41,172 nucleotides of DNA from Deltaproteobacteria bacterium (GTDB lineage Bacteria > Desulfobacterota > Binatia > Binatales > Binataceae): NCBI GenBank assembly GCA_021817345.1, contig JAKAVC010000021.1, forward strand, positions 16,097-57,268, read 5' to 3'. How positions within the stretch are numbered: the first letter of the stretch is position 1; each line of letters starts with the position of its first letter. The position numbers and the translations under genes are program-made. Of the stretch, positions 1 to 41,172 are shown one piece after another. The notes beneath the pieces were generated by a model. The model was not told the DNA's origin. It ran no database searches and worked only from the letters and a program-made list of their open reading frames with translations.

Positions 1-9
1 GCACCGAAG

Positions 10-546
10 CTACATCTTGTATTTGAAGTCCTCGGGAGACATCCGCTCAAGAATTTCCGACCACTTGTCGCGTGAGACGCCGGCAAGATTCTGTTCGCTC
101 TGGGGCTGCTGCTCGGCGCTCGCTTCGTAAAGCTCGCTGGAGGCCTCCAGGACTTTTTTCGCGACGTAAATCGGCGACTTGGTGCGAAGCGCTAGAGCGA
201 GCGCGTCGCTCGGGCGCGAATCGATCACGAGTACCTTGCCTTCGCGGGTCTTCAGATGGATCTCGGCGTAATAGGTGTTGTCGCGAAGCGCGGTCACGTC
301 CACGAATTCGACCGTCGCGCCGAATTCGCCCAGGATGTTGCGGAGCAGGTCATGAGTCATCGGGCGCTGCGGCTTGGCGCCTTCCAGCTCCGTCGCCATC
401 GCGGTCGCCTCGAGCGGTCCGACCCAGATGGGCAGGTTGAACTTGTTGTCCGGGTCCTTGAGCACGACGATCGGCATCTTGGTGGTCGGGTCGAGCGTGA
501 TGCCGCCAACGACCATCAGGAGGAAATCTTTTCTATCACCCGCCAT
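10..546 (-). CDS. Bifunctional nuclease family (DUF151) protein
   Basis: This 178-residue protein matches the DUF151/bifunctional nuclease family. The family core is visible, ending in the conserved stretch DSRPSDALALALR near residues 123-135, preceded by hydrophobic strands and an LPIWVGPLEA segment. Family members are small cytosolic proteins; some are reported to have DNase/RNase activity, but the role in most bacteria is unsettled. The ATG at 546 is chosen because the family-like sequence begins there (MAGDRKDFLL). A longer in-frame reading to 738 would overlap the VWA gene and has no family similarity. An AAGAGA-like sequence upstream is a weak ribosome site. It is the last gene of a same-strand series with the VWA and MoxR genes, 134 nt after the VWA stop, so co-transcription is possible but unproven. 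Confidence 0.88.
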   Translation of the reverse strand: MAGDRKDFLLMVVGGITLDPTTKMPIVVLKDPDNKFNLPIWVGPLEATAMATELEGAKPQRPMTHDLLRNILGEFGATVEFVDVTALRDNTYYAEIHLKTREGKVLVIDSRPSDALALALRTKSPIYVAKKVLEASSELYEASAEQQPQSEQNLAGVSRDKWSEILERMSPEDFKYKM

Positions 547-680
547 AGAGTATCTCTTTGGAGCGTGCCATAGGGTGGGAGTCGGCGTGAGTCCCGCCTC
601 CGATCCGTGTCCCGAGAATATCTTGGAACAAACCTGCCGAAGGGTCAACCGAGCGGCGTTCAAGGCGCCGACGAGCCACG

Positions 681-2096
681 CTAGGAGCGCGGCACCAACT
701 GATCGACCACGTGGTAGAGCTGGTTTAGATTGCGGCACTCTTCGACCAAGTCGCAGTGAACCGCGTAGCGGTCCATTTCGCTATCGCCGAATCCCCAGGT
801 GTTGCGGCTTTCCGGATTGAGCCAGATGAGCCGCTTCGCCCGCTGTTTTATCTCGCGCAGGCACCAGTCGTGCGGCAGGTTGTAATTATTGCGCGCATCT
901 CCAAGCACGATCACCGTGGTCCGTTTGTTCAACGAGCCGATATAGTCGCCAACGAAGCTCCGGAATGCGTGACCGAAATTGGAGTGCGCGTACACGTTGA
1001 TGATATCACCCTTAAGCGCGATGTCGAGCGCTTCGCGCACGTCGTTGGTGCGGAAATGCTCGGTGACCTCGCCGATATCGGAGACGAAGATGAAGCTTCT
1101 GACGCGCGCGTACAGGTCCTGGAGCGAATAGACGAATTCGAGCATGAAGCGTGAGGCGTTGCGGACCGAATCCGAGACGTCGCACAGGATGACGACCTGA
1201 GGTTTTTCCTTCTTGCGCTGCTCGAAGCGCAGCTTGAACGGCACGCCGCCGTACTCGAGGTTCTGCCGCAGGGTGCGTTTCACGTCGAAGCGCCCGCGCT
1301 TGTCGCGCTTTCGGCGCACCGCGATCACGTTCTTGAGGCGCTGGGCAAGCTTCTGCACCGCCTCGTTCATCTGGCGGATTTCGTCCTCGGAAAGGTAGTA
1401 GAAGCTTTTTTCGGCAAGGCGGTTCAGATGCTGCTGCTCGCGCGCCTGGACCTCGCGTTTCTCGCGCTCCATCCGGACGTAGCGCTTGATAATGTCGTCG
1501 AGCGCCTTGAGCCGGCGGTCGAGATACTCCTCCATCCGCGCCTTCATCGCGGCGCTCATGTCGAGCTTCTGGAGGTCTTCGCGCAGTTGCTTGATTTCCT
1601 GTTCGAGGCGGTCAAGGCCGAGCTGGCGGGCGAGAGCGCGGGCGAAATAGTTTTCCTCGATAGTGCGCTCGATATTCGAGAGCTTGACGGCGCGGGCGGC
1701 CTCGCGAATCGCCTTTTCGAGCTGTCCCGAATTGTTCTGGAGCAACTGGCGCGCCAGTTCGGAGAGCTTGCCGCCCTCCTTTTTGAGCATCTCTTCGACC
1801 TCGTCCAGGAATTTCTGGAAGTCCTGGTCCGACATCGAGAGCGCCTGCTGGACCGCCTCGCTGGCCTGCTTGATTATCTCGCCGAGGCCCGAGAAATAGA
1901 GGTCGAAAAGCTCCTCGAAGACCGCAAGCTCGCTGGCCCGCTTGATCATCGTGGAGCGCAGCGCGGCGCGGAAGGCCTCTTTTTCGCCAAGTCCGGTAAC
2001 CTCGGAAGCGCCGAAGGCGTCGAGGGTTTCGGCGAGCGAGACGCGCACCCCGTTTTCGCGCAGAAGATTGGCAAATTCGACGAGCTTTTCCTGCAT
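681..2096 (-). CDS. CoxE-like VWA-domain protein
   Basis: This 471-residue protein has a long charged, helix-rich N-terminal half (about 1-290) and a C-terminal von Willebrand A fold. The metal-ion-dependent adhesion motif is complete: DVSDS at 306-310, with a later acidic residue in VIVLGDARNN around 395-404. This matches the CoxE family, whose members pair with MoxR-type AAA+ ATPases to mature or remodel metalloenzymes or other complexes; CoxD/CoxE with CO dehydrogenase is the reference case. The MoxR partner lies 90 nt upstream on the same strand. No CO dehydrogenase subunit is visible in this window, so the client is unknown. No signal peptide or membrane segment is seen, suggesting a cytosolic protein. 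Confidence 0.88.
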   Translation of the reverse strand: MQEKLVEFANLLRENGVRVSLAETLDAFGASEVTGLGEKEAFRAALRSTMIKRASELAVFEELFDLYFSGLGEIIKQASEAVQQALSMSDQDFQKFLDEVEEMLKKEGGKLSELARQLLQNNSGQLEKAIREAARAVKLSNIERTIEENYFARALARQLGLDRLEQEIKQLREDLQKLDMSAAMKARMEEYLDRRLKALDDIIKRYVRMEREKREVQAREQQHLNRLAEKSFYYLSEDEIRQMNEAVQKLAQRLKNVIAVRRKRDKRGRFDVKRTLRQNLEYGGVPFKLRFEQRKKEKPQVVILCDVSDSVRNASRFMLEFVYSLQDLYARVRSFIFVSDIGEVTEHFRTNDVREALDIALKGDIINVYAHSNFGHAFRSFVGDYIGSLNKRTTVIVLGDARNNYNLPHDWCLREIKQRAKRLIWLNPESRNTWGFGDSEMDRYAVHCDLVEECRNLNQLYHVVDQLVPRS

Positions 2097-2186
2097 TACG
2101 AAGATGCCCTGTCCATTTATTTCCGGCCCAAGGAGCTATCCAGCGATCCGATCGGCGGCCGCGCGGCCGGTCCGGATTCCATTATC

Positions 2187-3146
2187 TCAGTTGAGCAGAT
2201 CCTTGTCGCTCCCGGTCTCGCCGCCGCGACGGGCGCGGGCGCGCCGCACGTAATCCTTCAACTCCTCCTGCGCCTTGCGCACGTCGCCCTCGTACTTGAC
2301 GATCGTGTCGAGCGTCTCGTTGACCAGTTCCTGGTCGAGGCTCTGGACGTTGAGCAGAGTGAGCGCCTTTATCCAGTCGAGCGTCTCACTGATTCCAGGG
2401 GTCTTCTTCAAGTCGAGCTTGCGCAGCGACTGGACGACGCCAACCACTTCGTCGGCGAGCTTCTTGCTGGCTTCGGGAACCTTGAGCTGGATGATCGCGA
2501 GTTCCTGTTCGCGCACCGGGAAGTCGATATAGAGATGGAGGCATCGGCGCTTGAGCGCGTCGGACATCTCGCGCGCGTTGTTCGAGGTCAGGATTACGAG
2601 CGGCATCTGCTTGGCCTTGATCGTTCCGATCTCGGGAATCGTGACCTGGAAATCGGACAGAAGTTCGAGCAGGAAAGCCTCGAATTCGGCGTCGGCCTTG
2701 TCGATTTCGTCGATCAGGAGCACGGTCGGCTCGCCGCTCGTGATCGCCTTGAGCAGCGGACGGGGCAGGACGAAGCGCTCGGAGAAAAAGACCTCGTCCT
2801 CGCGCGCGATTCGGTCGACTGCGTCGGCAAGCCCTCGCGCCCCGGCCAGGACTTCACCGATCTTGTCCTTCAGGATCTGCGTATAAAGGAGCTGCTTGGC
2901 GTACTCCCATTCGTACAGCGCCTTGCCTTCATCGAGCCCCTCGTAGCATTGAAGGCGGACCAGGTTCCATCCGAGCGCCAGCGCCGCGACCTTCGCCAGG
3001 TCGGTCTTGCCGACCCCGGCCGGCCCTTCGACCAGGATGGGCTTCTTTAGCTCGCTGGCCAGATAGACAACCGTGGCGATTCGCCTGCTGGCGATGTAGC
3101 TGTTTTGCTTGAATCGCTCGATTACGTCGTCGATCGAAGAAAACAT
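2187..3146 (-). CDS. MoxR-family AAA+ ATPase
   Basis: This AAA+ ATPase of 319 residues is of the MoxR/CoxD type. Walker A is GPAGVGKT at residues 41-48 of the chosen start, and Walker B is VLLIDEIDKAD. It is followed by the MoxR-like insertion EAFLLELLSDFQV and the sensor-1 stretch VILTSNN. The start at 3146 is preferred because GGAGG lies 4 nt upstream; the longer readings from 3167 or 3197 lack a ribosome site. MoxR ATPases act as chaperones that insert cofactors or activate complexes together with a VWA protein, and here the CoxE-like VWA gene follows directly downstream. The gene is divergent from the isomerase-like gene starting at 3309, so 3147-3308 probably holds promoters for both directions. 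Confidence 0.92.
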   Translation of the reverse strand: MFSSIDDVIERFKQNSYIASRRIATVVYLASELKKPILVEGPAGVGKTDLAKVAALALGWNLVRLQCYEGLDEGKALYEWEYAKQLLYTQILKDKIGEVLAGARGLADAVDRIAREDEVFFSERFVLPRPLLKAITSGEPTVLLIDEIDKADAEFEAFLLELLSDFQVTIPEIGTIKAKQMPLVILTSNNAREMSDALKRRCLHLYIDFPVREQELAIIQLKVPEASKKLADEVVGVVQSLRKLDLKKTPGISETLDWIKALTLLNVQSLDQELVNETLDTIVKYEGDVRKAQEELKDYVRRARARRGGETGSDKDLLN

Positions 3147-3308
3147 CAAGCCTCCGAAATGGAACATTGTCCGCGCGTAATCATTCTCCCATATCACGAG
3201 CGGGCAAAGCGAGAAAACCCGGCCTAATTGACGGGAATGCGGTTTTTCGCGACGTTTTCGGGCCCGGCGGGTTGCAAATCGTGGCCGCGGCGGGAAATTG
3301 TATCGGTC

Positions 3309-4640
3309 ATGTCGCCCTCCCCTTTCGAGCCGCTCGCTTCGACCGCCCCTCTCATAGTCTATATCGACTACAAAAGCCCCTACGCCTATCTCGCCAAGGA
3401 TCCGACCTACGCGATCGCGGATGAGCTCGGCGTCGAGATCGACTGGCGTCCGTTCACGCTCGATATCCCGAGTTACCTGGGCTCGGCACGGCTCGACAAC
3501 GAGGGGCGGGTCGTCGAGAGCAAGCGCAGCACGAGCCAGTGGGCGATGGTGAAATATGCGTATCGAGACGCGCGGCGCTACGCTTCGATGCGCGGGATGG
3601 TGGTGCGCGGCACGACCAAGATCTGGGACTCGTCGCTTGCGGGAATCGGGATGCTATGGGCGAAGGAACAGGGCAAGGGCGTCCTTCGCGCCTACTCGGC
3701 CCTGGTGTACGAGCGTTTCTGGAAGCGCGAACTTGATATCGAAGACATTGCGGTCATCGAGGCGGTGCTGGGCGAATCTGGAGCGAGGGTCGCGGGCTTC
3801 CGCGCCTATGCGGCCGGCCAGGGGCGCGCAGTCCACGAGGAAATCCAGCGCGCGGCCTTCGACGCGGGAATCTTCGGAGTGCCGACCTACGTTGCCGGCG
3901 GCGAGGTATTCTTCGGACGCGAGCATCTGCCGCGCATCCGATGGCTCCTCACGGGGCGGCGCGGCGCTCCGCCTGACGTCGCCTACGAAAGTTCCTCAAG
4001 CGCCGGTCCTGTCGCCGGCGCGCGCGAGCCGCTTGGGCTCGTGATCGATTTCAGAAGCCCATACGCCTATCTCGCGATCGGACCGAGCTTAGCAATGGCT
4101 GACGAACTCGGCATCGCAATCGACTGGCAGCCGTTCCTCGGCGCGCGATGGAAAACTCTTGCGCCCGCGTCGCCCCACGACGATCGCGGCACGCGCCATC
4201 GCAGCTTTCGCGCGGCGTATATGGAACGCGACGTGATGCGCTACGCGGCGGACCGGGGTCTTGTGCTTCGCGCGCTCGACCGACAGTCCGACTCAACGCT
4301 CGCCGCGCTCGGGCTTCTATGGGTGAAGCGCGCGAGTCCGTCACTTGCGCACGAGTACGTCGAGCGCGTGTTCGAGGGCTACTTCGGCGAGACGCTCGAT
4401 ATCGAGGACGAGCGCGCGATTCGGGCCGTGCTCGCCAAAATCGGCGCGCCGGTTTCAGGCTTCGAGACGTTCGTCAGGGAAGAAGGCCGCGCCGAACTGG
4501 AGCAAATCCAGTCAGATCTCCGCGAGGCGGGCATTTTCGACGCGCCGACCTACCGGCTCGGCGGCGAATCGTTCGTTGGCCGCCAGCATCTGCCGCTCAT
4601 TCGCCGGATGTTGTCAGGAGCAGGCGAGTCGGCGCGCTGA
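3309..4640 (+). CDS. Tandem-fused 2-hydroxychromene-2-carboxylate isomerase-like (DsbA-fold) protein
   Basis: The 443-residue product contains two copies of a DsbA-fold domain of the HCCA isomerase/kappa-GST family. Domain 1 (about 15-214) begins VYIDYKSPYAYLA and ends GIFGVPTYVAGGEVFFGREHLP; domain 2 (about 243-435) begins VIDFRSPYAYLA and ends GIFDAPTYRLGGESFVGRQHLP. In each, Ser (S23, S250) sits where DsbA has its first active-site Cys, as in HCCA isomerases, which isomerise glutathione adducts or hydroxychromene carboxylates in aromatic degradation. A cis-Pro motif (VPT, APT) is kept in both. Single-domain proteins of about 200 residues are usual, so this is an internal duplication and fusion. 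The substrate is unknown. The ATG at 3309 is chosen because similarity begins just after it; in-frame ATGs at 3237 and 3228 are possible but add unrelated sequence. Confidence 0.82.
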   Translation: MSPSPFEPLASTAPLIVYIDYKSPYAYLAKDPTYAIADELGVEIDWRPFTLDIPSYLGSARLDNEGRVVESKRSTSQWAMVKYAYRDARRYASMRGMVVRGTTKIWDSSLAGIGMLWAKEQGKGVLRAYSALVYERFWKRELDIEDIAVIEAVLGESGARVAGFRAYAAGQGRAVHEEIQRAAFDAGIFGVPTYVAGGEVFFGREHLPRIRWLLTGRRGAPPDVAYESSSSAGPVAGAREPLGLVIDFRSPYAYLAIGPSLAMADELGIAIDWQPFLGARWKTLAPASPHDDRGTRHRSFRAAYMERDVMRYAADRGLVLRALDRQSDSTLAALGLLWVKRASPSLAHEYVERVFEGYFGETLDIEDERAIRAVLAKIGAPVSGFETFVREEGRAELEQIQSDLREAGIFDAPTYRLGGESFVGRQHLPLIRRMLSGAGESAR

Positions 4641-4678
4641 GATTTCACGAAGGCCAAACCGGTACCCATCCCCGGCTG

Positions 4679-4719
4679 TGCAGTTCCTCGCGGACCAACC
4701 GGTGGTCCGCGAGACGCTC
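4679..4719 (-). repeat. Copy of the 3' end of the FAD oxidoreductase gene (direct repeat, left copy)
   Basis: These 41 bases match 5585-5625 at 38 positions. The right copy is the genuine 3' end of the oxidoreductase gene at 5578-6798. Read on the minus strand, the left copy still encodes RLADHRLVREELH, against RFADDRLVREELHI in the intact gene. Nothing else of the gene is recognisable here, so this is a displaced fragment of coding sequence. Confidence 0.85.
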
Positions 4720-4726
4720 CCATTAA

Positions 4727-5524
4727 CATTCGGTTGATTACACGCTTGCACAACTGAAGAAACTGTCCGGCACCCCGGCGCCTTCGGCAAATGTGGTGAT
4801 CTCGGGCCTGGGTTGTCCGGCCGGCGTCTTATTTGACCGCTCGGAGAATCTGTGGGTCGCCGACTGGTGCAATCACGATTTAGTCGAGTTCACGCCGAGT
4901 CAGCGTGGAGCGAGCGGCAATCCGGCACCCAACGTCACTATCACTTCTTAATCTTTCTCAACCCCGGTGTTGTTTCTCAGATTCGACAAGTCTGGCAATC
5001 TCTGGCTGGCCGATGCAAATTCGACCGCTGACGGTACCGGCAGCAGGGGCGAAGTGTTCAAGTTCACGCCGTCGCAGCTCTCAGCCGGCGGTGCGCAAGC
5101 ACCTACTACCAGCCTTGCAACAGCTACAATACAGGCGCCTTACGCGCTCGCCTTCGACCGCTCGGGAAATCTCTGGGTCGCCAACTTCGGCTCCAACACT
5201 CTGCAGAAGTTCGCGGCGGGCGATCTCGGCAAATCGGGTGTCATCCAGCCTGCGGCCGCGGTAACAATCACCGCGACGAGCGTAACAACCAGCACCGGTA
5301 CGGCCGAGAGTATCTACGAACCAACCGGGCTTGCGTTTGACAGTTCGGGCAATCTCTGGATTGCGAACGGATTGAGCGACACCAATGGCAGCCTTGCCAA
5401 GTTCACTCCGAGGCAGCTCAAGGCAAGTGGAAGCCCGAGCCCGAAGGTCTTCCTCGACTCCGACCCCAGCGGAAAGAACCTGGCTTTTCCCGCGCAGTTA
5501 ACGTTCGGCCCGTCGATCAAGTAA
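4727..5524 (+). pseudogene. Broken NHL/streptogramin-lyase-like repeat protein
   Basis: One reading frame encodes at least four repeats of the type FDxSGNLWxAN followed by FTPSQL and SGxPxP: FDRSENLWVADW, FDKSGNLWLADA, FDRSGNLWVANF and FDSSGNLWIANG. This is the pattern of exported NHL-like beta-propeller proteins. The frame is interrupted by TAA at 4949-4951, with repeat similarity continuing in the same frame on both sides, so a single nonsense change explains the break. Upstream the frame closes at TAA 4724-4726 without an ATG, signal peptide or ribosome site, so the N-terminal part is gone. The segment after the stop could start at 4967 (GTG or TTG), but that product would lack a signal peptide. 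The remnant is flanked by two copies of the end of the neighbouring oxidoreductase gene. Confidence 0.8.
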
Positions 5525-5544
5525 CCGCGCCGAGGAACGCTGTA

Positions 5545-5575
5545 GCGATGGCGCGCGCGTCATGCGCGCCATCGC
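5545..5575. terminator. Hairpin between convergent NHL remnant and oxidoreductase
   Basis: A perfect 12-bp inverted repeat (GCGATGGCGCGC at 5545-5556 and its complement at 5564-5575) encloses a 7-base loop. It sits between the ends of two convergent reading frames, as expected for a bidirectional terminator. There is no clear T-run on either strand, so intrinsic termination is plausible but not certain. Confidence 0.5.
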
Positions 5576-5577
5576 CG

Positions 5578-6798
5578 CTAGATATGCAGTTCCTCGCGGA
5601 CCAACCGGTCGTCCGCGAAGCGCTCGCGTGACAGCGCGCTTGCGTCCAGGCTCTCCGGATACCGCCCATCCGCGATAAGCCCGGCAAGTGCCTTCGCGGC
5701 CCCGTAGGACTGCATCACGCCGCGCCCCGAGAACCCGTGGGCCTCGTAAACCCGCGGCGCGGCGCATCCGATAATCGCGCTGCGGTCAGGCGTCACCGAG
5801 TAAAGCCCGGCCCATCCGGTGACATGGCGCATGCGCTCGCAGCATGACATCCGCGCGTACATCCGCGGCCAGATTTCGTTCTGGAAGAACTGCTCGCCGT
5901 CGTATTGGAAATGGTAGCCGGGCGGCTCTTCGGGCGGCGAGTAGCCGGCCAGGATGTGCGGCCCCTCGTTATGGAAGTAAACGCCCGACGTGTCGACGAT
6001 CATTCCGTAGGCGGCGAAATTGGTTTCGCGGTTGTCGACCACGCATATCTGGCGGCGAATCGGCTCGCTGAAACTCGGCAGATCGAGAAGCTTCAGCACG
6101 TTGGCCGACCATGCGCCGCCGGTGATCGCAATCGCGCCTGCGCGAAGATTTAGCAGATGGCCGGTTTCGGCGTCGCCGGGGCCGTCCTGCGCCATCATCC
6201 GCATCAGCACGGCGTCTGAAAGAGGCCGGTCGGCGTGCCAGCATTCGAGCCTTGCGTCTGCGTCCCGCTCGGCGCGAATCGCGTAGATATAGACGCCGTC
6301 AAGATACTCAGCGCCGAGCGCGCGCGAGCGCTCGCGGTAATGGTTTTTCAAAAGATTCGAGTTGATGAGGCCGTCCTCCGGAGAAAAGGTGGCACCGGCG
6401 ATTCCTTCGAGCCGGTCGATCTCGGGCACGCGGGCATGGACCTCGCGCGCCGAGAGGGTTTCGATCGGATGCTTCAGGCTTCGCTGCAGCTCAACATGGT
6501 CGAGCGCCTTGGGCCACGTTTCCGCGTCGTAGAGCCATAGGTAGCCCTTCTGGCGGAAGCCGACTTCCCGGGCGACGCTCTGGTAGTAGGCGATCGAGGC
6601 GCGGCATAGCGCGATATTTACCGGCTGCCACCAGGTAGCGCGCACTCCGCCGGCATTCTTTTCACTGGAGCTGAGGCGTCCGGAAAGGTCGACGTCGATA
6701 ACCAGCGTGCTCAGGCGCCGCTCGGCGAGCGCCATCGCAAGCGCGCTTCCGACCACACCGGCGCCGACTACGATAACGTCGTAACGTTCGCGCGCCAT
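5578..6798 (-). CDS. FAD-dependent oxidoreductase (DAO family)
   Basis: This 406-residue flavoprotein resembles the D-amino-acid oxidase/glycine oxidase/sarcosine oxidase superfamily. An N-terminal dinucleotide-binding fold is visible, YDVIVVGAGVVGSALAMAL with an acidic strand end at VIDVD, and a C-terminal FAD-contact region in SGRGVMQSYGAAKALAGLI. Members oxidise amines, N-methyl amino acids or alpha-hydroxy acids; the substrate cannot be told from sequence alone. The start at 6798 is preferred because GGGAGA lies about 10 nt upstream and the Rossmann fold begins within the first ten residues. A reading from 6990 adds unrelated sequence. The gene converges on the NHL remnant and is divergent from the NRDE gene. 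A copy of its final 41 bases lies at 4679-4719. Confidence 0.88.
   Translation of the reverse strand: MARERYDVIVVGAGVVGSALAMALAERRLSTLVIDVDLSGRLSSSEKNAGGVRATWWQPVNIALCRASIAYYQSVAREVGFRQKGYLWLYDAETWPKALDHVELQRSLKHPIETLSAREVHARVPEIDRLEGIAGATFSPEDGLINSNLLKNHYRERSRALGAEYLDGVYIYAIRAERDADARLECWHADRPLSDAVLMRMMAQDGPGDAETGHLLNLRAGAIAITGGAWSANVLKLLDLPSFSEPIRRQICVVDNRETNFAAYGMIVDTSGVYFHNEGPHILAGYSPPEEPPGYHFQYDGEQFFQNEIWPRMYARMSCCERMRHVTGWAGLYSVTPDRSAIIGCAAPRVYEAHGFSGRGVMQSYGAAKALAGLIADGRYPESLDASALSRERFADDRLVREELHI
5585..5625 (-). repeat. Direct repeat, right copy, within the oxidoreductase 3' end
   Basis: This is the in-gene counterpart of the fragment at 4679-4719, in the same orientation and differing at three positions. 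The two copies bracket the NHL remnant at a distance of 906 bases. Confidence 0.85.
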
Positions 6799-7002
6799 CG
6801 ATAGCGATCTCCCTGCGAGCCGCTTTTTGAATCCCCCGTCAGGAGACTTTTCATATTGTGCCACTTCGTCCGCGCCGAGGGCATCGCCGCGCCCCCGATT
6901 GCGGGCTTGTGCGCCACGCCCGCCTCCTGCCAAGTATGGGAACGGAGATGCGCGGCGGTAAGCCTCGCGAAGCGGCTCCGACCGGCGCATAAGGACCCTG
7001 CG

Positions 7003-7758
7003 ATGTGCACGCTTGCTATCTATTTTCGGATGAGCGACGAGTATCCGGTGATAATTGCCGCAAACCGCGACGAATTTCTCGACCGCCCGGCCGTTTCGCC
7101 GACAACGCTATGCGAAAATCCCCACGTCGTCGGCGGCCGGGACCTGCGCGCGGGAGGGACGTGGCTCGGAATCAACCAGCACGGGCTCGTCGCGGGGTTG
7201 CTCAACCGGCGTTCCGAGCAAAACGATCCCGCCCGCCGCTCGCGCGGGCTTTTATGCCTCGACGCGCTCAGGTTCTCGCGTGCGGACGAAGCGGCGCGTT
7301 TCGTCGGCGAGCAGCGAAGCGCCGATTACAACCCGTTCAATCTGCTGATCGCGTCGCGCGACGCGACTTACGTTGCATACAATCACGCCGACCGAATCGA
7401 AATTGTCGAGCTGACGCCGGGGCTTCATCTGCTGACCAACCTGAACGTGGACGATTTCGAATGTCCGAAGATAAGCGCCTCTTACGAAAGGTTCGCCGAA
7501 CTCGGTTCCGACCCGGATTTTCTGCGCGATCCGGTAAGCCGGCGCGGCGAGCTCCGCCGCCTGCTCTCGGACCATCGCGTTCAGCTCGATCCGCGCAACG
7601 GGCGCCCTAACGCGCTATGCCTTCATCTGGACAGTTACGGAACCCGCTCCTCGAGCCTGATATTCCTTGGCAGAGAACCGGGCGTCGTAGAGCATTTCTT
7701 CGCCTCGGGAGCGCCGTGCAAGAGCGACTACGAGCGCGCTGTTGTGCCGCGGCGATGA
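7003..7758 (+). CDS. NRDE (TANGO2) family protein
   Basis: This 251-residue protein belongs to the NRDE/TANGO2 family. The product starts MCTLAIYF, placing Cys at residue 2 as in Ntn-type family members, and has the diagnostic IIAANRDEFLDRPA near residues 20-33. It then shows the conserved GGTWLGIN segment and the GLLNRR stretch. Bacterial members are cytosolic, and the biochemical role is unsettled; the animal homologue is linked to heme or lipid handling. The ATG at 7003 is chosen because it yields the conserved N-terminal Cys and has AAGGA about 7 nt upstream. A longer reading from 6856 adds unrelated sequence. It is divergent from the FAD oxidoreductase across about 200 nt and precedes the peptidyl-prolyl isomerase gene by 102 nt. 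Confidence 0.9.
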   Translation: MCTLAIYFRMSDEYPVIIAANRDEFLDRPAVSPTTLCENPHVVGGRDLRAGGTWLGINQHGLVAGLLNRRSEQNDPARRSRGLLCLDALRFSRADEAARFVGEQRSADYNPFNLLIASRDATYVAYNHADRIEIVELTPGLHLLTNLNVDDFECPKISASYERFAELGSDPDFLRDPVSRRGELRRLLSDHRVQLDPRNGRPNALCLHLDSYGTRSSSLIFLGREPGVVEHFFASGAPCKSDYERAVVPRR

Positions 7759-7860
7759 GCCCGTGCGCTCGGATTCGGGGCACAAAAGGAGGCCGGCACA
7801 AATCGAAGCGAGCCGGATATCGAGGCGGCAGCGAGCGGGAAAGCGAGAGAGTGTGAAACA

Positions 7861-8919
7861 GTGAAAACCGAAGTAGCCAGAATTAAGCGGAAGGTTCCGA
7901 TGGCCGCCACTATCGCGATTCTGGTTTTGCTCGCGGCAGCGCGCGCACGCGCCCAGCAGATAGGACAATCGGGGCTTACCTGGCAGCAGCGCTATCTCGG
8001 CATACTTCCGCTCGTCAAGTCGAATCCGAAGGACCCGGTGATGGTGACGGTCAACGGCGCTCCGATAACCGCCGACCAGGTCCGCGATTATGCGAAAACC
8101 GAGCAGCGGATGCTGAATGCGACCACCGAGCTTGAGTTGAGAAAGACGGTTAGCGACGCGACCGAGAGCCTGATCAACCGCGAACTGCTCCTGCAGGAGG
8201 CCGAGCGCCGGCATATTACGGTGCCCGCAGGCGAGGTTGCCGAACGCGCCCGCCAGTTCGAAATCCAGGGGCTCAGCGGACAGACGCTTTCGAGCGGCGG
8301 AGCTCCCGACCAGGTGCTGCTCGATCAGGTGCGCGGCTCGATGGAGATAGAGAAGATGCTCGACGCCGAGTTTCGCGCGCACAACGTGGCGCCGACCGAA
8401 AAGGAAATCCGCCAATACTACGAGCATCACAAGGATCTGTTCGTGCAGAATCCGGGCGAGGTTCGTCTGTCACATATCGCGGTGAAGCTTCCGCCCAACC
8501 CGACCAAGGCGCAGAAGGACGCGGCGTGGAAGAAGATCAACCAGTTGCGGCGCGAGGCGGAAAAGAGCAAGGACTTCGCGGCGCTCGCCCGCAAATACTC
8601 GGAAGATTCCGCCTCCGCGAGCAAGGGCGGCGATCTCGGCTACTTTCGCAAGGGCGAACTGCCGCCGGTGGTCGACAAGATAGCGTTCTCGACCAGGCTC
8701 GGGCATCTCTCGCCGATAATCGAATCGAACCTTGGCTTCAGCTTCTTCAAGGTGACCGCGCGTCGTGGCCAGACCTACGCGCCGTTTAACGCGGTCAAGT
8801 CGCAGATCGCGATCGCGCTGCTCCAATACAACCAGGAGCGCGTGGTCAGGGATCTTGTCAAAAAGCTCGCGAAGAAGGCCCGCATAAGGTTCCATCGATT
8901 GCCGAACGCACCCGCGTAG
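7861..8919 (+). CDS. Periplasmic peptidyl-prolyl cis-trans isomerase (SurA/PpiC type)
   Basis: This 352-residue protein has an N-terminal export signal (charged start, then MAATIAILVLLAAARARAQ). A SurA-like chaperone region follows, with VNGAPITADQVRDYAK around 60-75. A parvulin domain runs about 195-310, seen in VRLSHIAVKLP, FAALARKYSEDSASASKGGDLGYF and the GFSFFKV ending. Such proteins assist folding of outer-membrane proteins in the periplasm. The GTG at 7861 is used because it supplies the basic n-region (KTEVARIKRK) of the signal peptide; the ATG at 7900 has GGAAGG upstream and is a credible alternative with a weaker signal peptide. The gene is convergent with the QueC-like gene, and the intervening 356 nt holds a repeat element. 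Confidence 0.9.
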   Translation: MKTEVARIKRKVPMAATIAILVLLAAARARAQQIGQSGLTWQQRYLGILPLVKSNPKDPVMVTVNGAPITADQVRDYAKTEQRMLNATTELELRKTVSDATESLINRELLLQEAERRHITVPAGEVAERARQFEIQGLSGQTLSSGGAPDQVLLDQVRGSMEIEKMLDAEFRAHNVAPTEKEIRQYYEHHKDLFVQNPGEVRLSHIAVKLPPNPTKAQKDAAWKKINQLRREAEKSKDFAALARKYSEDSASASKGGDLGYFRKGELPPVVDKIAFSTRLGHLSPIIESNLGFSFFKVTARRGQTYAPFNAVKSQIAIALLQYNQERVVRDLVKKLAKKARIRFHRLPNAPA

Positions 8920-9120
8920 GCGGCTCGTACCGAATCACACAGCCGGGCCGCTCGGCGCTCCGGGAGGTGTTGAAAAAAACGGCAAACGCAATCTGGGTGG
9001 AAGAACGCCCTGCGCAAAAGATCCTTCCTTCCTCAATCTTCCCCCCGTCTTTCGCAGGGGAGACAAGAGAGAGGGAGCAGGCTGTGATTTATCACGAGGC
9101 TGCCAGCGTGGTGTTCCACA
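8920..9120. other. Non-coding stretch left of repeat copy A
   Basis: No plausible gene is seen here. The segment has a poly-A tract near 8972 and a C-rich/G-rich partial inverted repeat around 9040-9062 (CCCCCC, then GTCTTTCGCA, then GGGG), followed by a GAGA-rich tract. It continues into the repeat element starting at 9121 and lies between two convergent genes. Confidence 0.6.
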
Positions 9121-9241
9121 GATAAGTCGATGAGATGTCGCTTCGTGGAATGAGATTCTTCGCTTCGCTCAGAATGACAGGCGCGGGCACTATTGTTGGT
9201 CATTCTGAGCGAAGGCCGCCGAAGCGAAGAATCTCATGCCA
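9121..9241 (-). repeat. Hairpin-forming intergenic repeat, copy A
   Basis: The 121-base element has a second copy at 33638-33754 in the opposite orientation; by eye about nine in ten aligned bases agree, with one 4-base length difference. Its core is an imperfect inverted repeat: one arm at 9150-9179 (ATGAGATTCTTCGCTTCG, then CTCAGAATGACA) and the other at 9199-9237, which carries an extra GC-rich insertion. It could fold as a long hairpin. No open frame of merit and no transposase are present, so it looks like a MITE or REP-type element. It lies between the convergent isomerase and QueC-like genes. Confidence 0.85.
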
Positions 9242-9275
9242 CTGCCGTCCGCTGTAAAACCAATGGAACGGCACG

Positions 9276-9968
9276 CTAAACGGCAGGCGGACGGCGTGCG
9301 TAACGGGTCGGGTCGGGCACCCCGGCCTTGCGAAATCCCTCGATCCGCTCGGCGCACTTCGTGCAGGTGCCGCAATGGATTCCGCGCTCCGGCCGCGCGC
9401 ATGAAAGCGTTAGCTCCAGGGGAAGTCCCCTGCCCCGCAGTATCACCTGCGCCTTGGTGAACCCGATATACGGCGCGACGACGCGAAGCTTGAGCGCAAG
9501 TCCGAGTTCCGCGGTCTGCTCGAAGGAGCGGAAGAATTCCGGGCGTGCGTCGGGAAACGGATTGCTGTCGAGCGGCGCGAGCGCGATCTCGCCGATCCGG
9601 TTCGCCGCGCAAAACACCGCGGCCTTGGTCAAAAGGCTCAGGTTGCGCCCCGGGATATAATTCGACGATACCGCGGCGTGATAGCCGGGAACGTTGACGC
9701 CGGTAACGCTCCAATGCTCCGGCACGACGTCCGTTACCGGCAGCGACAGGACCGCAAGTTCCTCGATATTTGGAAGCTTGAGAGCCTTCAGGAATCGGCC
9801 GAGGACTTTCATCTCCTCGGGCTCCCATTTGAGCCCCGCGATGACGTAAACGGGGAAGACCCGGCGATGGCGGCGGGCGAACTCCGCAAGCATCACCGAA
9901 CTGTCCAGACCACCGCTCGCAAGGACGGCGATCCGCGAACGCACGGGTGAGATTCGATACTGCTTCAC
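9276..9968 (-). CDS. QueC-like 7-cyano-7-deazaguanine synthase family protein
   Basis: This 230-residue ATP-pyrophosphatase has the PP-loop SGGLDSS at 18-24, the family segment YIPGRNLSLLTKAA at about 104-117, and a zinc-site Cys set at C190, C199, C202 and C205 within SCARPERGIHCGTCTKC. QueC converts 7-carboxy-7-deazaguanine to preQ0 in queuosine and related pathways. Divergent features are NPFPDARPEFF where QueC usually has a YxDCRxEF-type stretch, and no obvious FDYGQ segment, so the substrate may differ. The gene begins with GTG at 9968, 25 nt after the SDR stop, as the last gene of the ntrY/lpxC cluster. No queD, queE or queF is visible nearby. I am confident of the family and less so of the exact reaction. 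Confidence 0.78.
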   Translation of the reverse strand: MKQYRISPVRSRIAVLASGGLDSSVMLAEFARRHRRVFPVYVIAGLKWEPEEMKVLGRFLKALKLPNIEELAVLSLPVTDVVPEHWSVTGVNVPGYHAAVSSNYIPGRNLSLLTKAAVFCAANRIGEIALAPLDSNPFPDARPEFFRSFEQTAELGLALKLRVVAPYIGFTKAQVILRGRGLPLELTLSCARPERGIHCGTCTKCAERIEGFRKAGVPDPTRYARRPPAV

Positions 9969-9993
9969 TTCTACTCTGTGGATAGGTGGAGGC

Positions 9994-10728
9994 TCAGGCG
10001 AGCAGGCGTCCGCCGTCGAGCATCAGGGTCGCGCCGGTCGCAAAGTCGGTCCCCTCGCAGAAGAAAAGCACCGCGCGCGCGACGTCCTCCGGCGAGCCCA
10101 TCCGCTTGACCAGCGTGCCCTCGACGAGTCTCCCGATTTCCGCGGGGTCGTAATCTTCAGGCGCCAGCACAGGGCCGAGCGCGACGCAGTTGACCTGCAC
10201 CTCGGGGGCCAATTCCTTGGCAAGCACGCGAGTCAGGCCGATGAGGCCGGTCTTTGAGACAGTGTACGGCAGATAGTTACGATACGGGCGCACGCCGGCC
10301 CAATCGCCGATATTGACTATTTTGCCCGCGCCCTGACGGCGCATCGCGGGCGCCGCGAATTTCGCCAAGAAAAACGGCGCCTTCAGGTTGGTATCGAGAT
10401 TTCGATCCCAGTCCTCTTCGGTAATTTCTTCGAATTTTCGCCGGAAAAAGATCGACGCGGAATTCACCACGATATCGAGACGTCCGAACGCTCCAAGCAC
10501 GTCGGCCACCATCGTTTCGATTTCCGAAACCTTCTCGAGGTCGGCCCGAAACGCGCGCGCCGCAGCCCCGCTTGAGGTGATTTCGGCGACGACCGCCTCG
10601 GCTTCGGCCCTGGAGCTTCGATAATGCACCGCCACGGACGCGCTGCGGCGCGCGAATGCGAGCGCAATCGTCCTGCCGACCCTGCGACCGGCCCCGGTTA
10701 TGAGCGCAACCCTCCCCTGGAGTTCCAT
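9994..10728 (-). CDS. SDR oxidoreductase resembling pteridine reductase (PTR1/FolM type)
   Basis: This 244-residue short-chain dehydrogenase has the nucleotide motif TGAGRRVG at 11-18, the NADPH-discriminating stretch HYRSS at 35-39, NSAS at 89-92, and the active-site pair Y155/K159 in YTVSK. Where classical SDRs have Ser, it has D142, exactly 13 residues before the Tyr, as in PTR1 (Asp/Tyr/Lys). The arginine-bearing GAGRR and the HYRSSRAEAEA stretch also resemble pteridine reductases. The likely role is NADPH-dependent reduction of a pterin or dihydrofolate, but generic annotation would call it FabG-like. It lies 30 nt after the receiver-LpxC gene and 25 nt before the QueC-like gene, so it is probably in their operon. 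Confidence 0.85.
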   Translation of the reverse strand: MELQGRVALITGAGRRVGRTIALAFARRSASVAVHYRSSRAEAEAVVAEITSSGAAARAFRADLEKVSEIETMVADVLGAFGRLDIVVNSASIFFRRKFEEITEEDWDRNLDTNLKAPFFLAKFAAPAMRRQGAGKIVNIGDWAGVRPYRNYLPYTVSKTGLIGLTRVLAKELAPEVQVNCVALGPVLAPEDYDPAEIGRLVEGTLVKRMGSPEDVARAVLFFCEGTDFATGATLMLDGGRLLA

Positions 10729-10758
10729 CGGCGGCGGACCTCGCGACGAACGCCCGCC

Positions 10759-12042
10759 CTACAGCTTTAGCGACTTCTCGATCGCTTTGACCAGGGCGAG
10801 GTTGTCCGAATGGCCGGTCTTCGAGGCGGTTATATGACCATGAACTGGTCGGCCGAGCAGGTACAAGTCGCCCATCAGGTCGAGCACCTTATGGCGCGCG
10901 AATTCATCGGCGAAACGAAGCTTCGTATTAACGACTTTTTCGTCGTCCACCAGAATGACGTTGTCGAGCCGCCCGCCGCTGGCGAGTCCCATCTCGGAGA
11001 GCTTGGTGAATTCACGCACAAAGCCGAAGGTGCGCGCGGGCGCAATCTCGCGCACGTAGTCGGAGGTCGAAGCCAACTCGAAATGAACGCGCTGCACTCC
11101 GATAGGTTTCGGATAGTCCAGCGTATAGTCGATTATCAGGCGTTCGGCCGGCTCGATGCGGATAAATTCGCCGCCCTCGCGTTCCTTGCCGATCACGATC
11201 GTCTCGCGCACTCGGATCGGTTCGAGGTTTGCGTCCTGGTCCTCGATGCCCGCCGCCTCCAGGTGGCGGCAGAACTCCAGCGCCGAGCCGTCCAGCGCGG
11301 GAATTTCGTCGTCGGTCTTGATGAGCAGATTGTTTATTGAGAAAGCGTGGAGCGCAGACATCAGATGCTCCACGGTCCGGACCGAACGGCCGCCTTTTGA
11401 GAGCGTGGTGTTGTACCCGGTCTCGGTTACGTTTTCCAGCGCGACCGGGATATTCGATTCGTCAGCAACCGAGGCGAAAACGATTCCCGAGCCTTGCGGC
11501 GCAGGATGGAGTATCACTCCGGTCTTGAGCCCGGTATGGAGTCCCTGGCCGCCCATCACTATCGGCCGCGCGACGGTTCGCTGCCGAAATTCACCAGCGG
11601 TGCGGACGCGGTTCCTGCGTCTCGGTGCCGGCGTTTCTCCCGCCGGCCATGCGGCGTCAGCCGGCGCCGGTCCCGCGCTTCCGCCGTCGAGCACGCGCGA
11701 GATCGAGGCGAGCAGCCCGCTCATCGAGAACGGCTTCTGGATAAAATCCGCCGCGCCCAATTTGGTCGCCGCGACCGCGCTCTGGATATTGGCGTGGCCG
11801 GAGATCATTATCACGGGAAGCGCCGGCCGTTCGGACTTGATCCGGCGCAGCAGTTCGATCCCGTCGACCTCGGGCATCCAGACGTCGAGCAGCACCAGAG
11901 CCGGAGTCTCGCGTTCGAGCAACTCCATCACGCCCGAGGCATCCCCGGTATCGACGACGCGAAACCCTTCGTCGGTCAGTATTCCGCGCAGAGAGGACCG
12001 AATCCGCTCCTCGTCATCCACCACCAAAACAGTATCGTTCAC
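10759..12042 (-). CDS. lpxC: Response-regulator receiver domain fused to LpxC deacetylase
   Basis: This 427-residue protein combines two complete modules. Residues 1-120 are a receiver domain of NtrX type: acidic pair D9/D10, phospho-acceptor D53 in LLDVWMPEVDG, S81 in MISGH and K103 in QKPF. After a Pro/Arg-rich linker (about 121-151), residues 152-427 form a full LpxC, the zinc enzyme that deacetylates UDP-3-O-acyl-GlcNAc and commits it to lipid A synthesis. The zinc ligands are visible as H226 (VEHLMSALH), H384 and D388 (RHKVLD). E225 and H411 (TGHSDN) match the catalytic Glu and His. Classical LpxC is about 300 residues with no receiver. It starts at GTG 12042, 51 nt after the NtrY-like kinase gene. 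The frame is unbroken through the junction, so it is a true fusion in the reading given. Confidence 0.95.
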   Translation of the reverse strand: MNDTVLVVDDEERIRSSLRGILTDEGFRVVDTGDASGVMELLERETPALVLLDVWMPEVDGIELLRRIKSERPALPVIMISGHANIQSAVAATKLGAADFIQKPFSMSGLLASISRVLDGGSAGPAPADAAWPAGETPAPRRRNRVRTAGEFRQRTVARPIVMGGQGLHTGLKTGVILHPAPQGSGIVFASVADESNIPVALENVTETGYNTTLSKGGRSVRTVEHLMSALHAFSINNLLIKTDDEIPALDGSALEFCRHLEAAGIEDQDANLEPIRVRETIVIGKEREGGEFIRIEPAERLIIDYTLDYPKPIGVQRVHFELASTSDYVREIAPARTFGFVREFTKLSEMGLASGGRLDNVILVDDEKVVNTKLRFADEFARHKVLDLMGDLYLLGRPVHGHITASKTGHSDNLALVKAIEKSLKL

Positions 12043-12093
12043 CTTTTTGGGCTCTCTCGCTCAGGGAATGTCCCGATGAAAGGCCGCGTCCAT

Positions 12094-14325
12094 TCAGCCC
12101 GCAGCCTGGGAGAATTGAGGGTCTTTTACCGGAAATTCCAGGATGAATCTACTTCCGCGCGGCGGGTTGTCCGCAACCCGGACGAAACCGCGATGGTCGG
12201 TCACGATGGCGGAAACGATCGCGAGACCAAGCCCGGTTCCGCCCTTTTTACTGGAAAAATAGGGCTCGAAAATGCGGGTTCGCAGCCGCGGGTCGATTCC
12301 CGGCCCGTTGTCACGAACCTCTAGCGTTACCACGCCGCTTTCCCGGTCCAGCCAAGTGCTGACTTCGACCCGCGGACGGTCGCCGTTATGACTGTTCGCG
12401 CCGCTCGCGGCGGTGACGGCGTTGTCGAGCAGGTTCACGATCACGCGCTTCATCGCCTCGCGATCGATCCGGATCTGTGGCACGTCGGGGTCGCGCGCGA
12501 GAACGAACTCGACTTCGGGATGCGCGCCCTGGAAACTCGCGACCGTTTCGGAAACCAGCAGATTAAGATCGCCCGGCACCGGGCTCAGATGAGGCATCCG
12601 GGCAAAGGCTGAGAACTCGTTGACGAGATGCTTGAGGTCCTGCACCTCGCTGATAATCGTGCGGGTGCACTCTTCGAGCAGTGCGCCGTCGTTGCCGAGC
12701 TTCGGCCCGAGTTGCCGCCGAAGCCGCTCGGCGGAGAGCTGAATCGGGGTCAGCGGATTTTTGATCTCGTGCGCGATTCGGCGGGCGACTTCGCGCCACG
12801 CCTCCATCCGCTCGACTTTCGCGATCTGGCTCACATCCTCGAAGAACAGCACTGAACCGAGAAACGGATCGGTCTCGTCGCCTATGGGGCTTGCCGTGAT
12901 CATCAGTTCCGCCTCGGCTCCGTCGGTCTCGAGCTTTACCGAGGATCGTACCTCGTGCGGGGCTGGAACCGGCGCGAGCAGGTCGTCCAGCACCGCGGCC
13001 AGCGCGGGCTTCAGCACGTCGCGATAATGGCGGCCCGCAGCCTCGTCCACCGCGACTCCGAGCAGCCGCTCGGCGAACGAGTTCATCGTGGTGACGTGCC
13101 CCCGCTGATCGAGTCCGACGACGCCCGCCGAAACGTTTTTCAGCAGCGTCTCGGTATAGCGGCGCCGCCGTTCCAGTTCCGCATGCGACGCCCTCAAATC
13201 CGCCGTCATCTGGTTGAAGGAGATGACCAGGTGCCCGATTTCATCGTCGCCGACCGGCGGGATCGTCCAGGTCAGGTCGCCCGCCGCGATCGCATGCGTG
13301 CCCTGCAGCAGCCGTTTGATCGGCACGGTGATTCCGCGCGATAGATACATCCCGAACCAGCTCGCGAGCAGCACGACGACCAACCCGATCAGGACCAGGG
13401 CAAGGATGTAGCTGTTCAGGATGGGCTGCTTGAGAATCCGCAATTGAAAATAATCTTCCGAGATCCGCGAGATGTCCGCGGCGCGCGAGGCGAGACTCTT
13501 CGGCAGGTAGTAATCGACGACAATCGCGCCCAGCACCTTGTCCGAGTCGGGGCTTGCGTAGATGGGAGCGCTGCCGCGGATTACGTCGGATTTGCCGAAA
13601 CGGTCGGTGCGCGCCACGGCCCGCCCTTTCAGGGTCGCGCCGATGATGGGCGAATCGGGAGACACGCCGATACCGGTGGGAGTGCGCGGGCTCAGCGCGA
13701 TCAGGATGAGCTTGCGGTCGGCGGAGAAAACCTCGATGGTTCCAAGGTTGTACTCCTGCTGATGCTCCTCGATGAACTTCTTCAAGTCGGCGCGCCGCTC
13801 GGGCGCGAGAAGACCGCGTTCGCCGACCTCCTCGGCGAGTGCGCGGGCAAAATGCGTCGCGTTGTTCGCCGAGTTCAGGTAGTAGATTTTTGCGATCTCG
13901 AGCGAGTCGTTCAGCACCTGCTCGTACTCGGGATTGAACCAGCTATCCACGTCCGCATGCAGAAACGCACCCGATACGTAGAGCAGGAAAGCGCTCGGAA
14001 CCAGCGCCACCGCGATAAATCCGAGCACCAGGCGGACCTGGAACTTTGACCCGATCAGTCCCCGGCGCCGCTCGAAGATCGCCTTGGCGAGGTTGCGTCC
14101 GACCAGGTACAGCAGCAGGCCGAGAAGCAGGAAGCTCAGGTTGAACAGGGTTATTACGACCAGGTTCGAGACGAGCGAGGTATGCTTGCTCAGCGGCGGC
14201 AGTTCGGTCTGCGCGAGCACGAACGCAACCAGCGTTACCCCCGCCACACCGACGGCGATAAGCTCGCGCCGGCGGCGCTTAAGCTCGGCGCGACGCAGCG
14301 CGTTGTCCCTGGATTCCTCGGCCAC
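12094..14325 (-). CDS. ntrY: NtrY-like membrane sensor histidine kinase
   Basis: The 743-residue kinase has four predicted membrane segments (about 22-40, 52-76, 98-120 and 303-328). An extracytoplasmic sensor region lies at 121-302, a HAMP domain at about 329-380 and a PAS domain at about 390-500. The dimerisation/phosphorylation helix carries H519 in RRIAHEIKNPLTPIQL. The ATPase domain shows NLLDNA (631-636), DNGPGID (672-678) and GGTGLGLAIV (695-704). This is the NtrY architecture. NtrY normally phosphorylates NtrX, a receiver-AAA+-Fis activator; here the next gene is the receiver-LpxC fusion. It starts with GTG at 14325, 3 nt after the DUF2905 stop, with GAGG in the end of that gene as the ribosome site, so translation is probably coupled. 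The signal it senses is not evident. Confidence 0.93.
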   Translation of the reverse strand: MAEESRDNALRRAELKRRRRELIAVGVAGVTLVAFVLAQTELPPLSKHTSLVSNLVVITLFNLSFLLLGLLLYLVGRNLAKAIFERRRGLIGSKFQVRLVLGFIAVALVPSAFLLYVSGAFLHADVDSWFNPEYEQVLNDSLEIAKIYYLNSANNATHFARALAEEVGERGLLAPERRADLKKFIEEHQQEYNLGTIEVFSADRKLILIALSPRTPTGIGVSPDSPIIGATLKGRAVARTDRFGKSDVIRGSAPIYASPDSDKVLGAIVVDYYLPKSLASRAADISRISEDYFQLRILKQPILNSYILALVLIGLVVVLLASWFGMYLSRGITVPIKRLLQGTHAIAAGDLTWTIPPVGDDEIGHLVISFNQMTADLRASHAELERRRRYTETLLKNVSAGVVGLDQRGHVTTMNSFAERLLGVAVDEAAGRHYRDVLKPALAAVLDDLLAPVPAPHEVRSSVKLETDGAEAELMITASPIGDETDPFLGSVLFFEDVSQIAKVERMEAWREVARRIAHEIKNPLTPIQLSAERLRRQLGPKLGNDGALLEECTRTIISEVQDLKHLVNEFSAFARMPHLSPVPGDLNLLVSETVASFQGAHPEVEFVLARDPDVPQIRIDREAMKRVIVNLLDNAVTAASGANSHNGDRPRVEVSTWLDRESGVVTLEVRDNGPGIDPRLRTRIFEPYFSSKKGGTGLGLAIVSAIVTDHRGFVRVADNPPRGSRFILEFPVKDPQFSQAAG

Positions 14326-14328
14326 AGG

Positions 14329-14541
14329 TCAGCGCCTCATCAGCGCAAACAATATGCTTATTACGATACTCAGGATAATGCAGGTCGCCAGCGGGAAGTA
14401 GAAGGTGAAGTTACCCCGCCGGATATAGATATCCCCTGGAAGCCGCCCCAGGAACGGGATCGACGATCCCATCCAGACGATCGCTCCGAGCACGGCTATC
14501 GCAAGGCCGAAGATGATAAGCGCTTTTCCTATCGGCGCCAT
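14329..14541 (-). CDS. DUF2905 family small membrane protein
   Basis: This 70-residue protein has two hydrophobic segments (KALIIFGLAIAVLGAIVW and FYFPLATCIILSIVISILF). Between them lies the conserved middle FLGRLPGDIYIRRGNFTFYFP, the hallmark of DUF2905. The function of the family is unknown; it is an inner-membrane protein. The ATG at 14541 is chosen because family members start with MxxxGKxLI; a TTG at 14556 would add five residues. It lies 3 nt upstream of ntrY and is probably translated with it. No terminator is seen in the 143 nt separating it from the EF-G-like gene. Confidence 0.88.
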   Translation of the reverse strand: MAPIGKALIIFGLAIAVLGAIVWMGSSIPFLGRLPGDIYIRRGNFTFYFPLATCIILSIVISILFALMRR

Positions 14542-14684
14542 CCGAATCCCGCTCAAATTCTAGCGGACTCGGCCGATTCGCCATACTACCCGTTCCCGGG
14601 CCCGGCGGCCTGTCCGGCGCGGCGTCGCGAACGCAATGGCCAGCCACGGCGAGGCAAAAGCCCGCCGCGACCCCTGGAATTCCG

Positions 14685-16784
14685 TCAGGCGTGGGCCGCC
14701 TTGGCAGCCTCCCGCGCGGCGAGCGTCTCCTTGATCACTTTCTCGGCGACGGGTCCGGGCGCCTCCTCATAATGGGAGAATTGCGCCTCGAACGAGCCGC
14801 GTCCCGACGTGAGCGAGCGCAGGTCGGGCGCGTATTTCAGGATTTCCGCCATCGGGACCTGCGCCTTTATCACCTCGCTATGGCCGCGCACTTCCATCCC
14901 CTGCACTTTGCCGCGGCGCGAGTTGAGATCGCCGATAACATCGCCCATGTTCTCGGCCGGACACGACACTTCGACCGCCATGATCGGCTCCAGGATTATG
15001 GGCTTCGCCTTCTCGAGCGCCGCCTTCAGGCCCATCGAGGCCGCTATTTGGAAGGCCATATCCGACGAATCGACGTCGTGATAGCTGCCGTCGAAAACGG
15101 TCACCTTGATGTCGACGACCGGGAAGCCCGCGAGAAATCCCTCGGCCAGCGTGTTGCGCACACCCTTTTCGACCGACGGGATGAACTGGCGCGGAATCAC
15201 GCCGCCCACGATGGCGTCCACGAACTCGAAACCCTTGCCGCGCGGCAGCGGTTCGACCCGAAGCCAGCAGTCGCCGTACTGGCCGCGTCCGCCCGACTGG
15301 CGCTTGTACTTGCCCTGCGCCTCGGCGCGTCCCTTTATGGTCTCCTTGTAGGGGACTTTGGGCGCGTGCAGGTCGACGTCAACGTTGAACTTGCGCTTGA
15401 GCTTCTCGACCGTGACCTCGATATGAAGCTGGCCGGTGCCCGAGAGTATTATCTCGCTGGTCTGGGGGTCGCGATGCATCTCGAGCGCGGTGTCTTCCTC
15501 GACCAGCTTCTGCAGCGCCGACGACGCCTTTTCTTCGTCGCCCTTGGTGCGCGGCTGAATTGCGAAGGAGATGACGGGTGTCGGACGTTCGAGCGGCTCG
15601 AACATCACGGGCGCCTTCTCGTCGCACAGCTTGTCGCCGGTGCCGGTGTCCTTGAGCTTCGCGACCGCGACTATTTCGCCCGGCAGCGCCACCGAGAGCG
15701 GTGACTGCTTCTTCCCTTCGAGGCGGAGTAGTTGTCCGAAGCGCTCTTTCGACTCACGGGTCGCGTTGTAGACGGTCGCATCGCTCGCCGCGCGCCCCGA
15801 GATCACCCTGAAAATGGACAGCTTGCCCGCGAACGGATCGATAACCGTCTTGAAGACGAGCGCGCTGAACGGCGCGTCGGGGTCGGGGCGGCGTTCCTCG
15901 GGCTTTCCGGTCACGGGATGGGTTCCGGTGTGCGCGGGCCGCTCGTTGGGCGCGGGAAGCATCGTGACGACCGCGTCGAGGAGCGCCCCCACGCCGATAT
16001 TTTTTGCGCCCGAGCCGCATAACACCGGCGTCACCTTGCCCGCCATCACCGCGGCGTGCAGCGCGGTGCGCAAATCCTCGTCGTTCAGGGTCCCTTCGTC
16101 GAGGTATTTTTCGAGCAGCGCGTCGTCGGTCTCGGCGACCACTTCGCAGAGCGCGGTTCGCGCCTTTTCCGCGCGCGACTTGAGATCGCCCGTAAGCTCG
16201 GCTTCGGCGGCCTTTCCGCTCGCGTCGTTGTAGGTGAGCGCCTTCATCGCGAGCACGTCGATTACGCCTGAAAGTCCGGCTTCCTCGCCGATCGGGATGG
16301 TCAATGGAACCGGTTTCGCCTCGAGCACTTTGTCAAGGTCGTTGAGCGCGGAATCGAAGCTCGTCCGTTCCCGGTCCAGGCGCGAAACGAACGCGAGATG
16401 CGGCAGGCCAAGCGCCTGCACGCGCTGAAAAATCTTTTCCGACTCGACCTTGAGATCTCCGCCTGGCGAGACCACGAACACGACGGCGTCAACGGCGCGA
16501 AGCGTGTTGAACGCGTCGACCAGGAACGAACTGTATCCGGGCGTGTCCGCGAGTATGACTTCGGTCTTTTTCCAGTTGAAATGATGAAACGCGGAGCTGA
16601 TCGAGGTGAGGCGATGGTTTTCCTCGGGTTCGAAATCCATGACGGCGGTGCCGTCGTCAGGGCGTCCAAGGCGCGTTATCGCTCCCGCCGTGAAGAGCAT
16701 CGCCTCGGCCAGTTGGGTCTTTCCGCTTCCGCCCTGTCCGACGATCGCGATGCTTCTGAGACGCCCGATTTCCTCCACAGCCAT
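14685..16784 (-). CDS. EF-G-like translational GTPase (EF-G2 type)
   Basis: This 699-residue protein has the complete EF-G domain order: G domain, domain II (around FSALVFKTVIDPFAGKLS), domain III, domain IV with the GRGQYGDC region, and C-terminal domain V ending near LRSLTSGRGSFEAQFSHYE. Its GTPase motifs are atypical: P-loop GQGGSGKT (16-23), switch II DTPGY (80-84) with Tyr where EF-G has the catalytic His, and SRLD (134-137) replacing NKxD. These match the EF-G2/EF-G-like paralogue class, whose members are not the main elongation factor. Its role is unknown. The ATG at 16784 has AGAGGTGG 6 nt upstream; a GTG at 16793 lies in that ribosome site and is less likely. No ribosomal protein genes are adjacent, consistent with a paralogue. 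Confidence 0.92.
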   Translation of the reverse strand: MAVEEIGRLRSIAIVGQGGSGKTQLAEAMLFTAGAITRLGRPDDGTAVMDFEPEENHRLTSISSAFHHFNWKKTEVILADTPGYSSFLVDAFNTLRAVDAVVFVVSPGGDLKVESEKIFQRVQALGLPHLAFVSRLDRERTSFDSALNDLDKVLEAKPVPLTIPIGEEAGLSGVIDVLAMKALTYNDASGKAAEAELTGDLKSRAEKARTALCEVVAETDDALLEKYLDEGTLNDEDLRTALHAAVMAGKVTPVLCGSGAKNIGVGALLDAVVTMLPAPNERPAHTGTHPVTGKPEERRPDPDAPFSALVFKTVIDPFAGKLSIFRVISGRAASDATVYNATRESKERFGQLLRLEGKKQSPLSVALPGEIVAVAKLKDTGTGDKLCDEKAPVMFEPLERPTPVISFAIQPRTKGDEEKASSALQKLVEEDTALEMHRDPQTSEIILSGTGQLHIEVTVEKLKRKFNVDVDLHAPKVPYKETIKGRAEAQGKYKRQSGGRGQYGDCWLRVEPLPRGKGFEFVDAIVGGVIPRQFIPSVEKGVRNTLAEGFLAGFPVVDIKVTVFDGSYHDVDSSDMAFQIAASMGLKAALEKAKPIILEPIMAVEVSCPAENMGDVIGDLNSRRGKVQGMEVRGHSEVIKAQVPMAEILKYAPDLRSLTSGRGSFEAQFSHYEEAPGPVAEKVIKETLAAREAAKAAHA

Positions 16785-16897
16785 AGGAACCACCTCTGCG
16801 AGTTGATTTCGTTATCGGCCGCGTCCTCGAACCGCGCGATGCGCCTGTCCCCAATCACATCGAACGGCAGCAAACGTCTAGCCGTTACGTTTCAATC

Positions 16898-17695
16898 TCA
16901 GTCGTATGCGCCTTCAAGCGTCACGTCTCCGGCCACGATTCGGCGTTGTCCGTCCGCAGTGTCGAGCAGAAGCGCCCCATCCGAGTCGATTCCCGCGACC
17001 GTCCCGGTAAGCCGCGCCCCCGCGTCAACCGCCGTGACCCGTTTCCCCGTGAGCGCTGAATAACGCTCCCACGCTTCGCGCACGGCTCCGAAGCCGTGCG
17101 TTTCGGTCTCCATATAGCGAGAGTGCAGCCTCAAAAAAAGCGAATTCGCAACCGCCACCCGATCGCATCGCCGTCCCGTCGCGATAAACACCGAGGTGGC
17201 GCGGTCGCGGAGCTCGGCAGGAATCTGCTCGGCCGAAAGATTCAGATTGAGCCCGATACCGAGCAGAACGCAGGCAAGACGCGAGTGCTGATCGGTCACG
17301 GCCTCGGCGATGATACCGCCCGCCTTGCGTCCGCGAAGCCATACGTCGTTGGGCCATTTGAGCTCTACCAGCCCCGGCGCGACGGTCTCGATAGCCTCGG
17401 CCACCGCGACGCCCGCGACGAGACTGAGCGTGGCGACCTCGGCAAGCGCGATACGCGGCCGCAGGATCACCGTCATGTAGAGATTCACCCCGGGCGGCGA
17501 ATGCCATCCGCGCCCCATCCTGCCGCGCCCCGCGCTCTGGCGCTCGGCGATAACCACGGTTCCCTGCGGGGCGCCGTCGGCGGCGAGCGCGCGCGCGACT
17601 TCCTGGGTCGAGGGCGTTTCTTCGACGTAATGGATGAGGCAGCCTACCCGTCCCGGCTGTCCGTGTTCTATCGACGTATACGGATTAAGAGCCAT
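16898..17695 (-). CDS. birA: Biotin-[acetyl-CoA-carboxylase] ligase
   Basis: This 265-residue enzyme attaches biotin to carboxyl-carrier proteins. The biotinyl-AMP loop GRGRMGRGW is at 56-64, KWPNDVW at 113-119 and the catalytic-site segment GRKAGGIIAE just after. A C-terminal SH3-like domain (about 215-262) follows. There is no N-terminal helix-turn-helix, so this is a monofunctional ligase rather than a BirA-type repressor. It lies 42 nt downstream of nadC and on its strand, forming a valS-nadC-birA cluster. A short GC hairpin (17718-17732) sits in the nadC-birA gap. The start ATG at 17695 gives the usual length for the monofunctional class. Confidence 0.93.
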   Translation of the reverse strand: MALNPYTSIEHGQPGRVGCLIHYVEETPSTQEVARALAADGAPQGTVVIAERQSAGRGRMGRGWHSPPGVNLYMTVILRPRIALAEVATLSLVAGVAVAEAIETVAPGLVELKWPNDVWLRGRKAGGIIAEAVTDQHSRLACVLLGIGLNLNLSAEQIPAELRDRATSVFIATGRRCDRVAVANSLFLRLHSRYMETETHGFGAVREAWERYSALTGKRVTAVDAGARLTGTVAGIDSDGALLLDTADGQRRIVAGDVTLEGAYD

Positions 17696-17737
17696 CGCGG
17701 GTGCCTTCGGGTCATTGGCCGCCTTTGGCGGCGGTCG

Positions 17738-18586
17738 TCAGGCGGGTTCGATCCTCATGCTGAGATCAGCCGCTTTGGCGGAATGGGTCAACGCGCCGAC
17801 CGAAATCAGATCGACGCCGGTCTCGGCGATCGCGCGCACGGTTGCGAGCGTTACGCCGCCCGAGACCTCGAGAATCACGCACTCGCCGGCGAGTTCCCGC
17901 GCGCGGCGGATATCGTCGAGGCTCATGTTGTCGAGCAGAATCGCGTCCGCACCAGCTTTGAGCGCTTCTTCGACCTGATCGAGCGTCTCGCATTCGATCT
18001 CGATTCGAAGCGTATGGGGCGCGAGACGGCGGGCTTTCTCGAGCGCGGAGGTGACCGAGCCGGCCGCGGCGATATGGTTTTCTTTTATCAGCACGCCGCT
18101 GTCGAGTCCGAAGCGATGGTTGAAACCGCCGCCCGCGCGCACCGCGTATTTCTCGACCGCGCGAAGCCCCGGATGGGTCTTGCGGGTGTCGACGATTCGC
18201 GCGCGCGTTCCTGCGACGGCGTTTACGAATTGGCGCGTCGCGGTCGCAATTCCTGACATGAGCTGGAGGAAGTTGAGCGCGGTGCGCTCGCCGATAAGCA
18301 ATCCGGCGAGCCTGCCTTCGACTTCGACCACGCTGGCGCCACGCGTAAGCTCCTGTCCTTCGTCGGCAAGCGCGGTGATTTTCGGCTCCCCGCCCGCCAT
18401 CGCGAAGACGGGCTCGATTATCGGGCCGCCGCAAAACACGATTCGCTCGTCCTTTACGGTTATCCGTGCACGGCCGCGCTGCCCCGGCGTAACGGTTGCC
18501 GCAGTCGTTATATCGCCCAGGCCGAGATCTTCGTGCAGGGCGCGTTTGAGCAGATCCTGTAGGTCTAGCTGCCGGAAGAGTTCCAT
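17738..18586 (-). CDS. nadC: Nicotinate-nucleotide pyrophosphorylase (carboxylating)
   Basis: This 282-residue quinolinate phosphoribosyltransferase converts quinolinate and PRPP to nicotinate mononucleotide in NAD synthesis. Family landmarks are EDLGLGDITT at the N-terminus, GERTALNFLQLMSGIAT, the arginine-rich substrate loop DTRKTHPGLRAVEKYAVRAGGG, HRFGLDSGVLIKENH and the late EVSGGVTLATVRAIAETGVDLISVG. All expected catalytic regions look intact. The start ATG at 18586 follows valS by 10 nt with a GAGAG ribosome site, so the genes are likely one transcript. Neither nadA nor nadB is in this window. Confidence 0.95.
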   Translation of the reverse strand: MELFRQLDLQDLLKRALHEDLGLGDITTAATVTPGQRGRARITVKDERIVFCGGPIIEPVFAMAGGEPKITALADEGQELTRGASVVEVEGRLAGLLIGERTALNFLQLMSGIATATRQFVNAVAGTRARIVDTRKTHPGLRAVEKYAVRAGGGFNHRFGLDSGVLIKENHIAAAGSVTSALEKARRLAPHTLRIEIECETLDQVEEALKAGADAILLDNMSLDDIRRARELAGECVILEVSGGVTLATVRAIAETGVDLISVGALTHSAKAADLSMRIEPA

Positions 18587-18596
18587 ATCTCTCGCT

Positions 18597-21269
<2,673 letters not shown>

Positions 21270-21315
21270 AGTGCGCCCGCCGGATAAGCAATCTTGCAGT
21301 ATCTTACAGTAAGAA

Positions 21316-21334
21316 GAGGGCGCGAGGCGCCCTC
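21316..21334 (-). promoter_or_regulatory. GC-rich hairpin in the valS leader
   Basis: GAGGGCGC (21316-21323) pairs perfectly with 21327-21334 around a 3-base loop. In the valS sense direction the stem is followed by TTCTT, 47 nt before the valS start codon. It could be a weak attenuator or mark the end of a transcript from upstream. No T-box consensus was recognised in the leader. Confidence 0.3.
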
Positions 21335-21504
21335 GGCCGAATCTTATTGAGAGGCCGCCGGCCTATGCAAGATACGCCGGCGCGGGCACTCGCGCGGCGC
21401 CGATTGCCGCGATTTCTCCGCTTGTAAGGCGTGCCCGGCCTCCACTAACGTGCGCCTTGGGGCATCCGTCCGTTCCGAACAAAATCAACCAGGGGGAAAG
21501 CGCG

Positions 21505-21738
21505 ATGGTCGGCAAGCGTCGATTGTCATGGGTTATAGTCTTCGGCGGTTTGGAATTGCTGTTCGCCTCGGTTCCGGGTTGCAGTTCGCTGGAGGGCCCG
21601 CACGTCGATTGCAACATCGTGAGACTCCAGACCGAGGCGGGCCGCTCCGACGCGGACATCGCCTCCGCGCTCGGCGTGAGCGTCCCGACAGTCGAGTCTT
21701 GTCACGCGGGCGGCACAAGCACGGCTTCATCGAAGTGA
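21505..21738 (+). CDS. Small lipoprotein-like protein of unknown function
   Basis: I do not recognise this 77-residue product. It begins with a basic n-region (MVGKRR), has a hydrophobic stretch and a lipobox-like VPGC with Cys at residue 26, so export and lipidation are plausible; Pro at -2 is not typical. The mature part is small and has Cys at 36 and 66, with a stretch (SDADIASALGVSVPTVESC) reading like the second half of a helix-turn-helix. The ATG at 21505 is chosen because AGGGGGAA lies 6 nt upstream; a longer reading from 21457 would disrupt the signal. It stands alone between valS (divergent) and the HAD gene. Confidence 0.65.
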   Translation: MVGKRRLSWVIVFGGLELLFASVPGCSSLEGPHVDCNIVRLQTEAGRSDADIASALGVSVPTVESCHAGGTSTASSK

Positions 21739-21851
21739 ACCGGGGATTGCCAGTGGCGCATCTGTCTGATTTGCTTTAAGAACCACGCGATAGCCGCAAA
21801 CCCGCGATCATCTTTAGCGCCGGTGCGCTCTCACGCGCGTGGAAATGCCCG

Positions 21852-22658
21852 GTGGACACCACTTTACTGTTCGATCTTGACGATACGCTGGTCGCCGAAG
21901 ACGCTTCGATCGAGCGCGCCTTTCGTGTGACGAGCGAAATCGCGCATTCGCGATACGGCGCCGACCCCGAAGCGCTGTACACGTCAATACGCAGGCATTC
22001 GTCGCGCCTCTGGCACGGCTCGCCGATGTACTTCTACGCGAAGTCGATCGGAATCGCGTCGTGGGAGGGGTTGTGGGGCGATTTCACCGGCGACGATCCG
22101 AATCTGAGGGCGCTTCGCGGATGGGTTCCGGGCTACCGGCGCGAAGCGTGGGCGACCGCTCTCGGCGAGGTCGGCGTGACGGACGCACGTGCGGCTGCTA
22201 AAGTAAGCGAAATCTTCATCGAGCAGCGCGCGCGCTTCCACGAACCGTTTCCCGAAACCGTCTCGGTGTTGACCAGGCTTCGCCGATCGTGCCGGATGGC
22301 TTTGGTTACCAACGGCGCGCCGGACGTGCAGCGCCGCAAGCTCGACGAATCGGGCCTCGCCCATTTCTTTGACGCGGTTTTTATCTCCGGCGAGTTCGGC
22401 TTCGGCAAACCCGATCCGCGAATCTTTCAGTCCGCGATCGAGAGCCTTGGCGGCTCGGCGGAGCGCGCCGCAATGGTCGGCGACAGCGCGAGCCGCGATA
22501 TCGCCGGAGCCAAGGCCGCCCGGATAAAGGCCGTCTGGATAGTGCGGCCTTCGATCGAGCGCGAAACCCACGAAGGCGTCACGCCCGACGAAACCATCGG
22601 GAACCTCGAAGAGCTGGTTCCCGCGCTGGAACGGCTCGGCCTTATCGAGGGCGCGTAA
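21852..22658 (+). CDS. HAD-family hydrolase
   Basis: This 268-residue haloacid-dehalogenase-like protein has all four HAD motifs: motif I FDLDDTLV with D8 and D10, motif II LVTNG, motif III lysine in GKPDPRIF, and motif IV MVGDSASRDIAGA. A helical cap domain lies between motifs I and II (about residues 18-120). This places it with the subclass I phosphatases such as phosphoglycolate phosphatase or YjjG-like nucleotidases; the substrate cannot be assigned. It starts with GTG at 21852, the only plausible start before the motif I strand. It is followed after 56 nt by the PLD-like gene on the same strand. Confidence 0.9.
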   Translation: MDTTLLFDLDDTLVAEDASIERAFRVTSEIAHSRYGADPEALYTSIRRHSSRLWHGSPMYFYAKSIGIASWEGLWGDFTGDDPNLRALRGWVPGYRREAWATALGEVGVTDARAAAKVSEIFIEQRARFHEPFPETVSVLTRLRRSCRMALVTNGAPDVQRRKLDESGLAHFFDAVFISGEFGFGKPDPRIFQSAIESLGGSAERAAMVGDSASRDIAGAKAARIKAVWIVRPSIERETHEGVTPDETIGNLEELVPALERLGLIEGA

Positions 22659-22714
22659 CCGAGCCGCGAAGGCCGCTTGCCTGATGCCACCGGCCATGGC
22701 CTTATCGACGTGCG

Positions 22715-23266
22715 ATGAAAAAACCTGGACTCGTCCTGACGCTTCTCTTCACGGCCGCGATATTCGCGCTTCCCGCTTTTGCGCAGACCAGCGCGGCAGT
22801 AGCGGTGTGCTTCTCGCCGCCGATCCAGGGAGGATGCGACCCGCAGGCAGCCATCCTGAGCGAGATCGCCGGAGCTCGCAACGAAATCCTGGTGCAGGCT
22901 TACGTGCTGACGGCGCGGCCGGTGGTAGATGCCTTGATTCGGGCACATGCGCGCGGAGTGGTCGTGCGAATAATTCTCGACCGCAAGCAGCTTAGGCACG
23001 ACCGCAGTGGCGTCCGCGCAGCCTCGCGCCTGGTCGCGGCGGGAATTCCGGTGGCGATCGACGACGGCGTGCGGGGAATCGCGCATAACAAAGTAATGGT
23101 GATCGACCGGCGCACGGTGATTACCGGAAGCTACAATTTCACTTGGAGCGCGGAGCACAGAAACGCGGAGAATATGGTCATAATCAACGATCCGGTGGTG
23201 GCCGCGGAATACGCGCAGAACTGGCGCACGCGCGAATCCGCATCGGCGCCGCTCCAATTTCGCTGA
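22715..23266 (+). CDS. Secreted single-domain PLD-like endonuclease/phosphodiesterase
   Basis: This 183-residue protein begins with a classical signal peptide (MKKPGLVLTLLFTAAIFALPAFA, cleavage about 23) and has one phospholipase D domain. The HKD signature is intact: H124, K126, D131, then G138, S139 and N141 (HNKVMVID, GSYNFT). One-motif members such as Nuc act as homodimers, each chain giving one HKD half, and cleave nucleic acids. The signal peptide places it in the periplasm or outside. Two Cys (32 and 41) after the signal may form a disulfide. A strong bidirectional hairpin follows the gene. Confidence 0.88.
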   Translation: MKKPGLVLTLLFTAAIFALPAFAQTSAAVAVCFSPPIQGGCDPQAAILSEIAGARNEILVQAYVLTARPVVDALIRAHARGVVVRIILDRKQLRHDRSGVRAASRLVAAGIPVAIDDGVRGIAHNKVMVIDRRTVITGSYNFTWSAEHRNAENMVIINDPVVAAEYAQNWRTRESASAPLQFR

Positions 23267-23289
23267 AATTCGAGGGGATACCCAGGCAA

Positions 23290-23331
23290 AAGGCCCGCCC
23301 CGGTCCCTTCAAAGAGGCCGGGGCGGGCCTT
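23290..23331. terminator. Bidirectional intrinsic terminator
   Basis: A perfect 14-bp GC-rich inverted repeat (23290-23303 with 23318-23331) has a 14-base loop and is flanked by T-rich sequence on both strands: GCTTTT after it on the plus strand and TTTTGCC on the minus. It lies between the convergent PLD-like gene and the beta-helix gene and can serve both. Confidence 0.88.
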
Positions 23332-23361
23332 GCTTTTCATAACCTGCGCGATTTCCCGCGC

Positions 23362-24783
23362 TTAAGGATTGCCGCCGATGCTCGCGTGCTTGTTCAGGAA
23401 AGGCTCGTCCGAAACGTTGCCCGTGGCAGTTGCGCAAGCCGGGTTGCCCCCGGGGCCTTTCCCGCATCCCCAGTAGTTTTCAACCCCGTTGACCATGACG
23501 CTGCCCGAATCGCCCTGGTTCGAGATACCCACGCTGCGCGGCTGAAAATTGTTCAGATGAGCATCGACGTTGTAGCAGGGCGTCGGATCGGAGCCGCAAT
23601 CGGCCCACCCGGGCGCGCCAACCCAGATGCCCGTGGACTCCTTCTTTATCGTGTTTCCCGCGATATTGATCCCGTTGAGCGGCTCGGCGTGCGGATCGGC
23701 GAAAACCTCGATACCGGTCGGATTGGCCGGGCCATCCCCAGTGGCGTCGACGTTGGGTTCGGCGCCGTTACCCGAGATGAAGTTTCCGATCACCGAGACG
23801 TGGGAGATTTTTTGATCCGGCGCGTGACTGTGGAAAACCACGCCTGGGTTGGTGTTCCCGATCAGACGGTTGCCGACGATCACGTGCCCGTATGATGCGG
23901 TGCCTGGAGTCGGCGCAAAGACCCCGGTGCCGGCCGCGCCGTTATCCTCCGAGAGATTGTTCGCGATCGTGTCGTTGAAAACCCCAAACGACTCGGTCCC
24001 GACGTTTGGGGGGCTCCCGTTGGGCGGATGCGACGGCAGGGTGATTCCGCAGTCGGGCGTGTTGTCCTTTACGGTATTCCCGTCAACGACGTTGTTGTTG
24101 TTCGGGTTGGTCTCGTCCGTCAGCAGCACGCCGCCGGCGTTATTCGAGATCAGGTTGTCGCTGACGGTTGAGAACGCGGCGCCGTCGACATGGACGCCCT
24201 CGCCGCAATCCTCCTGCTCGAACGCGGGCGCGGCGGGCACATTTCCGGTCGCGGGACACGCGGGCCCGCTGGTAAGCGCCTTGTCGTTGTTCTCAACGAT
24301 GTTATCCGCGATCGTGACGCCGGTAATCTGTGGGGCCGAAGGGGTGCACTCGCCGACCCTGCAAACCGCCGCCCGTCCCTCAATCAATATTCCTTCATGC
24401 TCGGCGTTTTCGACCGTGAAGTCCTCGATCGTCACGTCGCTGGCCTGGTCGAGAAATCCGTTGGCCTGACCCGTCGCGTCCACGATCGTATTGTTCGGGT
24501 TTTGCCCGATCAGCATGAGTCCCGAGAGCGTCGAGGGTATCGACACCATCTCGGAATACTTGCCCGACAGGACGTAAATGACGTCATCCGCCGAGGAGGC
24601 GGCGACCGCGTCGCTGATCGTGCTGTAGACGTTGCCTGCGCAACCGAGCCTCGCCGCTATATTGCGGCGAATTACCCCGCTCGGCTTTACGCAGCGAGTC
24701 GCGGCGTGAGCCGTAACGGCGAGACCTATGGCTATCACTGCGGCTGTCACGGAAGTCCGAATCCTGGCGACCGGAAGGGCCAT
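23362..24783 (-). CDS. Exported right-handed parallel beta-helix protein
   Basis: The 473-residue product has a signal peptide (MALPVARIRTSVTAAVIAIGLAVTAHA) and then a long array of beta-helix turns. These are marked by repeated ITGVTIADNIVENNDKA, TVSDNLISNNAGGV and NVVDGNTVKDN type sequences with Asn ladders. This is the pectate-lyase-like/NosD-type PbH1 fold used by carbohydrate-active or surface-binding proteins; no catalytic set is recognisable. Many Cys (for example in CRVGEC, CPAT, CGEG, CGKG) suggest disulfides. The ATG at 24783 is supported by GGGGGA upstream; readings from 24813 or 24933 give no better signal. The 170 nt to the tRNA gene contain no gene. Confidence 0.85.
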   Translation of the reverse strand: MALPVARIRTSVTAAVIAIGLAVTAHAATRCVKPSGVIRRNIAARLGCAGNVYSTISDAVAASSADDVIYVLSGKYSEMVSIPSTLSGLMLIGQNPNNTIVDATGQANGFLDQASDVTIEDFTVENAEHEGILIEGRAAVCRVGECTPSAPQITGVTIADNIVENNDKALTSGPACPATGNVPAAPAFEQEDCGEGVHVDGAAFSTVSDNLISNNAGGVLLTDETNPNNNNVVDGNTVKDNTPDCGITLPSHPPNGSPPNVGTESFGVFNDTIANNLSEDNGAAGTGVFAPTPGTASYGHVIVGNRLIGNTNPGVVFHSHAPDQKISHVSVIGNFISGNGAEPNVDATGDGPANPTGIEVFADPHAEPLNGINIAGNTIKKESTGIWVGAPGWADCGSDPTPCYNVDAHLNNFQPRSVGISNQGDSGSVMVNGVENYWGCGKGPGGNPACATATGNVSDEPFLNKHASIGGNP

Positions 24784-24953
24784 GACTTTTCCCCCTTTTC
24801 CAAGCGGTTTCATCGCTGCGGTCGTACTATGGCGAATCGTGGTGTTGAATATCAAGGGCGGAGATACAGCGTAAGCGCTCAACGCGTCAGTAAAAATCCC
24901 TCGCCGCGCCTTCGGCCGGTGGCCTCGGTACACGGGACGAAGCTATCATTTTT

Positions 24954-25039
24954 TGGTGCGAGAGGGGGGACTTGAACCCCCACGAGGTTGCCCTCACAAG
25001 GTCCTGAGCCTTGCGCGTCTGCCATTCCGCCACTCTCGC
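24954..25039 (-). tRNA. tRNA-Leu (CAG)
   Basis: The minus strand reads an 86-base tRNA with acceptor stem GCGAGAG pairing with CTCTCGC. The anticodon stem is CAAGG/CCTTG around the loop CTCAGGA, giving anticodon CAG. A long class II variable arm follows (TGAGGGCAACCTC), then a T arm with GGTTCAAGTCC and an encoded CCA end. It reads the CUG codon. No other tRNA is next to it. Confidence 0.96.
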
Positions 25040-25225
25040 AGCCGGTAACTGAAAGGGTTTAACCGTCGCGAAGCCCGAATTCAAGCTGCTTCAGACAGGC
25101 ATTGTGCGCGATGAGGACGGACGGAGCGTCATGCGCTACACTGTCCAATCGCGATTAGCGCGCCAGTCGGCCGACAGGGGGATTCCCGGTGTTCTTGGAC
25201 CGAATTCCGCCCGGCCGCGCGCGCG

Positions 25226-26119
25226 ATGGATTTGAGACCGGTGGAACTCTCGGTAATCGTGGCGACTCACGCCCGTCCCGACTCGCTCGGCCGGCTTGTT
25301 CTATGCCTTGCGCCCCAGCTTAGGGCGGGCGAGCGAGAGTTGCTCCTGGCCGACAACGGGACGCCCGCGCCCTCCCCGCTTCCCGGTAACGCACCACCGC
25401 TCGCCCATCTGCACGATCCGCGCCCCGGCAAATGCCGGGTGCAGAATATCGCAATCAAGCGCGCGAGCGGCGAAATTCTGGTTTTCCTCGACGACGATCT
25501 GACCGTTGTCGGAGATTATCTGGACCAAGTCGAAGATTTTTTCCGCGAGCATCCGGAGTTCGCCGCGATGAAGGGACGGATCCTGGCCGCCGAGGATCCG
25601 AAGCTTAAGGCGGGACGCAACTGGGTGTACCTCGACCTTCCGATCGCCGACCATGGCGACGCGCCAATTGAAGTGCGCGGGGTGCTCGGCGCGAACATGG
25701 CCTTTCGCCGTGAAGTTTTCGACAAGGTCGGCCTGTTCGACGAACGGCTTGGACCCGGCGCGGCCGGCCATGAAGAGGAAACCGAGATGTCGCGGCGGCT
25801 TTCGCGCGCGAGCTACAGAATCGGCTACGCGCCCCGCGCGCTCGCGTGGCACGAGGTCGATCCGGCGCGCGCCGACCGCGCACGGTTCATCCGTATCGCC
25901 CGCGAGCGGGGACGATGCCGGATGCTCCACGAGGAGCATCGCGGCGCCGAGGTGATGTTGAAAAACGCGGTCGCGGCCGGGCGCCTGATGCTCGCGAGGG
26001 TTCTCGGCGCCGCGCCCGAACGTATCGCGCGCGAGGAACGGCGGATGGCCGTCGCGCGCGGGATGCTCGACGGGTTACGCGCCAGCCTCGACACGCCGCG
26101 CCTATCCAAGCGAGCGTAA
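25226..26119 (+). CDS. Family 2 glycosyltransferase
   Basis: This 297-residue inverting glycosyltransferase has a GT-A fold. It begins with LSVIVATHARPDSLGRLV, has the nucleotide/metal motif VFLDDDL with D89-D91, and continues with the acceptor-side region LGANMAFRREVFDKVGLFDERLG and the acidic pair EEETEMSRRL. Such enzymes build polysaccharide or protein-linked glycans from NDP-sugars at the inner membrane. No transmembrane segment is visible. The ATG at 25226 has no obvious ribosome site, but the conserved start follows at once. Its last 18 bases overlap the end of the convergent GT4 gene. Confidence 0.9.
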   Translation: MDLRPVELSVIVATHARPDSLGRLVLCLAPQLRAGERELLLADNGTPAPSPLPGNAPPLAHLHDPRPGKCRVQNIAIKRASGEILVFLDDDLTVVGDYLDQVEDFFREHPEFAAMKGRILAAEDPKLKAGRNWVYLDLPIADHGDAPIEVRGVLGANMAFRREVFDKVGLFDERLGPGAAGHEEETEMSRRLSRASYRIGYAPRALAWHEVDPARADRARFIRIARERGRCRMLHEEHRGAEVMLKNAVAAGRLMLARVLGAAPERIAREERRMAVARGMLDGLRASLDTPRLSKRA

Positions 26120-27223
26120 GATCCCGAGCAGATTGTCGCCGTGCCGATCCCAGGAGTACTGCTCGGCGGTCTCGCGGCACGTCGAGCGGAGCTCTTCGCC
26201 CGCCTCGACCATCTCATGGAGCCGCACGGACATGTCGGCCACGTCGCGCGGATTCGGCACCACGTAGCGCTCCATCGCCGCCGGCATCAGTTCGGCAACC
26301 CCGGACTGCGCGCTGGTCAGCGCGGGAAGCCCGCTCGCCATCGCTTCCATCACGACGTTGCCGAACGGCTCGAACAGCGAGGGCATCGCAAAGGCGTCCG
26401 CAGCCTCGAAGAAATTTTCCACGTCGCCGCGCGTGCCGACGAAATGGACGCGTGGAGCGAGGTTGAGCCGGCGCGCAAGGTCGCGATACGCGCGCTCGGC
26501 GCGGTCGGCCCCGATCACAACCAGGCGCGCATGCGAATCAAGCCGCGCCATCGCCTCGATCAGAAACCGCAGGCCCTTGCGCCCGAAGCCGTTGCCGACG
26601 AACAGCACAACCGGGATGTTTGCCGGGATTCCCAGATCGGCGCGAAGACGGCAGCGCCGCGCGTCGGTTCCTGCGGGATGGAAGCGTTCGAGATCGACGC
26701 CGTTGTACAGGGTGACGACCCGCCCGGCGTCGAGGCCAAAGCGCGCGAGCAGGTCGTCGCGGACCAGGTTGGACACCGCGATCGCAAGTTTCAGGCGGGG
26801 CGAGCGAAATGCCATCCGTTCGATTATCATCTGCGCCTGATGGTACGGCAGAAGCGGCATCACGGCGGCGCTTATCCTCCCGCGCCATCGGCGCGCCGCC
26901 GCCACGTAGCTGGCGTGAGCGCTCCCGCCCGAGCGCAGGACGTCCGCGCCAACGGTGCGCGCGAAGCTGAGCACGAGGTCATTGCCGTCGCGGCGCGCCG
27001 CGGCGGGAGCGGCTAGCGCGAACGCGAACAGGCGCCCGGTTCGGGTGGGCGCCAGAGTTCCGATCCGCTTTACCGGAAAATCGCCTGACTCGCCGCGTAT
27101 TTCGGAAGCGTAAGCCGTGACCCGGTGGCCGGCTTCGAGCAGGTAACGCGCCGTGACCATCAGGTCGCGTTCGGTTCCGCCTCCTTGCGGATCAAAACGA
27201 CGCGTAAGCAGTGCGATTTTCAC
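26102..27223 (-). CDS. Family 4 glycosyltransferase (WaaG-like)
   Basis: This 373-residue retaining glycosyltransferase has a GT-B fold. The N-terminal half opens MKIALLTRRFDPQGGGTERDLMVTARYL, reminiscent of WaaG-type lipopolysaccharide core glucosyltransferases. The C-terminal half has the nucleotide-sugar site FEPFGNVVMEAMASGLPALTS with the E-x7-E pattern. A role in lipopolysaccharide core or another surface glycan is plausible; donor and acceptor are unknown. The start is GTG at 27223, with AGAGAG upstream. Its 3' end overlaps that of the convergent GT2 gene by 18 bp, and its 5' end is divergent from the DUF3426 gene. Confidence 0.9.
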   Translation of the reverse strand: MKIALLTRRFDPQGGGTERDLMVTARYLLEAGHRVTAYASEIRGESGDFPVKRIGTLAPTRTGRLFAFALAAPAAARRDGNDLVLSFARTVGADVLRSGGSAHASYVAAARRWRGRISAAVMPLLPYHQAQMIIERMAFRSPRLKLAIAVSNLVRDDLLARFGLDAGRVVTLYNGVDLERFHPAGTDARRCRLRADLGIPANIPVVLFVGNGFGRKGLRFLIEAMARLDSHARLVVIGADRAERAYRDLARRLNLAPRVHFVGTRGDVENFFEAADAFAMPSLFEPFGNVVMEAMASGLPALTSAQSGVAELMPAAMERYVVPNPRDVADMSVRLHEMVEAGEELRSTCRETAEQYSWDRHGDNLLGILRSLG

Positions 27224-27323
27224 TATTCTCTCTTCCGGCTGCCCGAGTCCGACCTCGCCGGCCCAAAAGCTGCGCGGCGTTAATTCCTATGGTAACTTGT
27301 TTCGGGGGTTGCGAGGCGTGGCG

Positions 27324-28763
27324 ATGATCGAGATTCAGTGTACCAGCTGTCACACACGCTACCGTATCGACGAGCGCGTATTACCTGACGACACTCCGAC
27401 GTTCAAGTGCTCGCGATGCGGTCATGTGTTCACGGCCGATCCGGGCCGCTTCAAGCCCGGGACGGAGTCCGGTGGCTCCAACCCGGTTATCCGGCCCGAA
27501 GCTCCGGTCAAGGCCGCCAAAGCCGCACCGGACGCTCCCGACTCACGCAAACTGTATTCTCCTATTAGGCCGTTGACCGCCGTAAGGCCAGCGTCGGCGT
27601 CAGAGGCCCGGCCCTCCGCCAAGCCCGCTCCGTCGCTCGGCCAGCAGGCGGGCCAGGAAAACGAGACCGCCCGTCCCGGCCGTTCGCTCGCCGCTGCTGA
27701 GCCGCAGCAGCCGGAGCCACCCGGTCAGCGCGGTGCTTTGGACTCTCGCGGGGCCGGCAGTTCGCCGCGCGACCCGGCGCCCGCCAGTTTGCGGCCGCTC
27801 AGTTCCGTCAAGCGCGCACCGGAGCGCACCAACGCCGCCGAGCGCGAAACCGCGTCCGATTCCGACGAGGGCTTCGAGGAGCCGCGGTTCGAGGATGAGG
27901 ACCAGGTGCACGGGGAAAATCTTGCCTTCGATTTCGCCGACGACGAGCCAGAAATCGAAGTCGGTGAACCACCCAAAGAGGAACTCAAGGACGACACGTG
28001 GGAGGTCGGCGCCGACGAACCCGCGCCCGATTCCGAAGCCCGCTTCGACGAATCGGCCCTAAGGGTGCCTTCGTCTCCGGCTCCGCGGCTGCGCGAGCCG
28101 GTCGAGAGCGGCTCGCCGCCCGGCAAGCGTTCCGTTTCCGCGTCGTTGAAACATCAGGCCAGCGGCGAAGTCGATCGCTACCTCGACCGCGGAAAGCTTC
28201 ATTCGGCGGGCTTCTTCGTCGCGATCTTCTTCCTGATCGCGATTGGTTTCACGGGCGCGAGCCTGGTGATATGCGGCGCTCCGGTTGCGAGCGAACGGCT
28301 GCTGAGCGGGCTTCCCGTAGTCGGACCGAGCCTTGAGACGGCGCCGGCACTCGAAAGCATGGTCGCGCTGGACAACGTTCACGCCTACTACGAGCAGCTC
28401 AAAGGCGGGCATCGCGCGCTGGTAATCGTCGGCCGGGCGACGAACGGCGCCACGATGCCGATTCACATGGTCGAGATCGACGTGCGGGTGCTCGACGCGT
28501 CCTCGCGTACGCTTGCGACCCGCTCGGTTTATTGCGGGCAGACGCTTTCGGAACAGATGATCGCGCAGATGACGCCGCACGAACTCGAGTTCCTTCAGAA
28601 GCTGCTTCCGCAGAAAACCTTCGTGCTGGATCCGACCGATACCGCGCCGTTCGTCAGCGTATTCATTGATCCGCCGGCCGACGTGAGCCGGTTCGCGGTT
28701 TCGGTCGCAAAGGTGACCCAGGCTTCGATGCGGACGGCGTCGAACCAGGACGGCGCCTCTTAG
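27324..28763 (+). CDS. MJ0042-type zinc-finger / DUF3426 membrane protein
   Basis: The 479-residue protein starts with an MJ0042-type zinc ribbon (MIEIQCTSCHTRYRIDERVL, then FKCSRCGHVF), i.e. CxxC...CxxC. A long low-complexity Pro/Ala/Glu-rich region follows to about residue 285, then one transmembrane segment (SAGFFVAIFFLIAIGFTGASLVI, about 292-314). The C-terminal DUF3426 domain continues to the end (with RALVIVGRATN and MVEIDVRVLD). The topology suggests a cytosolic zinc ribbon and an extracytoplasmic C-terminal domain. Proteins of this type are common in proteobacteria but not functionally defined. The ATG at 27324 is chosen because the zinc ribbon begins there and GAGGCG precedes it. It ends 4 bases before the convergent gcvH stop. 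Confidence 0.87.
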   Translation: MIEIQCTSCHTRYRIDERVLPDDTPTFKCSRCGHVFTADPGRFKPGTESGGSNPVIRPEAPVKAAKAAPDAPDSRKLYSPIRPLTAVRPASASEARPSAKPAPSLGQQAGQENETARPGRSLAAAEPQQPEPPGQRGALDSRGAGSSPRDPAPASLRPLSSVKRAPERTNAAERETASDSDEGFEEPRFEDEDQVHGENLAFDFADDEPEIEVGEPPKEELKDDTWEVGADEPAPDSEARFDESALRVPSSPAPRLREPVESGSPPGKRSVSASLKHQASGEVDRYLDRGKLHSAGFFVAIFFLIAIGFTGASLVICGAPVASERLLSGLPVVGPSLETAPALESMVALDNVHAYYEQLKGGHRALVIVGRATNGATMPIHMVEIDVRVLDASSRTLATRSVYCGQTLSEQMIAQMTPHELEFLQKLLPQKTFVLDPTDTAPFVSVFIDPPADVSRFAVSVAKVTQASMRTASNQDGAS

Positions 28764-28767
28764 CCGA

Positions 28768-29157
28768 TTACTCCTTCTCCCGCGCGAGCATCTCCTCGTA
28801 TTCCTCGCCGTCCATCAGGTCTTCGAGGTCGGCCGGGTCGTTCATCTCCACCTTTATCAGCCAGCCGTCGCCATAAGGGTCTTCGTTGACGGTTTCCGGG
28901 CTCTCGGGCAGGTCTTCGTTGACTTCGACAACGGTGCCGCTGACCGGGGCGTAGATGTCGGACACCGCCTTTACCGATTCCACGACGCCGAACGGGTCGT
29001 CCTTGCTGATCTTGTCGCCCACCGCGGGCAACTCGATATAGACGATCTCGCCCAGCTGGTCCTGCGCGTGATCGGTGATTCCGACTGTCGCCACGGAATC
29101 CTCGGTGGCGACCCATTCATGCTCCTTCGAATACTTGAGTCCCCGCGGGATCTCCAT
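28768..29157 (-). CDS. gcvH: Glycine cleavage system H protein
   Basis: This 129-residue lipoyl carrier of the glycine cleavage complex shuttles the aminomethyl group between the P, T and L proteins. The lipoylation site is K63 within GVVESVKAVSDIY, and the GITDHAQDQLGEIVYIELP and VSGTVVEVNEDL segments match the family. A GGGAGGAG ribosome site precedes the ATG. Length and motifs are typical. No gcvT, gcvP or lpd gene is adjacent, so the rest of the system, or a lipoate-relay role for this H protein, lies elsewhere. Confidence 0.96.
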   Translation of the reverse strand: MEIPRGLKYSKEHEWVATEDSVATVGITDHAQDQLGEIVYIELPAVGDKISKDDPFGVVESVKAVSDIYAPVSGTVVEVNEDLPESPETVNEDPYGDGWLIKVEMNDPADLEDLMDGEEYEEMLAREKE

Positions 29158-29409
29158 GACTCCTCCCAGAACTCTTGGTTACCTCGGTGTTCGCCGCGTC
29201 AGGCATCCAGCCGACCAGCGGCAATCCTGTGTTCCATGAAGCGCAGCGGAAATCGGATTGTCAAGCTTTTGCGCCGCTCGCGTTTGGTTGCGCCTGTTGA
29301 CACTTGACCCCCCGATGCGTTGAGCTTTGCGCGCTCATCGTGATCGTGACGCATAACCGATGCAAGTCGCGCGCGGATTAACATACGCACAAGCCGGAGG
29401 TCGGGCAGG

Positions 29410-30516
29410 ATGATCGTTGGCGTTCCCACCGAGATCAAGGCAGACGAGCGCAGAGTGTCGATGACGCCGACAGGCGCGGCCGCGTTCAGAAGTCACGGCC
29501 ATCGCGTGCTCGTGCAGCGCGGCGCCGGCGTGGCGACTGGATTCTCCGATCGCGATTACCGGCGCGCCGGGGCGAGCGTCGTCGCTTCCGCGGCCGAGGT
29601 ATGGCGGCGCGCGGAAATGATCCTCAAGGTGAAGGAACCGCAACCCGCCGAGTACCGGTTTCTGAGACCCGGCCTGATCCTCTTCACCTACCTGCATCTG
29701 GCGGCCGACCGACGCCTTGCGCACGAGATGCTCGCGCGGCGCGTGACCGGACTCGGCTACGAGACGGTCGAGCTCGAAGACGCAAGCCTTCCACTGCTCG
29801 CTCCGATGAGCGAAGTCGCCGGCCGTATCGCGATCCAGGTCGGCGCATGGTGCTTGGAAGCGCGAAACGGGGGCCGCGGCGTGCTGCTGAGCGGCGCTCC
29901 CGGCGTAAGACCGGCCAAGGTCGCCGTGGTGGGCGGCGGAATCGCGGGACTCAACGCGTGCCGCGTCGCGGCGGGCGTTGGAGCCGAAGTCGCAATTATG
30001 GATATCAATCCGATTCGGCTTCGCTACCTCAACGACATTCTCGGCGCGCGCGTGATGACCGTGATGTCGAACCGGGCAACTCTGCTCGAGGAACTGCGGA
30101 GCGCGGATCTCGTGATCGGATCGGTGCTGGTGCCTGGCGCAAGGGCGCCGCGCCTGATAACCGCCGCGATGGTCTCGCGGATGAAGCCGGGCGCGGTGCT
30201 GGTCGATCTTTCAATCGACCAGGGTGGTATCTCGGAGACCTCGCGCCCGACCACGCATGCCAAGCCGATCTACGTTCGCAACGGCGTCGTCCATTACTGC
30301 GTGACGAACATGCCCGCGATGGTGCCGCACACGTCCACCTACGCGCTCACCAACGCGACGACGCATTACGCGCTGGAAATCGCCGACCACGGCGTGCTGG
30401 AAGCGGGCGCGCGCAACAAGGCGATTCGCTCCGGGCTGAACACCTACGACGGCCACGTCGCGCATCCGGCGGTCGCCGGAGCGTTGCGGGCAAAGCCGCA
30501 TTCGCCCTGGGAGTAG
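29410..30516 (+). CDS. ald: Alanine dehydrogenase
   Basis: This 368-residue enzyme oxidises L-alanine to pyruvate and ammonium with NAD. The N-terminal substrate domain has MIVGVPTEIKADERRVSMTP, K75 in VKEP and H96 in YLHLA. The NAD-binding domain has VVGGGIAG at 173-180, and the catalytic Asp is D270 in LSIDQGG, numbering as in characterised enzymes. The MSEVAGRIA stretch is also present. A GGAGG and a closer AGG precede the ATG. The upstream 252 nt to gcvH, which is divergent, carry no gene and probably hold both promoters. Confidence 0.95.
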   Translation: MIVGVPTEIKADERRVSMTPTGAAAFRSHGHRVLVQRGAGVATGFSDRDYRRAGASVVASAAEVWRRAEMILKVKEPQPAEYRFLRPGLILFTYLHLAADRRLAHEMLARRVTGLGYETVELEDASLPLLAPMSEVAGRIAIQVGAWCLEARNGGRGVLLSGAPGVRPAKVAVVGGGIAGLNACRVAAGVGAEVAIMDINPIRLRYLNDILGARVMTVMSNRATLLEELRSADLVIGSVLVPGARAPRLITAAMVSRMKPGAVLVDLSIDQGGISETSRPTTHAKPIYVRNGVVHYCVTNMPAMVPHTSTYALTNATTHYALEIADHGVLEAGARNKAIRSGLNTYDGHVAHPAVAGALRAKPHSPWE

Positions 30517-30558
30517 AGGACGGCGCGGCGCTGCTCGCCGCCCACGTGCAAACCCGGC

Positions 30559-31908
30559 TTATCTGCGACGTCCGCCCAGGAAGGCGAAGTCTCCGAATTC
30601 GTTGACGCTCAGGCTGCCGCTGAACATGGGATGGCCGGACAATTCCCTCGCGCCGGCTCGATATGCGATCCGCGCCGGCCCGGCTTTGATAAAAGCTCCG
30701 CCTGGAGCGAGAGCGTACAGCCGCTCACGCCCGTAAGCGTCCTGCGCGCCAAAGATCATCGCTCCCGAACCCGTAAGCAACGGATTGCCGAACCACCGAA
30801 GCGGCGCTCCCCAAGGGTTCAACTGCCCTCGCCTTGCGCGCACTTGGGCGCGCTCGCGCGCGACCACCAGCAGAAGCGGAACGTGGTGGACCGAGGCAAG
30901 CACGGCCGTCGTCGCGTCGCGCATCAAACCGGGCCGCCCGAGCGACAGATGGTCGATTCGGCCGGCCTCCGTGCGTTCGCCCGCCGATAGAACGCGCTCG
31001 AGCACGCCCTTGCGAAAAATGAACAGCGCCTCGCCGGTTCCGGTCCGCGCGCTAAAGGCAACTGGACCGTCATAGGGAAGCGCGGCGGGCAGGCCAAAAT
31101 CGACGTAGCGCTTGCCGCCGTGCGGGGACCGCCGGGCCACCGCAAGCTCGTCAATACCGCTGCGGCGCGAAACCGTCACCAGTGCCGGCACGTCGTGAGC
31201 CGGGTCGGAGTGCCGTTCCCAAGGCTCGATCCACGCCTTTAAGACTATTTTGCCAAGGCCGGCGAACTGCTGGCTGCCGAAACCGAAGGCCGCGATCACA
31301 TGGCCGTGCGCCGTCAGCGCGCCGGTGCGGGCCAGGCACGACAATCTGTCGTTCGCGTAAAGAAAAACCGAGTCGTGCCCGGCGGCGTCGGCGGCGACGA
31401 AGGCAATCTCCCCATCGCGGCCGGCTACGGGACGCGGGTCAACCTTAAGGACCGGCGAGCATTGCGGCGCGGCAACCGTCGCGGCGTCGAAGGCTGGTGT
31501 GACTCGAGAGCCGCGTGCGGCATTCGGATCGCCTATGTAAAGATGCCAGCGATCGTTCTCAAAGCCGAACGTTGTATCGGCGGCAAAGAGCACCCTGCCG
31601 TCACTCATCATGTCCGGAAGGCCTAAATCGACGACACGGCCCCCGTTCAATCGCGTTCCGACCGCCGCAATCGTAACCAGTCGGCCTTCGCGGTCGTTGG
31701 CGTAGAGCGTTGAGACGCGGTCGCGCTCCAGGGCGGCGCGGCCCAGGCCTTGCAGGCTGAGCGCGAACGCATTTGCCCTTCGCACTGCCGCAAGCTGGGT
31801 TGTGCCAATAAGAAGCAGAGTCAGCAGCAGATAAAACCGTCGCCCGGCTGACAGCAGGCATACTTTTGTGGTCGGCGGGCTCAGGGCCGCGTGTTTCGCA
31901 GGTATCAT
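30559..31908 (-). CDS. Exported repeat (propeller-like) protein of unknown function
   Basis: This protein of about 449 residues has a hydrophobic export segment (FYLLLTLLLIGTTQLAAV) and then irregular repeats of about 50-60 residues. These alternate statements such as GRVLFAADT, GEIAFVAADAAG, GPVAFSARTG, GAMIFGAQDAYG and GDFAFLGG with glycine-rich turns, resembling exported propeller-type proteins of deltaproteobacteria. I recognise no catalytic motif. The ATG at 31908 has GGAGA just upstream. Alternatively a GTG at 31983 directly abuts the stop of the DUF1329 gene (TGAGTG), which would permit coupling. It follows the DUF1329 gene on the same strand and may share its transcript. Function is not assigned. 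Confidence 0.65.
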   Translation of the reverse strand: MIPAKHAALSPPTTKVCLLSAGRRFYLLLTLLLIGTTQLAAVRRANAFALSLQGLGRAALERDRVSTLYANDREGRLVTIAAVGTRLNGGRVVDLGLPDMMSDGRVLFAADTTFGFENDRWHLYIGDPNAARGSRVTPAFDAATVAAPQCSPVLKVDPRPVAGRDGEIAFVAADAAGHDSVFLYANDRLSCLARTGALTAHGHVIAAFGFGSQQFAGLGKIVLKAWIEPWERHSDPAHDVPALVTVSRRSGIDELAVARRSPHGGKRYVDFGLPAALPYDGPVAFSARTGTGEALFIFRKGVLERVLSAGERTEAGRIDHLSLGRPGLMRDATTAVLASVHHVPLLLVVARERAQVRARRGQLNPWGAPLRWFGNPLLTGSGAMIFGAQDAYGRERLYALAPGGAFIKAGPARIAYRAGARELSGHPMFSGSLSVNEFGDFAFLGGRRR

Positions 31909-31983
31909 TCTCCAAACCTTGCTGAATAGCCGCGCAAAAGCCGTACCATCGACACGCGGCCCTGAATCGGGTTGTCGCGGCAC

Positions 31984-33297
31984 TCAGTCGCCGCCCACCG
32001 CGTGGCCGCCCTCGGCCGCCGCCGCCATCGCCTCGGGGGTGAACCAGTTTCGGTCGACCGCGCCCATGTTGATAAACCACGAGTCGCGGGTCGGGGCGTT
32101 GAGCGCGGGATGGTAGCAGACCGAGGACAGGCCGCCCTGGAGATCGGTCGTCGATGAGCCCACCTGGAACTCGCGCTTGAAGGGATAGATTGCGATGCGC
32201 GAGCCGCGCTCGGCGCGATCGGCGTAATTCATCCACGAAGTGTAGTTTTTGAAGAGCCGGCCCGCATGGTCATACATATCCACGTACATTGGGAAGTCCG
32301 CTTCGGAATCGATATAGATAATCTCGCGGCTGTAAAGCGGGCTTGCCTCGCGACCGGCACGCGGGCGCGCTTCGATAACGTACATGTGGCGGAGTTGCCA
32401 TGCGTCCGGGCAATGGCTCGCGCCTCCGTCGGTCGGGCAGCGCGGATCGCGTCCGTGATGGACATCGACCGCCGCCAGCATGGTCTTTTCGCCGAGAAAC
32501 CTGAAATCGTAATCCTCGGGCTTGCCGCTCCACGCCTCGTAATGGTTGGGATCGTAGGCCTGCGCCCCCGATGCCGTGTCCATCATGTCGTAGTTGAGAC
32601 GGCGGAGGCGGCGCGCGCCGGGTGTCCAAGTCCAGACGTCGTCGTCGCGATTCGGATTTGCGAAGCGGAACTTCAGAATGCCGGTTCCGCGGTCGGTTGC
32701 GGGCGAGAGAACAGGGTAAAGGAGCGCCAGGTAGTAGCGGTTGGTTTTCCTAAAGTCGGGATCGATCGGCATCGGTTCGACTTCGGTCCGTCCGACCTCG
32801 TTGTACCCGGCATAATGCCCAATCTCGGTGTCGTAAATTTCGAAAAAGCTCTTATTGCGGCCCCAGTAAACCGTATCGCAGTCAAAAAAGCGCAGATCGT
32901 AATCGTCGGTTGAAATCGGCCGGAATACTTCGTTCCATATCACCTTGTCGGCGGCGTAAGGATCGTTCGCGTCGATGATCGGGAACGGCTCGCCCGCGAC
33001 ATAACCTATGAGGCTGCGATGGTCGGGCGAAAGGCGAACCTGGCTGGAATACTTTTCCGTCGCCTCCTGGTACGACGGGGGCCACTCGATCCGCTCGGTC
33101 TTTTCGATCTTCATCGACATGCCGTGTTCGATGCGCTGGTAGACCCCTGGAGAGACCAGTTCTTTGACCTTTGAAGCGTTTTGCCAGGTGATAAAGTCGC
33201 CCGGTTTGACCCGCGCGAAAGCGCCCCCGCCGAAGCAGAGCCCTAACGCGCTCAACGCAATCGCAACGGCCAGGCCGCGAACGAGGAAACGAATCAT
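31984..33297 (-). CDS. DUF1329 family exported protein
   Basis: This 437-residue protein has a signal peptide (MIRFLVRGLAVAIALSALGL...AFA) and matches DUF1329, an outer-membrane/periplasmic family with a likely LolA/LolB-like fold. Recognisable stretches are VKPGDFITWQNASKVKELVSPG near the mature N-terminus, RFANPNRDDDVWTWTPGARRLRRLNYD in the middle, and DFRFLGEKTMLAA with PLYSREIIYID later. DUF1329 genes often lie near RND exporters or hydrophobic-compound catabolism genes; none is seen here. A GGAGGAGG ribosome site lies about 9 nt before the ATG. The exported repeat protein follows directly downstream. Confidence 0.87.
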   Translation of the reverse strand: MIRFLVRGLAVAIALSALGLCFGGGAFARVKPGDFITWQNASKVKELVSPGVYQRIEHGMSMKIEKTERIEWPPSYQEATEKYSSQVRLSPDHRSLIGYVAGEPFPIIDANDPYAADKVIWNEVFRPISTDDYDLRFFDCDTVYWGRNKSFFEIYDTEIGHYAGYNEVGRTEVEPMPIDPDFRKTNRYYLALLYPVLSPATDRGTGILKFRFANPNRDDDVWTWTPGARRLRRLNYDMMDTASGAQAYDPNHYEAWSGKPEDYDFRFLGEKTMLAAVDVHHGRDPRCPTDGGASHCPDAWQLRHMYVIEARPRAGREASPLYSREIIYIDSEADFPMYVDMYDHAGRLFKNYTSWMNYADRAERGSRIAIYPFKREFQVGSSTTDLQGGLSSVCYHPALNAPTRDSWFINMGAVDRNWFTPEAMAAAAEGGHAVGGD

Positions 33298-33637
33298 CCG
33301 ACTTGCCTCCTCCGGAAAGATGCCCTAACGGCTGTTAGGTTCGAGCAACCGATGTGCCAGCGGACGGCGATGTTGATTTTCGCCGTCTTCCCGCCCGCCG
33401 ATGGCGCGGCAGGATACAGGCTGGCGCAATCCGATGCAGCCTTCGGGAACGCGGATGGCCAAAAGACGCATCCGGCGGAATGCGAGCTATGGAAGAACGT
33501 GGTCGAACCTTGCGAGCGCGAGCAAAGCCCGGCTCTTACGGGCATACGCAGCAGGGAAAGCGCCGATACAGTCGAGGCTAAAGCGCTCGAGATTGGCTAC
33601 TGTGGCGTCCGATTAGCAACTTTGCCGCGGACGCCAG
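33298..33637. other. Non-coding stretch upstream of the DUF1329 gene
   Basis: No convincing gene is seen. It holds a small palindrome CCTAACGGCTGTTAGG at 33324-33339, about 27 nt upstream of the DUF1329 start codon, which could be an operator. It also holds an inverted repeat (TGGCGTCCG 33603-33611 with its complement at 33628-33636) beside repeat copy B. A frame from 33352 runs into the repeat and lacks a ribosome site or any family likeness. Confidence 0.5.
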
Positions 33638-33754
33638 TGGCATTAGACTCTTCGCTTCGGCAGCCTTCGCTCAGAATGACCACAGCGCCCGCGCCTGTCA
33701 TTCTGAGCGAAGCGAAGAATCTCATTCCACCGAGCGACATCCCATGAACTTATC
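33638..33754 (+). repeat. Hairpin-forming intergenic repeat, copy B
   Basis: The 117-base second copy of the element at 9121-9241 is in the opposite orientation. It keeps both arms (CTTCGCTCAGAATGAC and GTCATTCTGAGCGAAG) and the outer GAGATTCTTCGCTTCG-type ends, including the CTTATC border. It lies in the gap after the minus-strand lipoprotein gene ends at 33769 and before the DUF1329 gene begins. No transposase is nearby. Confidence 0.85.
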
Positions 33755-33768
33755 GGCGGGCTACCACA

Positions 33769-34554
33769 CTAGTAGAGGCCTTCCGGTCCGGTGCTGTAGC
33801 GCTGCTGACCCGACTTGAGTTGCCCGTAGGTGCCGGTCTCGAAACGCTTGACGTTGGCCGCGAAGTTCAGACGTTTGTGCAGGTCGGTGATGGCACCCTG
33901 CACGCCTTCCTGGGCGATCTCGTTCGCGCGCACCCATCGCGCCCGATGGTAGAAGAAATTCGCGACATTGAAGAAGTTCTGGGTTAGGGATTTTTGCGCC
34001 CTGGCGTAGGTTGCGGTCCACACCACCTGACCGGTTTTCATGTCCAATAGCTTGAGTTCGAAGGCGACCGAAGCCGGCTTTGCCGCGGCGTATTCCAGCC
34101 CCTCGCGCTCCTCGTAGCGCTCGACGATCCCGTACAGCACTCCGTCGACCGAGAGCATATGACCGAGCTTGCGCGCGTTCTCATCGAGGTTGTGCGGCGT
34201 CGTCGGCGGAAGTTTGGCTAGCGCGGCCTCGACGTCGTCCTGTGGAATGACCTGCCATCCGCCCGCCGTGGCGGCCTGGCTGTAAAGCTCGGCGGTGATG
34301 GCTTCGGGTCCGCCGGGCGCGATAGCCGCGCTGCCGATTCCGGGCGCGGGGATGATCGGCATCACCGCGATTCGGCCCATCGCGACCTGCTTGATCGATT
34401 CCACCGCGTGGGTATGAAGGTCAGGGGTCGGGATGAACTTCTTGACCGTATCGACCGCGGTATCGCCGGCCGAAACCAGCACCGGTCCGCATCCGCCAGC
34501 CATCAGCGCGAGCGCTCCCGCGAGAACCATTCCTGCCAGAGCACGCAGTTTCAT
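33769..34554 (-). CDS. Lipoprotein of unknown function
   Basis: This 261-residue lipoprotein has a signal sequence MKLRALAGMVLAGALALMAGGC with the lipid-attachment Cys at residue 22. The mature part holds an alpha/beta region with IAVMPIIPAPG, GHMLSVDGVLYGIVERYEE and KPASVAFELKLLDMKTGQVVWTATYAR. This resembles the CsgG/GNA1162-type lipoproteins of secretion or cell-envelope systems, but I do not assign a family firmly. Its ATG overlaps the aspS stop (ATGA, 34551-34554), so it is translationally coupled to an essential synthetase gene. It is the last gene of the chbG-hisS-aspS cluster, with repeat copy B just downstream. Confidence 0.75.
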   Translation of the reverse strand: MKLRALAGMVLAGALALMAGGCGPVLVSAGDTAVDTVKKFIPTPDLHTHAVESIKQVAMGRIAVMPIIPAPGIGSAAIAPGGPEAITAELYSQAATAGGWQVIPQDDVEAALAKLPPTTPHNLDENARKLGHMLSVDGVLYGIVERYEEREGLEYAAAKPASVAFELKLLDMKTGQVVWTATYARAQKSLTQNFFNVANFFYHRARWVRANEIAQEGVQGAITDLHKRLNFAANVKRFETGTYGQLKSGQQRYSTGPEGLY

Positions 34555-36341
34555 GCCATTACCTTGATGCCGAGTTCCTTCAACTGGCGCGGGCTCACTT
34601 CCGAGGGGGCGCCGCTCATCAGGTCAACCGCCTTCTGAGTCTTGGGGAAGGCTATCACATCGCGTATCGAATCGGTTCCGCACAACACCATCGCGAGCCG
34701 GTCCGCGCCGAACGCGCATCCGCCGTGCGGCGGCGCACCGTAGGTGAGAGCGTCGAGAAGGAAGCCGAACCTGTCGATCGCCTCCTCGCGCGTGAGTCCG
34801 AGAAGGTCCATCACCTTGAGCTGCAGATCGCGGTTATGGATACGGATAGAACCGCCGCCGAGCTCCTGGCCGTTCAGCACCATATCGTAGGCGAGCGCGC
34901 GCGCCTTGAGCGGTTCGGATTCCAGCATTTCGAGGTCGTCGGGATGAGGAGCGGTGAACGGATGATTGACCGCGACCAGCCGCTTTTCCTCGGCACTGTA
35001 CTCGAAGAGCGGAAAATCGACCACCCACAAAAACCTGCGTTCGTCCCTGGCCGCCATCGTGAACTTCTCGCCGAGGGCAAGCCGGAGGTCGCCGAGCACC
35101 GGGCGGACCTTGTTCGCATCCCCCGCGACCATCAGCAGCGTGTCGCCCGCCTTGAGCGCCATCGCTTCGGCCGCGCGCGCCTTTTCGGCGTCGCCCAGAT
35201 GCTTCGCGATCGGGCCCTGCCATCCTTCCTGGGCGATTTTCGCCCACGCGAGGCCCAGCCCGTGGCGCGAGCGCAGCGCTTCGGCCATCTCGTCGAGTTC
35301 GCGGCGGCTCAACTGATGCGCGCCCGGCAGCGTGATCGCATAGATGCACTCGCCGCGCGCGATAACGTCGGCGAATACCTTGAACGTCGTTCCAGCGAAC
35401 GCGCCGGTTAGATTGCGGAGCTCCATCCCGAAGCGCATGTCGGGCTTGTCGCTTCCGAAGCGCTCCATCGCGTCCGCGTAGGCAAGCCGCGGGAACGGCG
35501 GAGCGATGTCGATTCCGAGCGTCGCCCGGTAGGCCGCGGCGATCATGCCCTCGGCGACGCTCATCACGTCCTCGGGCCGCGGACAGGTCATCTCGAGGTC
35601 AATCTGGGTGAACTCAGGCTGACGGTTGGCGCGCAAATCCTCGTCGCGAAAGCATCGCGCGACCTGATAGTAGCGGTCGAACCCGCTCATCATCAGGAGC
35701 TGCTTGAGAAGCTGCGGCGATTGCGGCAACGCGTAGAATTTGCCGGGATTGACCCGGCTCGGGACCAGGTAATCACGCGCCCCCTCGGGCGTCGATTTCC
35801 AAAGTATCGGGGTTTCGACCTCGATAAAGCCGCTTTCGTCCAGGTAGTCGCGAACCGCCTTGAGCGCGCGATGGCGGGTGCGCAGATTGCGCAGCATCTC
35901 GGGACGCCTCAAATCGAGGTAGCGGTTTTTGAGCCTGAGCTCCTCGGCCGCCATTTCTCCCTCGCCGATGGGAAACGGCGGCACGGGCGAGGTGTTGAGT
36001 ATCTCGCACTCGCGCACCGTGACCTCGATTTCGCCGGTCGGAAGCTCGGCGTTGACGGTGCCTTCGCTGCGGCGGACGACCTTGCCGCGCGCCGCGATGT
36101 AATACTCCGAGCGCGCCTTCTCGGCGACCGTGTGCGCAGCGGCGGCGTGCTCAGGATTGAATACGAGCTGGACGATTCCCTCGCGATCGCGCAGGTCGAT
36201 AAAGATGAGGCGGCCGTGGTCGCGGCGGGAGGCGACCCATCCAAGCAGGGCGACGTCGCGGCCTTCGTCGGCGGCGCGAAGCGTCCCACAATAGTCAGTC
36301 CGTTGCCATGGAGGTAGAGGTGAGTACTTCGAATCGGGCAT
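34551..36341 (-). CDS. aspS: Aspartyl-tRNA synthetase
   Basis: This 596-residue class II synthetase of bacterial type has an N-terminal OB-fold anticodon domain (residues about 15-110, with VALLGWVASRRDHGRLIFIDLRD). The catalytic domain contains motif 2 (YYQVARCFRDEDLRANRQPEFTQIDLEM around 210-240) and motif 3 (GCAFGADRLAMVL near the end). A GAD insertion domain lies between. Length is normal. The ATG at 36341 is used because similarity begins there. A longer reading from GTG 36437, abutting the hisS stop as TGAGTG, would add 32 unrelated residues and lacks a ribosome site. Whether it is Asp-specific or also charges tRNA-Asn cannot be judged here. It ends in an ATGA overlap with the downstream lipoprotein gene. 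Confidence 0.95.
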   Translation of the reverse strand: MPDSKYSPLPPWQRTDYCGTLRAADEGRDVALLGWVASRRDHGRLIFIDLRDREGIVQLVFNPEHAAAAHTVAEKARSEYYIAARGKVVRRSEGTVNAELPTGEIEVTVRECEILNTSPVPPFPIGEGEMAAEELRLKNRYLDLRRPEMLRNLRTRHRALKAVRDYLDESGFIEVETPILWKSTPEGARDYLVPSRVNPGKFYALPQSPQLLKQLLMMSGFDRYYQVARCFRDEDLRANRQPEFTQIDLEMTCPRPEDVMSVAEGMIAAAYRATLGIDIAPPFPRLAYADAMERFGSDKPDMRFGMELRNLTGAFAGTTFKVFADVIARGECIYAITLPGAHQLSRRELDEMAEALRSRHGLGLAWAKIAQEGWQGPIAKHLGDAEKARAAEAMALKAGDTLLMVAGDANKVRPVLGDLRLALGEKFTMAARDERRFLWVVDFPLFEYSAEEKRLVAVNHPFTAPHPDDLEMLESEPLKARALAYDMVLNGQELGGGSIRIHNRDLQLKVMDLLGLTREEAIDRFGFLLDALTYGAPPHGGCAFGADRLAMVLCGTDSIRDVIAFPKTQKAVDLMSGAPSEVSPRQLKELGIKVMA

Positions 36342-36437
36342 GTGAAGAATGCTCTCTGTCAAGGATACCTTTAGCGAAACCAGCGTGAAAGCCGCGCGCC
36401 GCGCCCGAGACGCTCGCGTGTGCCGCGGCGCATCCAC

Positions 36438-37700
36438 TCAGCCGGCCCGCGCCGCCAGCACCGTTTCGGCCACCTGCGCTTCGGGCAACTCTGCTTGGCT
36501 CGAAGCGCGCAAGTCGCGCAGCACCACGACGCCTTTCTGGATCTCGTTTTCTCCGATAATTACCGCGAAACGCGCGCCGATTTTGGCCGCTCGGCCGAGC
36601 AGAGCCTTGGGCCGGCGCTCCGGCGAAAGCATCTCGACCCGAAGCCCGCGTTCGCGCATCGCCCGCGCAACCGTAATCGCCTTTCGCGCCGCCGCGTCGC
36701 CAATCGAGATTATCGCGGCGTCCACCTCGAACTTCGGCGCGCGCCCCGCGGTTTCCAGCGCAAGTGCGAGCCGCTCGACACCCATCGCGAAGCCGATTCC
36801 CGGAACCGGCGCGCCGCCGAGGGCCTCGATCAGTCCGTCGTAACGTCCGCCGGCGATAACAGTGCTTTGCGCGCCGACGTCGGCGGATATGACCTCGAAG
36901 GTGGTGCGCGTGTAGTAGTCGAGTCCGCGCACGAGGCGGGGATTTTCAACGAATTCCACTCCGGCCGCGCCGAGCAGGTCCTTCACCTTGTCGAAATGCG
37001 CGCGGCAGCCGGGGCAGAGGTAATCGATGCTCCTCGGCGCGCTTTCGACCAGCGCGGCGTCGATTTTGCAGTCAAGCAGCCGCAGCGGATTGCGCGTCAG
37101 GCGCTGCTTGCAGTCCTCGCAAAGCTCGTCGCGATGCTTAAGGCCGAAATTCAGCACCGCCTCGCGAAACCCGGGCCGGCACAGGGCGTCGCCGATCGAA
37201 TTGATCTGGAACGTTAGCCGGATGCCGAGCTCGCGCCGGAATTCCTCGATCATCACGAGCAGCTCCGCGTCGCACAGAGCGTCAGAGCGTCCGAACACTT
37301 CGACGCCGAACTGATGGAACTGCCGGTAGCGCCCCTTCTGCGGACGCTCGTAACGAAGCATCGGCCCCGAATAGAAGAACCGCTGTTCGGGCTCTCTTCG
37401 GTCGAGCCCGGCTTCGATATAGGCGCGCACCACACCCGGCGTTCCTTCGGGCCGGAGCACCATGGCGCCGGTTGCGTCGCTTTCGGGCGGGCGTTCAATC
37501 TTGTACATCTGCTTCTGCACGATATCCGAGGTCTCGCCGGTCGAACGGTCGTACAACTCGATACGCTCGACGAGCGGGATACGGATCTCGCGAAAACAGT
37601 GGCGTTCAACGCATCGGCGGGCGCAATCCTCGATAAAGGTGAAAGTCTCCGCGCTGGGACCGATCAGGTCCTGGAATCCTCTTAGACGAGTTAGCTCCAA
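36438..37700 (-). CDS. hisS: Histidyl-tRNA synthetase
   Basis: This 420-residue class II synthetase has the usual early RGFQDL segment, motif 2-like RPEGTPGVVRAYIE and FYSGPMLRYERPQKGRYRQFHQFGVEVFG, and the histidine-specific LVRGLDYYTRTTFEV. A C-terminal anticodon domain follows. The start is placed at TTG 37700 because GGAG lies 7 nt upstream, conserved sequence starts a few residues later, and the gap to chbG is then 13 nt. Reading from 37853 would overlap chbG by about 140 nt and adds unrelated sequence. It is 96 nt upstream of the chosen aspS start and probably in its operon. Confidence 0.93.
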   Translation of the reverse strand: MELTRLRGFQDLIGPSAETFTFIEDCARRCVERHCFREIRIPLVERIELYDRSTGETSDIVQKQMYKIERPPESDATGAMVLRPEGTPGVVRAYIEAGLDRREPEQRFFYSGPMLRYERPQKGRYRQFHQFGVEVFGRSDALCDAELLVMIEEFRRELGIRLTFQINSIGDALCRPGFREAVLNFGLKHRDELCEDCKQRLTRNPLRLLDCKIDAALVESAPRSIDYLCPGCRAHFDKVKDLLGAAGVEFVENPRLVRGLDYYTRTTFEVISADVGAQSTVIAGGRYDGLIEALGGAPVPGIGFAMGVERLALALETAGRAPKFEVDAAIISIGDAAARKAITVARAMRERGLRVEMLSPERRPKALLGRAAKIGARFAVIIGENEIQKGVVVLRDLRASSQAELPEAQVAETVLAARAG

Positions 37701-37713
37701 ATTTGTGACTCCG

Positions 37714-38607
37714 TCAGTGAGCCGAAGCGCCCGAGCGCATCGCGTCGCGAAGCCCGCGATAGCCGAGCAGGCATACGCCGCTGTCCCTGACGAGACGGCG
37801 CGCCTTCTCGGACGTGAAGAAGCGAAAATCGGCTTCGCGCTGTTCGGCGTCATGTGCGCATCCGCGCAGTTCCTCGCGCGCGAAGGCGGGATGGCAGTAA
37901 ATCTCGGTGATACCCGGATTCAGGGATTCGATAAGGTCGGTCCAGAAGGACTCGGTTTGGTCGGGCGACTCGGGACCGTGCGCGACGAAATGGTCGGGAT
38001 AGAGAATGCCCTCGCGATCGAGTTCGCCGAGGATGTCGCCCATGCCCATCGCGCGCATCACGCTCCGCGGCGTAAGCCGTATCGGCAGCCGGTAATCGCG
38101 CGCAAGCCGCAAGTAGATGCGATGATAGTCGGGATGGAGATGGAGCGGGCCCATGTGCGAGTCGAGATGCGTCACGTCGATTCCAGCGGCCAGCGCCTTT
38201 TCGATCTGCGCGCGAAGCTCGCTTTCGGCCTCGTCCAGCTTGTCATGCGCGAAGACCTGCGCCACGTCGGGCCACAGGTAGCCGCGTGAATCGGTAAGCG
38301 ACGGCACGGCTTTCCTGCCGAGCAGCGGACCCCATTTGTAGCGCGTCCATTCGCTGGTGAGGGTCAGATGCACTCCAAGGTCGCTCGACGGGTTATTGCG
38401 CGCGAATTCCGCGGCTTCCTCGAACCACGGACACGTCACCAGCATCGTCGATGACGTGAAGATGCCGGTCTTAAGGCCGACGATCGTCGCCTGGTTCTCG
38501 TCGTGGCACATCCCGAAATCGTCGGCATTGACGATGAGCAGGCGCGCGTCGGCGGGATAGCCAAGATTCTCCGCAGTCGTCGGTTCGCGCTGTTCTGCAC
38601 TATCCAA
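37714..38607 (-). CDS. ChbG/HpnK (YdjC-like) family deacetylase
   Basis: This 297-residue protein belongs to the YdjC/ChbG/HpnK family of metal-dependent carbohydrate deacetylases. Its landmarks are NADDFGMC (D29, D30), the later LGVHLTL with H80, and HLDSHMGPLHLHPDYH with H147 and H151, giving the divalent-metal and catalytic set. Characterised members deacetylate chito-oligosaccharides, and HpnK is linked to hopanoid synthesis; the substrate here is unknown. It starts with TTG at 38607, with AAGGG upstream, and is followed by hisS after 13 nt. The upstream side carries a terminator belonging to the preceding thiolase unit. Confidence 0.85.
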   Translation of the reverse strand: MDSAEQREPTTAENLGYPADARLLIVNADDFGMCHDENQATIVGLKTGIFTSSTMLVTCPWFEEAAEFARNNPSSDLGVHLTLTSEWTRYKWGPLLGRKAVPSLTDSRGYLWPDVAQVFAHDKLDEAESELRAQIEKALAAGIDVTHLDSHMGPLHLHPDYHRIYLRLARDYRLPIRLTPRSVMRAMGMGDILGELDREGILYPDHFVAHGPESPDQTESFWTDLIESLNPGITEIYCHPAFAREELRGCAHDAEQREADFRFFTSEKARRLVRDSGVCLLGYRGLRDAMRSGASAH

Positions 38608-38652
38608 TCTTTCGAACCCTTGTCCAAATTTAGTTTTGAGCGGCGAAAATAA

Positions 38653-38678
38653 AAAGGGCCGCCCGAAGGCAGCCCTTT
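38653..38678 (-). terminator. Intrinsic terminator after the thiolase gene
   Basis: On the minus strand, AAAGGGCTGCC pairs with GGCGGCCCTTT (one T-G pair) around a TTCG loop and is followed by TTATTTT. It lies 30 nt past the thiolase stop at 38708, so it closes the DUF35-thiolase unit before chbG. Confidence 0.85.
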
Positions 38679-38707
38679 ATCATGCGCCCTTTGGGCTCAG
38701 CGATCCA

Positions 38708-39871
38708 TCACACGGTCAGGATATGGATCGTGCAGGCCGAGCCGAGTCCGATCACGTGCGCGAGTCCCGCCTTGGCATTGGGAACCTGGCGCGCCTTGGC
38801 GCGCTCGTCCTGGGTGAGATGCCACACGACCTCGCAGATGTTGGCGACGCCGGTCGCACCCAGCGGATGGCCCTTGGAGAGCAGGCCGCCGGAGACGTTG
38901 ACGGGGCTCTTGCCGCCGAGGCTCGGATGCACGCCGCCGCCTTCGTCGATGAATTTACCCGCCTCACCCTCCTTGCAGAGGTAGAGGTTCTCGTAATGGA
39001 CCAGTTCCGCCGTCGCGAAGCAGTCATGCAGCTCGGTGAGCGCGAGGTCCTCGGGGCCGATACCGGCTTTTTCGTAGGCCTGCTTGGCCGCGCGCTTGGT
39101 CAGCGTGTTGACGTCGGGCAGCGTTAGGTCGCGCTCCGTCCACGGGTCGGAGGTGAGCACCGAAGCCGCGATTTTCGCGCGCTTGCGGCCCGCCGCGAAC
39201 TGCTTCAGCTTGTCCTCGGAGACCAGGATCGCGGCCGCGGCGCCGTCCCCCGTCGGGCAGCACATATACAGCGTGTTCGGATAGGCCACCATCCGGGCGT
39301 TCATCACGTCCTCGAGCGATACCTCGTTCTGATACTGCGAGAACTGGTTCTTGGTGGCGTGCTTATGGGACTTCACCGAAATCTTGGCGAAGTGCTCCAT
39401 CGTGGTTCCGTATTTGCGCATGTGCTCGATCCCGTTCTGGCCGAACACCGCGGGCATCAGGCCCGAGCCGATCTTGCCCTCGGGCGAGTACGCCGGGTCG
39501 GACCCGCCAGCGCCGCCGCCGAGCAGACCCGCTTTGCCCATCTGCTCGACGCCGACGGCCATTGCGATGTCATACATCCCCGAAGCGACCGACAGGTACG
39601 CCTCGCGGAACGCGGTCGAGCCCGTGGCGCACGCGTTGGCTACGTTGATGACCGGAATGCCCATCTGGCCGACCTGCTGCAGGATACGCTGGCCGACCAT
39701 CGCGTTGGACTGGTAGAGGTTGCCCGAGGCTAACATCTCCACGTCCTTGATGGTGACTCCGGCGTCCTTCATTGCGATAAGGGCCGCCTCGGCGCCAAGT
39801 TCCGGGACGGTCTTTTCGGGATAGCGCCCGAACTTTATCATCCCCGTGCCAAGCACGTAGACGTTTCTCAT
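38708..39871 (-). CDS. SCPx-type thiolase
   Basis: This 387-residue thiolase-fold enzyme has the nucleophile C81 in NACATGS, H282 in ELHDCFATAE and H335 in GHPLGATG, with C380 near the C-terminus in GLGSAC. The LHDCF segment and the MRNVYVLGTGMIKFGR start are typical of the SCP-x/lipid-transfer-protein thiolases, which work on acyl-CoA or steroid-side-chain substrates rather than short acetoacetyl-CoA. The ATG at 39871 has GAGGAGG 7 nt upstream; a longer reading from 39904 is not needed. Downstream of the DUF35 gene on the same strand, it forms the common thiolase/DUF35 partnership. A terminator follows. Confidence 0.92.
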   Translation of the reverse strand: MRNVYVLGTGMIKFGRYPEKTVPELGAEAALIAMKDAGVTIKDVEMLASGNLYQSNAMVGQRILQQVGQMGIPVINVANACATGSTAFREAYLSVASGMYDIAMAVGVEQMGKAGLLGGGAGGSDPAYSPEGKIGSGLMPAVFGQNGIEHMRKYGTTMEHFAKISVKSHKHATKNQFSQYQNEVSLEDVMNARMVAYPNTLYMCCPTGDGAAAAILVSEDKLKQFAAGRKRAKIAASVLTSDPWTERDLTLPDVNTLTKRAAKQAYEKAGIGPEDLALTELHDCFATAELVHYENLYLCKEGEAGKFIDEGGGVHPSLGGKSPVNVSGGLLSKGHPLGATGVANICEVVWHLTQDERAKARQVPNAKAGLAHVIGLGSACTIHILTV

Positions 39872-39943
39872 CTCAAAACCTCCTCTCGGCCTGGCCGAGG
39901 CCAAGTCCCAGTGAATTTGCTTCCCTGTTCAATTTCGCCAGCA

Positions 39944-40387
39944 TCAATGTTTGATCGGGCGAAAGGCAAAAGCCACCACGTCGTTGCCCTGGCGATCCTT
40001 CGCCACCACGTGCGTGATCATCTCGACCGGCATGTCGAACAGCGGCTTGGGATCCTTTTCGATCGCAAGCGGGTCGAGGTCAACGAGATTCGTCCGAACG
40101 CTAACGCCTTCGGGCAAATCCACGATCGCCGTGATGTAGGGTGTCTTGATCCCGGGGAACGACTGATGAACCACCGAGAAGACATAGACCTTGCCGCGCG
40201 TCGAAAGCTTCACCGTCTGAAAAGGCCCGGTCGAACCGCACTTGGAACATGCAAGGCGCTTGGTGTCCAGGAATATCGCGCCGCATGAGCACTTCGATCC
40301 GACCAGATGGGGCTCGGCGCCGAGTTTGAGGAACGGAACTATCGGACGTGGTCCCGTCTCAGCAGTCGCCTGCGCTTGTTCAGCCAT
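39944..40387 (-). CDS. DUF35 Zn-ribbon/OB-fold acyl-CoA-associated protein
   Basis: This 147-residue protein of the DUF35 family has a rubredoxin-like zinc ribbon (C33, C35, C47, C50 in SKCSCGAIFLDTKRLACSKCG) followed by an OB-fold domain (RGKVYVFSVVHQSF, PYITAIVDLPEGVSV). It typically sits next to and binds SCPx-type thiolases, as here, where the thiolase gene follows after 72 nt. It may supply acyl-CoA to the partner or stabilise it, as in known DUF35-thiolase complexes. GGAGGAA precedes the ATG. Confidence 0.92.
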   Translation of the reverse strand: MAEQAQATAETGPRPIVPFLKLGAEPHLVGSKCSCGAIFLDTKRLACSKCGSTGPFQTVKLSTRGKVYVFSVVHQSFPGIKTPYITAIVDLPEGVSVRTNLVDLDPLAIEKDPKPLFDMPVEMITHVVAKDRQGNDVVAFAFRPIKH

Positions 40388-40521
40388 ACACTTCCTCCGA
40401 AACGCTCTTGGAAACCAGATCGATTAAGGCGGGGCCGCGCAGCCGCAGCCGTCGTCGCGACGGAGTTTCCCACAGCAATATCCATTGGTCAACCCTGAGC
40501 GCAAGTCCTGAATCACTGTGG

Positions 40522-41172
40522 CTAATGCCAGCCGGCGCGCGCCGGGCGGACGATAGCGGACGGGTCCGCGGCGCGCGGTTCGGAGTTCGAAACCGCGGGC
40601 GCGCCAAGACGAATCACGACGCCGCTGCGGTAAGCGTCCAGTTCGAAGCCGCCGCTCGATGCCTCGGTCAACACCGCGCCGTCATGGTCGGTTCTGAGAA
40701 CCCGCGCGCCCTCGCGAGCATAGCGCGCGAGCACGGATTTGGCCGGAAAATGGAACCGGTTGTGATAGCCGAGCGAAATCACCGCGACGCTCGGATGAAC
40801 CGCCTCGATAAAATCCATGGTCGAGGACGTGCGGCTGCCATGATGTGGCACTTTGAGCACCGTCGCCCGCAGGTCATGCCCTCCCCTTATAAGCGCGCGT
40901 TCGGCGGGAGCCTCGATATCGCCGGTGAACAGGTACGCCTCGGGCCCATCGGTTATTCTCAGCACCATCGAGCGATCGTTGCGCGAAGTCTTCGCCGCCG
41001 CGGGAGCATTGAGCACCTGGAGTGTCGCCGCGCCGATATGAATCGGCGGCACCGAGTCGTCCATGAACCGGATCGGCACTTTCAGTTCCCTCAACTCATC
41101 GAGCAGGTCCAGATAGCTCAAGTCGGGGCGCGAAGCCGGTATCGTCCAGAACGTTCGCGGACTGAAGTTGCG
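40522..41172 (-). CDS. ComEC/Rec2-like competence protein, C-terminal part (cut by the window edge)
   Basis: At least 216 residues are encoded and the frame continues past the right edge, so only the C-terminal metallo-beta-lactamase-like domain is seen. Landmarks are LFTGDIEAPAERAL and LKVPHHGSRTSS (HHGS), VAVISLGYHNRFHFP and GARVLRTDHDGAV, as in the C-terminal domain of ComEC. This domain is thought to act on DNA during uptake; the membrane channel part would lie outside the window. The frame reads through from 41172, so the TTG at 41121 is probably internal. Confidence 0.85.
   Translation of the reverse strand, partial: RNFSPRTFWTIPASRPDLSYLDLLDELRELKVPIRFMDDSVPPIHIGAATLQVLNAPAAAKTSRNDRSMVLRITDGPEAYLFTGDIEAPAERALIRGGHDLRATVLKVPHHGSRTSSTMDFIEAVHPSVAVISLGYHNRFHFPAKSVLARYAREGARVLRTDHDGAVLTEASSGGFELDAYRSGVVIRLGAPAVSNSEPRAADPSAIVRPARAGWH

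Follow-up and report, generated by a model that had tools for sequence, protein, structure and literature searches.

A receiver-LpxC fusion protein of NtrX descent as a candidate for direct two-component control of lipid A synthesis in Binatia and related lineages

LpxC is an essential enzyme, catalysing the step at which the cell becomes committed to outer-membrane lipid, and the locus described here bears on how bacteria other than Enterobacteria set its activity. In E. coli the enzyme is regulated by proteolysis, its C-terminal tail carrying the FtsH degron. Regulators acting on the gene have been described in other bacteria. In R. sphaeroides NtrYX lowers lpxC expression, the mutant having 8.8-fold more transcript and about twofold more LPS, and lpxC expression is likewise lowered by NtrYX in C. 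crescentus (PMC12444477); the effect in R. sphaeroides is indirect, with no NtrX site at lpxC (PMC7240162). In D. vulgaris lpxC is the single target of the regulator DVU2934; S. fumaroxidans has lpxC immediately upstream of the operon of the orthologous regulator (PMC3333781). The fusion of a receiver domain with LpxC reported here is real, widespread and new to the literature searched, where no description of a receiver-LpxC or NtrX-LpxC fusion was found (a mention in review tables of response-regulator outputs is possible); the first-pass annotation had likewise not placed such a regulator among known systems.

The window, that is, the whole stretch of 41,172 nucleotides analysed, contains the fusion gene and the neighbours considered below:

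10759..12042, minus strand: rec-lpxC fusion gene, 427 aa, with a GTG start at 12042 and the stop at 10759; the sole lpxC of the genome
11689..12042, minus strand: NtrX-type receiver, residues 1-118 (Pfam PF00072, PDB receiver matches, NCBIfam NtrX, conservation)
11602..11688, minus strand: flexible Pro/Ala/Arg-rich linker, about residues 119-147 (AlphaFold2 pLDDT <50 at 122-145; linkers of relatives)
10762..11601, minus strand: LpxC deacetylase domain, about residues 148-427 (PF03331, TIGR00325, Foldseek, residue conservation)
12094..14325, minus strand: NtrY-like membrane sensor histidine kinase, 743 aa, predicted phospho-acceptor His519 (NtrY_N (PF19312), HAMP, PAS, HisKA, HATPase_c)
9994..10728, minus strand: short-chain dehydrogenase/reductase gene, directly downstream of rec-lpxC with a gap of 30 bp
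9276..9968, minus strand: QueC-like gene, downstream of the dehydrogenase/reductase gene

The fusion protein of the window (P0001) matched the Pfam receiver family PF00072 at residues 5-114 (E=1.2e-31) and the LpxC family PF03331 at residues 154-421 (E=1e-85; 288 bits vs. a cut-off of 27), and it scored above the cut-off of the NCBIfam LpxC model TIGR00325 (257.2 vs. 187.25 bits). The receiver presents the acid pocket D9/D10, the phospho-acceptor D53, S81 and K103, whereas the LpxC part contains the zinc and catalytic residues E225, H226, H384, D388 and H411. The first-pass annotation had given the limits of the open reading frame exactly, its strand being established here as minus, and Pfam together with the sequence placed all of the residues that it had named, in both domains, at the positions it had assigned, in an LpxC that is complete. 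Its designation of the receiver as NtrX-type is backed by several comparisons. The best solved receivers were those of Brucella NtrX (4d6x and 5m7n) in the PDB search, and the best response-regulator model was NtrX (NF051870), against whose full length P0001 reached 118.6 bits, below the 600-bit cut-off, the sigma54 AAA+ and Fis domains being absent. In the receiver tree, which is short and poorly resolved in part, the fused receivers fell together with those of NtrX from lpxC-ntrY-ntrX clusters and away from seven other NtrC-type regulators of the window genome; the L131/L046 lineage might represent a second fusion. The lack of AAA+ and Fis modules, which had also been pointed out, is true of P0001, and decayed versions of both persist in relatives. 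By its matches P0001 is a member of LpxC, coming from NtrX by descent and not itself an NtrX, and we infer that it is an enzyme-output response regulator with LpxC as its output.

The genome of the window (3.54 Mb, 94% complete) encodes LpxA and LpxB, and a second LpxC, which the first-pass annotation had regarded as damaging to its reading, was absent from it in the PF03331 search. Since the fusion is the sole PF03331 match and LpxA and LpxB are present, it is very probably, on these gene contents, the working LpxC of the cell. Two LpxA-like genes occur in this genome (G000; C129:8213-8971 and C164:8715-9467), both above the TIGR01852 cut-off. Upstream of rec-lpxC, after a gap of 51 bp, lies the ntrY-like gene, which had gone unmentioned before; Pfam recognized in its product the membrane part NtrY_N, HAMP, PAS, HisKA with H519 and HATPase_c, the composition by which NtrY is identified. 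The downstream dehydrogenase/reductase gene is retained as a neighbour at most loci of the window's family. The QueC-like gene is probably co-transcribed with the rec-lpxC region and is thought to lie outside the signalling unit. Three further open reading frames of the window, all on the minus strand (7615-8430, 8470-8895 and 30559-31983; 271, 141 and 474 aa), gave no Pfam matches.

The source assembly is fragmented (176 contigs), which would suit a reading of the gene as a sequencing or assembly artefact at the junction, a danger already recognized in the first-pass annotation, or as two frames adjoining by chance. This is excluded by the recurrence of the same uninterrupted two-domain frame in well over 100 independently assembled genomes, some of them near-complete, and the probability of such an artefact is practically nil. 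The architecture search that had been proposed was run by sampling genomes across the phylum and then verifying the architectures, and it found the receiver-LpxC fusion in 68 of 297 genomes; named relatives carrying it include Candidatus Binataceae, Syntrophus and one Nitrospinaceae bacterium. Within the window's class (Binatia/Binatota) 138 of 145 sampled genomes matched the fusion, nearly all at full length; the remaining, partial matches often lay at the ends of contigs. A single genome of the class (80% complete) had an extra canonical LpxC. The fusion was the sole LpxC in 63 of the 66 fusion genomes tested. A canonical LpxC stood beside it in the other three (G208, G252 and G047; loci L119, L120 and L130), where the fusion may have an auxiliary role. 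Fused copies of family f38 are set apart by very long branches, and their role may be a different one. In the fusions of loci L009, L026 and L029, N-terminal extensions of 500-1000 aa were rejected as spurious open frames; no Pfam domain was found in the additional 500 aa of the L009 and L026 frames, and at both of these loci (also read as L152 and L153) a genuine NtrY gene overlaps the extension in another frame.

Conservation of the functional residues was nearly complete. All 79 receivers carry S/T81 and K103, and 78 of them also D9, D10 and D53; E225, H226, H384, D388 and H411 were conserved in all 80 fused LpxC domains. One receiver (L047:5941-7248) lacks its N-terminal half including D53, being decayed or mis-assembled. 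Four further positions in the LpxC domain (K242, C258, G175 and P335, numbering of P0001) do not vary among the 80 fused LpxCs, and stand-alone enzymes seldom or never have them; at position 242 the fused enzymes have K and the stand-alone enzymes an otherwise invariant E. These four residues are sequence-derived candidates for a receiver interface or for altered catalysis.

NtrY was found directly upstream of the fusion at 25/25 class loci with sufficient flank. Several families (f13, f15, f16, f29, f32 and f57) have the fusion away from NtrY, and where this is so a full-length NtrY usually occurs elsewhere in the genome and, with a single exception among the loci read, has no response regulator next to it; in f29 and f57 the best NtrY is just 29-34% identical. 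Loci L211-L219 and L221-L230 contain such NtrY-type kinases lacking a neighbouring response regulator, the receiver-LpxC of the same genomes being also orphan, and neither a kinase nor a shared gene was found in the neighbourhoods of the orphan fusions. A partnership of NtrY and the fusion in families where the genes are not adjacent would follow from this co-occurrence. As receivers bind their kinases and an integral-membrane NtrY is encoded next door, the receiver could instead tether LpxC to this membrane protein, lipid A synthesis then being regulated by location and not by activity; a precedent is Ght of N. meningitidis, which brings LpxC to the inner membrane independently of FtsH (PMC12444477). 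Docking would not need the strict conservation of D9, D10, D53, S/T81 and K103, however, and we regard control by location as quite unlikely.

Fourteen fusions from six families are longer (629-776 aa) and consist of a receiver, a sigma54 AAA+ domain, an AAA lid and LpxC, with a remnant of the HTH in 13 of them; NtrY is directly upstream at 9 of these 14 loci. In L113, for example, NCBIfam assigned residues 6-456 to NtrX and 468-740 to LpxC, with an NtrX score of 344.6 bits vs. the cut-off of 600. With nine stand-alone NtrX proteins as the reference, the AAA-bearing fusions had lost GAFTGA, the Walker B Asp-Glu pair and the arginine finger in 14/14 cases and retained Walker A, and the receiver residues were kept in 13/13. 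From the known functions of these motifs, activation of the sigma54 polymerase by such proteins seems hardly possible. At one locus (L122:5818-7983) the gene for this long form appears split inside the receiver into two open reading frames, by a frameshift or an assembly error. The decay of the AAA+ and HTH parts, which stem from the same ancestor as the receiver, along with the absence of an adjacent NtrY at most fusion loci outside the class, could mean that the receiver is likewise a relic, retained for folding or dimerisation after signalling was lost. Against this, the residues of the phospho-site have stayed invariant over deep divergence despite the decay of the neighbouring AAA+, and NtrY has been co-retained as an orphan kinase, which makes a relic highly unlikely.

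In the LpxC tree, a branch supported at 100/100 split all 80 fused domains from the 23 stand-alone LpxCs, a result repeated after removal of long branches and consistent with a single origin of the fusion. Placing the AAA-bearing forms in one clade was tried, and the AU test spoke against it (p-AU 0.02). Because these forms are not monophyletic, and because a de novo gain of AAA-Fis in the order found in NtrX is unlikely, several losses of AAA-Fis are the simpler explanation, and the favoured course from these trees would be one NtrX-LpxC fusion followed by several such losses; other orders of events, including re-fusion with an NtrX, are possible.

Relatives with unfused genes give an indication of the starting point. 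lpxC, ntrY and ntrX are neighbours at 9 of 23 such loci (L151, L176, L181, L186, L188, L189, L190 and L191, plus L179 with ntrX reversed), and lpxC and ntrY at five more, which suggests that NtrYX is a dedicated regulator of the envelope or lipid A in genomes with a canonical LpxC. Stand-alone NtrX was called at scores of at least 450 bits against the NtrX of L151 (996 bits against itself). By this threshold free NtrX was present in 5/5 unfused comparison genomes (489-515 bits), but just two of the 31 fusion genomes had it (G285, 501 bits; G208, 454 bits); the best scores in the remaining 29 (≤419 bits) were at the level of ordinary NtrC-type regulators. Since free NtrX is missing from most fusion genomes and NtrY is an orphan elsewhere, the simplest reading of these gene inventories is that the fused protein has replaced NtrX as the partner of NtrY. 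The lpxC-ntrY-ntrX clusters of relatives, the decayed NtrX-LpxC intermediates and the 29 of 31 fusion genomes that lack a separate NtrX together make it reasonably probable that NtrX, through fusion with a neighbouring target gene and stepwise decay of its sigma54 and DNA-binding functions, was converted into the built-in post-translational regulator of the essential LpxC. In an ancestor with linked lpxC-ntrY-ntrX, ntrX and lpxC would have fused into a receiver-AAA+-Fis-LpxC protein; its sigma54 and DNA-binding middle would have decayed and been deleted several times, giving the receiver-LpxC form, which would then have supplanted both free NtrX and free LpxC.

Structure predictions were obtained for two homologues. 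AlphaFold2 gave for the first a pLDDT of 89.9 and a pTM of 0.89, with disorder confined to the linker (122-145), and for the second, in which the linker is 46 residues long and some 50 residues are disordered, a pTM of 0.82; the LpxC part matched Aquifex LpxC (2jt2) in Foldseek with a TM score of 0.94 by target length. Such pTM values would be too high, given the disordered linkers, if the two domains were freely arranged, and the models would thus imply a defined placement of the receiver on the LpxC domain.

Taken together, we assign a probability of about 0.68 to the reading that NtrY controls LpxC directly through phosphorylation of D53 in the fusion protein. The first-pass annotation had proposed that D53 phosphorylation tunes the activity or stability of the deacetylase; its premises on architecture, copy number and residues are borne out here, and an effect of phosphorylation on LpxC activity, stability or location is a prediction. 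The membrane kinase would sense the state of the envelope and autophosphorylate on His519, and the phosphate would move from there to D53; the receiver, docked on LpxC through the flexible linker, would then shift and change the output of LpxC post-translationally, in the simplest form by reshaping the active site or altering how accessible it is. By analogy with two alphaproteobacteria in which NtrYX lowers lpxC, we lean slightly toward phosphorylation restraining LpxC; a relief of inhibition as in CheB would give the opposite sign, with phosphorylation activating. A different use of the receiver is suggested by the C-terminus, where 11-20 residues follow N414 in fused LpxCs vs. 33-46 in 20 of 23 stand-alone ones, a loss of about 28 residues. 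As E. coli LpxC is controlled through proteolysis and the fused enzymes lack the degron-bearing tail, the receiver might set the lifetime of LpxC, its phosphorylation making or hiding a protease signal in replacement of the lost FtsH degron, in the manner of RssB and CpdR, receiver-based adaptors that act with ClpXP. No adaptor motif was identified, however, and the docking of the receiver on the LpxC domain in the models would suit control of activity equally well, so that control of lifetime appears unlikely. Direct phospho-control by NtrY, if true, would place LpxC, in single copy, under a two-component system across a whole class, and the findings suggest that lipid A synthesis is the target of NtrYX in the fusion lineages. 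They also offer an explanation for the recurrent association of NtrYX with lpxC, and the intermediates still extant illustrate a route by which a transcription factor may become the regulatory domain of an enzyme.

Compared with known systems, P0001 shares with LpxC (PF03331, TIGR00325) the full domain, the zinc and catalytic residues, the fold and the position as sole LpxC beside LpxA and LpxB, but differs from ordinary members in its N-terminal receiver, the loss of the C-terminal tail and a strongly supported branch of its own with its own invariant residues. With NtrX (NF051870) it has in common the receiver sequence and the gene order with NtrY, the receiver-AAA+-Fis scaffold being still visible in relatives, whereas a working sigma54 and DNA-binding output is lacking and an enzyme takes its place. 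The control of lpxC by NtrYX in Rhodobacter and Caulobacter and by DVU2934 in D. vulgaris involves the same or a comparable regulator family and the same enzyme; it is transcriptional there, in Rhodobacter even indirect, whereas P0001 unites regulator and enzyme in one protein. LpxC-FabZ bifunctional enzymes (NF009667) are likewise fusions of an LpxC gene, but join two metabolic enzymes without a signalling domain, and P0001 scored 211.6 bits against that model, below its cut-off of 465, the FabZ domain being absent. CheB, PleD/WspR and RpfG also combine a receiver with a catalytic domain; their outputs are enzymes of signalling or chemotaxis, whereas P0001 has as its output the enzyme that commits the cell to an essential biosynthetic pathway, attached to a receiver that descends from a decayed transcription factor.
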